This document shows positions 1 to 46,230 of a stretch of 46,230 bases of DNA, piece after piece (position 1 is the stretch's first letter; every line of letters starts with the position of its first letter). The DNA is taken from positions 1 through 46,230 of the forward strand of contig JAPLJI010000068.1 in NCBI GenBank assembly GCA_026388655.1, read 5' to 3'. The notes beneath the pieces were generated by a model. It did not search any database, was not told the origin of the DNA, and saw only the letters and a list, made by a program, of their open reading frames with translations. The stretch is from Pseudomonadota bacterium. Lineage in GTDB: Bacteria > Desulfobacterota > JAPLJL01. The translations under genes were made by a program, and so were the position numbers.

Positions 1-147
1 AGCTATTTCTATACCGACAGCATTACCGACCTGGACATGCTTGATCTGGTCGGCCACCAGGTTGTGGTCAATCCCGATCCGCTCCTGAAACGGGAGGCGG
101 TAAAAAGGGGCTGGCCGATTATCAACTTTAACCCTCTCAAATCTTAA
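1..147 (+). CDS. HAD-superfamily phosphatase (SerB-like HAD-IB), C-terminal fragment
   Basis: The window opens inside a gene; frame 1 reads 48 residues to a TAA at 145-147. The visible part begins SYFYTDSITDLDMLDLVG and continues with VVVNPDPLLKREAVKRGWPI. This is the typical last third of HAD-IB hydrolases (phosphoserine-phosphatase-like): the (Y)(S/T)DS..D motif carries the Mg2+-binding aspartate, followed by the 'VNPDP.L...A..RGWP' ending. The catalytic DxD at the N-terminus lies outside the window, so substrate (phosphoserine, acyl-phosphate or another phosphoester) cannot be decided. Confidence 0.8.
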   Translation, partial: SYFYTDSITDLDMLDLVGHQVVVNPDPLLKREAVKRGWPIINFNPLKS

Positions 148-385
148 CTGTTAATTCCCCATGGTCTTGCCGTGGGGTTACCTTATTCCGTCATTCCGCA
201 TCCCCAATCAAGTTGAGGACGTGCTTGATGCGGCCTGCTCGAGCTGACGCTCGTGTCGGCCAGGGAATCCAGAATTTATTGAATGACGACATCTGGATTC
301 CCACTTGCGTGGGAATGACAAGCGAAGGGAACGGATTCCCGCTGGAGTTTATCCCGCACTCTGATGCGTGACGGGAATGACAATC
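148..385. repeat. Four-hairpin composite element, long inverted-orientation copy
   Basis: Gene-free stretch. It holds, read on the minus strand, the same succession of hairpins as other loci in this window. The outer hairpin at about 157-177 has arms CCCCATGG and CCGTGGGG. Next comes an extended 'GATTCCCTGGCCGACACGAG...' segment with an internal inverted repeat (GAGCTGACGCTC), then a hairpin with arms ATTCCCAC and GTGGGAAT at about 294-317, then a TCATTCCCG hairpin ending near 385. The copy at 45283-45560 is its close relative in opposite orientation. The hairpins resemble the dRS3-like 'ATTCCC...GGGAAT' intergenic repeats known from other proteobacteria. No gene is seen here. Confidence 0.75.
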
Positions 386-414
386 AACAACCTAAAAATT
401 GTTTTGAATAAATA

Positions 415-512
415 CCCCTCTTTGTCGAAAGAGGGGAAGGTCTCCGACCCCGCTTCCAGCCTGTAGGCTTACAGGCCGGAGGGTAGGGCCTACGACCCGG
501 AGGGGGAGATTT
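415..512. repeat. CCTCTCC/CCCCTC hairpin family copy
   Basis: Perfect hairpin with arms CCCCTCTTT and AAAGAGGGG and a 4-base loop at 415-436, followed by a CCTGTA...TACAGG hairpin (about 461-476) and a GGAGGG/GGGGGAGATTTTTT tail. The tail runs to the end of the downstream minus-strand deacetylase gene. The same family occurs at 2371-2512, 4757-4778, 15740-15760, 25055-25121, 26240-26310 and 45283-45303. It could double as a transcription terminator, but the T-run lies on the wrong side for the neighbouring gene. Confidence 0.6.
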
Positions 513-513
513 T

Positions 514-1260
514 TTATTTTATTTCCATTCCTTCTATAAAAGCCATTGCGTTGTAACCCAGGACGGCGTGGTTGTAGCCCCCCTCGAGGATGGCGAAGCA
601 GCCACCCTTGTTTCTTCGGGCCGCCTCCCGGACCAGTTTTCCGATCTCGCGGTAATTCTCGGTCTTTAAAACCCCGCCCCAGTCGGCCTCGTGGTTATCG
701 AACCCCGCCGAGATTCCGATGATATCAGCCGAGCAGGAGTCCATTTCCCTTTTCACCTCATCCATGTAGGCCTCGCGGTAAGAGGAGACGGGATTGAAAA
801 CGGTGAAACAGCGGTAATGACCGATCGTGTTCATCGTGCCGTCGCCAAAATGCATGTCTATATCGAGAACGTAGCCGGTCTGGATCTTGCCCCGGTGTAA
901 TAGGGTTCTCATCGCGATGGCCATGTTGTTGAAGAAGCAGAAGCCCCAGCAGGAGTCGCCCGAGGCGTGGTGCCCCGGGGGTCGGATGACCGCGAAGGCG
1001 GGCTCGGAAAGCCCGGTCTCCGCCGCCTGGATCGCCCCCCCCGCCGCCAGGGAGGCGATCTCGTAGAGACCGCCGTTTTTGATCGAGTTGATATGATCCT
1101 CTGAGTGAACCAGGGCAATATCTTCCCGCAAGGCGGGACGGGCGGTGACGAACTCCACCTTTTTCTCGATTACCCTGATGATGGCCTCGATCCGGCCCTC
1201 GGCCGAGGCCGGGTCGCTGGTATAGACCTGATGAAAATCAGGGTGGAAAATGACTTTCAT
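514..1260 (-). CDS. Short histone-deacetylase-fold (acetoin utilisation/HDAC family) deacetylase
   Basis: A 248-residue protein of the arginase/deacetylase fold, which removes acyl groups from amines (acetyl-lysine, acetylpolyamines) using one Zn2+. The active-site set is visible. The tandem His is in RPPGHHASGD (H97, H98), zinc ligands are in LDIDMHFGDG (D135, H137) and SAGFDNH (D188), and the catalytic Tyr is in LEGGYN (Y229). Typical family members have 300-380 residues. This one is short mainly because the N-terminal loops and the segment between the 'DMH' and 'AGFD' motifs are compressed. ATG start at 1260 has no good ribosome site. It lies downstream of an SDR gene on the same strand, 290 bases apart. 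A second, full-length deacetylase is at 26378. Substrate unknown. Confidence 0.85.
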   Translation of the reverse strand: MKVIFHPDFHQVYTSDPASAEGRIEAIIRVIEKKVEFVTARPALREDIALVHSEDHINSIKNGGLYEIASLAAGGAIQAAETGLSEPAFAVIRPPGHHASGDSCWGFCFFNNMAIAMRTLLHRGKIQTGYVLDIDMHFGDGTMNTIGHYRCFTVFNPVSSYREAYMDEVKREMDSCSADIIGISAGFDNHEADWGGVLKTENYREIGKLVREAARRNKGGCFAILEGGYNHAVLGYNAMAFIEGMEIK

Positions 1261-1550
1261 AGTTTATCGCTGGTTATTATTGTCATTCCGCACTTGATGC
1301 GGAATCCAGTTTTTCCCGGGTTCCATCCTTACTGGGTATAACTTTGTAATTTTACCTCAAAAGACAAGGGAGCCAATCTCTTGGCTCCCCCGTTCTATCG
1401 ATTATTGAAGGATTCCTGGATTCCTGCTTTCGCAGGAATGACAGCAAGATATGCTATTTCTCTATGCGTCATTCTGAGCGGAGCGAAGAATCTGATTTCC
1501 CGTATTCCATTCCGCACTCTGCATTTTTAGGGTTCCTCGAACCCTATTTT
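1261..1550. repeat. Intergenic stretch with three short hairpin repeats
   Basis: No gene. It contains a single-hairpin unit GTCATTCCGC...GCGGAATCCAG at 1282-1309 and a second unit, CTGGATTCCTGC...GCAGGAATGAC, at 1416-1442. A third unit, GTCATTCTGAGCG...GCGAAGAATC, lies at 1468-1492. Each is an isolated copy of one hairpin of the four-hairpin elements found elsewhere in the window. Confidence 0.7.
1368..1389 (-). terminator. Candidate Rho-independent terminator of the SDR gene
   Basis: Perfect 9-bp stem GGGAGCCAA / TTGGCTCCC with a 4-base loop. On the minus strand it is followed by the T-rich TTGTCTTTTG, so it would end transcription coming from the SDR gene at 1551-2321. The T-tract is interrupted, hence moderate confidence. 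Confidence 0.5.
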
Positions 1551-2321
1551 CTAGATCCTGATCCCGCCCGAGACCTCGACCGTGATGCCGGTGACGATAT
1601 CGTTCTCGCAGATATAAAGGGCGGTGTGGGCGATCTCCTCGGGCTTGCCCAGGCGGCCGACCGGGATGGTCTGTTTCCATTTTTCCAGGGCTTCCGGCTT
1701 CATGTCCTTCATCACCATCGGGGTTTCGATGAACCCGGGGGCGATCGCCGCCACCCGGATCTTGTAGCGGGCCAGCTCCTTCGACCAGGCCACGGTCATC
1801 GAGGCGACCCCGGCCTTGGCGGCGGAGTAGTTGGTCTGCCCCATGTTGCCGTGCCGGGCGATGGACGACATCGGGATGATCACCCCGCCGTTCCCGCGCT
1901 CGATCATCCGGATCGCGGCTTCCCGGCCGGTCAGGAAGACCCCGGTCAGGTTGACGTCGATGACCATCTGCCACTGTTTCAGGCTCAGCTTGTCCGCGAC
2001 CTTGCCGGTGGCCTTGTCCACTTTCACCAGGAGGCCGTCGCGGAGGATCCCGGCGTTGAGGACGGCCACGTCCAGACGACCGGTATCGTCGGCCGCCTTC
2101 TTCATCAGGTTTTCCACCTCGGCCTCGTTGACCACGTTGGCGGCTACGGGAATGGCCTTTCCGCCCGCGTCCTGGATCTGCTTGGCCGCGTCATCCATCT
2201 GGGCGTTGGGCAGATCGCCGATTACGATCGTGGCGCCCTTCGAGCCGAGGAGCTTGCCGATGGCGAGCCCGATCCCGCTGGCTCCCCCGGTAACAACCAC
2301 GGTTTTACCTTTTAGATCCAT
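1551..2321 (-). CDS. Short-chain dehydrogenase/reductase (FabG-like)
   Basis: A 256-residue classical SDR, an NAD(P)H-dependent oxidoreductase of 3-oxoacyl/3-hydroxyacyl or related alcohols. Numbering here counts the ATG-adjacent TTG as residue 1. The cofactor motif TGGASGIG is at about 12-19, the NAG motif is at 90-92 and the structural Asn is in VNLTG (125). The catalytic Ser is in PMSS (153/154), and Tyr166 and Lys170 are in NYSAAK. An insertion of about 12 residues between NAG and the Asn ([11 protein letters not shown]) is typical of a subgroup found near acyl-CoA metabolism. I choose ATG at 2321 because AAGGAGG (2327-2333) sits at normal spacing. The TTG just before it would be too close. 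Likely role is a 3-hydroxyacyl-CoA or ACP dehydrogenase; this is inferred from family only. Confidence 0.88.
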
Positions 2322-2370
2322 CAAAGCCTCCTTTCTAAATATTTAGGATATGCTGGGCATCCAACTCAAT

Positions 2371-2512
2371 TCCCTCCCCCTTCGCTTGCCCCGTCAAGGG
2401 CGGGGAGGGGGGAGGGCGTGGGTGGGGGTGATTATTTTTTCACCCTCCCCTCAATCCCCTCCTCTCCGAGCCGGAGGCTCGACAGAGCCGGAGGCCATCG
2501 AGGGAGGGGAGA
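2371..2512. repeat. CCTC-rich hairpin repeat, family copy
   Basis: Lies in the 322-base gap between the SDR and the TonB receptor gene. Blocks of CCCTCCCC / GGGGAGGG on both sides, with 'CCTCTCCGAGCCGGAGGCTC...GAGCCGGAGGCC' in the middle (about 2459-2495), form a large imperfect hairpin. The same middle module (CTCTCCGAGCCG.AGGCTC) recurs at 25061-25095. Confidence 0.65.
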
Positions 2513-2589
2513 TTCAGTTGGGCGCCCGTATGTAACTTACCGGCATTATATTAAGTATCCCCGGCTTTTTTAGTCAACTGGCGAAAGGA

Positions 2590-2617
2590 TTGACCGGAAT
2601 GAATTTTCAGATATGAT
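2590..2617 (+). promoter_or_regulatory. Sigma-70-type promoter for the TonB receptor gene
   Basis: TTGACC (2590-2595), 16-base spacer, TATGAT (2612-2617), 26 bases before the TTG start at 2644. Five of six bases match consensus in both boxes. Confidence 0.6.
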
Positions 2618-2643
2618 AGAAAGTACACTCAGAGGGGGATACC

Positions 2644-4656
2644 TTGCTTTCGCACAATAAGCTTCCAGATTCGTCACGGGCCAAGCGGTTTTCCGCCCTG
2701 ATCCTTTTTGTCCTGGCCGGTCTCTGGGCCGGGCCGGCCCGGGCGGAGTTCGAGGAAGAGGAGTTTTTCCAGGCCGGCGACTGGGTGGAGACCGCAGCCA
2801 AGCGGGTCCAGCTCATCCGGGAGGCCCCCGCGGCGGTCACGGTCCTCACCGATGAAGATATTCATAATTCCGGGGCCACCAACCTGGGCGACCTCCTGCG
2901 CAGTGTGCCGGGCCTCGAGGTGATCAGCTTCTCGGCCGCGGATTACGAAATCGGGGCCCGCGGACAGAACAAGGCCATGGAAAACGGGGTCCTGGTCCTC
3001 GTCAACGGCCGCTCCATCTACGAGGACTTTTACGGGGTGGTGATCTGGAACAAGAAATCCCTGGCCCTGGAGGATATCAGGCGGATCGAGGTGGTCCGGG
3101 GCCCCGGCTCGGTGCTCTACGGCGCCAACGCCTTCCACGCCGTAATCAATATCATCACCAAGGCCCCCGGGGAGGATCCGGGCGCCCTGGTTTCGTTCAC
3201 CGGCGGCCCGGAGAGCCTGATCGGCACCCTCGCGGAATCGGGCCGGGCGGGGAAAATAAGCCACCGGATTTCGGCCGGCTGGACCCAGACTTCGAGCTGG
3301 GCGAACCGGGAAGACGTGGCTCTCAAGTACCCGCGCGGGTTGATGTCGCTCAACTATGACCTGGGAAACTCCCGGGGGGTGGCTCTGGAGACCGGGCTGG
3401 ACAGCGGCGACTACGAGATGTTCTACGACATGCTCGGGATGTTCGAAAGCAACGGAATAAGCCATCATGTGCTGGCCAAGTATTACACCCCCGATTTCTA
3501 CTTCCGCGCCTTCTGGAACGCGCTCGATTCCAAGTGGACCGAAATCAAGGATATAGTTTTCAACGACATGACGGCGATAGGGATTCCCATCAAAGTGGCC
3601 GAGGATTTTAAGTTCGAAACCCAGCTCGAGAGCAACACCCTGGACTTCGAGGCCCAGAAGATCCAGAAGCTCGGATCGGACCATATCTTCACTGGAGGAG
3701 CCAACTTCCGCCACAACACCACCCTTTCCCCCCTGGTGGGGGGCTACCGGACCCAGAACCTGGCGGGGGCCTATCTTCAGCACGAATTTCTCTTCCGGGA
3801 CAAGCTCCATTCCTACCTAGGGGTTCGGTACGACTACCATCCCCTCGCGGGGAATAGTTTGAGCCCCCGGGCCAGCGTCCTGGCTTCCCCGCTTCCCGGA
3901 CACACCTTCCGGGTTTCCTACGGCCGGTCTTTCCGGAATCCCACGATCGTGGAGAATTACATTGATATTTCCATCCCCCTGGATCTCGGGATCGATATCG
4001 CGATTAAGGGTAATAAAAATATTTCCCCGGAACGGCTCGATTCCGTGGAGGGAGGCTACCAGTCCGATCTCCTCCAGGGCCGGCTCCGCCTGGGGGCCAG
4101 TATTTTTCACAACTGGATTAAAGGGCTGACCGGACCGTTGCTCCCCGAGGACCTGATCGGCAATCTCTCCCAGGGCGTGCGCGGGGCGATGGACAATATC
4201 CTCGACGAAAAGGCCTGGGGGGTCGAGGCCGAGATCAAGGCGCGGCCCTACCCCTACCTGACCGGCTTTGCCAATTACACCTACACCCACGTGTATAACG
4301 AGCTTTTCCTGGAGGTCGACCGCCGGACCCCGCAACACAAGGCCAACGGGGGGGTGACCCTGACCCTCGACAACGGGCTGTCCGCCACGGTTCTCCTTAA
4401 TTACGTGGGTTCGACCAACTGGCCCCATGTCATCCGTTTTCCCAACCTGGATAAAAATTTCTGGTTCCTTCCGCTCGGCCCGCTCGACGCCTACACCCTC
4501 CTTAACCTGCGCCTGGGCTACGTGTTCCTGAAAAAGCGGGCGGAGGTGGCGGTGAGCGTTTTCAATCTCCTCGGGGATGAGCACCGGGAATTCCCGATGG
4601 AGAGGATCGAGCAGGTGGACCGGCGGATCACCGGCCGGGTCCAGGTCAATTTCTAA
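2644..4656 (+). CDS. TonB-dependent outer-membrane receptor
   Basis: A 670-residue outer-membrane receptor: signal peptide with cleavage expected after PARA (about residue 35), then a plug domain and a C-terminal 22-strand-type beta barrel. Plug features include REAPAAVTVLTDEDI, LGDLLRSVPGLEV, GQNK...VLVLVNGRSIYED, IRRIEVVRGPGSVLYGANAF and AVINIITK. Barrel features include the SPR.S / FRVSYGRSFRNPT and YTLLNLRLGY-type strands and a terminal aromatic (VNF). TTG start at 2644 follows GAGGGGG. The family takes up iron-siderophores, cobalamin or other scarce ligands with energy from TonB-ExbBD. No cobalamin or Fur-type element is recognisable upstream, so the ligand is open. A clear TonB box was not identified. 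It stands alone as a transcription unit. Confidence 0.9.
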   Translation: MLSHNKLPDSSRAKRFSALILFVLAGLWAGPARAEFEEEEFFQAGDWVETAAKRVQLIREAPAAVTVLTDEDIHNSGATNLGDLLRSVPGLEVISFSAADYEIGARGQNKAMENGVLVLVNGRSIYEDFYGVVIWNKKSLALEDIRRIEVVRGPGSVLYGANAFHAVINIITKAPGEDPGALVSFTGGPESLIGTLAESGRAGKISHRISAGWTQTSSWANREDVALKYPRGLMSLNYDLGNSRGVALETGLDSGDYEMFYDMLGMFESNGISHHVLAKYYTPDFYFRAFWNALDSKWTEIKDIVFNDMTAIGIPIKVAEDFKFETQLESNTLDFEAQKIQKLGSDHIFTGGANFRHNTTLSPLVGGYRTQNLAGAYLQHEFLFRDKLHSYLGVRYDYHPLAGNSLSPRASVLASPLPGHTFRVSYGRSFRNPTIVENYIDISIPLDLGIDIAIKGNKNISPERLDSVEGGYQSDLLQGRLRLGASIFHNWIKGLTGPLLPEDLIGNLSQGVRGAMDNILDEKAWGVEAEIKARPYPYLTGFANYTYTHVYNELFLEVDRRTPQHKANGGVTLTLDNGLSATVLLNYVGSTNWPHVIRFPNLDKNFWFLPLGPLDAYTLLNLRLGYVFLKKRAEVAVSVFNLLGDEHREFPMERIEQVDRRITGRVQVNF

Positions 4657-4702
4657 TAGTGTCCCAAGTTTGTACACGGATTTAAGCGATTGAGAAATTA
4701 TT

Positions 4703-4908
4703 TGTAGTTTGCCGATTCACTTGTCCCGTCTCTGGGGGGATCGGCGGTTTTCGTAAGGGAGGGTTTCTCTGCCCTCCCGAGGGAACCCATTAAACGGCTC
4801 CCCTCCTGTCCCGAGCGAGACGAACTTGTCCCGAGTTTAATTGAGGGAAGCCTCGCATTAGCAATATCTCAATCGAACTTAATGAGCCCAATAAATTGGG
4901 CCACTACA
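4703..4908. repeat. Expanded TGTAGT...ACTACA element
   Basis: Lies in the 492-base gap after the receptor gene. It starts TGTAGTTTGCCGATT and ends AAATTGGGCCACTACA, the same ends as the 57-58-base elements at 14838 and 30740, but it is enlarged to about 206 bases. The interior contains a perfect GGGAGGG/CCCTCCC hairpin (4757-4778) and two 'TTGTCCCG' copies, and resembles the enlarged element at 38015-38134. The rest of the gap (4909-5077) shows no gene that I can support. Confidence 0.65.
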
Positions 4909-5077
4909 AGAAAATAATCTCCTGGCGCTTTAAAACCTCCATTCTTTCCCATGACCCCAATCTTATGAACAATTATGGGACACTATTAATTATTTGCAAA
5001 ACATTTTATGCAAAATTCAAGTGTCATTTTTATCAAATACAGGGAGACAAAGCAAATAAAATCTGTTCTCCCGGGTT

Positions 5078-5113
5078 AAAAAAACGGGCAGGCCGCGAAA
5101 AAACGACCTGCCC
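5078..5113 (-). terminator. Rho-independent terminator of the LPP20 lipoprotein gene
   Basis: Stem GGGCAGG (5086-5092) / CCTGCCC (5107-5113), loop of 14 bases. Read on the minus strand it is followed by a run of seven T (A-run at 5078-5084 on the plus strand). It lies 36 bases past the stop codon of the minus-strand lipoprotein gene. Confidence 0.75.
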
Positions 5114-5148
5114 ATAAAGTCTAAGATGTCGAAAAAATTACTGGTCTT

Positions 5149-5736
5149 TTATAGGCCCTGGTTCTGCGCATCCCGTTTCTTTTTCAGCTCGTCGTCCAGG
5201 GTATTCAGCATCTCGTTGGTCTTGGCTTCCAGGATGGCCCGTTTCTTCTCTTTCAGGGCCTCCTGGGTCTTGGATTTGATCTGGTTGAGAACGTCATCCA
5301 CCGCCAGCTTGGCCAGCGCGTAAAGCGTCCCATCCGAGTCGGTGAAGTGATCGATGATCTGGCTTCCCACCAGGGTTGCCTCGCTGACGGTCTTGGAAAC
5401 TACCGAGGTAAATTCGTCCGAACCGCCGCCTTCCTTATCCACGAAATCCTGATGTTCCTCCATAAAATCCTTCATGAAAGAAGCCACATAGGTGTTAATA
5501 ACCCGGCCGAGCTCCTGGCGACCCCGGGAATCCGCTTTTTGTCTCTGCATGGCGATGTTCGGTGACTTGGCGGCGATCCCGACTCCGTAAAGAGCCCCGC
5601 CCTGGTCACCCGGGAAAGCGCCCGATCCCTTGATGATCCAATCCGGCTTGGCCGGACCGCCACCGCATCCCACCAGGAAAAGCGACGCCGCGAACACCGC
5701 GCCTGCCACTACCCCAATCAGTCTGGTTACCTTCAT
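5149..5736 (-). CDS. LPP20-family lipoprotein
   Basis: A 195-residue exported lipoprotein. The N-terminus MKVTRLIGVVAGAVFAA is a signal peptide ending in the lipobox LVGC (lipidated Cys24), followed by GGGPAKPDW. The region ALYGVGIAAKSPN...AMQRQKADSRGRQELGRVI matches the LPP20 domain seen in small outer-membrane lipoproteins. The C-terminal 45 residues (KSKTQEALKEKKRAILE...DDELKKKRDAQ) are highly charged and probably a helix or coiled coil. ATG at 5736 is preceded by AAGGAGG at good spacing. An in-frame GTG 84 bases upstream (5820), with its own AAGGAGGTGA, would place a 28-residue extension before the signal peptide, so I do not use it. Monocistronic, with its own terminator. Function of LPP20 proteins is not settled. 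Confidence 0.85.
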   Translation of the reverse strand: MKVTRLIGVVAGAVFAASLFLVGCGGGPAKPDWIIKGSGAFPGDQGGALYGVGIAAKSPNIAMQRQKADSRGRQELGRVINTYVASFMKDFMEEHQDFVDKEGGGSDEFTSVVSKTVSEATLVGSQIIDHFTDSDGTLYALAKLAVDDVLNQIKSKTQEALKEKKRAILEAKTNEMLNTLDDELKKKRDAQNQGL

Positions 5737-5787
5737 TGTTATTCCTCCTTTTCTTAAAAAAACTCCGATTAGCCTAAAACTTGGATT

Positions 5788-5796
5788 ATGATAGCA
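5788..5796 (-). promoter_or_regulatory. Candidate extended -10 promoter for the LPP20 gene
   Basis: On the minus strand TGCTATCAT: extended -10 'TGn' plus TATCAT. No convincing -35 is seen. Transcription would begin about 45 bases before ATG 5736, which would leave the upstream GTG/Shine-Dalgarno pair outside the transcript. Confidence 0.4.
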
Positions 5797-5997
5797 TAAA
5801 AAAGTTGCGAAGTAATCCACTCACCTCCTTTCGCAATAACCCGCTCACCTTCGCTTCCTTAATATTATCGGTAATTTTCCTGAAGATGGAAGTGATGAAA
5901 CTCACACCCTGTCCCGGAACTTTGTTGAGGCTAATCCTAACATAAGTAAAAAGACGTTCCAACATCCGCCATTTATTTTTCGGCAGTCGGCAACGAG

Positions 5998-6066
5998 GCC
6001 CGTTTCGGTGACGTTATTCGGTTACGTTCTTAAAACCGATTGACGGAGCCGAACTGCGAAACGGGC
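5998..6066. repeat. Long-armed inverted repeat after the redox operon
   Basis: Arms GCCCGTTTCG (5998-6007) and CGAAACGGGC (6057-6066) match perfectly and enclose 49 bases with a further CGGTTAC...AAAACCG pairing. It lies 30 bases beyond the stop codon of the 946-residue gene, so it could act as an operon end or mRNA-stability hairpin. There is no T-run. The rest of the 5737-6095 gap shows no gene. Confidence 0.55.
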
Positions 6067-6095
6067 TTTGTGGCCCTAACCGTAACCCTTTTATC

Positions 6096-8936
6096 TTATA
6101 GAACCGGGTGAATGTTCGGGTGCATGATCCCAGCCGGATCGATCGTCTTCTTCAGATCTTTGAGCAGGTCGAAATAAACCTTGTGCCGGGGAAGGTGGAT
6201 CTCCCCCACCCCGTGCATGTTCCGGAAGAGCGGCGCGCCCCGGTCCGCCAGGAGCTCGGCGGTTTTGCGGACGAAGATGCTGGCCCGTTTGACCGATTCG
6301 GGATTGCTGTGATCCCACCACCAGTCGAACTCGATCGTGGCGCAGCGCGTGAACTGCAGGGGACCCTGCATCGCCATTCCCGCCAGGGTCATCTCCCGAT
6401 AAACCCGCGGATCGGGGGGGGTCCAGTATTTCGCCCGCAATTCCTTGTATTCCTTCCAAAGTTCCGGAAGTTTTTCCAACTTCACGAACGAGGCGATCCA
6501 CTGGAAGGCGCCCCGGTAGGCCGTCACCCGGTTTCCGAGCACCCCGAGGCCTTTTTTGAAGGTATCGGAATTTACCATGTCCTGCATGTTGAGGGCGGCC
6601 GCGTCCATGAAGAACATCCCATTCCCCTCGATGATTTCCTTGACGATCTCTTCCTTGATTTCCAGTTCCTGGCTGTTGTAGGCCTGGAGCAGGATCGGCA
6701 CCGAGTGGGCCGGCGCCATCTCGGCCACCTCGTCCGCGTTGACTCCGACGATGCCCGCTAAAATCGTGGACGGAACCCCGTGGTGCAGCTTGTAGGTGAA
6801 ATCGATAATGTTCTCCCGGCCGAGCTGGTAGACCGCGTCGATGATTTGCACCAGCGCCTTGTCCTCCTCCGCCCCCGAGGCCGCGGTTAAAAGCAGCTTC
6901 TCGGCGGCAAATTCCGGGAAGAGCTTGATCGTGATCTCGGAGCAGACCCCGAACTGCCCGTCGGCGTTGAAAAACATCCCCGCGATTTCCGGCCCGGGGC
7001 CGTACTGAATCGGGACTTCCTGCGACCCGATCTTGACGATTTCGCCGTCGGGAAGAACCCAGGTCATGTTGACTATCAACTCCGTGTTGCCCCCGTATTT
7101 GACCATGCAGCCCGCCCCGCCCCGGGCGATATAGTTGGCCAGGACCGAAACGCTGGAGAAGGAAAGACACAGAGCTGGTTTTAAAACCACCCCCTCCGCG
7201 ATTTGGTATTTATTCGCGTCCATGAAGAGGGACCGGAGTCTGACCGCCGGTTCAATCGTGGCGGTCAGGGTTTCCGGATCGATGACCGCCCGGTTCATCC
7301 GGCGCAGGTCGAGCAGGATTCCCCCCCGGCGCGGCAGGGCCAAACCGGCATGGTTAAAACCGGTCGAAAACGGGATCACCGGAACCTGGCGCCGGGCGGC
7401 GATCCTCATTATTTTCTGGATCTCCAGGGTAGACTTGGGCAGGGTGACGAGATTGGGAATCACTCCGGAACTGACGCTGAAATCCCGGGCGTAGGGCAGG
7501 AGATCGGCCAGTTGATTGCTCGCCCACTCCTTCCCGACCACTTCCCGTACTTCCCCGAGGATCTCTTCCCAGTTCCTCTCCGGGGGCGGTTCCGCCGCTT
7601 TCGCTTCCGGTTTAACTCCCTGGGGCAGGGAGAGCTGGGGATTAAGAGTGCCCTGGGGATCGAGCAAACCCTTGACCTTCCCCAGCAAATGGGAAAGACC
7701 GGAATTCTGGGCGTAAATCTCTTCGGCCAGTTTTCCTTGGGGCAGATCGAAAAAAGCTCCCGCTTTCCAGAGGGACCGGCTGGCCTCCTCGATAAATTCC
7801 GGGGAAACCCCTTTTTCAAAAATATCGTAAATCCCGTAAACCGCCCGGCCCCGGTCAATGGAAACCAGGGTCCGGCCCAGGTCGGCCGGTTTACCCCCGG
7901 AACCCTTTTTCAACAACTGTCCAAAAAGCTCATCCATCTGGGCCATTCGCTTAAAGGTGGTGAAAAAGGCGAGATGGAGCGGGGAAAGCGCCATTCCGGC
8001 CTCATCCAGGTAAAGGGCAATCTTTTCCCCGGGAGCAGAGGAAATCACCTTTCCCTCATATTTCTGGGTCAGCTCTTTCACGGTTTCCATCTGCCAGTCC
8101 ACGTGTTTCTTTCTGCCCTCGAAGCCGACCACCATTACCCAGGGAGAGTCCGCCTTGGCGCCAAAGGTTTTTTCGAAAGCCCGGCGGTCAAATCCCAGAT
8201 ATTCCGTCCCGATCTCCAGCACGGGGATCTTTTTCAGGGCCTGTAGCAGCCCGGTCATTTCCGCGAATCCGAAAACCAGGGCCTTCCGGCTCTCGCGTTT
8301 CGGGTAGAGGTAAACACTGGCCCGGCAGACTACCCCGAAGGCATCCTGGGCGGCCAGGTACCAGCGGGAAAAAGACGGCCCCCCGTCTTCCTTCCAATCC
8401 GCCATTTCCTCGTTCATGGCGTGGGACCCGGTCAGGTGGATCCTCCCGTCCGCCAGCGCCACTTTCATGTTGGTTACCTGTACCTCGGGATACTTGGCCG
8501 CGCCCTTGATCACCTCCCGGTTGGCCAGGCTCTCCACTACCGAGCCCGATCCGCCGGCTACGGGAACCCCCACCTTGAAACCCAGGGGATCCAGGACTTT
8601 CCGGAGCTGGTCAAAGGTAACCCCTCTCTGCACGTGCGCCATCAGGTTCCGGGAGTCCACCCTTTCAATCTGGTTCATCTTCTGGAAGTCAATGGCCACC
8701 CCTTCCGCCTGCGCGACGGATTCCGGAAAGAATTGAAAATATTTTGTATAAACGGAAACCCGGTGTTCCCGGGCCCAGGGCAGAAGTTTCTGGACTTCTT
8801 CCGCCCGGTCGGGTTGAACCGCCAGCAACCGGGAGGCTTCGACCGGCCGGGCGAAAAGACCGCCGATCTGTTCCTTTCGGGAAATGACCCGGTCCTTCCC
8901 CATGATTTCCAGAAGCGCTTTCGTTTCGATCCCCAT
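6096..8936 (-). CDS. Tandem fusion of two FAD-linked (VAO/PCMH-type) oxidoreductase modules
   Basis: A 946-residue protein, about twice the family length. Residues 1-440 form one complete VAO-fold unit, with an 'AGGSGSVVESLA' FAD-loop equivalent and the C-terminal signature KGLLDPQGTLNP at about 423-433. A Pro/Ala/Glu-rich linker (441-455) follows. Residues 456-946 form a second unit: PKSTLEIQKIMRIAARRQVPV, GGILLDLRRMN, a TATIEPAVRLRSL segment, WVLPDGEIVKIG, FGVCSEITIKLFP, and the terminal TIDPAGIMHPNI. Such units oxidise 2-hydroxyacids, alkyl-DHAP, cresols or similar substrates with bound FAD. The N-terminal unit resembles the separate oxidase at 13163 and the C-terminal unit resembles the one at 10117. 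Last gene of a five-gene operon; GGGAG ribosome site. Substrate unknown. Confidence 0.85.
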   Translation of the reverse strand: MGIETKALLEIMGKDRVISRKEQIGGLFARPVEASRLLAVQPDRAEEVQKLLPWAREHRVSVYTKYFQFFPESVAQAEGVAIDFQKMNQIERVDSRNLMAHVQRGVTFDQLRKVLDPLGFKVGVPVAGGSGSVVESLANREVIKGAAKYPEVQVTNMKVALADGRIHLTGSHAMNEEMADWKEDGGPSFSRWYLAAQDAFGVVCRASVYLYPKRESRKALVFGFAEMTGLLQALKKIPVLEIGTEYLGFDRRAFEKTFGAKADSPWVMVVGFEGRKKHVDWQMETVKELTQKYEGKVISSAPGEKIALYLDEAGMALSPLHLAFFTTFKRMAQMDELFGQLLKKGSGGKPADLGRTLVSIDRGRAVYGIYDIFEKGVSPEFIEEASRSLWKAGAFFDLPQGKLAEEIYAQNSGLSHLLGKVKGLLDPQGTLNPQLSLPQGVKPEAKAAEPPPERNWEEILGEVREVVGKEWASNQLADLLPYARDFSVSSGVIPNLVTLPKSTLEIQKIMRIAARRQVPVIPFSTGFNHAGLALPRRGGILLDLRRMNRAVIDPETLTATIEPAVRLRSLFMDANKYQIAEGVVLKPALCLSFSSVSVLANYIARGGAGCMVKYGGNTELIVNMTWVLPDGEIVKIGSQEVPIQYGPGPEIAGMFFNADGQFGVCSEITIKLFPEFAAEKLLLTAASGAEEDKALVQIIDAVYQLGRENIIDFTYKLHHGVPSTILAGIVGVNADEVAEMAPAHSVPILLQAYNSQELEIKEEIVKEIIEGNGMFFMDAAALNMQDMVNSDTFKKGLGVLGNRVTAYRGAFQWIASFVKLEKLPELWKEYKELRAKYWTPPDPRVYREMTLAGMAMQGPLQFTRCATIEFDWWWDHSNPESVKRASIFVRKTAELLADRGAPLFRNMHGVGEIHLPRHKVYFDLLKDLKKTIDPAGIMHPNIHPVL

Positions 8937-9012
8937 GGTTATTCTCCCTTAATCTACTTGCCCATTTATTTTTCGGCTCACTACTGTCTGATTAGATTTT
9001 TTCCGGCGGCAC

Positions 9013-10077
9013 CTAAAGTTTCTCCAAAACGTTTATCATCGGATAGTTTTCCACGCCGGGGATCGCCAGTTTTCCCGACTGAAGAAAAAACTTTTTCAGG
9101 CCCTCAGAACCCTTAACCAAAAACTGCTCGTTGAGCCTGGACCGAAGCGGGATCCGTTCCAAGATCCTGCGGGCGATCCAGTTTTTCTTCCAGTTCCGGG
9201 TGTAAAATTTGAAATCCCGGAGCGCCTTCTCCCGGTTTTCCACCGCCAAGGCGACCACCTTGCCGGAAATAATGGCCCCGACAATCCCGAAAAGCAGCGC
9301 GGGATCCATCATCCCCGCGAGCGTCCCGGCCAGGATTTTGTCCTCGACGAAAAGCCGGGGATTGCGCACGGAGGCCATCGGCACCTGGTTTTCGATGTAA
9401 AACCACTCTTTCAGGTCGAGCCCCTCCCGCTCCGCCAGGTAATCCTGGCAACGTTTCACCGCGTCGCGGGAAACCGGTTTCTTCCGTTGGAAGATCAACC
9501 CGAAGAAAACACCGTTAATAATACCGTGGTAGTAATATTCCCCGATGTAGTCGTCAAAGTAGACGAGGTACTCGTTGGGCTTGTCCGACTCAAAGCGGGC
9601 GGCGTAACCGTAGACCCCCTGGGAGGGCACCCGGAGTGATTCGAACATCTCCGGGAAAAGCCCGGTAGCGATGATGCTCCCCGGGGGCAGTTCCTGATGG
9701 TTTCTGATCTCCCGGGAAAACTCGAAGCGCACCCCCGCCTTTTGGGCCTCGCGAAAGAGAAAAATGTCGATCGAGCTTTCCCGACTGCCCCGCTCAATCC
9801 CGTACATGCCGGTGGCGGAGATCCGGTAGCCACGCTTCCCGAAATAAGCCCGAAAATTCTGAGCCTCATGGAAATGCCCGGAAAGATCGATCCCGACATA
9901 GTCCTTGATAATTCTCATGTCCACCGGGGTAGCGTGCACGGAAGGATGAAAGACCCCGGCCCCGCCGATCTGTTTGGATTTGTCGAGGATCAGAACGTCG
10001 TAGCCCTGCCGGGCCAGGTTGATCCCGGCCACCATCCCCGAAAGACCCGCCCCCAGAATATGAATCTTCTTACCCAT
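9013..10077 (-). CDS. FAD/NAD(P)-binding flavoprotein oxidoreductase
   Basis: A 354-residue protein with an N-terminal Rossmann dinucleotide-binding motif GAGLSGMVAG (9-18), acidic end DK (32-33) and GGAG (38-41), as in amine-oxidase, protoporphyrinogen-oxidase and geranylgeranyl-reductase-like flavoproteins. A second FAD-contact segment, TLAGMMDPALLFGIVGAIISGKVVA, lies at about 252-276 (the 'GD..G...P..G.GI..A..SG..AA' region). The GD of the canonical motif is replaced by GT/GM. It lies between the two FAD oxidase genes with short gaps (39 and 76 bases), so it is probably part of the same complex or pathway. Could pass electrons from the oxidase subunits or modify a lipid. Exact role not recognisable. 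Confidence 0.75.
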   Translation of the reverse strand: MGKKIHILGAGLSGMVAGINLARQGYDVLILDKSKQIGGAGVFHPSVHATPVDMRIIKDYVGIDLSGHFHEAQNFRAYFGKRGYRISATGMYGIERGSRESSIDIFLFREAQKAGVRFEFSREIRNHQELPPGSIIATGLFPEMFESLRVPSQGVYGYAARFESDKPNEYLVYFDDYIGEYYYHGIINGVFFGLIFQRKKPVSRDAVKRCQDYLAEREGLDLKEWFYIENQVPMASVRNPRLFVEDKILAGTLAGMMDPALLFGIVGAIISGKVVALAVENREKALRDFKFYTRNWKKNWIARRILERIPLRSRLNEQFLVKGSEGLKKFFLQSGKLAIPGVENYPMINVLEKL

Positions 10078-10116
10078 GGAGATTTTCCTTCTTCCGTATT
10101 TTTACCTTTTTACTTT

Positions 10117-11763
10117 TTACTTAATTTTGACATCCTTGGTCAGGAGCCCGGCCCCGTACCACGAGCGGTCGGAGACGTCGTTGGGGTCAAAGGCCCTTTT
10201 GATTCTCTCCTGCCAGAGATGGAAATTCCCGTAATGGGGCCCCATATCCATGATCCGCTGCTGGGGGGATTTCTCGTAGTCCCCGCAGGTCAGCCCGATG
10301 TCGTTGGGCTCGAAGCCGGATTTTTCCAGCCGGCGCTGGTTCCGCTCGTCGGAAAGGCACTGGCGGGAAGCGTTCACCGACTCCGGGTTGGAGGCGTCGT
10401 AATGGAATTCCATTTCCATGTAAACATAGGCGTTATTTTCAAATGAATTGTAGTAGGTGGAATCCGCCCCGTCGTCCAGGATTTTCCCGCTCTTCGCCCA
10501 TTTCCCCTTGATTTCCTCCTGGGGGATCCCCATGTGCCTCACCACCGACTCGTTGGTTCCCATGTACCCGGAACTGATCACGAAACCGCCGGCGTGGTGG
10601 ATGAAGAGGGTGCAATTCCCGAACAGGGCTACCGGCATTTGTTTCATCATTATATCCTTCATCGGCCCTTCGGTCATCACCTCCAGGATCTTCCCCCCGG
10701 TCTCCTTAACGATCTCGGACATCACCTTTTTCCGGTACTCAAACTCGCGCCGGGAGTTGGCGAAGATCATCACCGTGCAGGGATGTTTCATCTCCTCGGC
10801 CATGGCCTGGACCAGCCCGGTGGAATAAAACTGCTCGTACATCTCTTTGTTCGAGATAGCCCCCATCAGGGAGAACATGTGCTCGGCGCCCCCCACCCGC
10901 ATCATCGCGTAGGCGAGTTCCGCATCCCCCACCTGGTAAAAGAAATCGATCATCTGCTCATAAGTATCAAAACAGGGGGCGACAATTTCCAGGAATTCCG
11001 GGATCTCCTTCAAAAGGTAAGCGGTCATCATTCCGCCTGGCTCCGTCTCGAGCTTGGGCGGGCCCGGCCAGTGGTGGAGCTTGATCGCGCCCTTGGTGAA
11101 AACCCCCATTCCCCCCTGGGCCCCGCAATGTCCCCGCATCACGCCCCGGAGGGAAGGCCCCGGCCCGTCCCCGGTAAACCATTCCCCGGGGGGCCCGAGC
11201 TTGAGCAGGTCGCCGGTGGGGAGCACCCACTCGATCCCCAAGGCGTTCCGGCCGTTGTGGCCGCCGTGATTGCCGAAAGTGTTCATCCCCCAGCCCGAGG
11301 TCAGGTTGGCCAGCACCGAGGCCTGGGAACCGGCCTGGACGGGGGTGGTGAAAAGCCCGCGCTTGATCACCTCGGCCTCGAGCTGGGCCCAGGTAACATA
11401 GGGCTCGACCACGGCGAACTTGTTCTTCTCGTCGATCTCCAGGATCCGGTCCATCCGCCGGAGATCCAGCACCACCACCCCGGGCTGTCCAGGGAGGGAG
11501 TGGGACCCGTAACCGGTGGAAAGGGCCTTGAACTTGATCCCGTAGCGATTGCAGGCCCGGACGATCGCCTGCACCTCCTCGGTGCTCCCGGGGAGAAGCA
11601 CCGCCTCCGGGTGGTGGGGCAGGAATTTTCCCGGGGCGCAGAGGTTGTTGAACTCGTTCAGCCAGGTGAAGGTGTAGGTTTCCAGGATCGCCGGGTCGTC
11701 GGAGATATTCACCGAGCCCACGATGTTGGCGAACATTTTATAAATATGCGGTGCTAATGCCAT
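10117..11763 (-). CDS. FAD-binding oxidase (VAO/PCMH family), GlcD-like
   Basis: A 548-residue flavoprotein. The FAD-binding PCMH domain covers about residues 45-230: PGSTEEVQAIVRACNRYGI, LSTGYGSHSL, GVVVLDLRRMDRIL, FAVVEPYVTWAQLEAEV, the glycine-rich GSQASVLANLTSGWG, then GIEWVLPTGDLLKLG, GPGPSLRGV and GGMGVFTKGAIKLH. The C-terminal substrate domain follows. The ending DPNDVSDRSW departs from the usual DP...LNPGK tail. Strong AGGAGG before ATG 11763. It is followed 39 bases on by the FAD/NAD(P) flavoprotein and preceded by the CCG Fe-S protein, an arrangement like glycolate or lactate oxidase GlcD-GlcF. It therefore probably oxidises an organic acid or alcohol and hands electrons to the Fe-S partner. 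Confidence 0.85.
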   Translation of the reverse strand: MALAPHIYKMFANIVGSVNISDDPAILETYTFTWLNEFNNLCAPGKFLPHHPEAVLLPGSTEEVQAIVRACNRYGIKFKALSTGYGSHSLPGQPGVVVLDLRRMDRILEIDEKNKFAVVEPYVTWAQLEAEVIKRGLFTTPVQAGSQASVLANLTSGWGMNTFGNHGGHNGRNALGIEWVLPTGDLLKLGPPGEWFTGDGPGPSLRGVMRGHCGAQGGMGVFTKGAIKLHHWPGPPKLETEPGGMMTAYLLKEIPEFLEIVAPCFDTYEQMIDFFYQVGDAELAYAMMRVGGAEHMFSLMGAISNKEMYEQFYSTGLVQAMAEEMKHPCTVMIFANSRREFEYRKKVMSEIVKETGGKILEVMTEGPMKDIMMKQMPVALFGNCTLFIHHAGGFVISSGYMGTNESVVRHMGIPQEEIKGKWAKSGKILDDGADSTYYNSFENNAYVYMEMEFHYDASNPESVNASRQCLSDERNQRRLEKSGFEPNDIGLTCGDYEKSPQQRIMDMGPHYGNFHLWQERIKRAFDPNDVSDRSWYGAGLLTKDVKIK

Positions 11764-11801
11764 TGGCCTTCCTCCTTATTGTTTTTTACGCTTTGTTCCT
11801 A

Positions 11802-11824
11802 AACTGCTGGACTGTTGGTCTGCT
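11802..11824. repeat. Short iterated CTGYTGG words
   Basis: Three near-copies of a CTGCTGG-type word in the 79-base gap between two operon genes. A one-sided small example of the iterated-word sequences seen at 17718, 19428 and 24456. Confidence 0.45.
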
Positions 11825-11842
11825 GGTCTATTCACTTCTTTC

Positions 11843-13123
11843 TCATTCCACCGACTGGATCAGGAGATCCACCGCGTCCACCACCTTGAGCTCGCTATCC
11901 GAGGCCCGGATCCCATCCTCGAAGTTTTTCTCGCACCAGGGACAGCAGGAGACAATCGTCTCCGCCCCGGTGGCTCGGGCCTCTTCCAGCCGTTCCTTGA
12001 CCGTGTCCATCGCGAGCTCGGGGTAGGCCGACTTCACCCCTCCCCCCGACCCGCAGCACCAGGAGTATTCCCTCCGCCGCTCCATCTCGAGGAGCTTCAG
12101 GCCCGGGATGCTTCTCAGCACCTCCCGGGGCGGGTCATAAATCCCGTTCATCCCCATCACCTTGGGGATATCCTTGATCGGCATCGTGCCCAGGACATAA
12201 TACTCCTTCCCGTGGGAGGGAATCCGGGTATCCGACATTCTCCCCAGGTGGCAGGGATCATGGTAGGTAATGGCCATGGAAACCTCTTTGCTGGGTTTCA
12301 GCTTTCCTGCCTTGATCAGCTCGTTGAGGAATTCGATCGAGTGCTGCACCTCGAATTTCATCTCCGGGCCTACCCGGGGATACTTGGACTTGATCAGCCC
12401 GAAGCAGCCGGCGCAGGAGGTGACCACCTTCTTCACCCCCAGCTGGTTGAAGGTGTTGATGTTCTCGGTGGCCGTCTTCACGAATAATTCCTCGTCCCCC
12501 ACCATGAAGGCCGGGCTGGCGCAGCACTTCTCGTTCGCCCCCAGGGTGCCGAAATCCACTCCCGCCTTGTTGAAGAGAACAGCGGTGTTCTTGGCCACCC
12601 GGCGCATCTCAGGATCGAGGGAGTAAGTGCAGCCCACGAAATAGAGCACCTCCGCCTTTTCCTGGTTCAGGTCCTTGATCTTGAGCCCCTTGGCCCAGTC
12701 GGTCCGCTTCCGCCGGGGCTGCATCCAGACGTTGTCGTAGGACTTAATGCTCTCCACGATGGAAACATGGGGAGCGAGCCGGTTTTTTTCGCCTTTCTGC
12801 CAGGCGTCGATCCGGAACTCGTGCAAAACCTCCCAGAGTTCCTGGTCCGTCCCCACCTTGCAGGAAAGGTCGCACATCCCACAGAGGGTGCAGTTGTAAA
12901 GAATCTCTATCACCTTGGGTGAGTAGCCGATCCGCCCTTCCAGGAGTGAAAGCGCCATGATCAGCTTGCCGCTCGCCGAAAAAGCGTGGAAATTATGCTT
13001 GGCGATCGCCGGGCACCCCTGGGCGAAACGCCAGCTCTTCAAGAGGGACGAGATGGGGATAAATTTGCAGGTGGAGCACCTGACACATCGCATCATATCC
13101 TTTTTATAATCTACCAAAGCCAT
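11843..13123 (-). CDS. Fe-S protein with two 4Fe-4S clusters and two CCG domains (GlcF/HdrD-like)
   Basis: A 426-residue electron-transfer subunit. Two N-terminal 4Fe-4S motifs are visible: C13-C16-C19 with C37P, and C78-C81-C84-C88 (CTLCGMCDLSC). Two cysteine-rich CCG domains follow. The first has C165...C200C201 (CCA rather than CCG) and SCAGC (C237, C240). The second has C291...CCG (C356-C357) and CCPWC (C394, C397). CCG domains bind noncubane or [4Fe-4S] centres in heterodisulfide reductase HdrD/HdrB, GlcF, LutA and SdhE. No membrane helix is seen. GGGAGGAA ribosome site before ATG. Placed between two FAD oxidase genes, it is the natural electron acceptor for them; the final acceptor (quinone, disulfide, ETF or another) is not encoded nearby. 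Confidence 0.9.
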   Translation of the reverse strand: MALVDYKKDMMRCVRCSTCKFIPISSLLKSWRFAQGCPAIAKHNFHAFSASGKLIMALSLLEGRIGYSPKVIEILYNCTLCGMCDLSCKVGTDQELWEVLHEFRIDAWQKGEKNRLAPHVSIVESIKSYDNVWMQPRRKRTDWAKGLKIKDLNQEKAEVLYFVGCTYSLDPEMRRVAKNTAVLFNKAGVDFGTLGANEKCCASPAFMVGDEELFVKTATENINTFNQLGVKKVVTSCAGCFGLIKSKYPRVGPEMKFEVQHSIEFLNELIKAGKLKPSKEVSMAITYHDPCHLGRMSDTRIPSHGKEYYVLGTMPIKDIPKVMGMNGIYDPPREVLRSIPGLKLLEMERRREYSWCCGSGGGVKSAYPELAMDTVKERLEEARATGAETIVSCCPWCEKNFEDGIRASDSELKVVDAVDLLIQSVE

Positions 13124-13162
13124 GGGTTCCTCCCTTGCTAAGCGTCCAATGAACTTGCCTGA

Positions 13163-14623
13163 CTAAAAACAGAGCTTCCCCGGGTTCAGGATATTTTTCG
13201 GATCGAAAACCCCCTTCACCCTTTTCATGGCATTTACGAACTCGGTATTCTGCGAGTAAACCATCTGAGCCCAGGAACCGTAGGGCCGGGAGAAGAAAGC
13301 CCCCTGCTTCTGGAAGGCCAGGCTGGCTTTCTCGATCAGGCCGCGGATCCGGGCTTTTTCCCGGGCGTCGCCCTGGGGACAGGGGAAATCAAACCCGAGA
13401 TGGCAGCTGGTGCCCTGCACCACCGGCTGGATGTAAATCCCGATCTGGGAAGCCGGGTAATTCTCCTGGACCGCCATCTCCCGGAGCGCCGGGATAAAGG
13501 ATTCCACCCGGTTCAGGGTAGTGATAAAGAAGAGCTCGTAATTCTCGCCCCCGTAACGCAGCTTCCAGTACGGCTCCGGAGAGGCATTGCGGATCACCCG
13601 GAGCAAGACCTCGGCTTTGACCTCTCCCAGGGATTGCCCGGGGGTAAGCCCCTCCTTCTGGGTAATTTCAAAGAGATCCTTTTCTTGATAATCAACCTTC
13701 TCTTCCGGGTGACGGTTGTAGCCGCAAACCGTGAAGACCAGGATCCAGGGCGGCAGGGTTCTGACCAGCTTGTCAATCCCTTCCCGGTTGGGGGCGAGGA
13801 GGGAAGCCAGGGTGAAGTTGTTCAGGAGAAACACCTCATCCCCGAGATCCAGGCGGATCAGCCGGTAAGCCACCTCGATCAGGCGCTCCAGGCGGGTATC
13901 GGAAAGAAAATAGAGCTTGTCGATCACCGGGTAGAGTTCGCACTTGATCGAGGCCCAGGTGGCAATCCCGATGGTGCCCTGGGCTCCCTGGATAAGCTTG
14001 TGATAATCAACCTGGTGCGGCCCGAGTGGAAATTTCTGCGCGCCCCCGATCTGCCATTGTCCCTGCAGGCCGCCGGGGCCCGAAGCCTCGCCGGTCTGGA
14101 AAACCTCTCCCGTCCCGAAAACCACTTCCAGGCAGAGAAGGGGATCGGCGGCATCCCAGTGATGCCGTGGGATAATCACCGGTTCCCGCTCGAGCCCGCT
14201 CGCGAGGACCGACTTGTTGGCCCGGGGCGCGAGCGGCAGGTTCAACCGCAGGCCTTCCTTCTTTAATTCCGGGATCAGCTGGCTGAAAGTGACGCCGGTC
14301 TCAATTACCGCGACCCGGTTTTTCCGGTTGATCCGAAGGATCTCGTTCATGCCGCTGAGATCAACCACTACCCCTCCGACCGAGGGGACCGTGTCCCCGC
14401 GGCTGTGCGGCGCTCCGGAGCTCACCGGGACCAGGGGCACATTCGCCTGGTTGGCCCAGGCGACGATCCCCTGGATGTCTTTCGCTCCCTTGGGTTTGGC
14501 CAGCAAATCCGGAGAGCGGGAAGGGACAAAACTCATGTCCCCCGCCAACGCGGCGATTACCTCCGGGTCATCGGAAACCCGGTCCGCCCCGATCAGGCCG
14601 CCGACTTCCTGTTTAAGATTCAT
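13163..14623 (-). CDS. FAD-binding oxidase (VAO/PCMH family), first gene of the redox operon
   Basis: A 486-residue flavoprotein with PCMH domain features: DLLAKPKGAKDIQGIVAWAN, VPVSSGAPHSRGD, GVVVDLSGMNEIL, RVAVIETGVTFSQLIPEL, CLEVVFGTGEVF and GAQGTIGIATWASIKC. The C-terminal signature VFDPKNILNPGKLCF is in full consensus form. Its C-terminal end (GAFF..P.GS.A...Y.QN......RVKG..DP...LNP) aligns well by eye with residues 393-433 of the 946-residue fusion, suggesting they are paralogues. GGGAGG ribosome site at good spacing before ATG 14623. Only 39 bases separate it from the CCG protein. Substrate unknown; a 2-hydroxyacid or a similar oxidisable alcohol is typical for the family. Confidence 0.85.
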   Translation of the reverse strand: MNLKQEVGGLIGADRVSDDPEVIAALAGDMSFVPSRSPDLLAKPKGAKDIQGIVAWANQANVPLVPVSSGAPHSRGDTVPSVGGVVVDLSGMNEILRINRKNRVAVIETGVTFSQLIPELKKEGLRLNLPLAPRANKSVLASGLEREPVIIPRHHWDAADPLLCLEVVFGTGEVFQTGEASGPGGLQGQWQIGGAQKFPLGPHQVDYHKLIQGAQGTIGIATWASIKCELYPVIDKLYFLSDTRLERLIEVAYRLIRLDLGDEVFLLNNFTLASLLAPNREGIDKLVRTLPPWILVFTVCGYNRHPEEKVDYQEKDLFEITQKEGLTPGQSLGEVKAEVLLRVIRNASPEPYWKLRYGGENYELFFITTLNRVESFIPALREMAVQENYPASQIGIYIQPVVQGTSCHLGFDFPCPQGDAREKARIRGLIEKASLAFQKQGAFFSRPYGSWAQMVYSQNTEFVNAMKRVKGVFDPKNILNPGKLCF

Positions 14624-14717
14624 GTTACCCTCCCTGGTTTTTCTGATGAAGTCTTCATTGACACAATGCGTTAAAGATAATACCGGGTTCCAATTTCAAA
14701 AGCAATCGGAAAATTCC

Positions 14718-14894
14718 CGCGTAAATTCTACGCGAACACTTAAAAATTTTAAACTTCATCGATTTGCCTATGCATCGCGTAGTTGTCCAATCTATATTAC
14801 ACCGAACGCGGAGAAATGGGGCGATGTTTTCGTTCTTTGTAGTTGCCCAATTCATTGGGCGGTTTTAAATAAGCCGATAAATCGGCAAACTACA
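14718..14894. repeat. TGTAGT...ACTACA element with adjacent hairpin upstream of the redox operon
   Basis: Lies in the 341-base gap before the redox operon. A perfect CGCGTA/TACGCG hairpin is at 14718-14734. A complete 57-base element is at 14838-14894: TGTAGTTGCCC, palindrome CCCAATTCATTGGG, a T/A-rich centre, palindrome GCCGATAAATCGGC, and ACTACA. It is the best-preserved sibling of 30740-30797. The operon promoter should lie in 14640-14715; a TATTAT at about 14674-14679 (minus strand) is the best -10, without a good -35. Confidence 0.7.
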
Positions 14895-14964
14895 GAGGAC
14901 TTAGAAATCCGAACTTTGATTGCGAAAACCAGGGACAGAAATTTTAAGTTCGCGGGGGTCTTCT

Positions 14965-15681
14965 CTACACCCTAGTCACGGAAAAATACCGGTCAGGAGG
15001 CAGACCGGTAGACACCACCGCACCCGGGCAGAGCACCACCAGTTTTTCTTCGAACTGATCCCCGAGCAAATCAAAAAGCTCCACACAGGCGGAGCAGACC
15101 CGGAGCGTTGAACCGAGCGAATAGGGAATCTTTTTCCCTTCCCGCTCGAGATAAAACCCGGGCTCGATAAAATTGGCATGGTTAGCGCAATGACCGGGGA
15201 AAACCGAATCGAAAGCCTCCTCTGACTCCTCGGGGGTGGCCAAGCCAAGTTTCAAAAGCCCCTGCCTGAAAAGCCGGAACTGTTCCCGGTCAAAGCCATC
15301 GATCGTCTCCCATTCGACCGGTTTGACCTTGAGGTAAGCGGGCGATTGAGCCAGCATCCTTACTTCTTCCAGGTTTGGCCGTTGGCAAAGCTGGAAATCG
15401 CTCGGCGCGATTTTTACCCCCCGCCGCCCTTCCAGAGGAAAACTTGTTACCACCAGGATTTCACCCTTATGGCTTGAGGACCGGTACCATGAACCCTGAC
15501 GGCGGCAGTTTTTGTTCCAGACCTCGGGAAGGGCGATCCCGGCCTCCCGCTGGGGATGGAGAAGTTCACAGACCATCCGCCGGGCCCGATAAATTTTCAC
15601 CGCTCTGGCCTTCAAGCCCGCCTCCTCCTCAATAAATTCTTCCGGGCTTAAAAAATATGCGTATTTAACGTATGGGTTCAT
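14965..15681 (-). CDS. Unrecognised protein with a Cys/His-containing C-terminal half
   Basis: A 238-residue soluble protein that I do not recognise. It has no signal peptide or membrane helix. The N-terminal half is rich in Arg/Lys; the C-terminal half has a possible metal site: H164, C165 and H168 (GHCANH), C196 and C199 (CSAC) and C218. The Cys pattern does not fit a ferredoxin. ATG 15681 lacks a clear ribosome site. It is on the same strand as the amidohydrolase upstream (92-base gap) and the redox operon downstream (341-base gap with a repeat element), so it may or may not be co-transcribed. Confidence 0.7.
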   Translation of the reverse strand: MNPYVKYAYFLSPEEFIEEEAGLKARAVKIYRARRMVCELLHPQREAGIALPEVWNKNCRRQGSWYRSSSHKGEILVVTSFPLEGRRGVKIAPSDFQLCQRPNLEEVRMLAQSPAYLKVKPVEWETIDGFDREQFRLFRQGLLKLGLATPEESEEAFDSVFPGHCANHANFIEPGFYLEREGKKIPYSLGSTLRVCSACVELFDLLGDQFEEKLVVLCPGAVVSTGLPPDRYFSVTRV

Positions 15682-15739
15682 TTAACATAGGGGAGGGGCT
15701 GGTCCCCTCCCTTAATAATTTTTTCACCCTCTCCTTTAT

Positions 15740-15760
15740 CCTCCCCCCTCAAGGGGGAGG
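15740..15760. repeat. CCTCCCCC/GGGGGAGG hairpin
   Basis: Perfect 8-bp hairpin with a 5-base loop, preceded by TTTTCACCCTCTCC. A copy of the CCTC-type family, in the 92-base gap between the amidohydrolase and the unrecognised gene. Confidence 0.6.
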
Positions 15761-15773
15761 AAATAATGATAAT

Positions 15774-16595
15774 TCATAGGTTAAAAAGACCCCGGGCGTT
15801 TTCCTCGAGAAGCCGGGAGCGGGATTCATCCTTGAGCGGAATTTCTTTTAGTTCATCCAGGATCCTCTTTCGGGAAAGCAAAGGGTGATCCGAACCGAGC
15901 AAGGCCTTTCTCGATAAAGGCCCGTTGATATACTGGATCACCATCTCGGGAATGTAACGGGGGGCCCAGCCGGCGATGTTGAAATAAACGTTCTGATTCC
16001 GCTGGCAGATGGCCAGGGCCTCGGCGAACCAGGGAAAACCGAAATGGGCCAGGATGATCTTCAGGTTCGGAAAATCCACCGCCACCTCGTCCAGGGGAAG
16101 AGGCAGACAGTATTTGAGCTTTTTACCCAGGTGGTAGTGCGTGCCGGTGTGAAAGAGCACGGGGAGGCCGAGTTCCTGGGCCGCTTCGTAGACGGGATAG
16201 AAAAGCCGGTCGTCCGGATTGAGTTCGAGAAGATGAGGAATGAACTTGAGACCCTTGAGCTTTAGTTCTCGCGCCAGCCTCTCCACCTCCCGGACCGCCA
16301 GCACTCCTTTATGCGGATCCACGCTCCCCAGGCCGATCAACCTGCCTGGATATTTTTCCACCGCCTGGGCGACCAGGTCGTTGGGAATCCGGTAGCCGGA
16401 AACCGTCTCGGCGTCGATTGCCACCACCACTGATTTTTCGACCCCGGCGGCATCCATGTCCGCAAGCGTGTCTTCCGGGGCACCCTTGGCGAAAAAGAAG
16501 CCGTACCCCAGCGCGTCCATGCCGGGGATCTCCCCCCGGTTGAAAAGATCAATCAACTCGCGGGTGAAAAGCTGGGCATGCGTATCAATAATCAT
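15774..16595 (-). CDS. Amidohydrolase 2-family metal-dependent hydrolase/decarboxylase
   Basis: A 273-residue TIM-barrel protein of the amidohydrolase-2 group (relatives are ACMSD, gamma-resorcylate decarboxylase and 2-pyrone-4,6-dicarboxylate hydrolase). Visible elements: DTHAQ at 4-8, GLGSVDP, LKGLKFIPH, LFHTGTH (H149), ILAHFG (H184) and LGSDHP (metal/catalytic Asp236). The usual N-terminal metal motif is DxHxH. Here the second His is Gln8, so metal binding is probably altered. ATG start at 16595 encodes MIIDTHAQLF, typical of the family. It may act on the same substrate family as the redox operon downstream, but that is only inferred from its position. Confidence 0.85.
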   Translation of the reverse strand: MIIDTHAQLFTRELIDLFNRGEIPGMDALGYGFFFAKGAPEDTLADMDAAGVEKSVVVAIDAETVSGYRIPNDLVAQAVEKYPGRLIGLGSVDPHKGVLAVREVERLARELKLKGLKFIPHLLELNPDDRLFYPVYEAAQELGLPVLFHTGTHYHLGKKLKYCLPLPLDEVAVDFPNLKIILAHFGFPWFAEALAICQRNQNVYFNIAGWAPRYIPEMVIQYINGPLSRKALLGSDHPLLSRKRILDELKEIPLKDESRSRLLEENARGLFNL

Positions 16596-16616
16596 AAAAC
16601 CTCGCTTTCAGCATTT

Positions 16617-16696
16617 GTCATTCCCGTCCCGCCACGGGAGGAAGGAATCCAATTTTTTCCAGGAGATCCTTGATCCCTGCTTTCGCAGGGATGACA
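16617..16696. repeat. Two-hairpin copy of the ATTCCC...GGGAAT repeat
   Basis: GTCATTCCCGTCCCGCCACGG...GGAATCC followed by GATCCCTGC...GCAGGGATGAC: hairpins B and C of the composite element, without the outer CCCC/GGGG hairpins. Confidence 0.65.
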
Positions 16697-16748
16697 GCTA
16701 TTTTCCCTGTCCGATCCGCATTCGTCCGGGTTATTATGGTCCCCATCC

Positions 16749-18191
16749 TTACCTGAACAGATAGTTTACCATCGACACCAGATCCCGCGGGGAACGGATA
16801 TTCTCTTTCACCGTGCTCGCCAGGATCCGGGGCCGGGAATAAAAACGCACATAAGCGTACCTCTGATAATTCTTGATCGTTTTGAGAGAAACTCCGTCCG
16901 CGGGCAGTGAACCGGCAAAGTTATGGCAACTCGTATAATCCAGGTTTTCGAGCCGGCCTTCCTGCTCAAGTTCTTTGGTGATCTCGGTGCCGGGATAAGG
17001 GGAAAAAATCCAGAATTGGGCCAGGTCCAGCGGCAGATCCAGAGCCAACCTTATCGTTTTGCGAAGATCATCAAGGGTCTCCCGGGGATATCCCAGAATG
17101 AAAAAACCCCCGACCGTCATTCTGGTTTCGCGCTTAACCCGTCTGATCTTCTCCCGGATTTCCGCCAGGTCCGCCTTCCTCCGCATATCCCGGAGAATTC
17201 TTTCCGAACCCGATTCGATCCCGAGGGAAATATAAAAACATCCCGCTCTTTCCATCAGGTGGAGCAGTTCCGGTTCCATGGTATCGAGCCGCACCGCGTT
17301 AGTCCCGCAGTCCCATTTCATTTTCAGGTTTTTTTTAAGGAGGGCTTCGCAAAACTCCATGACATAACCCCGGTCTTCCGAAAAGGCATCATCAATAATC
17401 GCGAAATTCACGGCCCCGTAATCCTTCCGATACCGTTCGATCCACTCCATCAAGAAACCCACCGAATGCCGGCGGATCTTTTTTCCGGAAACCAGGGACG
17501 CCGCGCAGTAACTGCAGGGATAAGGACAGCCCCGGGAGGTCAAAACGGGAAGATACTGGGTTTTAACCAGGCGCCGGTTTTCTTTCAGGTAGCCCGGGAT
17601 ATTTATAAGCTCGAGAGCCGGCAAACCGATTGAGTCCAGGTCGTTTACAAATTGGGAGGGGGTGATTTTTACCCCGCCGTCGGTCCGGTAGATAAGGCCG
17701 GGAATCTCGGAAAGCATGGTGGCTGGGTGGCTGGGTTGTTGGGTGGCTGGAATGTTTTCCCCCCTAACCACCTTACCACCTAACGACCCAACCACCTCTA
17801 ATAGCTTCGGCAATCCGATCTCCGCTTCCCCCCGGAAGGCAAAATCCGCCCCGGGAAGATGCTGGAATACTTTTTCCCCGACCCCGGAAGGATGCGGGCC
17901 GCCCACCAAAACCCAGGCCTCCCGAAACTGTTCCTTGATAGCCCGCATCTGGGTCCTGGCCTCGGGCAAGCCATGGGTATAAATCTTCAGGCAATAAACA
18001 TCAAAGGGTGATTTTTTCAACCAGGAAGAAAAAGCTTTAGAATCCATTCCCCGGCGCATGCAATCCAGGATCTCGACCTGGTGGCCCTGGCTTTGCAGAC
18101 TCCGGGCCAGAAAGGCCAGTCCCACATCCAGGTGGCTCTGCTCGTAATCCCGCTTCCGGGAGGAATAAGGCTTAATCAGGCAAATCTTCAT
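16749..18191 (-). CDS. B12-binding-domain radical SAM protein (RSAM1)
   Basis: A 480-residue protein. The N-terminal cobalamin-binding fold covers about 1-130 (ICLIKPYS, LDVGLAFLARSLQSQGHQVEILDC, VLVGGPHPS, GADFAFRGEAE). The radical SAM domain follows: cluster motif CPYPCSYC (C222, C226, C229), WDCGTNAVRLD, ISLGIESGSERIL, FILGYP, SPYPGTE. Such proteins (BchE, HpnP and P-methylase relatives) use methylcobalamin and SAM to methylate or rearrange unreactive carbons. Residues 134-160 are encoded by an iterated-word repeat (17718-17798) and carry the odd peptide ENIPATQQPSHPATM. ATG 18191 has no clear ribosome site. It is 58% similar in motif layout to the gene at 18447, an evident paralogue by eye. 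Substrate unknown. Confidence 0.88.
   Translation of the reverse strand: MKICLIKPYSSRKRDYEQSHLDVGLAFLARSLQSQGHQVEILDCMRRGMDSKAFSSWLKKSPFDVYCLKIYTHGLPEARTQMRAIKEQFREAWVLVGGPHPSGVGEKVFQHLPGADFAFRGEAEIGLPKLLEVVGSLGGKVVRGENIPATQQPSHPATMLSEIPGLIYRTDGGVKITPSQFVNDLDSIGLPALELINIPGYLKENRRLVKTQYLPVLTSRGCPYPCSYCAASLVSGKKIRRHSVGFLMEWIERYRKDYGAVNFAIIDDAFSEDRGYVMEFCEALLKKNLKMKWDCGTNAVRLDTMEPELLHLMERAGCFYISLGIESGSERILRDMRRKADLAEIREKIRRVKRETRMTVGGFFILGYPRETLDDLRKTIRLALDLPLDLAQFWIFSPYPGTEITKELEQEGRLENLDYTSCHNFAGSLPADGVSLKTIKNYQRYAYVRFYSRPRILASTVKENIRSPRDLVSMVNYLFR
17718..17798. repeat. Iterated GGTGGYTGGG-word palindrome inside the RSAM1 coding sequence
   Basis: Left part iterates GGTGGCTGGGT/TGTTGGG; right part iterates its complement CCACCT/AACGACCCAACC; a TTTTCCCC centre lies between them. 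It is in frame and encodes the linker between the B12 domain and the IPGLIYR strand. It closely matches the block at 24456-24580 in RSAM3. Confidence 0.8.
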
Positions 18192-18195
18192 AAAG

Positions 18196-18437
18196 GGAAT
18201 TCCTAATTTCTAATGACGAATTTCTAATCAATGTCCAATTATCAATTTCTAATTCCTAAAATCGAAATTCTAAACAATGTCGAATGACCGAAATCCGAAT
18301 TATGAAAATAGTTTTGAATTTTAGTGTTGGGATTTTGGATTTGTTTAGGATTTAGAAATTCGAAATTAGAAATTAATAATTGGTTATTAGTCATTGGGAT
18401 TTGATTAGAAATTAGAAATTGGACATTAGAAATTTTT
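18196..18437. repeat. Long TTTCTAAT-word degenerate palindrome
   Basis: Fills the 255-base space between RSAM1 and RSAM2. The left half iterates TTTCTAATG/AATCAATGTCC; the right half iterates the complement GGACATTAGAAATT/GATTAGAAATTAG. It is AT-rich against a GC-rich background. No coding potential. Closely related to 22060-22275. Confidence 0.75.
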
Positions 18438-18446
18438 TTTGAGTTC

Positions 18447-19958
18447 TTATCCTTTTACTATTCTGCTTAAAAACCGCGTCAGGGTGGAAAAATCGGATAG
18501 ATCCCGGACATACCTGATCACGATTTTCCTCAGTGGCCGGGGCCGGAGAAAAAAGCTGATATAGGCGTAGGCTTGGTAAAGCTTCAACCCCGTCAAAGAA
18601 ACATCGGATAATGGGATGGAGGGGCGATAATAGTTATAACGGTCCCAGTCCTCCAGATTAATCTTCTTGTCCGCGACCATTTTATCCAATACCGGGGTTC
18701 CCGGATGAGGAGTAAAAAGAAAAAATTGCGGTGCGTCAATCGGAAGACTCCGGGCCAGGCGAATCGTCCGCAGGATGTCCTCCCGGGTCTCGGTGGGGTA
18801 ACCCAGGATGAAAAACGCCCCCACCGCCATTCTGGTCTCTCGCTTGATTAGCTCGATCCCGGTCCGGACCGCCTTTAAATCAGACCGGCGGTTCATCTCC
18901 TTCAGGATTCGCTCGGAGCCGGACTCGATCGCCACCGTCACGTAAAAACACCCGGCCCGCTCCATTAAATGAAGCATCTCCGGGTCAATCCGGTCGAAAC
19001 GAATGGCATTTGAGCCGCAATCCCACTTGATGTCCAGCCTGCGCTTTAAAATTTCCCGGCAGAGGGAAATTACGTATTCCCGGTCCTGGGTAAAAGCGTC
19101 GTCGGAAACCGAGAAATACTTGATCCCATAATCCCGATGGAGTTTTTCAATCCACCCCAGGACATATTCAATCGAGTGCCGGCGGACCTTCCTTCCGGTA
19201 ATCCGAAAAGCTTCACAGTAACTGCAGGAGTAGGGACAGCCCCGGCTGGTCAGGATGGGAAAGTAATCCTTCCCGATCAACCTGACCCATCTCCTTCTCC
19301 GGAAAAAGTTCTTGACATCCAAAGCCTCCCAATCTGGATAGCCCAGGCTATCCAGATTGTCGATAAAGGCGGGAGGATTGATTTTAATCCCGCCGTTCTC
19401 CCGATAGATTAAGCCAGGAACATCTTCGAGGTTGAAAGGTGAAAGGTGAAAGGTGAAAGGTGAATTTTGATTTTTGCTCTCCGACCTTTGAGCTTTGAGC
19501 TTTGAACTTTGGGTTTCTTCCCTTTGACCTTTGACCTTTGACCTTTGACCTTCCAGCTTCGCCAGAAGCTGGGGCAGCCCGGCTTCTCCCTCCCCCTGAA
19601 AGGCGAAGTCGGCCCCGGGGATATGCTGAAAAATTCTCTCTCCCACCCCCGAGGGATGAGGTCCTCCCACCGCGACCACCGCCTGGGGATGAATCCCGCG
19701 AATCAGGTCAATCTGGCGGTTGACGTTGGCCGTATTCATCGAATACACCTTGAAACCGTAAAAATCGGCGGGGCCGCGTTTCCTGATAAATTCCTGGAAA
19801 CCGGGAAAATCCAGTCCTTCCCGGACGCAATCCAGGATCTCAACCTGGTGGCCATGCTTTTTCAGAGTCGTCGCCAGGTATCCCAGCCCAACCTCCGGAT
19901 AAAAACAATCATCCTCCCATTTCTGGATGGAGATCGGCTTGATTAAAAGCACCCGCAT
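18447..19958 (-). CDS. B12-binding-domain radical SAM protein (RSAM2)
   Basis: A 503-residue paralogue of RSAM1. B12-binding region 1-130 (VLLIKPIS, PEVGLGYLATTLKKHGHQVEILDC, VVAVGGPHPS, GADFAFQGEGE). Cluster motif CPYSCSYC (C241, C245, C248), then SVSDDAFTQD, KWDCGSNAIRFD, VAIESGSERIL, FILGYP and TPHPGTP. Residues about 135-177 are encoded by AAAGGTG/CCTTTGA iterated words (19428-19556), giving a basic, low-complexity stretch such as KVKGQREETQSSKLKAQRSE. ATG 19958 begins 3 bases after the glycosyltransferase stop, so the two genes are translationally linked. Predicted to modify a lipid- or sugar-linked intermediate together with the glycosyltransferase; this is inferred only from context. 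Confidence 0.88.
   Translation of the reverse strand: MRVLLIKPISIQKWEDDCFYPEVGLGYLATTLKKHGHQVEILDCVREGLDFPGFQEFIRKRGPADFYGFKVYSMNTANVNRQIDLIRGIHPQAVVAVGGPHPSGVGERIFQHIPGADFAFQGEGEAGLPQLLAKLEGQRSKVKGQREETQSSKLKAQRSESKNQNSPFTFHLSPFNLEDVPGLIYRENGGIKINPPAFIDNLDSLGYPDWEALDVKNFFRRRRWVRLIGKDYFPILTSRGCPYSCSYCEAFRITGRKVRRHSIEYVLGWIEKLHRDYGIKYFSVSDDAFTQDREYVISLCREILKRRLDIKWDCGSNAIRFDRIDPEMLHLMERAGCFYVTVAIESGSERILKEMNRRSDLKAVRTGIELIKRETRMAVGAFFILGYPTETREDILRTIRLARSLPIDAPQFFLFTPHPGTPVLDKMVADKKINLEDWDRYNYYRPSIPLSDVSLTGLKLYQAYAYISFFLRPRPLRKIVIRYVRDLSDFSTLTRFLSRIVKG
19428..19556. repeat. Iterated 7-mer (GAAAGGT/ACCTTTG) palindrome inside RSAM2
   Basis: Four GAAAGGT heptamers, a middle with CTTTGAGCTTTGAG words, then four TTTGACC heptamers: a degenerate palindrome of 7-base words. 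In frame, no stop codons on the coding strand, at the same protein position as the blocks in RSAM1 and RSAM3 but built of different words. Confidence 0.8.
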
Positions 19959-19961
19959 TTT

Positions 19962-20705
19962 CTATCCGAATCTTTCGTCTTTGATCATCCCGACCCGATG
20001 GAAAAAAAACCTGAAGATCACCAGCAATGTCCCCAACCCGTAAACAATCGAACGGAGCAGACCAACGGAAGAGGAATCCGGGGAGTAATGGGCCGGGGAA
20101 TAAATTTCAGCGAAGCGGAATCCCCGGCTCAACATCTCGGCGATCACCTCGGAATCGAAGACAAAATCGTCCGAGTTCTTCTCCAGGGGAATGGTCTGCA
20201 AAGCCTGGCGGGAATACGCCCGCAGCCCCGTATGCAGTTCCGAAAAGCCGGTTCGCAGGAAAATATTTTCCACCCGGGTAAGAAAGATATTCCCGAGAAA
20301 TTTGTATAACGGCATTCCCCGCCGGAGCGCCTCCCGGCCTCGCATGCGGGAACCGAAAACCACATCCACCTGACCGGCGGCGATCGGGCTGATCAGCTCC
20401 GGGATGATCCGGGGATCGTACTGGTAATCCGGGTAGAGCAAAACTACGATGTCCGCCCCCTCCGCGAGGGCGATCCGGAAACCGGTCTTCTGATTGGCTC
20501 CATAACCGAGATTCTTTTCATGTACCACCGTCCGGATGGAAAGACTGCGGGCCAACTCCGGGGTCCCGTCCCGGCTGCCGTCATCCACCAGGAGAATCTC
20601 CTGGACCAAATCGCGGGGAATATCCCGATAGGTTTTTTCCAGGGTTTTCCGGGCATTGTACGCCGGGAGAAACACCCAGACCTTTTTTCCCGCCAGATTA
20701 TTCAA
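19962..20705 (-). CDS. Family 2 glycosyltransferase (dolichyl/polyprenyl-phosphate sugar synthase-like)
   Basis: A 247-residue GT-A fold glycosyltransferase: WVFLPAYNARKTLEKT at the start, LVDDGSRDGT (41-44 DDGS), EKNLGYGANQKTG, then LYPDYQYDP at 90-98 in place of the usual 'xDADgQhdP' metal-binding motif, and GSRMRGR. A hydrophobic C-terminal segment (about 214-237) can anchor it to the membrane. This GT2 branch typically passes a sugar from UDP- or GDP-sugar to polyprenyl phosphate. TTG start at 20705 without clear ribosome site; the true start is uncertain. It overlaps functionally with RSAM2 (3-base gap). Confidence 0.85.
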   Translation of the reverse strand: MNNLAGKKVWVFLPAYNARKTLEKTYRDIPRDLVQEILLVDDGSRDGTPELARSLSIRTVVHEKNLGYGANQKTGFRIALAEGADIVVLLYPDYQYDPRIIPELISPIAAGQVDVVFGSRMRGREALRRGMPLYKFLGNIFLTRVENIFLRTGFSELHTGLRAYSRQALQTIPLEKNSDDFVFDSEVIAEMLSRGFRFAEIYSPAHYSPDSSSVGLLRSIVYGLGTLLVIFRFFFHRVGMIKDERFG

Positions 20706-20773
20706 ATGGATACGTTTTTTATTAGCTCCAGCTTTCCGCTTTTTTTATTCTAATCTTCCCAAGGCTATTCGTA

Positions 20774-20779
20774 TATAAT
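20774..20779 (+). promoter_or_regulatory. Candidate -10 box for the PLP decarboxylase gene
   Basis: Perfect TATAAT 29 bases before ATG 20809, in the 103-base divergent gap shared with the glycosyltransferase. The -35 region (TAATCT at 20751-20756) is poor, so an activator may be needed if this is real. Confidence 0.4.
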
Positions 20780-20808
20780 TATAAAACTTGGCAAATGCTG
20801 GGGAAAAC

Positions 20809-22056
20809 ATGAACCTGATCCCGGACGAATTAATAAAAGCGGAAACCCCGTTTTTGATTATTAATGAAGGAAAAATCCTGGAAAACCTGGAAATCCTTCG
20901 TTCCCGATTCTCTCCCGAAACCGGATTCTACTATTCGGTCAAAACCAATTATGAACTCCCGGTCCTGAAAACCCTGGCCACGGCCGGGATCGGCGCGGAG
21001 GTCTCGTCCGGATTTGAGCTCTCCCTGGCCCGGGAAGCAGGATTTCCCCCGGAAAAAACCATCTTCGATGGTCCGGCCTGGAAGGAAGAGGAACTGGAAG
21101 CAGCAGTCCGCGCTAAAATCCGCATGTTCAACCTTGATTCCCTGACCATGGCCGCCAAGCTCGACGAGGTTTCCACCCGCCTGAATTCCATTTCCCCGGT
21201 CACCATCCGGATCCAGGCCGAGACCTACCCCCGGGTGGGTTTTCTTCCCCGTTTTGCCCGGAAGTTCGGGGTTCCTCCCCGCGCCCTCCGGGATCTGCTT
21301 GCCCCCCTGACCCGGATGAAAGGTTTGAATTTGGCGGGTCTTTCCACCCACACCGGCACCGCGCTCTCCTATCCCGGCCCCCTGCTCAAGGCTATCGACA
21401 CCCTGGCCAAGCTCGCCGGGGAACTCCGCTCCCGGGACTTTCCCGTCAATTTCCTGAACCTGGGCGGAGGTCTTCCCGCCCCGGGCGTGCGCGCTCTCTC
21501 TTCGATGGATTTGTTGCGAATTCAACTGGGATTCTCTCCCGCCCCCCTCCCTCCGGGAGAGCCTGATCTGTCCGATTTCTGCCGGGTGGTGGCCGAAAAG
21601 ATTTCTCGGGAATTGAATCCCCGAAAATTACAGGTCGCCTTTGAGCCCGGGAGATCCCTGGTCAGCAACGCCGGCCTTCTAGTTACCCGGGTTATCTCCA
21701 TCAAGAATAATTGGATTTTCCTGGACGGGGGGGTCAACCTCCTGCCGGAATCACCGTTTTTTCTCAAGCGCCGTTTTTTCCTGGCCGCCCGGCCCGGAGA
21801 AAAAACCGAAAAACGTTTTAACCTGTCCGGTCCCAGCCTGAATACCGCCGACGTTATCGGTTTGGGGATCCCCCTGCCCCGGCCCGAAATCGGCGATCTC
21901 CTGGTCACGGAAAACGCCGGGGCCTACACCATCAGCCGCGCGAACCAGTTCACCCGTCTCCGTTCCCCCGTTTATTTCCAGATGAAAAACGGTAAAATCA
22001 AAACCTGCCGCCGGGCGGAAACCCTGGAAGATTTACTGAGGATATGGCCAAGTTAG
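20809..22056 (+). CDS. Fold-type III PLP-dependent decarboxylase (ornithine/diaminopimelate decarboxylase family)
   Basis: A 415-residue alanine-racemase-fold decarboxylase. The PLP-lysine is in FYYSVKTN (K45). Other features are the PLP-contact His in STHTG, glycine loop LGGGLP (219-221), phosphate-binding EPGRSLV (279-282) and the closing ENAGAYT (368-373). The catalytic loop that normally reads GPxC(D/E)xxD in this family reads GPSLNTAD (341-348): the Cys that protonates the product from the partner subunit is Leu344. Specificity is therefore unclear and it may be a decarboxylase with altered chemistry. I prefer ATG 20809 (GGGG at 7 bases) over TTG 20788. It is followed, after a repeat, by an aminotransferase on the same strand. 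Confidence 0.85.
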   Translation: MNLIPDELIKAETPFLIINEGKILENLEILRSRFSPETGFYYSVKTNYELPVLKTLATAGIGAEVSSGFELSLAREAGFPPEKTIFDGPAWKEEELEAAVRAKIRMFNLDSLTMAAKLDEVSTRLNSISPVTIRIQAETYPRVGFLPRFARKFGVPPRALRDLLAPLTRMKGLNLAGLSTHTGTALSYPGPLLKAIDTLAKLAGELRSRDFPVNFLNLGGGLPAPGVRALSSMDLLRIQLGFSPAPLPPGEPDLSDFCRVVAEKISRELNPRKLQVAFEPGRSLVSNAGLLVTRVISIKNNWIFLDGGVNLLPESPFFLKRRFFLAARPGEKTEKRFNLSGPSLNTADVIGLGIPLPRPEIGDLLVTENAGAYTISRANQFTRLRSPVYFQMKNGKIKTCRRAETLEDLLRIWPS

Positions 22057-22059
22057 ATA

Positions 22060-22275
22060 CTAAAATTTCTAATTTCTAATGACGAATATCTAATCAATGT
22101 CTAATTTCTAATTGACTTAATTTCTAATCAATGTCCAAAAATAAAATGTCCAATGTTAAATTTCCTAATTCCAAACTTTTTCCGTTATTGGTCATTGCCT
22201 TTTGATTAGTCATTAGAAATTAGGCATTAGTCATTCTTATCCTATTATTTTTTAATTGGTCTTCAGAAATTAGGG
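22060..22275. repeat. Long TTTCTAAT-word degenerate palindrome (second copy)
   Basis: Occupies the 225-base gap between decarboxylase and aminotransferase. Left half TTTCTAATGACGAATATCTAATC..., right half ...GATTAGTCATTAGAAATTAGGC. Same words and layout as 18196-18437. Confidence 0.75.
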
Positions 22276-22281
22276 ACATAA

Positions 22282-23436
22282 ATGAAAAACGGAAAGAATA
22301 TCATGGTTCCTCCCGCTGATCCCATTACCCCTTTCCTGGTCATGGAGGTAATGGAAAAATCCCGGATCCTGGAAAAAAAGGGGAAAAGCATTGTTCATCT
22401 CGAGGTGGGGGAACCGGACTTTCCCACCCCCAGGATAATTACCCAGGCCGGCGTCCGGGCCCTCCGGGAAGGAAAAACCCATTACACCCACAGCCTGGGG
22501 ATTCCGCGTCTCCGCGAAGCCATCGCCCGAAAATACCGTCGTGATTACGGGGTGACCATCGACCCGGAATGCATTCTGGTTACCGGCGGCACCTCTCCGG
22601 CCCTGCTGCTGGCCCTGTCCGTGCTCATCTGCCCGGGTGACCAGGTCATGATGTCGGACCCCCATTATTCCTGTTATCCTAATTTCATCCGCTACCTCCG
22701 AGGCGAGCCCCAAACCTATCCCCTGGATGAAGATGACGGTTATCAACCCCATTACCGGGACATCACCCGCCACCTCAAACGGAAAACCCGGGCCGTCCTG
22801 ATCAATTCCCCCGCGAACCCGACCGGCGCCATCATCTCCCGGAAAAATCTCGAGGAAATCGCGAACCTGGATCGCTGGATCGTTTCGGACGAGATCTATC
22901 ACGGTTTGGTTTACCGGGGTCGGGCCCATTCCATCCTCGAGTTCACCGACCGGGCTTTCGTCATCAACGGATTTTCCAAGCTTTACGCCATGACCGGCTG
23001 GAGGCTCGGCTACCTGATCTTCCCCTCTGATTTCCGCCGGAAACTGCAAAGTCTGCATCAGAATCTCTTCATTTCAGCCAACGCCTTTGTGCAATGGGGG
23101 GGTATCGCCGCGCTGGAAAAAACCCGGGCCGAAGTCAACAAAATGGTCCGGGAATTTGACCGGCGGCGAAACCTCCTGATTGACGGATTGCGCGAGATCG
23201 GTTTCGGGATCAAGGTCCCGCCGGACGGGGCCTTTTATGTTTTCGCCAATGCCCGCAAATTCGGCCGGGATTCTCTGGAAATGGCGTTCGAGATCCTGGA
23301 GCACGCCGGGGTGGCGGTCGCGCCCGGGGTGGATTTCGGCGCCCGGGGCGAAGGGTTCATCCGTTTCGCCTACACTACCTCCCAGAGTCAGATCCACGAG
23401 GGAATCCGACGGTTGAAAAAATACCTGAGGAATTAA
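22282..23436 (+). CDS. Class I/II PLP aminotransferase (aspartate-aminotransferase family)
   Basis: A 384-residue fold-type I aminotransferase. Visible motifs: HLEVGEPDFPTP, YTHSLGIPRLREAIA, TGGTSPALLLAL (PLP phosphate), the aromatic stacking Tyr in DPHYSCYPN, SPANPTG with N179, DEIYHGLVY (D203, Y206), PLP-lysine K233 in NGFSKLYAMTGWRLGY, and the carboxylate-binding Arg near FIRFAY at the C-terminus. Start ATG at 22282 lies in AT-rich repeat DNA with only GGGAC upstream. The gene tail overlaps the 3' end of RSAM3 by 4 bases (convergent). Family members use aspartate, alanine, aromatic or diaminopimelate precursors; specificity cannot be read. Together with the PLP decarboxylase it suggests synthesis or breakdown of an amine. 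Confidence 0.88.
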   Translation: MKNGKNIMVPPADPITPFLVMEVMEKSRILEKKGKSIVHLEVGEPDFPTPRIITQAGVRALREGKTHYTHSLGIPRLREAIARKYRRDYGVTIDPECILVTGGTSPALLLALSVLICPGDQVMMSDPHYSCYPNFIRYLRGEPQTYPLDEDDGYQPHYRDITRHLKRKTRAVLINSPANPTGAIISRKNLEEIANLDRWIVSDEIYHGLVYRGRAHSILEFTDRAFVINGFSKLYAMTGWRLGYLIFPSDFRRKLQSLHQNLFISANAFVQWGGIAALEKTRAEVNKMVREFDRRRNLLIDGLREIGFGIKVPPDGAFYVFANARKFGRDSLEMAFEILEHAGVAVAPGVDFGARGEGFIRFAYTTSQSQIHEGIRRLKKYLRN

Positions 23437-25010
23437 TCCGGGCCGAGCCCTTCCGCCTTCCTTCTTAATATTTCCCAGAAGGCTCCCCGGTAACCCTCCT
23501 TTGAAATCGCCCGGGAAATATAATCATTGTCGTCGTAATTGTAATCCTTCTCGGCCTCGTCCCCGGAAGGAATGAAAAAGCGGCGGTCGTCATCAACCAG
23601 CTTTTGCAGATAATTCAACGGTTTCTTTCCCAGTTCTTCGGAAAGGAAAAATACCGGCTTAAGCAGGTTGTCATTATTTTCCAGCTCACCCTGGAGATTG
23701 GGATTTTTCGGCAATTTTCCTTCGGAAGCAACCTTCCTCGCCAGTTCGGTTCCCGGATAAACCCGCACCCCCAGGCTTAACCCCACCCGCTCGGGATCCA
23801 GCTTCTTTATTTTTTCAATCACCCCGGTCAGGGTTTTTCGGGTTTCTCCCGGACCGCCGAGAAGCAGGTCGAGCATCACCACGATTCCTTCACCCCGGCA
23901 GGAATTCCGGGCCCGCTCGATCTCGGTGAAGCCATAATCCCTTCCGAGTTTCCGGAGCATACTATCCTCGGTATGATCCGTTCCGAAATTGATCCCCCGG
24001 CACCCGGCCGCTTTCATGACCCGGGCGAATTCCCGGTCGAATCCGGCCGGGGTGCAGTAAGCGTACCAGCGGATTTTCCGCCCCAATCCTCGCCGGATGA
24101 ATTCCCGGCAGATCGCCCGGGCATGTTCCCGGGGATGGTTGAACTCGCTGTCGCAGGTGTGAAAATACGTCACCCCCAGAGTCAGCAACCTTTGCACTTC
24201 CTCCGCCACGGATTCGGGCGAGCGCAGGCGCATCCTCCGGCCCTTGGCCACCGGGTCCGCGCAGTAAATACAGGACCGGTCGCAACCGCGTTTGGATTCA
24301 AAGCCACCCATCCCCCCCCGGTTGAAATAAAAATGGTTGTCAATGAAACCCCGGTTCTCCAGGGCCAGGTAATCGAGGTCTTCAATATAACCCGGCGGAT
24401 TTTGTCGGATTTCCTTCCCCTCCCGCCAGACCAGGCCGGGGATCCCGGAAAACAAGGTGGCTAGGTGGTTGGGTTGTTGGGTGGCTGGAATGTTTTCCCT
24501 ACTAACCACCTGACCACCTAACAACCCAGCAACCTCTGATCTTTTTCCAACCACCGAGCAACCTAACAACCGAACTACCTCGAGCAATTCAGGCAGGGCG
24601 GCTTCTCCTTCCCCCCAGATCCCGAAGTCCGCCCCGGTAATTCTGAGGATTTCCCGCGGGGCCAGGGAAAAACCCGTTCCTCCGATCACCACTGGAGCCC
24701 CGCTGGATTTTTTGATTTCCTTGACCAGGTTTTTCAGCTCGGGCACAAACCCCCGCCCGCTGAAAAGATAAGCGTCATCCAGGTTGCGGAAGGTAATCCC
24801 GATCAAACCGGGTCTGACCTTAACCAAATTTTCTTTCAGATCAGAAAGTAACCGGGGATTCCGGCAAAAATCCCAGAGTAATGTCCGGTAACCTTTTTTT
24901 CGCAGGAATGTCCCCAGATACTCCAGGGCCAGGGGCGCGACCGGCGGCCGGAGTTGATTGGGGTTGATGAAAAGAATGTCAGGGTCGCTTACCCTCATCG
25001 TACCCAGCAT
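23433..25010 (-). CDS. B12-binding-domain radical SAM protein (RSAM3)
   Basis: A 525-residue, more distant relative of RSAM1/2. B12-type N-terminal fold 8-140 (DILFINPNQLRPPVAPLALEYLGTFLRKKGY, VVIGGTGFS, GADFGIWGEGE). Radical SAM cluster CDRSCIYC (C243, C247, C250), then TYFHTCDSEFN, CRGINFGTDH, LLLGGPGET and VYPGTEL. Residues about 144-187 are encoded by the repeat at 24456-24580 and contain ENIPATQQPNHLAT, nearly the same peptide as in RSAM1. The C-terminal 60 residues (FFIPSGDEAEKDYNYDDNDYISRAI) are not in RSAM1/2. Two possible starts, ATG 25010 or ATG 24998, neither with a good ribosome site. Convergent with the aminotransferase gene. Confidence 0.87.
   Translation of the reverse strand: MLGTMRVSDPDILFINPNQLRPPVAPLALEYLGTFLRKKGYRTLLWDFCRNPRLLSDLKENLVKVRPGLIGITFRNLDDAYLFSGRGFVPELKNLVKEIKKSSGAPVVIGGTGFSLAPREILRITGADFGIWGEGEAALPELLEVVRLLGCSVVGKRSEVAGLLGGQVVSRENIPATQQPNHLATLFSGIPGLVWREGKEIRQNPPGYIEDLDYLALENRGFIDNHFYFNRGGMGGFESKRGCDRSCIYCADPVAKGRRMRLRSPESVAEEVQRLLTLGVTYFHTCDSEFNHPREHARAICREFIRRGLGRKIRWYAYCTPAGFDREFARVMKAAGCRGINFGTDHTEDSMLRKLGRDYGFTEIERARNSCRGEGIVVMLDLLLGGPGETRKTLTGVIEKIKKLDPERVGLSLGVRVYPGTELARKVASEGKLPKNPNLQGELENNDNLLKPVFFLSEELGKKPLNYLQKLVDDDRRFFIPSGDEAEKDYNYDDNDYISRAISKEGYRGAFWEILRRKAEGLGPD
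24456..24580. repeat. Iterated GGTGGYTGGG-word palindrome inside the RSAM3 coding sequence
   Basis: Iterated GGTGGCT/GGTTGGGTTGTTGGG, a TTTTCCCT centre, then CCACCTGACCACCTAACAACCC and a further set of AACCACC/AACCTAACAACC words. In frame with the gene, no stop codons on the coding strand; same orientation and position as the RSAM1 block, with an extra right-hand section. Confidence 0.8.
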
Positions 25011-25054
25011 AGCCCCGAACCTGGTATTTATGGAATGCGTTTTATTATTTTCAC

Positions 25055-25121
25055 CCTCTCCTCTCCGAGCCGTAGGCTCCTACGAGCCGGAGGCCCTTCC
25101 CTCTCCCATCGAGGGAGAGGG
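25055..25121. repeat. CCTCTCC hairpin family copy
   Basis: CACCCTCTCCTCTCCGAGCCG module followed by a perfect 9-bp hairpin CCCTCTCCC / GGGAGAGGG (25099-25121). Lies between the RSAM3 start and the MaoC promoter. Confidence 0.65.
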
Positions 25122-25140
25122 TAAGGTAAATGGGGATTGA

Positions 25141-25170
25141 TTGACAACCACTAAATGACTATGTTAATTA
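25141..25170 (+). promoter_or_regulatory. Sigma-70-type promoter for the MaoC hydratase gene
   Basis: TTGACA (25141-25146) with TAATTA (25165-25170) at 18-base spacing (or TTAATT at 17). Start of transcription about 58 bases before ATG 25235. Confidence 0.55.
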
Positions 25171-25234
25171 TCGCCCCTATGAATTTAAAAGTGATTTTTT
25201 GAGGAGTTTAAATTTCTAACCAAAGGAGGATGTT

Positions 25235-26095
25235 ATGGCACTGAACAAGGCGCTTTTAGGGAAAAAGTTCGATCCCATCCCCATGACGGTTGACCGGGAG
25301 CAGGCCAAGAAGTATGCCATGGGTTCCAACGACTACGATACCTGGTACCTAACCGAAAAATGCGAGGGAGGAGCTATCTGCCCGCCCATGTTCGCGGTGG
25401 TCTTTACCGGTCCGAGTTTTATTAGTCCCTGCTTTGATGCGGAGCTGGGCGTGAATTTCGCCCGCCTGGTGCACGGAAGCCAGGATTTCACCTTCCACAA
25501 GCCCATCCGGGGCGGAGAGGAAATCGCCACCGCTTCTCATATCGCCGGGATAGAGGAAAAGGCCAGCGGCGACCTCCTCACCATCGGTTTTGAATCCCGC
25601 GATACCAAGACCAATGACCTGGTCGTTTCCGGCCAGGCCCAGTTCTTTATCCGGGGCAGCAAGAAGGACGCGGGGGTCAAGAAGGAAGAACCCAAGCAGG
25701 AAGAGACCCGGGGTCAGATCGTTCTGACCAATAAAATGTATGTGACCAAGGACCAGAGCTACCGCTACGCGGAAGGTTCCGGCGACCACAATACCATCCA
25801 TGTCGATCCCGAGTTCGCCAAAAACGTGGGTCTTCCGGGGATCATCCTCCAGGGACTCTGCACCATGGCCTTCGTTCAGAAAGCCGTCGTGGATGAGATA
25901 TGCGGCGGCAACCCCCTGAAACTCAAACGGCTGAAATGCCGCTTCAGCAAGGCCGTCCTTCCCGGGGAAATCATTACCACCGAAGGATGGATCAAAGAGA
26001 AGAAAGGCAAGATCACCGTCCTCGGGCTAGAAGCCAAGAATCAGGACGGAGCTAAGGTCGTCACCGACGGCCTGGCCGAGGTAGAGACCGAGTAA
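25235..26095 (+). CDS. Double hot-dog MaoC-type (R)-specific enoyl-CoA hydratase/dehydratase
   Basis: A 286-residue protein with two hot-dog halves: an N-terminal FAS1/hydratase-type domain (about 8-140) and a C-terminal MaoC domain (160-286), joined by a Lys/Glu-rich linker (GSKKDAGVKKEEPKQEE). The hydratase-2 motif is complete: YAEGSGDHNTIHVDPEFA with D184, N186 and H189, followed by GLPGIILQGL. It adds water to trans-2-enoyl-CoA to give (R)-3-hydroxyacyl-CoA, or the reverse in fatty-acid or polyketide-like synthesis. The length matches eukaryote-like hydratase 2 and bacterial two-domain forms. AAAGGAGG precedes ATG 25235. No beta-oxidation partners nearby, but an SDR at 1551 could act on the product. 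Confidence 0.9.
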   Translation: MALNKALLGKKFDPIPMTVDREQAKKYAMGSNDYDTWYLTEKCEGGAICPPMFAVVFTGPSFISPCFDAELGVNFARLVHGSQDFTFHKPIRGGEEIATASHIAGIEEKASGDLLTIGFESRDTKTNDLVVSGQAQFFIRGSKKDAGVKKEEPKQEETRGQIVLTNKMYVTKDQSYRYAEGSGDHNTIHVDPEFAKNVGLPGIILQGLCTMAFVQKAVVDEICGGNPLKLKRLKCRFSKAVLPGEIITTEGWIKEKKGKITVLGLEAKNQDGAKVVTDGLAEVETE

Positions 26096-26239
26096 AGAAT
26101 CTCAAACCTGACCCGGTTCCAATCCGGGATATCGTGGATGCTTTTCCGGGGCTCGCTCCTTTGGGGCGGGCCCCGTTTTATTTTTGGGAAATTCTTGGAG
26201 TCAGCAATTTCTCCCCTGGCGACGAATTCATTATTCTTT

Positions 26240-26310
26240 CCTCTCCCCTCGCGGGAGAGGGCCGGCCTGCCCGCCAAAGCCTTGGCGCAGGCGGGGGTGA
26301 GGGGGCAAAA
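26240..26310. repeat. CCTCTCCC/GGGAGAGG hairpin plus nested GC-rich hairpin
   Basis: Perfect 8-bp stem (26240-26260) followed by GGCCTGCCCGCCAAAGCC...TTGGCGCAGGCGGG, which folds into a second hairpin, and a GGTGAGGGGGCAAAA tail. In the 282-base gap between MaoC and deacetylase genes. Confidence 0.6.
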
Positions 26311-26377
26311 TTTGTCTCTTAGGATCAATTATTTTATATTGGTAGTCGATTGGTCAGATTTGGAATAAGGAGGAACG

Positions 26378-27409
26378 ATGCTGAAGACCGGTTATGTCCT
26401 GCACCCTCTTTACTACGAGCACCAGATGGGCCTGGGTCATCCGGAAAGCCCGGCCCGGCTGCAGGCGATCGAGGAAATGCTTTTTGGGAACAGGCTTTAC
26501 GAAGAGCTGATCAAGCTGGAGCCCCGTCCGGCCACTACCGATGAGATCGCCTATATCCATGATCGCAATTACATCCAGAACATCGCCGCCACTTCCGGCA
26601 AAACGGTTTATCTCGACCCGGACACCACCGCCTGCCCGGTCACTTATTCCGCCGCGCTCCTGGCCGCCGGGGGTCTGATGACCTGCGCGGAAGCGGTGGT
26701 CACCGGGAAGCTTGATAATGCCTTCGCTTTCGTCCGCCCGCCGGGGCACCACGCCGAGAGCGACCGGGCCATGGGATTCTGCATTTTTAACAATATCGCC
26801 ATCGCCGCCCGCTACCTGCAGAAAAAACACAAGGTTGGAAAGGTTCTGATCGTGGACTGGGATCTGCATCACGGCAACGGTACTCAGCATTCATTTTATG
26901 ACGATCCCTCGGTTCTTTTCATGTCCACCCATCAGTACCCTTACTATCCCGGGAGTGGGCACTTCCGCGAGGTCGGCACCGGCAAGGGCGAAGGTTATAC
27001 CATCAATATTCCCTTTCCCATTCGGAATGGCGACAAGGAATATCTGGTCACCTTTGAAAAGATCTTCCGGCCGATCGCCGAGGCCTTCCGTCCGGAAATC
27101 ATCCTGGTTTCCGCCGGCTTCGATATTTATTGCGAAGACCCGCTGGGGGGAATGCTGGTTACGGCCAAAGGATTTGGGCTTCTGGCCGCCTCACTCCGCC
27201 GGCTGGCCGGGGAGCTCTGTCAGGGGCGGCTCGTCCTTACCCTCGAGGGGGGATATAACCTGACCGGCTTAGCCCAGGGAAATCTCGAAGTGCTCAGGGT
27301 TCTATCCGGAAAACTGCCGGAAATCGATTCGCAGATTAAAGGGGTTGAGCTTCCCGACGTGGCGAAAACCGCACGGGAATTATTCCGCCGCTACTGGCCT
27401 AATTTGTAG
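26378..27409 (+). CDS. Histone-deacetylase-family protein (class II HDAC/AcuC-like)
   Basis: A 343-residue zinc deacetylase of full family length. Features are the GHPESPARL motif near the N-terminus, tandem His in RPPGHHAES (H124, H125), GFCIFNNIAIAARYL, metal ligands in VDWDLHHGNGTQ (D162, H164) and SAGFDIY (D249), and catalytic Tyr in LEGGYN (Y293). Such bacterial enzymes remove acetyl or longer acyl groups from lysines or polyamines; AcuC acts on acetyl-CoA synthetase. TAAGGAGGAACG before ATG 26378 is a strong ribosome site. The stop codon is immediately followed by a dispersed repeat. With the short homologue at 514 this window has two such enzymes, each next to acyl-CoA/acyl-ACP genes. 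Confidence 0.9.
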   Translation: MLKTGYVLHPLYYEHQMGLGHPESPARLQAIEEMLFGNRLYEELIKLEPRPATTDEIAYIHDRNYIQNIAATSGKTVYLDPDTTACPVTYSAALLAAGGLMTCAEAVVTGKLDNAFAFVRPPGHHAESDRAMGFCIFNNIAIAARYLQKKHKVGKVLIVDWDLHHGNGTQHSFYDDPSVLFMSTHQYPYYPGSGHFREVGTGKGEGYTINIPFPIRNGDKEYLVTFEKIFRPIAEAFRPEIILVSAGFDIYCEDPLGGMLVTAKGFGLLAASLRRLAGELCQGRLVLTLEGGYNLTGLAQGNLEVLRVLSGKLPEIDSQIKGVELPDVAKTARELFRRYWPNL

Positions 27410-27526
27410 ACGCGGATCTATGCGGATTTATTCGAACATACGCAGATTCACGCTGAAAATATGAATTTTGTCCATTTCCAAAAGCCAATTTTTTTCTGAT
27501 CCGTGTTCATCCGTGTAATCCGTGTC
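27409..27526. repeat. GACGCGGAT...ATCCGTGTC dispersed element, intact copy
   Basis: Begins GACGCGGATCTATGCGGAT at the deacetylase stop codon and ends CCGTGTAATCCGTGTC. The ends are inverted repeats of an ACACGGAT word. The right half, AGCCAATTTTTTTCTGATCCG, matches a second copy at 32520-32774. Confidence 0.7.
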
Positions 27527-27549
27527 TAATAATCGGTATTGGTTACCCC

Positions 27550-27972
27550 GTGCCTAAGAGAAGATATCGGACCTTTTCCCATACCGCCGACCTGGGACTG
27601 GAAATATTCGGGAAAGATGAATCCGAAATCTTCGCCCATGCCGGGATCGCCCTCTTTTCGGTTCTGACCGAGATTAAAAAAATCCGGGGCCTCAAGTCTT
27701 GGGACATTCAGGCGGAAGGCCACGATTGGGAAGATCTGCTGGTCAATTACCTTTCGGAAATCCTCTACCGGTTTGATACCGAGCAGATGCTGCTTCGCCA
27801 TATCGTGATTCTTAAACTCAGCCCGAAACTGGTAGTCGCCCGGGGTCGGGGAGAAATCCTTGACCCCTCCCGCCATCCCATTAAAACCGGGATCAAAGCG
27901 GTCACTCATCACCAGGTCTCGATCCAACCCGGCCCGAAGGGTTTTGTCGCCCGGGTGATTTTGGATATCTAA
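27550..27972 (+). CDS. Archease
   Basis: A 140-residue archease, the small calcium-binding activator of the RtcB RNA ligase (and of tRNA-splicing ligation in archaea and animals). Family marks: YRTFSHTADLGLEIFG at the start with D14, IFAHAGIALFSVLTE, LLVNYLSEILYRFDTE, GIKAVTHHQVSI, and the C-terminal VILDI whose Asp binds metal. GTG start at 27550; no strong ribosome site. No rtcB gene is in the window, so it stands apart from its usual partner. Small and conserved; call is firm. Confidence 0.9.
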   Translation: MPKRRYRTFSHTADLGLEIFGKDESEIFAHAGIALFSVLTEIKKIRGLKSWDIQAEGHDWEDLLVNYLSEILYRFDTEQMLLRHIVILKLSPKLVVARGRGEILDPSRHPIKTGIKAVTHHQVSIQPGPKGFVARVILDI

Positions 27973-27974
27973 TA

Positions 27975-28135
27975 AATCCAAATATCAAAAATCAAAGTTC
28001 AAATATAAACCAACGAATGAGAATAAGAATTATTTCGAGTTTCTAATTTGAAATTTGGAATTTGATTATTAGTAATCATTTGGCCTTTGAATTTTGAGCT
28101 TCATTTGAACTTTGGATTTTGGGCTTTGACATTCG
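27975..28135. repeat. AT-rich iterated-word region
   Basis: Left words AAATATCAAAAATCAAAGTTCAAA, right words TTTGAATTTTGAGC/TTTGAACTTTGGATTTTGGG, with TTTCTAATTTGAAATTTGGAATTT between them. It is a degenerate palindrome of the same general type as 18196 and 22060 with other words. No gene seen in the 229-base gap. Confidence 0.6.
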
Positions 28136-28201
28136 GAAGTTAAGGATTACAAGCAACCGCTGTCCTTGACCGGACTGGGCTAATCCTTACATAATTTATT
28201 T

Positions 28202-29425
28202 ATGCCCCCTTACCAGAAAAAACTGGATCGCCGGGATTTCCTGAAAGTCTCCTTGATCGCGGCTTCCTCTCCGGCGCTTTTCTCCGCCTGCGAATCGAAA
28301 GAAATCCGCGGTCTGTCCCGGGCCAACCCGGGGGTCACGCCCGCCCAGCTCAAAATCGTCGAATTTTATTCCCAGGCTTTCATCCTCGGACCTCCCCCTT
28401 CTAAGGAACTCCTGGCCTTCGTCGTTCATTTATATACGCCGGAAGAAGCCGAGGTCGTCCAGCATCTACCCCTGATTTACGGGCGGACGGCCCGCGCGAT
28501 CTCCCCCAAAATCAAGCGCCCGGAAAATGAGGTGGAAACCATCCTGTCCCGGATCGCGGATGAAAAACGCGCCATCTTGGCCTTTGGTGAACCGGGCAAA
28601 CCCAGGAAATACGGACTGATGCCCCTGGTACCCGGAACCATGGAACTCGTGATGATGGAAGGGAAAAATGATGACTGGCACCGCCGGTACGGACAGCTTT
28701 TCGAAGCGGTTTATGAAACCGGTTACATCAAGGACGTTCTGAAAAAGCGCCTCCCCGCCACCCGCTACATCCCGGTGCAAGAAACCATAAACGCGATCCC
28801 GACGGCTCTTTCCACCGACCGCTTAACCCAAATGATGGAAGAAAATAAAAGCTTCGGTTTGGGGACCTGCCAATGCCGCCAGGCCAAGGCTTTTTCGGGC
28901 CATGATTGCGGACTTCCCCGAGACACCTGCCTGGCCACCGGGTCGCTGGCGGATTTTTTGATCTCCCGGAACATCATGCGCCGGGTGGATCGTTCCGAGG
29001 CCCTGGAATCCAAGCTTAAAGCCAATGCCGCCGGGTTGGCGACGATGTCAATGAACGTGGAATTCCGGGAACCCAATATCAGTTGTTCCTGCTGTGGCTG
29101 TTGCTGCGTGATCCTCCGGACCATCTCCCAGTTCAATACCCCCGGCCTGATCGCCCCGCCCCATTTCATCCCCAAGCGGGATGAAAGCAAATGCCTGAAA
29201 TGCGGTCTCTGCCAGAGCAAATGCCCGATGGGGAGCCATTTCCTCTCGGAAAAAGGCTGGGCTTTCCGTCGGGAACGCTGTATCGGCTGCGGGGTCTGCG
29301 CCTCGGTCTGCCCGGCCCGGGCCCTGGCTATGGAACCGGTCGAGCATTATCACCGGCCCCCAGCAAATTATTTTGGATTAGGCTTGAAAATGACCCCGGG
29401 GTATCTTTACTACCTTCTTTCCTGA
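28202..29425 (+). CDS. Tat-exported two-cluster ferredoxin-type Fe-S protein with extra Cys motifs
   Basis: A 407-residue protein. DRRDFLK (9-15) plus a hydrophobic stretch ending in FSAC (C30) is a twin-arginine signal, perhaps lipidated. A helical segment at about 50-150 reads like a winged-helix fold. Cys-rich segments follow: GTCQCRQ...HDCGLPRDTC (C223, C225, C236, C243), CSCCGCCC (C295-C302), and two ferredoxin motifs C331-C334-C337-C341P and C360-C363-C366-C370P, each with the CxxCxxCxxxCP spacing. It probably carries two 4Fe-4S clusters plus one or two further metal centres and moves electrons outside the cytoplasmic membrane. Stop overlaps the start region of the next gene (2-base gap). 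I do not know a named homologue. Confidence 0.82.
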   Translation: MPPYQKKLDRRDFLKVSLIAASSPALFSACESKEIRGLSRANPGVTPAQLKIVEFYSQAFILGPPPSKELLAFVVHLYTPEEAEVVQHLPLIYGRTARAISPKIKRPENEVETILSRIADEKRAILAFGEPGKPRKYGLMPLVPGTMELVMMEGKNDDWHRRYGQLFEAVYETGYIKDVLKKRLPATRYIPVQETINAIPTALSTDRLTQMMEENKSFGLGTCQCRQAKAFSGHDCGLPRDTCLATGSLADFLISRNIMRRVDRSEALESKLKANAAGLATMSMNVEFREPNISCSCCGCCCVILRTISQFNTPGLIAPPHFIPKRDESKCLKCGLCQSKCPMGSHFLSEKGWAFRRERCIGCGVCASVCPARALAMEPVEHYHRPPANYFGLGLKMTPGYLYYLLS

Positions 29426-29427
29426 GC

Positions 29428-30669
29428 ATGGCCTTTCGGATTATTCGCCGATTTGGTTTTGCCCTCTCCCTCGGAATTTTTCTTCTGGCTTGCGGGAGCT
29501 CGAATTCAAGCAAGCTGGAGATACGCGACGGCCTTTACGTGCTGCATCTAAAGGGCAGTCCCCGGGAGATGGGACTCGCCCACGGCCGATTGCTCAAGGA
29601 GATGCTGCCCGAGGTCAAAACCTATATCCAGCAGATCGCCCCGGATCTTTTCCAAAATTATCTCCGCCAGGAGGGAATTATCGCCAAGATCGAAGGGTAT
29701 GTCGGCCCGGATATCCTGGAGGAAATCCAGGGAATCGCCGATGGTTCGGAAGGGGCCATCGGGTATGAGGATCTCCTGCTTTTGAATTCCCCCCTGTATA
29801 TTCTCTACAACTTCGGCAATCTGTTCGGGCTCGTCGGTTGTTCAAGCTTCGCCGCCTTCGGGGAGGCTACCGCCGACGGCCGCCTGCTGGTGGGCAGAAA
29901 CCTGGACTGGTCCGCGATGAGTTTCTCCCAGAAATATCCCGTCGTGTTGATTTACGAACCCAAGGGGAAAACCGCCTTTGTTTCCTTCGGCTATCCGGGC
30001 ATCGTGGGGGTTTTAACGGGAATGAACTCCTATGGAGTGATGGCGGCGATCCACGTGGACCTTTCCACCGAACTCTCCCTGGACGGGGTGGATATTCTCT
30101 TCGGGCTTCGCCGGGTAATGGAGGAAGCCAAAAACCTTGCCGAGGCCGAGCAAATCCTGATCAACCTGCCCCGTTCCACCGGCGGCAATGTCGTTCTCGC
30201 CAGCGCCGGCGACGTCAATGCTTCGGTTTTTGAATTCTCCACCCTCCATTACGCCCTCCGCCGTCCGGAAAACGGAATAATCTGGGAAACCAACAATTAT
30301 CAGGATCCCGTGATGCAAACCTACGAAGCGGCGGCGGTGGCCGGCTCCTCCTGGCGCTACCAGCGCCTGGGCGATCTCCTCAATCTCAATTACGGTCAGC
30401 TTGATCCGGATAAGGCCGTGGCCATGCTCAGGGACACCTATGATCTCAAAACCCAGACCACCCTCCCCATCCTGGCGGAGAATGGCCGCACTTTGGGCAA
30501 CAACAGCAACATGTATTCGGTGGTTTTTCTGCCCCAGGACCTCCGCTTCTGGGCCGCCATGGGCCCAACCCCCGGGTTGACCAACACCTATGTCGGTTTC
30601 GATCTCCGGAAGGAAACCGATCCCGGATATAAACCAGCCACTCCGATTTCAAATTACCCGGCGGAGTAG
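29428..30669 (+). CDS. C45-type (acyl-CoA:6-aminopenicillanate acyltransferase-like) Ntn-hydrolase lipoprotein
   Basis: A 413-residue exported lipoprotein: MAFRIIRRFGFALSLGIF then lipobox LLAC (C22). The Ntn-hydrolase domain shows GSPREMGLAHGRLL near 43-55. The nucleophile Cys138 is in LVGCSSF (autocleavage expected between Gly137 and Cys138), followed by ADGRLLVGRNLDW with R157, N158 and D160. Family members hydrolyse or transfer acyl amides (penicillin acyltransferase, acid ceramidase-like, choloylglycine-like). ATG 29428 lies 2 bases after the Fe-S protein stop, so the genes are coupled. The mature enzyme would sit in the periplasm or outer membrane next to the exported Fe-S protein; a joint task is possible but not demonstrated. 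Confidence 0.88.
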   Translation: MAFRIIRRFGFALSLGIFLLACGSSNSSKLEIRDGLYVLHLKGSPREMGLAHGRLLKEMLPEVKTYIQQIAPDLFQNYLRQEGIIAKIEGYVGPDILEEIQGIADGSEGAIGYEDLLLLNSPLYILYNFGNLFGLVGCSSFAAFGEATADGRLLVGRNLDWSAMSFSQKYPVVLIYEPKGKTAFVSFGYPGIVGVLTGMNSYGVMAAIHVDLSTELSLDGVDILFGLRRVMEEAKNLAEAEQILINLPRSTGGNVVLASAGDVNASVFEFSTLHYALRRPENGIIWETNNYQDPVMQTYEAAAVAGSSWRYQRLGDLLNLNYGQLDPDKAVAMLRDTYDLKTQTTLPILAENGRTLGNNSNMYSVVFLPQDLRFWAAMGPTPGLTNTYVGFDLRKETDPGYKPATPISNYPAE

Positions 30670-30997
30670 TCTCGTCCCGTAGTCGTTCAATTCATCGAGC
30701 TATTATCCTGAAAAATGCAGTTAGTATTTTCGAATATTATGTAGTTGCCCGATTTATCGGGCTCTTTTAAAAACCGCCGATGAATCGGCACACTACAAAA
30801 AAATCCGCTCACGAAAGACGGAAGTACGAATCCAACTTCATTTTTCGGGTTTATTCGACATATCCCACCGACTTATCAACGGGAAAATCCGTTCTCTAAT
30901 CAACCCTTCGACTACGCTCAGGGTCGATACTGAGCGGCACCTTTTTCCCCGCCCTAAAGGGCAGGGTTTGGGCGCCGTCGAAGTATCAACCCAGCGT
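30670..30997. repeat. Gene-free stretch with a TGTAGT...ACTACA element
   Basis: A complete 58-base element lies at 30740-30797: TGTAGTTGCCCGA, palindrome CCCGATTTATCGGG, TTTTAAAAA centre, palindrome GCCGATGAATCGGC, ACTACA. A decayed relative may precede it (TAGTCGTTCAATTCATCGAGC, about 30681-30701). A CTTCGACTACGCTCAGGG-type short repeat follows near 30906. No gene is visible. Confidence 0.7.
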
Positions 30998-31357
30998 TTA
31001 CTCCTGAAGAGCGCGGGGTGTTATCAGCAATTGAATCCCTTCAATGATTTCTGGTATTCGCTGGCGCGATAACGAACCGATTTTTTCAACCAGATCGTTT
31101 TTATCAACGGTGAAAATTTGAGAGATATTCACCACGCTCGGTTTCGCCAGGTTGGCTTCCCCCTTTTCCAGAAGAATATTGCCGGGCGCCCGACCCCGTC
31201 GTAGATTTGAAGTCAAGGCGCATACAACCGTGGTGCTAATCCGGCTTTGATTGAAAACATCATTTTGAACGACCACATGCGGGTGGCGATAGCCCGGTCC
31301 CGACCCGGATGGCTCGCCCAGGTTGACCCAGAATACGTCACCCTGTTTTATCACCAT
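30998..31357 (-). CDS. mazF: MazF/PemK-type endoribonuclease toxin
   Basis: A 119-residue toxin of the MazF/PemK (ChpB) fold that cuts mRNA at short sequences. Visible: QGDVFWVNLGEPSGSG, GYRHPHVVVQND (catalytic Arg24), VVCALTSNLRR (T49/S50), GNILLEKGEANL, PSVVNISQIFTVDK and RIPEIIEGIQLLI. Family length is usual. ATG 31357 overlaps the antitoxin stop by 7 bases (ATGGTGA), typical of TA operons. Probably transcribed from the autoregulated promoter at 31667-31695. Confidence 0.9.
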   Translation of the reverse strand: MVIKQGDVFWVNLGEPSGSGPGYRHPHVVVQNDVFNQSRISTTVVCALTSNLRRGRAPGNILLEKGEANLAKPSVVNISQIFTVDKNDLVEKIGSLSRQRIPEIIEGIQLLITPRALQE

Positions 31358-31605
31358 TGATTTTTTACCAGTTTCCGGTGCCGGGAACGCATCCTGGCTT
31401 TCAGTGTTTCTTCCTCCGCGTCCGGGAGATCGCCGTAGGCTTCATTTAGGTCATTGAGCAGCTTCCGACTTTTACAGTGTTGGATATACTCCTGGGCCGC
31501 ACGTGAAAAAATTCGGCTTCGAGATATTTTCATCTCTTTGGCCAAGTTATCCAGTTCCCGGTATAGCGGCTCTTCAATCGAAATAGCGGTTTTTACGCTG
31601 GGCAT
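31351..31605 (-). CDS. Ribbon-helix-helix antitoxin partner of MazF
   Basis: An 84-residue protein. The N-terminus PSVKTAISIEEPLYRELDNLAKEM and SRSRIFSRAAQEYI fit a ribbon-helix-helix DNA-binding fold (beta strand then two helices, with SRS at the turn). The C-terminal tail NDLNEAYGDLPDAEEETLK is the acidic toxin-binding part. I choose ATG 31605 because the upstream in-frame stretch (to 31695) lies in the promoter. It should neutralise MazF and repress its own operon by binding the palindrome at 31660-31682. Confidence 0.87.
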   Translation of the reverse strand: MPSVKTAISIEEPLYRELDNLAKEMKISRSRIFSRAAQEYIQHCKSRKLLNDLNEAYGDLPDAEEETLKARMRSRHRKLVKNQW

Positions 31606-31659
31606 AAGGTCTCGTTCCGTCTCCCGGGCAGGGACAACCCCCGCCCCTACCATTAATAT

Positions 31660-31682
31660 TACCAATATTATTAATATTGGTA
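31660..31682. promoter_or_regulatory. Operator palindrome of the mazEF-like operon
   Basis: Perfect 23-base palindrome: arms TACCAATATTA and TAATATTGGTA around a single central base. It covers the -10 box of the promoter, as expected for an antitoxin operator. A further ATTAATATT half copy lies just beside it (31652-31660). Confidence 0.8.
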
Positions 31683-31695
31683 TAACTATTGTCAA
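31667..31695 (-). promoter_or_regulatory. Promoter of the mazEF-like operon
   Basis: Minus strand: TTGACA (31695-31690), exactly 17 bases, AATAAT (31672-31667). The -35 is perfect and the -10 matches 5 of 6. Transcription would begin around 31660, 55 bases before the antitoxin ATG. Confidence 0.75.
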
Positions 31696-31740
31696 TACCT
31701 AATCGAAAAGAACCAGACGTGAAAAGATTTTCTCATTAAC

Positions 31741-31908
31741 GAAGCTCCCCGTGGCAAGACCTCGGGGTATCTAAGTCAAAAAGATTCTTATGTTGTCTTT
31801 TGTCATTCCTGCGGAAGCAGGAATCCAGGTACAAAAAATACTAGATTCCGCATCAAGTGCGGAATGACAGAAATAAGGTAACCCCGTAGCCAGACCACGG
31901 GGAATTAC
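31741..31908. repeat. Complete four-hairpin composite element
   Basis: Hairpin A CCCCGTGG-CAAGA-CCTCGGGG (31747-31767, one mismatch). Hairpin B has arms ATTCCTGC/GCAGGAAT and hairpin C has arms ATTCCGCA/TGCGGAAT (apart from an AAG loop). Hairpin D is CCCCGTAG-CCAGA-CCACGGGG (31882-31902, one mismatch). About 168 bases. It ends next to the first codons of the truncated antitoxin reading frame. Confidence 0.8.
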
Positions 31909-31918
31909 AAGTTAAATA

Positions 31919-32080
31919 TTACAAATCCTCCCGGGAACGGTGCTTGATTTCCGGGAAGAATCCAACCGCCTGGTTGCCGAGAAAACCGAAGTTAAAAATA
32001 TCCTTGACCGCGCCTACGGGCGATTTGGTTCCCACCGGAAGACCGACGACATCATCCGGTCTCTCCGGGGCAAATCATGA
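31919..32080 (+). pseudogene. AbrB/VapB-type antitoxin remnant lacking its N-terminal half
   Basis: The open frame between TAA 31913 and TGA 32078 reads ILQILPGTVLDFREESNRLV and then AEKTEVKNILDRAYGRFGSH and a KTDDIIRSLRGKS tail. This corresponds to the second half of AbrB-fold antitoxins ('...LGLKPGDxLDFREExGRLV...' plus a tail ending in 'TDEIIRELRG'). The first ~25 residues with the start codon are missing, and the four-hairpin element 31741-31908 sits exactly there. GTG 31940 could still start a 46-residue fragment, VLDFREESNR, which lacks the DNA-binding fold but keeps the toxin-binding tail. Stop overlaps the VapC start (ATGA). Confidence 0.75.
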
Positions 32081-32490
32081 TCACCGCTTTAGATTCAAAT
32101 GTCCTCATCGATATTCTGGAACCTGATCCGAAACACGGTCCCGCTTCGCGCGAGGCCTTGCGCCGATGTTTGCGGGAAGGTTCTGTAGTTGCCTGCGAGG
32201 TGATCTGGGCTGAAGTGGCGACCGTTTTCGGCCCAGTTCAAAATGAACTTATTGCGGTCCTCCGCGAAATCGGGATTGCTTATTCCCCCATGAATGAAGA
32301 AGCCGCCTTGAAAGCGGCTGAGTGTTGGTATCGTTATCGAAAGAAAATACGCTCAACCGAGCGCACAGTTGCCGATTTCCTTATCGGCGGCCATGCTCTG
32401 GTGCAGGCCGACCGCCTCCTCACCCGTGACCGGGGATTTTACCGGGAATATTTCAAACCCCTTTCCCTTGTTGATCCCCATCGGTTTTAA
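32077..32490 (+). CDS. vapC: VapC-type PIN-domain ribonuclease toxin
   Basis: A 137-residue PIN protein with all four acidic active-site residues: D6 in TALDSNVLIDIL, E46 in CEVIWAEVA, D100 in TVADFLIGGHAL and D118 in LLTRDRGFYREYF. These bind Mg2+/Mn2+ to cut RNA (often tRNA-fMet). ATG 32077 overlaps the stop of the antitoxin remnant. The toxin is intact although its antitoxin appears truncated, so either the fragment still neutralises it, a cognate from elsewhere does, or expression has been lost. Confidence 0.9.
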   Translation: MITALDSNVLIDILEPDPKHGPASREALRRCLREGSVVACEVIWAEVATVFGPVQNELIAVLREIGIAYSPMNEEAALKAAECWYRYRKKIRSTERTVADFLIGGHALVQADRLLTRDRGFYREYFKPLSLVDPHRF

Positions 32491-32519
32491 AACCAAAAAA
32501 CTCCACTTTTCAATCACTT

Positions 32520-32774
32520 GACACGGATTTAACGGATTCATAATTAGAAATGAACCTCCCCGCGGCAGAGACCGCGGGGTATCTAAGGAATGTTCTTAAG
32601 TCGTCCGTCATCCCTGCGAAAGCAGGGATCCAGGGATTTCCGAAAAAACTGGATTCCCGCTTCCGCGGGAATGACAGAAATAAGGTAACCCCATGGCAAG
32701 ACCATGGGGAATTACATGTTCAAACCCCAATTAGAGCCAATTTTCTAACCGTGCCTATCCGTGTAATCCGTGTC
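32520..32774. repeat. GACACGGAT...ATCCGTGTC element interrupted by a four-hairpin element
   Basis: Left end GACACGGATTTAACGGATTCA at 32520; right end ATCCGTGTAATCCGTGTC at 32757-32774. The right half (AGCCAATTTTCTAACCGTG...) matches the intact copy at 27409-27526. Between the two halves lies a complete four-hairpin element (about 32552-32713), hence a nested insertion. Confidence 0.75.
32552..32713. repeat. Complete four-hairpin composite element (nested copy)
   Basis: Four perfect hairpins. A has arms CCCCGCGG/CCGCGGGG (32558-32579) and B has arms ATCCCTGC/GCAGGGAT (32610-32629). C has arms ATTCCCGC/GCGGGAAT (32653-32672) and D has arms CCCCATGG/CCATGGGG (32689-32709). Bases 32584-32713 match 43589-43718 with four differences in 130. 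Confidence 0.85.
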
Positions 32775-32848
32775 AGATTATTACTAATGGGATTTTAAAT
32801 ATTTTTGAAAAAGGCAAAACGCAAGACCCCGATTTTACAAAAACATCC

Positions 32849-33085
32849 TCAAAGCGAATATACCGCCATGGGAATTTCTTTTTCGGCCTTGCGCCGCCGG
32901 ATACTTCCTTCGATTGTCTTGAGAACATTAGCGGTATAGTACTTGGTGCCGCATTTCTTACACACTCCGGCTGGAATATTTTTTATCAATACGTAACGAT
33001 TTCCGATCTTTCGAGGTGAGTCGATCATTTTATCAATGATAACGCCCTGACAGTACTCGCACCGTTCATCCTCCCAAAATCCCAT
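32849..33085 (-). CDS. YgiT-type zinc-finger antitoxin-like protein
   Basis: A 78-residue protein with a zinc site C9xxC12 (CEYC) and C42xxC45 (CKKC), the N-terminal module of MqsA/YgiT-type antitoxins. There is no C-terminal HTH, as in the short YgiT proteins that partner DUF4258 toxins. IPAGVCKKCGTKYY and the 'V...IE' helix are typical. I choose ATG 33085 since AAAGGAGGGGG sits just upstream. A fragment of a DUF4258-like gene directly precedes it, so this is likely an orphaned antitoxin. Confidence 0.85.
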   Translation of the reverse strand: MGFWEDERCEYCQGVIIDKMIDSPRKIGNRYVLIKNIPAGVCKKCGTKYYTANVLKTIEGSIRRRKAEKEIPMAVYSL

Positions 33086-33098
33086 TCTGCCCCCTCCT

Positions 33099-33194
33099 TT
33101 ATTGTTTAATTTCATCTTCGTAAACGGTAATAACTTTCAATTTCCAGGTTTTATCCCGAATGTAAATGAGGGGCAGGCCCCATTGTTTCTGAGT
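33099..33194 (-). pseudogene. C-terminal remnant of a DUF4258-type toxin
   Basis: Minus strand, between TGA (33197-33195) and TAA (33101-33099), the frame reads TQKQWGLPLIYIRDKTWKLK then VITVYEDEIKQ. Known DUF4258 proteins end in a 'GRPLHVV...IITVYEP' strand pair; the GLPLIYI...VITVYE pattern fits this end and precedes a YgiT gene exactly as in the usual toxin-antitoxin order. The N-terminal ~50 residues are missing, replaced by the HepT gene. Short, so moderate confidence. Confidence 0.55.
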
Positions 33195-33632
33195 TCAGAC
33201 ATGATTTTTTCGATTTTTAAATAGAACTTCGTCGGCTTTTTTCGCAAACTCCCGCAAATCATCAATCCGGTTCTTAATGGCCAATATATTTTGCCAATTT
33301 ACCTTCAGGTATTGATGGATGGTTTCGTTCCGGCGTTTTACGAGCGGTGCGACCCGAAGGGCGACCTCGCCGAAGTATTCATGGCAGGCCAGGACCGTGT
33401 CCTTATAGGTATCAGGGATGGTTTTCTTATGTTTTTTAAGACATTCTTCGGCGAGATCAACCATACATAAAATAATATCGTTAATGGTTTTATCCAAAAT
33501 ATTTCTGATGTCCCGGTCGGCAAAATATCGGTCTTTGTCTACCTTTTCCAATTTGGCGGTGAAATAGACGGTAGACTCGTTTATAAAACCGATGAGCCTA
33601 TTGGCTTTTTCCTGGTCCGGCTTATTTGCCAT
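33195..33632 (-). CDS. hepT: HepT-type HEPN-domain toxin
   Basis: A 145-residue all-helical HEPN protein. The RNase motif RX4HXY is complete in VKRRNETIHQYLKVNW (R101, H106, Y108). Helices around ADRDIRNILDKTINDIIL and DTVLACHEYFGEVA fit the family. HepT toxins cut RNA (tRNA ends) and are silenced when the partner nucleotidyltransferase adds AMP residues to the Tyr of this motif. I choose ATG 33632 because GGAGGG lies 6 bases before it; the start overlaps the mntA end by 11 bases. Order antitoxin-toxin is typical. Confidence 0.88.
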   Translation of the reverse strand: MANKPDQEKANRLIGFINESTVYFTAKLEKVDKDRYFADRDIRNILDKTINDIILCMVDLAEECLKKHKKTIPDTYKDTVLACHEYFGEVALRVAPLVKRRNETIHQYLKVNWQNILAIKNRIDDLREFAKKADEVLFKNRKNHV

Positions 33633-34029
33633 TGGCAGCCCTCCTGAATCTGATTCCCTCCGCTTCATGAAGAGCCCAGTGGCTTTTGGCATAGAAGGTA
33701 TCCCAATCGGGGTCAACCAGATGGATTCCTTTCAGCGCCTCCTGGACGACAAAGGGGGATTCATCCTCATCATCGAGCAAGAGGAGGGAAACCGGTGTCT
33801 CGGACGCCATCAGAATTTCATTGCCGATCTCCTCTCTTTCAACTTCGTTTCGGGAGGGGATCAAAACCGCGAGGTCGATATCAGAATGTTTATGCGGCTT
33901 GCCTTCGGCATAGGAGCCGTAGAGCAGGGCTATCTTTATTCTGCCCTGGCGCCGGAGCCGGTTCAGGACCCGCTTGATCGGGCTTATTTCGTTCTGCGGA
34001 TTTTTTTGCATTTTGGATCGTTGGTTCAC
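33622..34029 (-). CDS. mntA: MntA-type minimal nucleotidyltransferase antitoxin
   Basis: A 135-residue minimal nucleotidyltransferase. GSX10DXD motif in LYGSYAEGKPHKHSDIDLAV: G38, S39, D50, D52. The C-terminal part (SLLLLDDEDESPFVVQEALKGIHLVD) is usual for MntA. It AMPylates and so neutralises HepT. GTG 34029 is the probable start (AGGA about 10 bases before); ATG 34011 is an alternative. A third acidic catalytic residue is probably in the 'VSLLLLDDEDE' segment. Confidence 0.88.
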   Translation of the reverse strand: MNQRSKMQKNPQNEISPIKRVLNRLRRQGRIKIALLYGSYAEGKPHKHSDIDLAVLIPSRNEVEREEIGNEILMASETPVSLLLLDDEDESPFVVQEALKGIHLVDPDWDTFYAKSHWALHEAEGIRFRRAANGK

Positions 34030-34084
34030 ATTTAAATTCTATCCTGTTTCCCTTTGACGGGGAAGGAGAGAACAATCAGCAAGT

Positions 34085-34231
34085 GGAGCCCCACGGCTAA
34101 AGCCGTGGCACCTCCACCAAGCTTACGGCGGGAGGAACCCGCCGAAGCTAACCCTCCTTCGCTAAAGCTACGGAGGGTTACCCGCCCAAAGAGCATTCAT
34201 CTACGGGTAAACCCGTGGCCTTCTGCGAAGG
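34085..34231. repeat. Cluster of five short hairpins
   Basis: In the 454-base gap upstream of mntA: CCACGGCTAAAGCCGTGG (34091-34108), CGGCGGG/CCCGCCG (34126-34144), ACCCTCC/GGAGGGT (34151-34178), ACGGGTAAACCCGT (34203-34216) and CCTTCTGCGAAGG (34219-34231). An open frame crosses it but its sequence is only repeat words. The remaining 34232-34483 contains no gene that I can support. Confidence 0.7.
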
Positions 34232-34483
34232 CGGGTAACCATTAATCCGCAAATCCATCTGGTCAACCAGGGAAAGAAAAATGAAATCCTTTTCGCCCTG
34301 TTTTTTCCCTTGATCGGTTGCCTTTTAATAGGAGACCCCAAGCACCTATGACCGGATTGGGGATTTTCAAATCAGTGCCCGGCGAAGTCGATAATTTCAA
34401 ATTTTAGGTCCGATCCCCTTGCAACTTTTCAACTTATCACCTACGTCCCAGAGATACTTGCATGGTATACCGCGCCCTCGTAA

Positions 34484-34870
34484 CTAATCCTCAATGGTCT
34501 GGCCATAATTCCATCCTACCCCTTCCAAATACCAAAGTAAAAACCTGACCCTAGGTGCTTTCACCATGCGATTAATAGCGTCTTTACCAAAGGGAATGTT
34601 TATCTCGACGGTGGGAGTTAGGGTGGTTTGGATAACCGAAAGTGCGATCAAAACAGGTATGCGCCCTGGCCAATCTTCTTCTTCACTTACGGCTACGGCC
34701 AGCGGCCCAGCCGCATCACTCCGATACCAAGTCAAAGCCTTGTATGGTCCGCCTTCTCCCCCTGGAAATCCCCATAATTGTTTTTTCGGATTACCGAGTT
34801 GGCGCGTCAACTCCCGTCGTAATGCTTGGAGGCCCTCTCGGGTCTCACGGACGTTGGTTACAACTCTCAC
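34484..34870 (-). CDS. Unrecognised protein, perhaps the body of a split exported protein
   Basis: A 128-residue protein, unrecognised: RVVTNVRETREGLQALRREL helix, then LWGFPGGEGGPYKALTWYRS and hydrophobic strand-like segments (VLIALSVIQ, VEINIPFG, RFLLWYLEGVGW). GTG 34870 overlaps the stop of the 48-residue signal-peptide gene (GTGA), with GGAGG 6 bases before. If the two frames were joined they would make one secreted protein of about 150 residues; both possibilities (translational coupling or frameshift) remain open. Confidence 0.6.
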   Translation of the reverse strand: MRVVTNVRETREGLQALRRELTRQLGNPKKQLWGFPGGEGGPYKALTWYRSDAAGPLAVAVSEEEDWPGRIPVLIALSVIQTTLTPTVEINIPFGKDAINRMVKAPRVRFLLWYLEGVGWNYGQTIED

Positions 34871-35013
34871 ACTGATCCTCCGTCCGGATCGCCTTTCAGT
34901 TCTACCTCGAAGATAACCAAAACCTCTTTTTTCTGGGCGAAGAGAACCGGAGCCAGGAAGGCAAGGAGAATAAAGGTTGGGATCAGTTTTTTTATGATTA
35001 GTTTAGCCCGCAT
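34867..35013 (-). CDS. 48-residue protein with signal peptide
   Basis: MRAKLIIKKLIPTFILLAF then LAPVLFA|QKKE: a clear Sec signal, leaving only about 22 mature residues (KKEVLVIFEVELKGDPDGGS). ATG 35013 chosen; the upstream in-frame extension has no signal logic. The tiny mature part and the overlap with the next gene suggest either a small exported peptide or the front of a frameshifted gene. Confidence 0.55.
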   Translation of the reverse strand: MRAKLIIKKLIPTFILLAFLAPVLFAQKKEVLVIFEVELKGDPDGGSV

Positions 35014-35128
35014 TTTATAACCGCTGGGTAATAAATTCAAACTATTATTCTGAACCCGATGGGAAAAATGGGCGATGAAAATCAGCCAACGGAACTTATT
35101 CATTGTCGAGGACAATAAAAAAAACAAG

Positions 35129-35152
35129 CGCCCGATAAATCGGGCAACTACA
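35129..35152. repeat. Half copy of the TGTAGT...ACTACA element
   Basis: GCGCCCGATAAATCGGGCAACTACA: right-hand palindrome and end only, just past the stop of the metallo-beta-lactamase-fold gene. Confidence 0.6.
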
Positions 35153-35179
35153 AACCAAATATCTCGGATAACAACTTTT

Positions 35180-35887
35180 TCAGATTTCGAGGGTTTCGCC
35201 TTCGGCGAGGACGCGGATCTTTTCCTTCAGCCCCGGGCCGGATTTCCGCAGTAATTCTTCGGGGCTTCCTTTCATGGAAAAAAGAAGAGGAACGGACACT
35301 CCCGCGGCAAAATGAATCGGAATCAAAATCTTCGGGTTGAGAATCTCGGCGGCCCGGAGGGCGTCCGCCGGGTCCATTCCCAGCTTGAACCCGAGCATCC
35401 TGACCCCGCCGATCGGAAGGAAGGCCGCGTCGATCCTGAACCGGGAAGCGATCTCTTTCATTCCCGGGAAAAGAACCGTATCGCCGGCGAAATAGACTGT
35501 TTTTCCTTCCTTGATCATATAACCCACGCACTGGCCGGGGTGCCGGGCCGGTACGGCGGTTATGGTCACGGGCGGAAGGGAAAATTCCTCCCCCGGGGAA
35601 AGCTCAACCACTTCCAGAAACCCCAGCCTGATTAATTTGTTCTTTAAACCCCGCGGGGAAACGACCTGGGCTTGTTTGGGGAGCGTGACCAGACTCTCGG
35701 CGTGCAGGTGATCCCCATGTCCATGAGAGATGAGGATTAAATTCAAATCCTGGAGCTCTTCCGGCTTGACCTGGCGCGGCCGGGCCGGGAAAAACCTAAA
35801 ATTCCCGACCAACCAGGGATCGGTGATGATTTTCTTCCCCCCAGATTCAATAACCAGGGTGGAATGTTTTATGTAGCGGATTTTCAT
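35180..35887 (-). CDS. Metallo-beta-lactamase-fold hydrolase (UPF0173-like)
   Basis: A 235-residue MBL-fold protein. Starts KIRYIKHSTLVIESGGKKII-TDPWL, with the metal motif LISHGHGDHLHAE (H55, H57, D59, H60). Later ligands are in PARHPGQ, YFAGDTV (Asp) and IPIHF. This is the L-ascorbate-6-phosphate-lactonase-like/UPF0173 group that includes YtkL-like hydrolases. Two Zn or Mn ions expected. ATG 35887; the TTG-started extension upstream is made of repeat words, so not used. Substrate unknown. Confidence 0.85.
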   Translation of the reverse strand: MKIRYIKHSTLVIESGGKKIITDPWLVGNFRFFPARPRQVKPEELQDLNLILISHGHGDHLHAESLVTLPKQAQVVSPRGLKNKLIRLGFLEVVELSPGEEFSLPPVTITAVPARHPGQCVGYMIKEGKTVYFAGDTVLFPGMKEIASRFRIDAAFLPIGGVRMLGFKLGMDPADALRAAEILNPKILIPIHFAAGVSVPLLFSMKGSPEELLRKSGPGLKEKIRVLAEGETLEI

Positions 35888-35904
35888 GGTTTTGTCTGGT
35901 TTCA

Positions 35905-35999
35905 GAGGTTCAGGGTTCAACGTTCACAGTTATTCTTCAAACCCTAAAATCTTCTTCCTTTTCTAACCTTGAACCGTGAACCCTGGAACGGTGAACCTG
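35905..35999. repeat. Iterated GGTTCA/TGAACC palindrome
   Basis: Left words GGTTCAGGGTTCAACGTTCAC, right words TTGAACCGTGAACCCTGGAACGGTGAACC, with a TTCTTCCTTTTC centre: another word-built palindrome, filling the gap before the SRPBCC gene end. Confidence 0.6.
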
Positions 36000-36003
36000 G
36001 TGG

Positions 36004-36657
36004 CTATTTTTTCTTTTCCAACTCATCCTTGACCGACTTGACCACGGTCAAGGCTGTGGCGGAAATGGCGGCCACCCCGAAAACCGGGTTTTTTTCCGAA
36101 ACGTATTTAATCACGGTTTTAACCAGGAAACCCTTGGGAACGATTTCATAGGTGATCCGATAAAAAACGACGGTTTCCTTCCCCCCCTCCATTTCATAAA
36201 GCTCCCAGGAACCATCGGAAAACTTCAGGTCTCCTCCGACCAGGCTCCAGGTCATTCTTCCCGGCGGTTCCAGGACGAAGCGCAGGGTATAGCTGAAGCG
36301 GAGGGGCAGAACCGATATCCCGGATTTCACTTTGTGGAGAACATCCCGGGCATTGCCTTCGCTTTTTAACACCATAACGGTTTCCACTTCCGGGAAAAAC
36401 TCCGGGTAGCGAACGAAATCGGTAACCAGTTTCCAGACCTCTTCCCGGGGGGCGTTGATCCAGATTCCCGCGGTGACAAACTGCTTGTGCTCGACCGGAG
36501 GTTCCTCCACGATCACCACCACGCCCTTTTTCAGGACCTCCTGGAGCCTTTCGTTAATCAGGGACGACATTTTCCCCTCTCCGGCCGACGCGGGATAAAC
36601 CGTCTGCCCGATGAAAGCCAAGGGAAAGATTGCCAGGATCAGAAAAATTCTTTTCAT
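36004..36657 (-). CDS. Exported SRPBCC (START/polyketide-cyclase-like) protein A
   Basis: A 217-residue protein. Sec signal KRIFLILAIFPLAFIGQTVYPASA then mature GEGK. SRPBCC hallmark: AGIWINAPREEVWKLVTDFVRYPEFFPEVETV, later VVFYRITYEIVPKGF, a ligand-binding helix-grip fold that holds lipids or cofactors. The C-terminus (AISATALTVVKSVKDELEKKK) is a helix. ATG 36657 (MKRIFLI) chosen; the upstream in-frame region includes repeat DNA. Adjacent to a paralogue on the same strand, 124 bases upstream. Confidence 0.83.
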   Translation of the reverse strand: MKRIFLILAIFPLAFIGQTVYPASAGEGKMSSLINERLQEVLKKGVVVIVEEPPVEHKQFVTAGIWINAPREEVWKLVTDFVRYPEFFPEVETVMVLKSEGNARDVLHKVKSGISVLPLRFSYTLRFVLEPPGRMTWSLVGGDLKFSDGSWELYEMEGGKETVVFYRITYEIVPKGFLVKTVIKYVSEKNPVFGVAAISATALTVVKSVKDELEKKK

Positions 36658-36698
36658 AGCATGCATTGGCAAATCATTGTTCATTGTTTGTTGCTTTA

Positions 36699-36722
36699 AG
36701 CCCGATGAATCGGGCAACTACA
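36699..36722. repeat. Half copy of the TGTAGT...ACTACA element
   Basis: AAGCCCGATGAATCGGGCAACTACA, same half as at 35129-35152. The palindromic core differs by one paired change (GATGAATC versus GATAAATC). Confidence 0.55.
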
Positions 36723-36781
36723 ATTCCTATTTCTTGTCGCTTACCGCTTCCGGTTTTACTGTTGGTCTTTTCACCCATTGC

Positions 36782-37483
36782 TCATTGCTTTTTATATTCC
36801 GGTTTTCTCCAGGTTCCGCCGGACTCCACCCATTTTTTCAGCTGTCCGAGCGACTTGGGAAGGTCCTTCCGGCTCAAAGCCTCTTCGATAAATTTCGGGA
36901 TCAGCCGCCCGACCTTGACCAGGGTCCCATAGCGGGCCAGCGTCCGGGAGTTGTCGAGCCGGTAGAATCTCCAGTAGCCCTCGAGCTGGGCGATTTCATT
37001 CTTGAAATCCGGGTTTAAAGCCCAGCTCATCCGGTACTCCCCGGGTTCCCCGTAGTAATGCTTTACCTGGTAGCGAATATCGATAAAGCTGAAGTGGAGG
37101 ATGAATTCGATGAGATCCCGGTTGCCTTCCCGTTTGACCAGGATGGCCCGGTCCAGATGCGGAAGGTATTCCTCCTGTCTCTCGGTCCGGGTTAAAAGCC
37201 CGTGCACTTCTTCTATCGGTTTCTGAAAAATCAGGGCGGACTGGATAAAAGCTTTGCCTTCGTCTCTTCTCATTTCCTTGAGAATGACGATCTCCCCCGC
37301 CTCCATCTTTTTCCAATCCTGGGCGGAAAGCCCCTGGACCGCTCCGGCCTTGACCAACTCCGCGGGAACGCCCTGGGTAACCCCCGCCGGGGCCTCTCCC
37401 TCTCCCGCCCAGGAAACCAGCGGGTATAAAAAACCGCAGATAATCGCGAAAACAAACTGACAAAATCTGGAATTCCTTTTCAC
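36782..37483 (-). CDS. Exported SRPBCC-like protein B
   Basis: A 233-residue paralogue. Signal peptide: KRNSRFCQFVFAIICGFLYPLVSWA. The SRPBCC core is visible in QSALIFQKPIEEVHGLLTRT, YLPHLDRAILVK, IRYQVKHYYG and YRMSWALN. The C-terminus ends with KKWVESGGTWRKPEYKKQ. GTG 37483 fits the AGGAGGG (8 bases before); the GTG 9 bases earlier overlaps the ribosome site. With protein A it may handle a hydrophobic ligand in the periplasm. Confidence 0.78.
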   Translation of the reverse strand: MKRNSRFCQFVFAIICGFLYPLVSWAGEGEAPAGVTQGVPAELVKAGAVQGLSAQDWKKMEAGEIVILKEMRRDEGKAFIQSALIFQKPIEEVHGLLTRTERQEEYLPHLDRAILVKREGNRDLIEFILHFSFIDIRYQVKHYYGEPGEYRMSWALNPDFKNEIAQLEGYWRFYRLDNSRTLARYGTLVKVGRLIPKFIEEALSRKDLPKSLGQLKKWVESGGTWRKPEYKKQ

Positions 37484-37510
37484 TATCTCCACCCTCCTTC
37501 GGAATGTTTA

Positions 37511-37903
37511 TTAATCCACACCCTCCCCGCCGCCCCCACTTTCCTCCCCGCTCCCGCCCGGGCCATTCGCTCCCATTCCCCCCGACGCCAATTCCGCCTC
37601 GGCCTCCGCCATCGTCTGGTCAAAATCCCCGCCCAACTCGTCGCCGAATTCCTTGCCCATTTTTTTCATCATTTTCATCATGCTTTTGGGGTCCTTCTCA
37701 TCCAGGTCCCCCCATTTGGAGGGATCCGCCAGACTTTCCATCCGGCTTTCCTCCGATTTGACCACGGCAAACCGGGACATGATCCGGGTCAATCCGCTGC
37801 CCCCGCAGTGCTGGCATTTTTCCGCGAATGGCGTTCTGGTATTCAAAACTAAAAAACTCTGCCTTTTTCGGCATTTATCGCAGACATACTCATAAATCGG
37901 CAT
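37511..37903 (-). CDS. FmdB-family zinc-ribbon protein with acidic/Gly-rich tail
   Basis: A 130-residue protein. FmdB zinc ribbon at the start: MPIYEYVCDKC (C8, C11) and CQHC (C30, C33). The middle (SMMKMMKKMGKEFGDEL) is a Met/Lys helix and the tail (MGANGPGGSGEESGGGGEG) is flexible. GGGAGGC precedes ATG 37903. FmdB proteins are small regulators or chaperones of unclear function. A second FmdB protein is at 42842. Confidence 0.85.
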   Translation of the reverse strand: MPIYEYVCDKCRKRQSFLVLNTRTPFAEKCQHCGGSGLTRIMSRFAVVKSEESRMESLADPSKWGDLDEKDPKSMMKMMKKMGKEFGDELGGDFDQTMAEAEAELASGGMGANGPGGSGEESGGGGEGVD

Positions 37904-38014
37904 AGGCTGCCTCCCTTATATAGATATCATAACATTAAAGACAACCTCCAAAAAATGAAACCGGAAAAATCCTCAGTTGGATTAGTCCCTCCATTTGTAC
38001 GGGGCTGGTTTTAT

Positions 38015-38134
38015 TGTAGTATGCCGATTCATCGGCGGTTTCTAAAAAGCCCGATCCCTCCGATATCTTGATAAATCCCTCTGGAGTCGGGACAAGTCCC
38101 TCTAAAATCGGGATAAATAAATCGGGCAACTACA
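38015..38134. repeat. Enlarged TGTAGT...ACTACA element
   Basis: TGTAGTATGCCGATTCATCGGCGGTTT at the left and ATCGGGCAACTACA at the right, with an inserted middle (GATCCCTCCGATATCTTG...GGGACAAGTCCC) giving 120 bases. The middle resembles part of the element at 4703-4908. Confidence 0.65.
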
Positions 38135-38181
38135 GGGAAAAGGGAAATATCGACGGTATTTTTCGGGTTAATCAAGTTTTT

Positions 38182-38886
38182 TTAACGCCGATTCAAACAT
38201 TGAAAACGCTGCGGACAATCCGGGCAGGGAGGCGGATAATGGCGGGCGTTTTTCTGACTGCCCCGGGGGCCGATCCCGACAATCGCGGAAACGGATTTTT
38301 TCGGAATCATCATCAGGCTGGAAGAAAGCTTCACCCCGATTATTTCTCCGGGGATCAAGGAAAATATCTCTTTCTGGTCTTGAATATCCCAATCACAATA
38401 ACCGGGGCTGAAACGGAATGAAGTCCTTCTCTTCTCCTCCTGGGCCAGACGGTCGATTCGGAGGTTGAGATCCCCCACCGCGGCCTCGGCCGACTCCGAA
38501 CCATAAGTATCCAGGATTAAAGCCTTGGCCAGATGACCGGCTTCCGAGAGCCGGTCCGCCTCCCGCTCCAGTTCCGGGCCGATGGTAATCAGCATGACCG
38601 CCAGGATTTCGACCTGGAAAAGGGTGCGGGCAATCCGGGGGGTTTGAAAATTTACCCCTTCGGGGAGAATTATTTCCGAATCATTCACTTTTTCCAGAGG
38701 AAAAAGGGAAAAAATTCCCCGGGGATGCAAAAATTTTTCCCCCTCCTCCAGCACCTCCTTGATAATCTCCTCCACCTTGGGGGTAATTTCCATCTTTTCC
38801 CGGTAACCCAAAGCTTTCAGCAACAACCGGCGGCTGACTTTAACCGTGAGGGGTTGGATGACCTGTTCTTTTCCCAGCGTTCTCAT
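38182..38886 (-). CDS. Stand-alone methionine-synthase reactivation (AdoMet-binding) domain protein
   Basis: A 234-residue protein that corresponds to the C-terminal activation domain of B12-dependent methionine synthase MetH. Visible: FRFSPGYCDWDIQDQKEIFSLIPGE, IGVKLSSSLMMIPKKSVSAIVGIG, the core of the domain that binds SAM and re-methylates oxidised cobalamin. It ends with a Cys motif CPDCPQRFQCLNRR, perhaps binding an Fe-S or Zn centre. The remaining MetH domains (B12, folate, homocysteine) are absent nearby. Such stand-alone proteins are found in anaerobes next to corrinoid methyltransferases or reactivases. Here it may serve cobalamin-dependent enzymes such as the radical SAM proteins. 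Confidence 0.85.
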   Translation of the reverse strand: MRTLGKEQVIQPLTVKVSRRLLLKALGYREKMEITPKVEEIIKEVLEEGEKFLHPRGIFSLFPLEKVNDSEIILPEGVNFQTPRIARTLFQVEILAVMLITIGPELEREADRLSEAGHLAKALILDTYGSESAEAAVGDLNLRIDRLAQEEKRRTSFRFSPGYCDWDIQDQKEIFSLIPGEIIGVKLSSSLMMIPKKSVSAIVGIGPRGSQKNARHYPPPCPDCPQRFQCLNRR

Positions 38887-38979
38887 TCTCTTGCGTTGGA
38901 ACCCCGGCTTCAGATTGCCGACTTATCTAAAAACAATTAGAGAGTGTTCCAGTTTTATATTCCAGGTTTTGATGCGGAC

Positions 38980-39025
38980 TGCATCCCGTCCCTGGCGGGA
39001 TGCATTGCATTAGCAAGCTAATGCA
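38980..39025. repeat. Two adjacent perfect hairpins
   Basis: TGCATCCCG / CGGGATGCA (38980-39004, 7-base loop) and TGCATTAGC-AA-GCTAATGCA (39006-39025, nearly continuous palindrome). In the 309-base gap before trmFO. Nothing else coding is visible in this gap. Confidence 0.65.
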
Positions 39026-39195
39026 CTCCATAATAAGATCATGAAAATAAACAGGTTAATCTTTATTAAAACTTATTAAAACATTTTGTATTTTCCTATA
39101 TGTTCAGGCCGTTAATTTGAAACCGGAAACACCTTCTATTATTTTAAAATCATAACTGATAATCAATCCAGCACGAAAGAAATATAAATATTCTG

Positions 39196-40521
39196 ATGGA
39201 AAAATCGGGAATCACCGTCATTGGCGGGGGGCTGGCCGGCTGTGAAGCCGCCTACCAAATCAGCCGGCTGGGAGTCAAAGCCACCGTTTACGAAATGAAA
39301 CCCCACCGGTTTTCCCCCGCCCATACCAACCCGGACCTGGCCGAACTGGTCTGTTCCAATTCCCTCCGTTCCACCTCGTTGGAAAACGCGGTGGGGCTGT
39401 TAAAAGAGGAAATGCGAAAAATGGGGTCCCTGGTTATCCGCGCCGCGGATCAGACCCAGGTCCCCGCCGGGGGGGCCCTCGCGGTTGACCGGGAAAAATT
39501 CTCCCGGATGATCACCGAGGAAATCTCCTCGGCCCCCGGAATTACCCTGGTCCGGGAAGAAATCTCGCAACTGCAGGCCAAAGGTTTGGTGATAATCGCC
39601 ACCGGCCCGCTCACCTCCGATCAGCTCGCGGCCGAGATTCAAAAAATCACCGGTGAGGAATACCTTTATTTCTATGACGCCACCTCCCCCATTATCCACG
39701 CGGAATCCATCAACCGGGAAAAGGTGTTTCCCGCCTCCCGTTATGACAAGGGCGGGGACGATTATCTCAACTGCCCCTTCTCCCGGGAACAGTATTATCA
39801 GCTGATCGAGGCGATCCGGATCGCCCGGAAGGTCCCCTATCGGGATTTTGAAAAAAGCCTGACCTTTGCCGGCTGCCAGCCGATCGAGATTCTCGCCGCC
39901 AAAGGGGTGGATACCCTGGCCTTCGGCTGCATGAAACCGGTGGGATTAATCGATCCCAAAACCGGCGCCCAGCCCTTCGCGGTGGTCCAGCTCCGCCCGG
40001 AGAACCGGGAAAAATCGATGTACAGCATGGTCGGGTTTCAGACCAAGCTCACCCATCCCGAGCAGGTCCGGATCTTCCGCCTGATCCCCGGGTTGGAAGA
40101 AGCCGAGTTCGCCCGTTTGGGAAACCTTCACCGGAACACCTTCATCAATTCCCCCCGGCTGCTGATTCCGACGCTGCAGTTGAAAACCAATCCCCGCGTT
40201 TTCTTCGCCGGCCAGATCACCGGGGTGGAAGGATATGTAGAGTCGACCGCCATCGGGCTCCTGGCCGGGATCACCGCCGCCCGGATCGCGCAGGACCGAA
40301 ACCCGCTCCTGCCCCCGCCCACGACCGCCCTGGGATCGCTCCTGAACCATCTGATCAAGTCCAGCCCGCTCAACTTCCAGCCCATGAACATCAACTGGGC
40401 CTTGTTCCCGCCGCTTTCCACTTCGGCGCGGGGAAAGTCCAAGTACCGCCTGCTGACCGAACGGGCCTTAAGGGACCTGGAAAGCTGGGGTGAGAAAATT
40501 CATGCTGGTGCTCGGGATTGA
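39196..40521 (+). CDS. trmFO: Folate/FAD-dependent tRNA(uracil-54-C5) methyltransferase
   Basis: A 441-residue protein matching TrmFO along its length. N-terminal FAD motif [17 protein letters not shown] (10-26), CSNSLRS with C53, [24 protein letters not shown] with Cys227, [36 protein letters not shown], and terminal NINWALFPP. It makes ribothymidine-54 in tRNA using methylene-THF and FADH2, and the method is typical of Gram-positive bacteria and many Desulfobacterota/Thermotoga. First gene of a housekeeping run; overlaps tsaD by 20 bases. ATG 39196 without strong ribosome site. Confidence 0.94.
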
Positions 40522-41533
40522 ATCATCTTGCGATGAAACCGCGGCCGCGGTAGTCGAATCTTCCGGAGTCCGGCCCCGGATCCGGTCCAGCGTAGTCACC
40601 TCGCAGATTGAAATTCATCGCCGCTTCGGAGGGGTGGTGCCCGAGCTCGCTTCCCGAAACCATCTGAAAATGATCCTTCCGGTTATCGAAGAAGCGCTGA
40701 AACGGGCTGAAGTCGGGCTCACCGATCTTTCCGGTATCGCCGTAACCCAGGGACCGGGGTTAATCGGCTCCCTCCTGGTCGGTTTTAACCTGGCGAAAAG
40801 CCTATCCTTTGCCACCGGCCTTCCTTACCGGGGGGTCAGTCATCTGGAGTCTCACCTTTTCGCCGCGATGCTCGAATACGACTTTGATTTTCCCTTTCTG
40901 GGTCTGGTCGTTTCCGGGGGTCACAGTTCCATCATCTGGATGGAAAAACTGGGCCAATATACCACCCTGGCCCGGACCCGGGACGACGCCGTGGGAGAAG
41001 CCTTCGATAAGATCGCCAAGTTCCTGAAACTCGGATACCCGGGGGGCCCCGCCCTGGAAGAAGCCGCCCGCTCGGGAAACCCCCGGGCCTATCCGTTCCC
41101 CCGGGCAGTAATGAAAAACCGATCCCTGGATTTTTCCTATAGCGGCCTCAAAACCGCGGTAATCCTGAAAACCCGGAAACATCCCGCCCCGCTCTCCCCC
41201 TCCCAGGTTTCCGACCTGGCGGCTTCCTTCCAGGAAGCCGCGGTGGATATGATTATCTCCCGGGTCGAAACCGCCCTCCGCCAGCAGGGAGTCAACCAGC
41301 TCGTGGCCAGCGGCGGGGTCGCCTGTAACAGCCGGCTCCGGGAGCGTCTGGCGGAACTTTCCCGGTCCCTCGGGGTCCGGCTCCTGCTCCCCTCTCCCCC
41401 TCTCTGCACTGACAACGGCGCGATGGTGGCCATGTCCGGACTCTTATACTTCCAGGCCGGCCTGACCTCAGCCCTCGATCTCAATGCCTACCCGATTGAG
41501 GCTTTTTATCAGCCAGGAAAAAATAATAAATGA
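40502..41533 (+). CDS. tsaD: tRNA N6-threonylcarbamoyladenosine synthase TsaD
   Basis: A 343-residue TsaD (YgjD/Kae1), the universal ligase of t6A37 formation. Motifs: [44 protein letters not shown], metal site HLESH (H114, H118), [33 protein letters not shown] and [15 protein letters not shown] choose ATG 40502 (GGGGTGA 8 bases before). An in-frame GTG 40490 exists inside trmFO. Partner genes tsaB/tsaE/tsaC are not in the window. Confidence 0.95.
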
Positions 41534-41621
41534 ACTTAATATTTGATTTGCCTGGTAATTGCCTGCTCTGCAGGCCCTTAGCCTAGTCGAAGGGGAATTT
41601 GGTGATTGGGATTTGTTCGTT

Positions 41622-42440
41622 ATGACCCCCGCCCGGCTCGGTCAGCATTTCCTCCGGGACAACCGGATCCTGCAGCGCATCGCCGAACAGGGCGAACTCA
41701 CTTCGCGAGATCTGGTGGTGGAAATCGGGGTGGGCCGGGGAGAATTAACCCGCCACCTGGTGGAAAAGGCCGGAAAGGTCGTGGCCTTCGAGATCGACCC
41801 GGCGCTAATCCGGAATATTGACCCTGGACTTCTCGCCCGGGAAAACCTTCAAATTCAGCTAGGCGATGGCCTCCGGGTTTCTTTTCCGGCACTGGCCCGG
41901 GAATGGAAACGCCCGGTCAAGCTGATCGCCAATCTCCCCTTCCAAATCAGCTCGCCCCTGATTCAGAAACTGGCGGCGGAACGGGAATCTCTCGCCCTGG
42001 CGGTCCTCCTGCTCCAGAAAGAGTTCGCCCTGAGGCTTACGGCCGAGCCCGGAAGAAAAAATTACGGCTCGATTACCGTCCTGGCCTCTCTCTACTTTGA
42101 ATCCGAAATCTGTTTTTCCATCCCACCTTCCTATTTCACCCCCCAGCCCAAAGTAGATTCAACCCTGATCAAGCTTCGGCCCCGTTTAGAGCCCCAAGCG
42201 GAAATCGGCAACCCCACTGTCTTCCAGAATCTCCTCAAACATGCTTTCCAGGGCCGGCGTAAAACCCTGCAGAACGCGCTCCGGCCCTGGTTGGGAAAAA
42301 GCTCCCGGGAAATCCTCCACCAGGCCGGGATCGATCCCGGGCGGAGACCTGATACCTTGAAAGTTGAGGAATTCGCTCGAATTTCATTATTATTAATGAA
42401 AAATCCCGACCTGGTTCAAGTTGCAATCAGTAGGGATTAA
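41622..42440 (+). CDS. rsmA: 16S rRNA dimethyladenosine transferase
   Basis: A 272-residue KsgA/RsmA. MTPARLGQHFLRD (the 'GQHFL' start), SAM motif I VEIGVGRGELT (33-43), FEIDP, NLPFQISSPLI at 104-114, QKEFALRLTAEPG, YGSITVLAS, FTPQPKVDSTLI and FQGRRKTLQNAL. It dimethylates A1518/A1519 in the 3' end of 16S rRNA. The catalytic motif is usually NLPY; here it is NLPF. The ATG 41622 start matches the family; the upstream TTG/ATG frame contains intergenic DNA. The N-terminal 21-codon extension (41559) is not used. Confidence 0.93.
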   Translation: MTPARLGQHFLRDNRILQRIAEQGELTSRDLVVEIGVGRGELTRHLVEKAGKVVAFEIDPALIRNIDPGLLARENLQIQLGDGLRVSFPALAREWKRPVKLIANLPFQISSPLIQKLAAERESLALAVLLLQKEFALRLTAEPGRKNYGSITVLASLYFESEICFSIPPSYFTPQPKVDSTLIKLRPRLEPQAEIGNPTVFQNLLKHAFQGRRKTLQNALRPWLGKSSREILHQAGIDPGRRPDTLKVEEFARISLLLMKNPDLVQVAISRD

Positions 42441-42459
42441 CGGTAAATTTACCATTGGA

Positions 42460-42822
42460 ATGGATATAATTTTAAATTTCATTCAGCAACAATTTAACCT
42501 GTTCAGGAATAACCTGCTTAATCCTAAACTTGATCATTATTCGCTTTACATACTCATTTTCGGATCAACTCTTCTTTTGCTCTTTTTCCTCTGCTTGATG
42601 CTCAAAAAGGAAAAATTCATCCTGCCTGCGCTTCTCCTTTGCCTCCTGCTTACCCCCGGGTTCTACTATCTGCGCGAACTTTCCCCCTGGTCCCGCTATC
42701 TTCACCAGGCAAAACAAGCGGAAAACCTCGTGAACCCTGCCATCCCCAAGCTGGGAGAGGTCCAGGTAATTGACGGCCAGGTAATCATCACCCCCGGGGG
42801 AGAGACCCCGGCTCCCCCCTGA
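42460..42822 (+). CDS. Small two-helix membrane protein
   Basis: A 120-residue protein of unknown function. Two hydrophobic helices: SLYILIFGSTLLLLFFLCLML (about 27-47) and FILPALLLCLLLTPGFYYL (about 52-70), with the intervening KKEK loop. The C-terminal 45 residues are soluble and end with PGGETPAPP. ATG 42460 chosen because it starts just before the first helix; TTG 42421 is also possible. It lies 19 bases upstream of the small FmdB gene. Confidence 0.65.
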   Translation: MDIILNFIQQQFNLFRNNLLNPKLDHYSLYILIFGSTLLLLFFLCLMLKKEKFILPALLLCLLLTPGFYYLRELSPWSRYLHQAKQAENLVNPAIPKLGEVQVIDGQVIITPGGETPAPP

Positions 42823-42841
42823 TTTTATCGGGAGGCCAACC

Positions 42842-43075
42842 ATGCCGATATTCGAATACCTTTGCTTGGGTTGCGAAAATGAGTTCGAAGAACTGGTTCT
42901 TAGCTCCAAGGTTGGGGAGAGCGGGATTGCCTGTCCCAAGTGCCAATCCCCCCGGGTTCAGAAACTCCTCTCCGGTTTTCACGCCCGGAGCCGGAACAGC
43001 GGGGGAGAAGCCCGTTCCCTGTCCTCCGGGGGCTGTTCTTCCTGTTCATCATCAAACTGTGCGCACTGCAAATAA
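42842..43075 (+). CDS. Small FmdB-family zinc-ribbon protein
   Basis: A 77-residue FmdB protein: MPIFEYLCLGC (C8, C11) and CPKC (C31, C34), then a short helix and a Cys/Ser-rich tail GGCSSCSSSNCAHCK that is typical of the family. GGGAGGCC precedes ATG 42842. The previous membrane protein and the next NTF2-like gene are on the same strand; the latter overlaps it by 17 bases. Confidence 0.88.
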   Translation: MPIFEYLCLGCENEFEELVLSSKVGESGIACPKCQSPRVQKLLSGFHARSRNSGGEARSLSSGGCSSCSSSNCAHCK

Positions 43076-43577
43076 ACCCCTCAGCTCCCTGGCGATAATT
43101 CCTCCCCTTCCACCCCGGGGAACCGCCCTCAAAATCATCTGGATTTTCCAGATCTTTTTCCTCACGGTTTTTCTCCTCCTCTCTTCCATCCGGGCCGAGG
43201 CCGGTTCCGAAAATTTGAAAACCCGGGTACAATCCCTCTATCAAACCCTCCTGCAAAAAGACATCCGGAATTATCACATTCGGGACGTAATCACCGGCTT
43301 TTTCCAGAACCCGGATGATCTTTCCCAGTATCTCGTAACCACCTTCGTTCATTTGGAAAAAAGCGGGAGCAAAGATTTTCGGATCCGGAGCTTTAAAATC
43401 AAGCGGGTAGAGATTGACGGTGAAGAAGCCAGAGTGACTATAGAGATCCGGAGTTATTACCTCCTTTTTCTGAAAAAATCCTTCTCCCAGGTCGATCGCT
43501 GGAAACTGCTTAGCCCGGCAGCGGATAAAAAGGATTGGTATCTGGTTCCCCTTCCGCTCCGGGAAGGAAGTGAATAA
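43059..43577 (+). CDS. Exported NTF2-like protein
   Basis: A 172-residue protein with a membrane/signal segment (KIIWIFQIFFLTVFLLLSSI followed by RAEA) and a domain at about 55-170: LKTRVQSLYQTLLQKDIRNY, IKRVEIDGEEARVTIEIR, KKSFSQVDRWKLL and KKDWYLVPLP. The pattern of long helix, then several strands with VxIDGDxAxVxVxI and WYLxP resembles the NTF2/SnoaL-like fold of small ligand-binding proteins. Start is uncertain (GTG 43059 overlaps the previous gene, no ribosome site). Confidence 0.65.
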   Translation: MRTANKPLSSLAIIPPLPPRGTALKIIWIFQIFFLTVFLLLSSIRAEAGSENLKTRVQSLYQTLLQKDIRNYHIRDVITGFFQNPDDLSQYLVTTFVHLEKSGSKDFRIRSFKIKRVEIDGEEARVTIEIRSYYLLFLKKSFSQVDRWKLLSPAADKKDWYLVPLPLREGSE

Positions 43578-43588
43578 TCTTCCAGACT

Positions 43589-43718
43589 TAAGGAATGTTC
43601 TTAAGTCGTCCGTCATCCCTGCGAAAGCAGGGATCCAGGGATTTCCAAAAAAACTGGATTCCCGCTTCCGCGGGAATGACAAAAATAAGGTAACCCCGTG
43701 GCAAGACCACGGGGAATT
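43589..43718. repeat. Four-hairpin composite element lacking hairpin A
   Basis: Hairpins B, C and D only; bases match 32584-32713 with four differences in 130. In hairpin D both arms have changed together (CCCCGTGG/CCACGGGG here, CCCCATGG/CCATGGGG there). Lies between the NTF2-like gene and the porin-like gene. Confidence 0.85.
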
Positions 43719-43749
43719 TCAAGTTTAATCTTGGAATTTTGAGTTTACG

Positions 43750-45267
43750 TTGAAATTCAAAACTCCGATATTTCCGGCCCTGATCCGCCTTTATCTGCTC
43801 CCTTCCCTGCTCCTGGCCGGGATCTGCTTCGGCCCGGCCTGGGCCCAGGAGGAGGAACCCCCCGCCCCGGAGCCTTCCTTTTCGAGCGGAACCGAAAGTG
43901 CCCGGCTGGGGGGGTTTTTCAATTCCAATCTGGGCATCCAAACCTATTTTGATAACTCCCGGGAGAATATTGTTGAGTTCCGGAATGGTTTTTTCCTGAA
44001 AGGCGACTTCGATCCCCGGACCAATCTTCACTGGACCTTGTCAGGCCGTTTTTCCTATAAAGCCTCTTCCACTGAAGAAGGAGATTTTTCCTACTATTAC
44101 CAGCCCGAGCTCTTTGAAGCCTATGCCAACCTGAACCTGGGTAAATTGGACCTTAAACTGGGCCAGCAGGTCGCCCGCTGGGGCCGGGCGGATTTGAGCC
44201 CGACTGATAATCTGAATCCGGCGGATCTTCGGGATTTTATTTTTACCGAACCCGAGTTCGCCAAGCTTCCCATTCTCATGGCCCGGGCCAAATATTTTCT
44301 CGGGGACTTCAATATCGAAGGCATTTATATTCCCTTCTATGAACCGATCCGTATGCCTCCGGCCGGCGACAACTGGTTCATTATGACCCCCCGCATGATC
44401 AACGCCTACATCCAGAGATATCCGGAGCAAACCTTTGCCGGGGTTCAAGACACCCTGATCCAGGTTGACAACACCGATTACCCCAAGTTCAGCCCGCAAA
44501 ACGGAGAGGCCGGGCTCCGGGTTTCCGGTACGCGCGCGGGGTTCGATTTCAGCGTGGACTATCTATATGCCTGGCAGGACTTTTTTCTCCCCCACTTCAA
44601 TCCTGACTTTATCCAGTACGCCCGCGAAAACATGGCCCGATGCCGGGCGGGGAACCGCAACTGTCAGAACGGTGAGGAAATCCTCCTGGATCTCACCCCC
44701 CAGGAACTTTTATTCTATTCCCCTCTTTACCATCTGGGCACCAATCGAACCCACATCCTGGGAGCGGATTTTTCCACGAACTTCCGGAGTTTCGGGATCC
44801 GGGCGGAAGCCGCCTTCCAGGAAAAGATCTCGCTCCTGAACGAGGATTTTTCCCTCACCCGCAAGCCTTTTCTCCAATTCAGCGCGGGGGCCGACCGTCT
44901 TTTCAACGGACGGCATTACCTCAATTTCCAGGTCATGGAAAGCCTGATTTTAAACTGGGGGCAAAAAACCATTAATCCCGTCAACGGCGCCCCGATTAAT
45001 ATTTTCATAATCAAAAGGTCCATCCCCAGTCTGGTGTTTTTTTTCCGGACCTCTTTCGGAGAAGAGGAAGAATTCCAGCCCGAGTTCCGGGCCTCTTATA
45101 ACCCGACATTTGGCGACTATTTGATTAATGTCTTGTTTAATTACAGCTGGAGCGATTCGATTAAACTGGTAGCCGGGGTGGTTTTTTTAAGCGGCCCGTC
45201 GAAAAGTATCTTCGGCAACTATTCTCAGAACGACAGCGCTTATCTGGGTTTCCGTTATAGTTTCTGA
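43750..45267 (+). CDS. Outer-membrane beta-barrel protein (DUF1302/porin-like)
   Basis: A 505-residue protein. Signal peptide RLYLLPSLLLAGICFGPAWA then Q. Barrel-type repeats of alternating aromatic strands, e.g. LHWTLSGRFSYKAS, LDLKLGQQVARWGRADLSP, NLNPADLRDF, NIEGIYIPFYEP, GFDFSVDYLYAWQDFFLP and a terminal AYLGFRYSF with an aromatic last residue. The GQQVARWGRAD...TDNLNP...DF block is like the DUF1302/alginate-export-like porins often coupled to hydrophobic-substrate export in Deltaproteobacteria. TTG 43750 start has no ribosome site and may be wrong by some codons. A DUF1329-type partner is not seen. Confidence 0.8.
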   Translation: MKFKTPIFPALIRLYLLPSLLLAGICFGPAWAQEEEPPAPEPSFSSGTESARLGGFFNSNLGIQTYFDNSRENIVEFRNGFFLKGDFDPRTNLHWTLSGRFSYKASSTEEGDFSYYYQPELFEAYANLNLGKLDLKLGQQVARWGRADLSPTDNLNPADLRDFIFTEPEFAKLPILMARAKYFLGDFNIEGIYIPFYEPIRMPPAGDNWFIMTPRMINAYIQRYPEQTFAGVQDTLIQVDNTDYPKFSPQNGEAGLRVSGTRAGFDFSVDYLYAWQDFFLPHFNPDFIQYARENMARCRAGNRNCQNGEEILLDLTPQELLFYSPLYHLGTNRTHILGADFSTNFRSFGIRAEAAFQEKISLLNEDFSLTRKPFLQFSAGADRLFNGRHYLNFQVMESLILNWGQKTINPVNGAPINIFIIKRSIPSLVFFFRTSFGEEEEFQPEFRASYNPTFGDYLINVLFNYSWSDSIKLVAGVVFLSGPSKSIFGNYSQNDSAYLGFRYSF

Positions 45268-45282
45268 TCTGCCCTGTTTCTC

Positions 45283-45560
45283 CCCTCTTTAAGAAAGAGG
45301 GGCGCGGGGGAGATTTTCCCGTGGGATAAAGAGATGTCTCCGGTCCCGCATCAGAGTGCGGGATAAACTCCAGCAGGAATCCACCTCTCCATCTGTCATC
45401 CCCGCGAAAGCGGGGATCCAGAAAAAAACAAATGATTCCCTGGCCGACACGAGCGTCAGCTCGGGCAGGCCGCATCAAGCATGTCCTCAACTTGATTGGG
45501 GATGTGGAATGACGGAAATAAGGACACCCTGCGGTAAGACACCGGAAAGGGCAAGTTAAA
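45283..45560. repeat. CCCCTC hairpin plus four-hairpin element, long copy
   Basis: CCCCTCTTT/AAAGAGGGG hairpin at 45283-45303, then a GTCCCGCATCAGAGTGCGGGATAAACTCCAGC segment, then hairpins ATCCCCGC/GCGGGGAT (near 45400-45420), and an extended block with GAGCGTCAGCTC and AACTTGATTGGGGATG. It ends with a decayed CCCTGCGG...CCGG hairpin D near 45530. Essentially the inverted counterpart of 148-436. No gene. Confidence 0.75.
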
Positions 45561-45567
45561 GATAAAG

Positions 45568-46230
45568 CTATCCCAGCCCGTTATCTTTAAAAAACTTCTC
45601 CATCCTTTCATGCACCAGCTTGGGATATTCGATCATCACGTAGTGACTCCCGTCTTCGAGATAGAATAACTCTGACCCCTTGATGCGGGCCTTCATCTCC
45701 TCGGCCCTTTCCTTCGGGGTGAAGGTATCCCGCCCGCCGTAAATAATCAGGGACGGCATGTTGACGCTCTCCATCACGTCGCAGGCATCGTGTTCACCCA
45801 TAAATTTCATCGTTTTGTAATACACTTTAAAGTCGAGTTCCGCGTAAGCCCGGGCAATCCTCTCGAAGATCTCGCGCGGAAGCGTCTTCGCCACGAAGCC
45901 CGAGTATTTAACGAAGGGAAAAGCCACCCCGGCGTCAAAAGCCCATTTCAAAATCGGCCGCTGAATGTCCCCGAAATGAATCAGGGCTTCGATGAAAACA
46001 GGAAGGGCCTTTCTCATCAGGCGATTTTTGAAAACCGATTTGAAAACCTGGCCCGGGACCCCGCTGACCGTAAGCAGGGCGGCGAATTTTTCCGGGTGCC
46101 TCCGCTAAAGCTCGAAAACGATCTGGACCCCCATGTTCCAGCCGATGATGACCTCCTTCTCGATCTTTTCAACCTCCAGCAATATCTCCAGGTCCCGGGT
46201 CTGGTTTTCCATCCGCAGGCTTTCCAGGTC
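45568..46230 (-). pseudogene. Alpha/beta-hydrolase pseudogene with in-frame stop and mutated nucleophile
   Basis: The minus-strand frame reads through the window edge: DLESLRMENQTRDLEI..., then VIIGWNMGVQIVFEL-TAG-RRHPEKFAALLTVSG. The TAG (46107-46105) sits where homologues have Tyr or another residue in 'ALELY.RHPEKV.ALVL'. The nucleophile elbow G-x-S-x-G reads GWNMG, so Ser is Asn (codon at 46137-46135). The rest is intact: GGRDTFTP (Asp) and GSHYVMIEYP (His). An ATG after the stop at 46017 opens 149 codons that cannot form a full enzyme. The start of the gene is beyond the window. Confidence 0.8.

Follow-up and report, generated by a model that had tools for sequence, protein, structure and literature searches.

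The window analysed here is a 46,230-nucleotide stretch of DNA, contig C169 of a 3.56-Mb genome whose class is represented by three sampled genomes of a single genus. Five minus-strand open reading frames run from 14623 to 6096, separated by 39, 79, 39, and 76 bases when the spacing is recalculated from their coordinates, in agreement with the first-pass annotation of five genes spaced by 39-79 bases. Pfam assigned FAD_binding_4 to V1 and V2 and, twice, to a 946-aa protein, once in each half, and bore out the calls of one CCG Fe-S protein (CCG x2 and Fer4_8) and one FAD/NAD(P)-type flavoprotein (a Rossmann domain, in FADR). One CCG gene is therefore accompanied by the same two modules in both separate and fused form, as had been read from the sequence. 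We refer to V1, CCG, and V2 as the trimer (set A), to the 946-aa protein as the fusion or fused pair (set B), and to its halves as FN and FC. The features of the locus are:

15774..16595, minus strand: Amidohydrolase_2 protein, conserved upstream (96% in both relatives of the genus)
14965..15681, minus strand: 238-aa protein, 341-base gap to V1, conserved directly upstream in 3/3 genomes of the genus
13163..14623, minus strand: V1, 486 aa, 53.6 kDa, VAO/PCMH-type flavoprotein with an FAD-oxidase_C end; first trimer subunit, FAD pyrophosphate loop intact
11843..13123, minus strand: CCG Fe-S protein, 426 aa, 47.8 kDa
10117..11763, minus strand: V2, 548 aa, 61.1 kDa, VAO/PCMH-type, FAD_binding_4 only; third trimer subunit
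9013..10077, minus strand: FADR, 354-aa FAD-Rossmann protein, distantly geranylgeranyl reductase-like
6096..8936, minus strand: fusion, 946 aa; FN is residues 1-442 and FC residues ~451-946
7611..8936, minus strand: FN half, V1-like VAO domain without the FAD pyrophosphate loop
6096..7586, minus strand: FC half, V2-like VAO/PCMH domain with an intact FAD loop, STGFNHAGLALP
5149..5820, minus strand: LPP20-type lipoprotein, the next downstream gene in 3/3 genomes of the genus

Past the LPP20 gene, at 5115-5084, comes a strong hairpin that resembles a terminator and has a T tail; the transcription unit may therefore extend from V1 to LPP20. The best NCBIfam relatives of FADR are geranylgeranyl reductases, at low score, and searches of Pfam and NCBIfam with the 238-aa protein returned no match. 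Elsewhere in the window, positions 43750-45267 of the plus strand encode a DUF1302 outer-membrane-type protein (Pfam, 1.2e-9). The degradation of hydrophobic compounds is accompanied by DUF1302/DUF1329-type proteins. A comparison for the DUF1302 protein is offered by the 'Nanopod' cluster of ORM2a, which includes a DUF1329 protein (PMC13101534).

An assembly join, the alternative named with the first-pass annotation, was ruled out by the recurrence of the fusion in several genomes. In the two other genomes of the genus the amidohydrolase, the 238-aa protein, V1, CCG, and V2 follow one another in the same order (L048, L106), and FADR, the fusion, and LPP20 continue it piecewise, across the pairs L048+L067 and L106+L056. 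V1, CCG, and V2 are 92-97% identical within the genus, and the fusion halves 67-81%. A second family (G001, G041, G077) carries full-length fusions at 40-46% identity; G077 alone has six, four of them on a single 156-kb contig (C246; L057, L090, L092, L093), a large catabolic region in which they lie amid acyl-CoA dehydrogenase, thiolase, AOR, and SDR genes. Elsewhere FN and FC are separate genes (L062, L065, L064, L097, L098, L051), arranged as FN, FC, CCG in L062, as V2, SCP2, FN, CCG, FC in L065, and as V1, CCG, V2, FN, FC in L064, where FC overlaps FN by a few bases. Two assembly irregularities were noted along the way. In the 'single-contig' genome G031, the FC gene is broken into two parts, one near 1602 kb and the other near 2132 kb, next to a stretch of undetermined bases (C1; L064, L063), probably through a scaffolding error; and in G049 contigs C39/C79 and C23/C113 are near-identical duplicates of operon parts, possibly strain variants binned together.

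We compared the VAO units with one another and with solved proteins. By BLAST the best match of FN among the units is V1 (102 bits, 25%) and that of FC is V2 (81 bits, 27%), which upholds the resemblance noted by eye between the N-half and the 13163 oxidase and between the C-half and the 10117 oxidase. A maximum-likelihood tree of 86 rows agrees: V1, V2, FN, and FC form four groups, each across a well-supported branch, with V2 and FC together (support 80) and V1 and FN opposite them, with GlcD-type rows. The proposal of a recent duplication-fusion is therefore right as to duplication and fusion but not as to age, as the four clades are deep, the units only 25-27% identical, and fusions present in two families; a recent duplication is ruled out by the tree, and we conclude from the sequences that the fusion is genuine and old. 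In a profile search of solved proteins, p-cresol methylhydroxylase was the top match for FC (2.7e-41) and for V1 and FN together (3.7e-35); GlcE, considered for the N-half by analogy with GlcDEF, was dropped because this search favoured PCMH.

An AlphaFold2 model of the fusion, built from 29 sequences, has a mean pLDDT of 84 and a pTM of 0.88 over 946 residues, and the model fits a packed two-domain protein. Fold searches matched the FC half to VAO-fold proteins with Z about 28-34 and rmsd about 3, and the V1 model to VAO-fold proteins over its full length with Z about 26-31. Among the matches listed for the fusion only the FC half was covered, so the fold of FN is taken from whole-model confidence, Pfam, the profile search, and the V1 model. 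Assignment to the VAO fold or FAD_binding_4 accordingly comes from the fold search for V1 and FC, from Pfam and the profile for FN, and from Pfam for V2.

The halves of the fusion differ at the FAD pyrophosphate loop, which was compared in an alignment of the V1, V2, FN, and FC groups. V1 proteins typically read SSGxPHFRGD, V2 proteins mostly STG followed by further glycines, and FC proteins STGFNHGGL. The Gly/Ser-rich loop is missing from all members of the FN group (17/17), which have, for example, TxxDRxxLPED or TKYFQFFPES instead, and the mean number of loop glycines is 0.35 in FN versus 2.0-2.6 in V1, V2, and FC. FN is thus predicted to be a degenerate VAO domain without canonical FAD binding, a non-flavin or structural half, and FC the flavin-bearing half. 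The operon had been credited with four VAO-type FAD units; by homology there are four, but with FN lacking the loop it probably has three flavin sites.

The CCG protein of the window has two ferredoxin-type 4-Cys sites (C13-C16-C19-C37 and C78-C81-C84-C88) and two complete CCG motifs (C165/C200C201/C237xxC240 and C291/C356C357/C394xxC397). Its top PDB match is EtfD, and the combination of CCG and 4Fe-4S architecture is shared with mycobacterial EtfD and archaeal HdrB and HdrD, although, in that comparison, no membrane domain is listed for the window protein. The window CCG and HdrB have both CC pairs intact; in EtfD, Cys-Thr takes the place of one pair. CCG-type clusters in EtfD link ETF to the menaquinone pool (PMC13083937).

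CCG proteins fall into two classes according to the pair that they adjoin. In those beside V1-V2, an insert of ~30 residues is found in the interval from C291 to C356 (it is shorter in one trimer locus, L163); those beside FN/FC lack it, and the window CCG, which has it, belongs to the V1-V2 class. A CCG gene of its own adjoins FN/FC in eight loci (L050, L059, L060, L062, L065, L066, L097, L098), in four of which (L050, L059, L060, L066) it follows a fusion, and contig C120 of the window genome holds a second fusion together with an FN/FC-class CCG. These observations suggest that the window contains one complete trimer and a fused pair without a CCG of its own class in the operon. Since fusions elsewhere often have one, the partner appears to be missing here, and the window fusion would either have lost its operon CCG or never had one.

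We then asked how widely the trimer occurs. V1 homologues are present in 53/395 sampled genomes of the phylum. The order V1-CCG-V2 was seen in all 20 further loci inspected, with ETF genes nearby in 8/20, and in L102 EtfB and EtfA sit between V1 and CCG. None of the 20 has FN/FC alongside; the trimer, or V2, is co-located with FN/FC in three families (f1; f3, in L065; f31, in L064). A paralogous V1-CCG-V2 operon (L052, L102; G000:C88, G049:C1) lies near TRAP transporter genes.

The first-pass annotation knew of no described system with this composition. That holds for the fusion, as a description of it, or of a trimer and fused pair together, was not found in the literature searched, but the trimer itself matches ones reported in 2026 (PMC13101534, PMC13416013). 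Proteins 24-26 of ORM2a (Ca. Anaerobenzenivorax) are described as the most abundant proteins of a benzene-grown anaerobe, a role in anaerobic activation of benzene is proposed for them, and the trimer was predicted and modelled as GlcDEF-like (PMC13101534). BzS1_12970/80/90, likewise described as most abundant in a benzene-grown anaerobe, is a putative benzene dehydrogenase, a role that is again proposed (PMC13416013). Set A is likened to this kind of trimer by its order, domains, and size. As in the window, the ORM2a order is FAD oxidoreductase, Hdr-like Fe-S protein, FAD oxidoreductase, and we count as a further likeness the DUF1329 and porin genes elsewhere in the ORM2a genome. With BzS1 the window shares gene order, FAD domains of PCMH type, the restriction of FAD-oxidase_C to the first subunit, and similar subunit sizes (53.6/47.8/61.1 kDa versus 54.5/46.5/65.8 kDa in BzS1); ETF is implicated in BzS1 and also lies beside relatives of the window trimer.

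There are differences as well. Of the 18 conserved cysteines, the window CCG has every one and the ORM2a Fe-S protein is missing some; a fusion is not described in ORM2a; and downstream of the BzS1 trimer lie beta-oxidation genes, as against the GGR-like FAD protein and fused second VAO pair of the window. The 'Magic' cluster of ORM2a is flanked by genes for an AMP-ligase, MaoC, and class III CoA-transferases. AMP-ligase, MaoC dehydratase, and class III CoA-transferase genes were sought in the direct flanks of the window operon and were absent, and for this reason we do not file the window as a benzene cluster. Distant syntenic homologues (23-42%) of the BzS1 trimer occur in the non-benzene users NaphS2 and Desulfosarcina variabilis (PMC13416013), so membership of the group does not imply a benzene substrate.

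In other genomes, aldehyde:ferredoxin oxidoreductase genes lie near FN/FC genes in L061 and L092 and, by sequence similarity, in L065; AMP-ligase genes in L057, L059, L060, and L098; and other neighbours encode long acyl-CoA dehydrogenases, SCP2-type thiolases, SCP2, SDRs, FadL/TodX porins (L055), DUF1329 (L057), and amine-oxidase-like flavoproteins (L055, L065, L092). These genes suggest that hydrophobic compounds are taken up and beta-oxidised. A kinship of the amine-oxidase-like neighbours with CtmAB or steroid delta-24 desaturase, an idea taken from PMC11061730, was dropped because the covalent FMN-His motif was found in none of the proteins of the loci. A FADR homologue lies within about 7 kb of the fusion for 3/6 fusions of G077 and also in L059, and FADR genes recur near fusions in two families; the chance of the G077 proximity is about 4e-5, given eight FN/FC sites in 8.9 Mb and with independence assumed and clustering on one contig ignored. 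dsrA had no match at E <= 0.001 in G000, G049, and G011, so there is no indication that the genus reduces sulphate in the usual way.

From what was observed directly, namely gene order, domains, conservation, clades, loop loss in FN, and CCG classes, we infer flavin content, partners, substrate, and electron path. The explanation that we favour for the whole, and regard as fairly probable, is that two related VAO/PCMH-type sets, the trimer and the fused pair, oxidise a hydrophobic substrate without O2; judging by sequence and neighbours, oxygen-independent dehydrogenation of such a substrate is the most likely use. Sets A and B would act on intermediates that are related or that follow one another, dehydrogenating or activating them, and the substrate is probably cyclic or isoprenoid-like. 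Set B would amount to a covalently joined VAO heterodimer, with the flavin in the C-half and an N-half that has turned structural or regulatory. The flavin would accept two electrons and hand them to the CCG protein, with its two cubane-type and two HdrB-type cluster sites, from which they may pass to ETF or the quinone pool; this path is the simplest reading because ETF genes adjoin trimers. Set B might borrow the operon CCG or use the FN/FC-class CCG encoded on contig C120.

Other readings were weighed against this one. The larger complex on one CCG envisaged in the first-pass annotation would unite V1, V2, and the fusion and couple two half-reactions, possibly by flavin-based electron bifurcation. 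The single CCG gene of the operon did prove to be kept across the genus, sets A and B do share an operon in three families, and related trimers do have ETF genes alongside; however, FN/FC has its own insert-free CCG class in many relatives and 20/20 further set A loci stand without adjoining FN/FC, and we consider such a complex unlikely. Equally doubtful to us is a GlcDEF-like 2-hydroxyacid dehydrogenase with duplicated subunits. E. coli GlcDEF has the subunit logic of set A (two VAO subunits and one CCG Fe-S protein), the structural matches are headed by D-lactate dehydrogenase when ranked by Z, and the ORM2a trimer was modelled on these lines, yet the 57-117 bits obtained with the GlcD model fall short of its 567.9-bit cut-off, profiles place PCMH above GlcD-type entries, the HxxDGNxH and EHGxG metal-site motifs of hydroxyacid enzymes are absent from V1, V2, FN, and FC, and the window has two sets and a fusion.

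A p-alkylphenol hydroxylase, either a true PCMH or a 4-phenol oxidase with an Fe-S protein in place of the cytochrome, seems very improbable even though, among solved proteins, PchF, the PCMH flavoprotein subunit, is closest in sequence to both VAO halves. PchF has a cytochrome partner and a phenolate Tyr95, neither of which was found in the window set: the Tyr95 position falls in a two-residue deletion of the FC profile, and the FC family is without the Tyr before the conserved Arg (PCMH Tyr473-Arg474). With the GlcD metal motifs and the Tyr95 equivalent both missing, neither hydroxyacids nor p-alkylphenols are favoured as substrates. More speculatively, and with little expectation that it will prove right, the trimer and fused pair could carry out a two-stage flavin-based activation of an unactivated hydrocarbon or isoprenoid, the pair, with one flavin half and one flavinless half, performing a second step and sharing the trimer's CCG protein; if true, the enzyme group proposed for benzene activation would gain a new branch with covalent coupling.

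The anaerobic attack on benzene-like hydrocarbons has long lacked an explanation, and the candidates at present are flavin trimers built like this one. What is new here is that a trimer of this recently described kind shares its operon with a VAO pair that is fused and half-degenerate. The spread of the trimer far beyond known benzene degraders widens a poorly understood enzyme group, and a parallel FN/FC pair exists that has its own Fe-S partner class and occurs as a fusion with one half minus the flavin loop. The loss of the loop in FN predicts which subunit does the chemistry, and the single-chain fusion may be easier than the trimer to express and to solve.

Finally, some trimer subunits carry long Lys/Ala/Pro-rich tails (L064, 9876-11825; L052, 8361-9926; L102, 14352-16034). 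The tails are histone-H1-like, unexpected on such enzymes, and are C-terminal on V2 in G031 and N-terminal on V1 in the C88-type paralogues.

Follow-up and report, generated by a model that had tools for sequence, protein, structure and literature searches.

In this study, which was based on a window of 46,230 nucleotides (contig C169 of G000, a 3.56 Mb metagenome assembly) and on the comparison of three species of its genus, G000, G001 and G002, all represented by fragmentary assemblies, we found that one linker of several B12-binding radical SAM proteins is filled in frame by arrays of 7-8 bp words and, judged from the alignments, that the contents of these inserts were not inherited vertically. 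The arrays differ between the sister species and are shared by sister genes within a genome, which argues that a coding segment was overwritten from a repeat pool rather than simply inherited. Three of the proteins are encoded in the window, the radical SAM domain of each lying after its B12-binding domain, and in their translations the CxxxCxxC motif reads CPYPCSYC, CPYSCSYC and CDRSCIYC. The genes, their inserts and a short hairpin beside one of them are as follows.

16749-18191, minus strand: RSAM1, a B12-binding radical SAM protein of 480 aa (PF02310 and PF04055)
17718-17798, minus strand: in-frame word-array insert of RSAM1, with GGTGG/GGTTGGG words, the core GGGAAAACATTCCAGCC and the peptide EVVGSLGGKVVRGENIPATQQPSHPATML
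18447-19958, minus strand: RSAM2, a B12-binding radical SAM protein of 503 aa (PF02310 and PF04055)
19428-19556, minus strand: RSAM2 insert, palindromic and in frame, its coding strand reading (AAAGGTC)n ... (TTTCACC)n
19553-19572, minus strand: short hairpin CCAGCTTCTGGCGAAGCTGG, which encodes QLLAKLE and directly precedes the RSAM2 array; RSAM3 of G001 matches it without a difference over 27 bp
23433-25010, minus strand: RSAM3, a B12-binding radical SAM protein of 525 aa (PF02310 and PF04055)
24456-24580, minus strand: in-frame insert of RSAM3, an array that is sister to that of RSAM1

The earlier note on this DNA had described low-complexity in-frame inserts at one site of these three proteins, the junction of the B12-binding fold and the IPGLIYR strand, and the coordinates and domains agree with this: each insert follows the GE.E..LP.LL helix and precedes the IPGLIYR-type strand. 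Tandem Repeats Finder placed the arrays at 17718-17750 and 17763-17797 in RSAM1, at 19433-19464 and 19483-19552 in RSAM2 (four to five near-perfect units per arm) and at 24464-24494 and 24549-24580 in RSAM3. The inserts of RSAM1 and RSAM3 are indeed related, as was also claimed, sharing the core GGGAAAACATTCCAGCCACCCAACAACCCA and aligning with a z of 12.5, and the RSAM2 insert is built of different words that it does not share with RSAM1 of G000 (z 1.8). Exact matches to the RSAM1/RSAM3 core in the three genus genomes were confined to RSAM1 and RSAM3, and this search found no donor array elsewhere in the genome identical to a whole RSAM insert. The note had counted three filled paralogues; these three stand, and the number rises to five, since an alignment of the approximately 30 RSAM1 relatives encoded by G000 showed same-site inserts in two more and none in about 25.

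C111:37952-39415: RSAM4, inserted paralogue
C125:5420-6811: RSAM5, inserted paralogue

The site is thus occupied in five paralogues and in three species. The inserts measure 54-138 bp; those of RSAM1, 2, 3 and 5 self-fold or are visibly mirrored, and all are open. All 11 inserted RSAM genes of the three genomes are in frame throughout. The region C111:8214-51961 of G000 gave approximately 20 matches to B12-binding radical SAM proteins in about 44 kb.

The alignment of RSAM1-3 with their orthologues in G001 and G002, which had been suggested in the earlier note, showed an occupied site, a kept frame and different arrays. RSAM2 is written in AAAGGTC/TTTCACC words in G000, GGGTTCAA/AATCCGC in G001 and CAGGTCG/CCGGCTA in G002, and RSAM3 in GGTGGTTG, AAAGTTC/AATCCGC and CAGGTCG/CCGGC, respectively, while the RSAM1 orthologue of G002 carries an array unrelated to that of G000. 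Between sister species the inserts of RSAM1-3 orthologues hardly align (z 1.0-3.8 vs shuffles), with flanks that are 78-88% identical at the amino acid level (96% for RSAM2 of G001 and G002 over a 154-codon fragment). Within G002, the inserts of RSAM1, RSAM2 and RSAM3 reach a z of 15-18 (up to 18.1), and the flanks of the paralogues that share an insert, RSAM1/2/3 of G002 and RSAM1/3 of G000, are merely 28-50% identical. RSAM5 is the exception among the RSAM orthologues, as the same words were kept in both species (z 12.7).

RSAM1, RSAM2 and RSAM3 of G002 share a tract whose identity is 89-96% across the LPKLLxELQ codons and the insert, compared with 37-60% in the N- and C-terminal parts. It starts at the LPKLL codons, runs through native helix for about 27 bp and then through the array, and stops near ACTTGT in RSAM3 and about 27 bp further on in RSAM1 and RSAM2, after which identity is at the level of paralogues. 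The tract thus replaced native LPKLL codons, which points to conversion or templated overwriting rather than to simple insertion. A left flank of 27/27 bp is common to RSAM2 of G000 and RSAM3 of G001, and the words adjoining it are related but different. Ectopic gene conversion between paralogues homogenises short patches within a genome, contrary to the gene tree; unlike the usual case, the patch observed here is a repeat array in the linker of proteins that are 28-50% identical.

With a detector for periods of 6 to 10, 875 kb of G000 yielded 108 arrays and mononucleotide-shuffled sequence none, which signifies that the observation is real and not due to chance. The stretches of G000 were partly picked by word hits, and the density is therefore no unbiased estimate. 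Of these arrays, 64 are intergenic, 14 partly coding and 30 wholly within an ORF of at least 150 aa; in the 791 kb sampled from G002, 34 of the 112 arrays lie wholly within ORFs, and in both genomes many in-ORF arrays are located at the beginning of the ORF, a region in which the real start codon is not certain. Four arrays that had been reported earlier in gaps of the window, at 18196, 22060, 27975 and 35905, were all placed by Tandem Repeats Finder.

18198-18434, no strand assigned: intergenic word-array palindrome of TTTCTAA / TTAGAAA words in the RSAM1-RSAM2 gap
22064-22235, no strand assigned: intergenic word array, TTTCTAA class
27974-28126, no strand assigned: intergenic word array, TTTGAAC class
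35901-36000, no strand assigned: intergenic word array of AACCGTG/AACCTGG words

Each genome has at least two dozen heptamers that recur, in addition to octamers, the top words being AATCGTC, AAAGTTC and AAAGCGC. The description of the class as word-built palindromes fits RSAM1, 2, 3 and 5 and fails for array loci generally, in which the ungapped palindrome score had a median of 10 vs 10 in control loci, and a score of at least 18 was reached in 7% vs 0%. Many arrays consist of two unlike words, commonly a purine-rich one first and a pyrimidine-rich one after it (L048:475-540, L053:14238-14331 and L141:702-793), so that their arms are not simple mirror images. It is the arrays that are enriched and not the decamer GGTGGYTGGG, a proposed search term that gave 37 hits genome-wide, compared with 35 when the pattern was reversed. 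Moreover, the idea that palindromes are seeded from local words was not borne out; the words come from a genome-wide pool, the 9-mers of the G002 RSAM1 insert having 187 matches in G002 arrays vs 14 in G000 arrays. The words of RSAM2 of G000 are common in the pools of both genomes; where the pools differ, the insert words, by these matches, track the pool of their own genome. Of 297 genomes from the phylum, 7, which belong to five genera, contain the array AAAGGTCAAAGGTCAAAGG; this makes the repeat class patchy and wider than this genus.

We consider it probable that dispersed arrays of 7-8 bp words are tolerated at dispensable peptides and are repeatedly overwritten there by copying between arrays. 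The inserts would be coding-region copies of arrays that are mainly intergenic in the genus and in which a purine-rich array is often separated by a spacer from the pyrimidine-rich one that follows. Arrays would copy into one another via shared words, hairpins and short flanking homology, and we infer that the mechanism is gene conversion or template switching; the source would be partly short-tract conversion among the RSAM paralogues and partly arrays elsewhere in the genome. In genes, arrays would persist only where the peptide is dispensable, here a disordered loop that joins the final helix of the B12 domain to the strand leading into the radical SAM barrel, a linker that would stay occupied across the genus while its contents are overwritten again and again. 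Selection would keep the frame and stop-free reading alone, removing frameshifts and stops and letting tolerant sites keep changing, and the insert peptide itself is presumably neutral. Points against this explanation are the missing donor array, the unshared inserts of RSAM1 and RSAM2 in G000, and a nucleotide identity between RSAM1 and RSAM3 that amounts to only about 42-46% beyond the tract and leaves little homology for classical recombination. A bolder reading, which we regard as conceivable but doubtful, is that fixed coding landing sites such as enzyme loops and leader peptides are actively rewritten from the genome-wide word pool by a copy-and-replace process that is independent of classical homology-dependent recombination and outpaces sister-species divergence, something undescribed for bacterial repeats.

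The distribution of the inserts among homologues bears on how the site was filled. The insert is absent from the 25 homologues outside the genus that can be read across the linker, which have an ordinary loop of 8-12 residues, and one peptide conserved across diverse genera, which by the earlier note would have spoken against its reading, was not found. A wider contig scan yielded one same-genus assembly, JAQTNV01 (STA_72), which is apparently G002 itself as its RSAM1/2 peptides are identical, as well as JAPLJL01, probably a close relative, whose sequence ends before the linker, and two distant homologues. On a quick tree with long branches that was built without the linker, the inserted proteins require three changes of state, and a single clade of all the inserted rows is rejected (AU p = 0.028), while the grouping of RSAM4 with RSAM1/2/5 is not (p = 0.115). 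At least two acquisitions are therefore likely, and on this tree transfer from an inserted paralogue would serve as easily as a fresh insertion.

The three changes of state would also suit recurrent independent insertion, in which a mobile palindromic element would repeatedly transpose into every paralogue at one hot site, for which the upstream hairpin CAGCTTCTGGCGAAGCTG might serve as a mark. A folding hairpin adjoins the insert in 7 of the 11 genes, stability over the 39-nt window exceeds that in 42 homologues lacking an insert (Mann-Whitney p = 0.0016, with rows that are not independent), and Y1_Tnp (PF01797) genes are present in all three genomes. However, Leu/Lys/Glu/Gln helix codons are self-complementary by nature and can explain the hairpin, which may be a consequence or a cause of the insert, and we treat it as an insertion signal only as a lead. 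Additionally, the G002 tract replaces native LPKLL codons rather than adding to them, no target-site duplication of the kind expected of a MITE or REP/RAYT element was seen by eye at the RSAM sites, the aligned RSAM inserts have no visible fixed ends such as the terminal inverted repeats of Rickettsia palindromic elements, and no empty site was seen among the three genus genomes. Independent insertion thus appears unlikely.

A tolerant site agrees well with the structure of the linker. In an AlphaFold2 model of RSAM2, based on a shallow alignment of six sequences, the insert has a pLDDT of 31-42 at residues 141-170 (below 50 at residues 143-174) and lies between a core helix and strand, most of the core being at 70-95. 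The insert peptides, such as ENIPATQQPS, KLKAQRSESKNQ and TGRRSQDLTGNRLPATG, are without shared composition. Whichever of the three frames is used, a heptamer array encodes one and the same cyclic peptide of seven residues, and the decisive point is therefore a stop-free word. On the coding strand 47 of 52 words are stop-free, compared with 183 of 294 for intergenic words when either strand is read. The arms of the RSAM2 insert illustrate this: AAAGGTC is stop-free on the coding strand, and by inspection the arms are complementary at six of seven positions because the exact mirror TTTGACC contains TGA, which the actual right arm, TTTCACC, does not.

Other proteins carry arrays as well. A concatenated query for further insert-bearing proteins gave clear orthologues for a deoxyhypusine-synthase-like (DHS-like) protein only, which has three different arrays in the three species. 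In the PrmC loop that precedes the DLGTGSGA motif, G000 and G002 have an array in common and G001 has a different one, and a PyrK loop and a LysM/M23 lipoprotein leader behave similarly; these four sites, with RSAM5 as a fifth, behave like RSAM1-3 wholly or in part. Among 100 reciprocal-best pairs of G000 and G002, the clear internal array inserts fall at sites that are filled in both species, so that occupancy is old and the words turn over. REP-like palindromes are nested within some in-gene arrays; one, CCTGCCTGCGCCAAGGCT(T/C)CGGCAGGCAGG, is in frame inside the arrays of L245 (PyrK of G000) and L053:8226-9632, two unrelated proteins, and is read in both as LPAPRLRQAGK. In the LysM/M23 lipoproteins L080:11807-12685, L243, L244 and L205, the N-terminal leader is written in repeat words of the TTTGCGC or CTGCTCC type, read as LCSLLPALCLFLL, which vary by species. 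L205 and L216 are from G123, which belongs to another family of the phylum, and L216:1436-1564 is a type IV prepilin-like ORF with a leader of about 40 residues in AAAGGT words before GFTLIELMIVMTL; this leader would be cut off by prepilin peptidase.

The view of the earlier note that repeats normally lying between genes came into one linker of several paralogues, with the frame kept, is supported, and of the causes that it offered, a tolerant hotspot fits best, given a disordered loop, an unconserved peptide and no insert outside the genus. Another of these causes, selection for a linker, is not supported as far as the peptide is concerned. As a rival in its own right, a functional linker under diversifying selection would depend on length and disorder, whatever its sequence, and would be deliberately diversified. 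The linker is occupied in all of the genus members examined, by inserts of variable length that are always open and disordered in the model, as such a role would require. However, this rival is improbable, as the unrelated PrmC, PyrK, DHS-like and lipoprotein leader sites are filled likewise, most arrays lie outside genes and the peptides have no composition in common. Phase variation, in which heptamer or octamer copy number toggles a gene by frameshift, is more improbable still: neither 7 nor 8 bp is divisible by three and RSAM2 has near-perfect units, but all eleven inserted genes are in frame, and a stop-free heptamer array gives one cyclic peptide whatever the frame, though the downstream frame would still shift. 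An assembly artefact, conceivable for repeats in draft metagenome assemblies, can hardly be credited when three separately assembled species, each with words of its own, have in-frame arrays at one and the same codon position, on contigs that run through the arrays.

Rickettsia palindromic elements are repeats of about 100-150 bp that lie in frame in conserved proteins as well as in intergenic regions, with function apparently tolerated (PMC10969869, PMC2229807). The arrays of this genus are likewise in frame, tolerated and also intergenic, and the inserts of RSAM1, 2, 3 and 5 are palindromic. However, the Rickettsia elements have a conserved family sequence and peptide in unrelated genes, whereas here the words vary from copy to copy (close sharing is limited to RSAM1/RSAM3 of G000 and RSAM1/2/3 of G002), several paralogues are filled at one loop and the contents change between sister species. 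Heptamer repeats are known as GGGAATC in Xanthomonas and GGGGA(C/T)T in Nostoc (PMC4692102), and as TAACTGA in marine Beggiatoaceae, where in-ORF copies lie mainly at protein ends (PMC4679880). These share with our arrays the seven-base tandem units that are mostly intergenic, scattered over the genome and occasionally in ORFs, but they use one word or a close pair per genome, compared with dozens of words, often in opposed arms. In Nematomorpha mitochondrial genes, coding inverted repeats were gained and lost between species and template switching was proposed (PMC6649704); the inverted repeats of that case are perfect and contain no word arrays. In the literature that we searched, there was no description of such word arrays in coding linkers.

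Taken as described, this is a concerted, non-vertical evolution of a protein-coding segment made from repeat DNA, which tracks the genome and not the gene. Several sites in three species form a natural series on how short-word repeats copy themselves, which protein sites take a foreign peptide and whether leader peptides arise from repeats. Moreover, array-filled loops can mislead alignments and gene trees.
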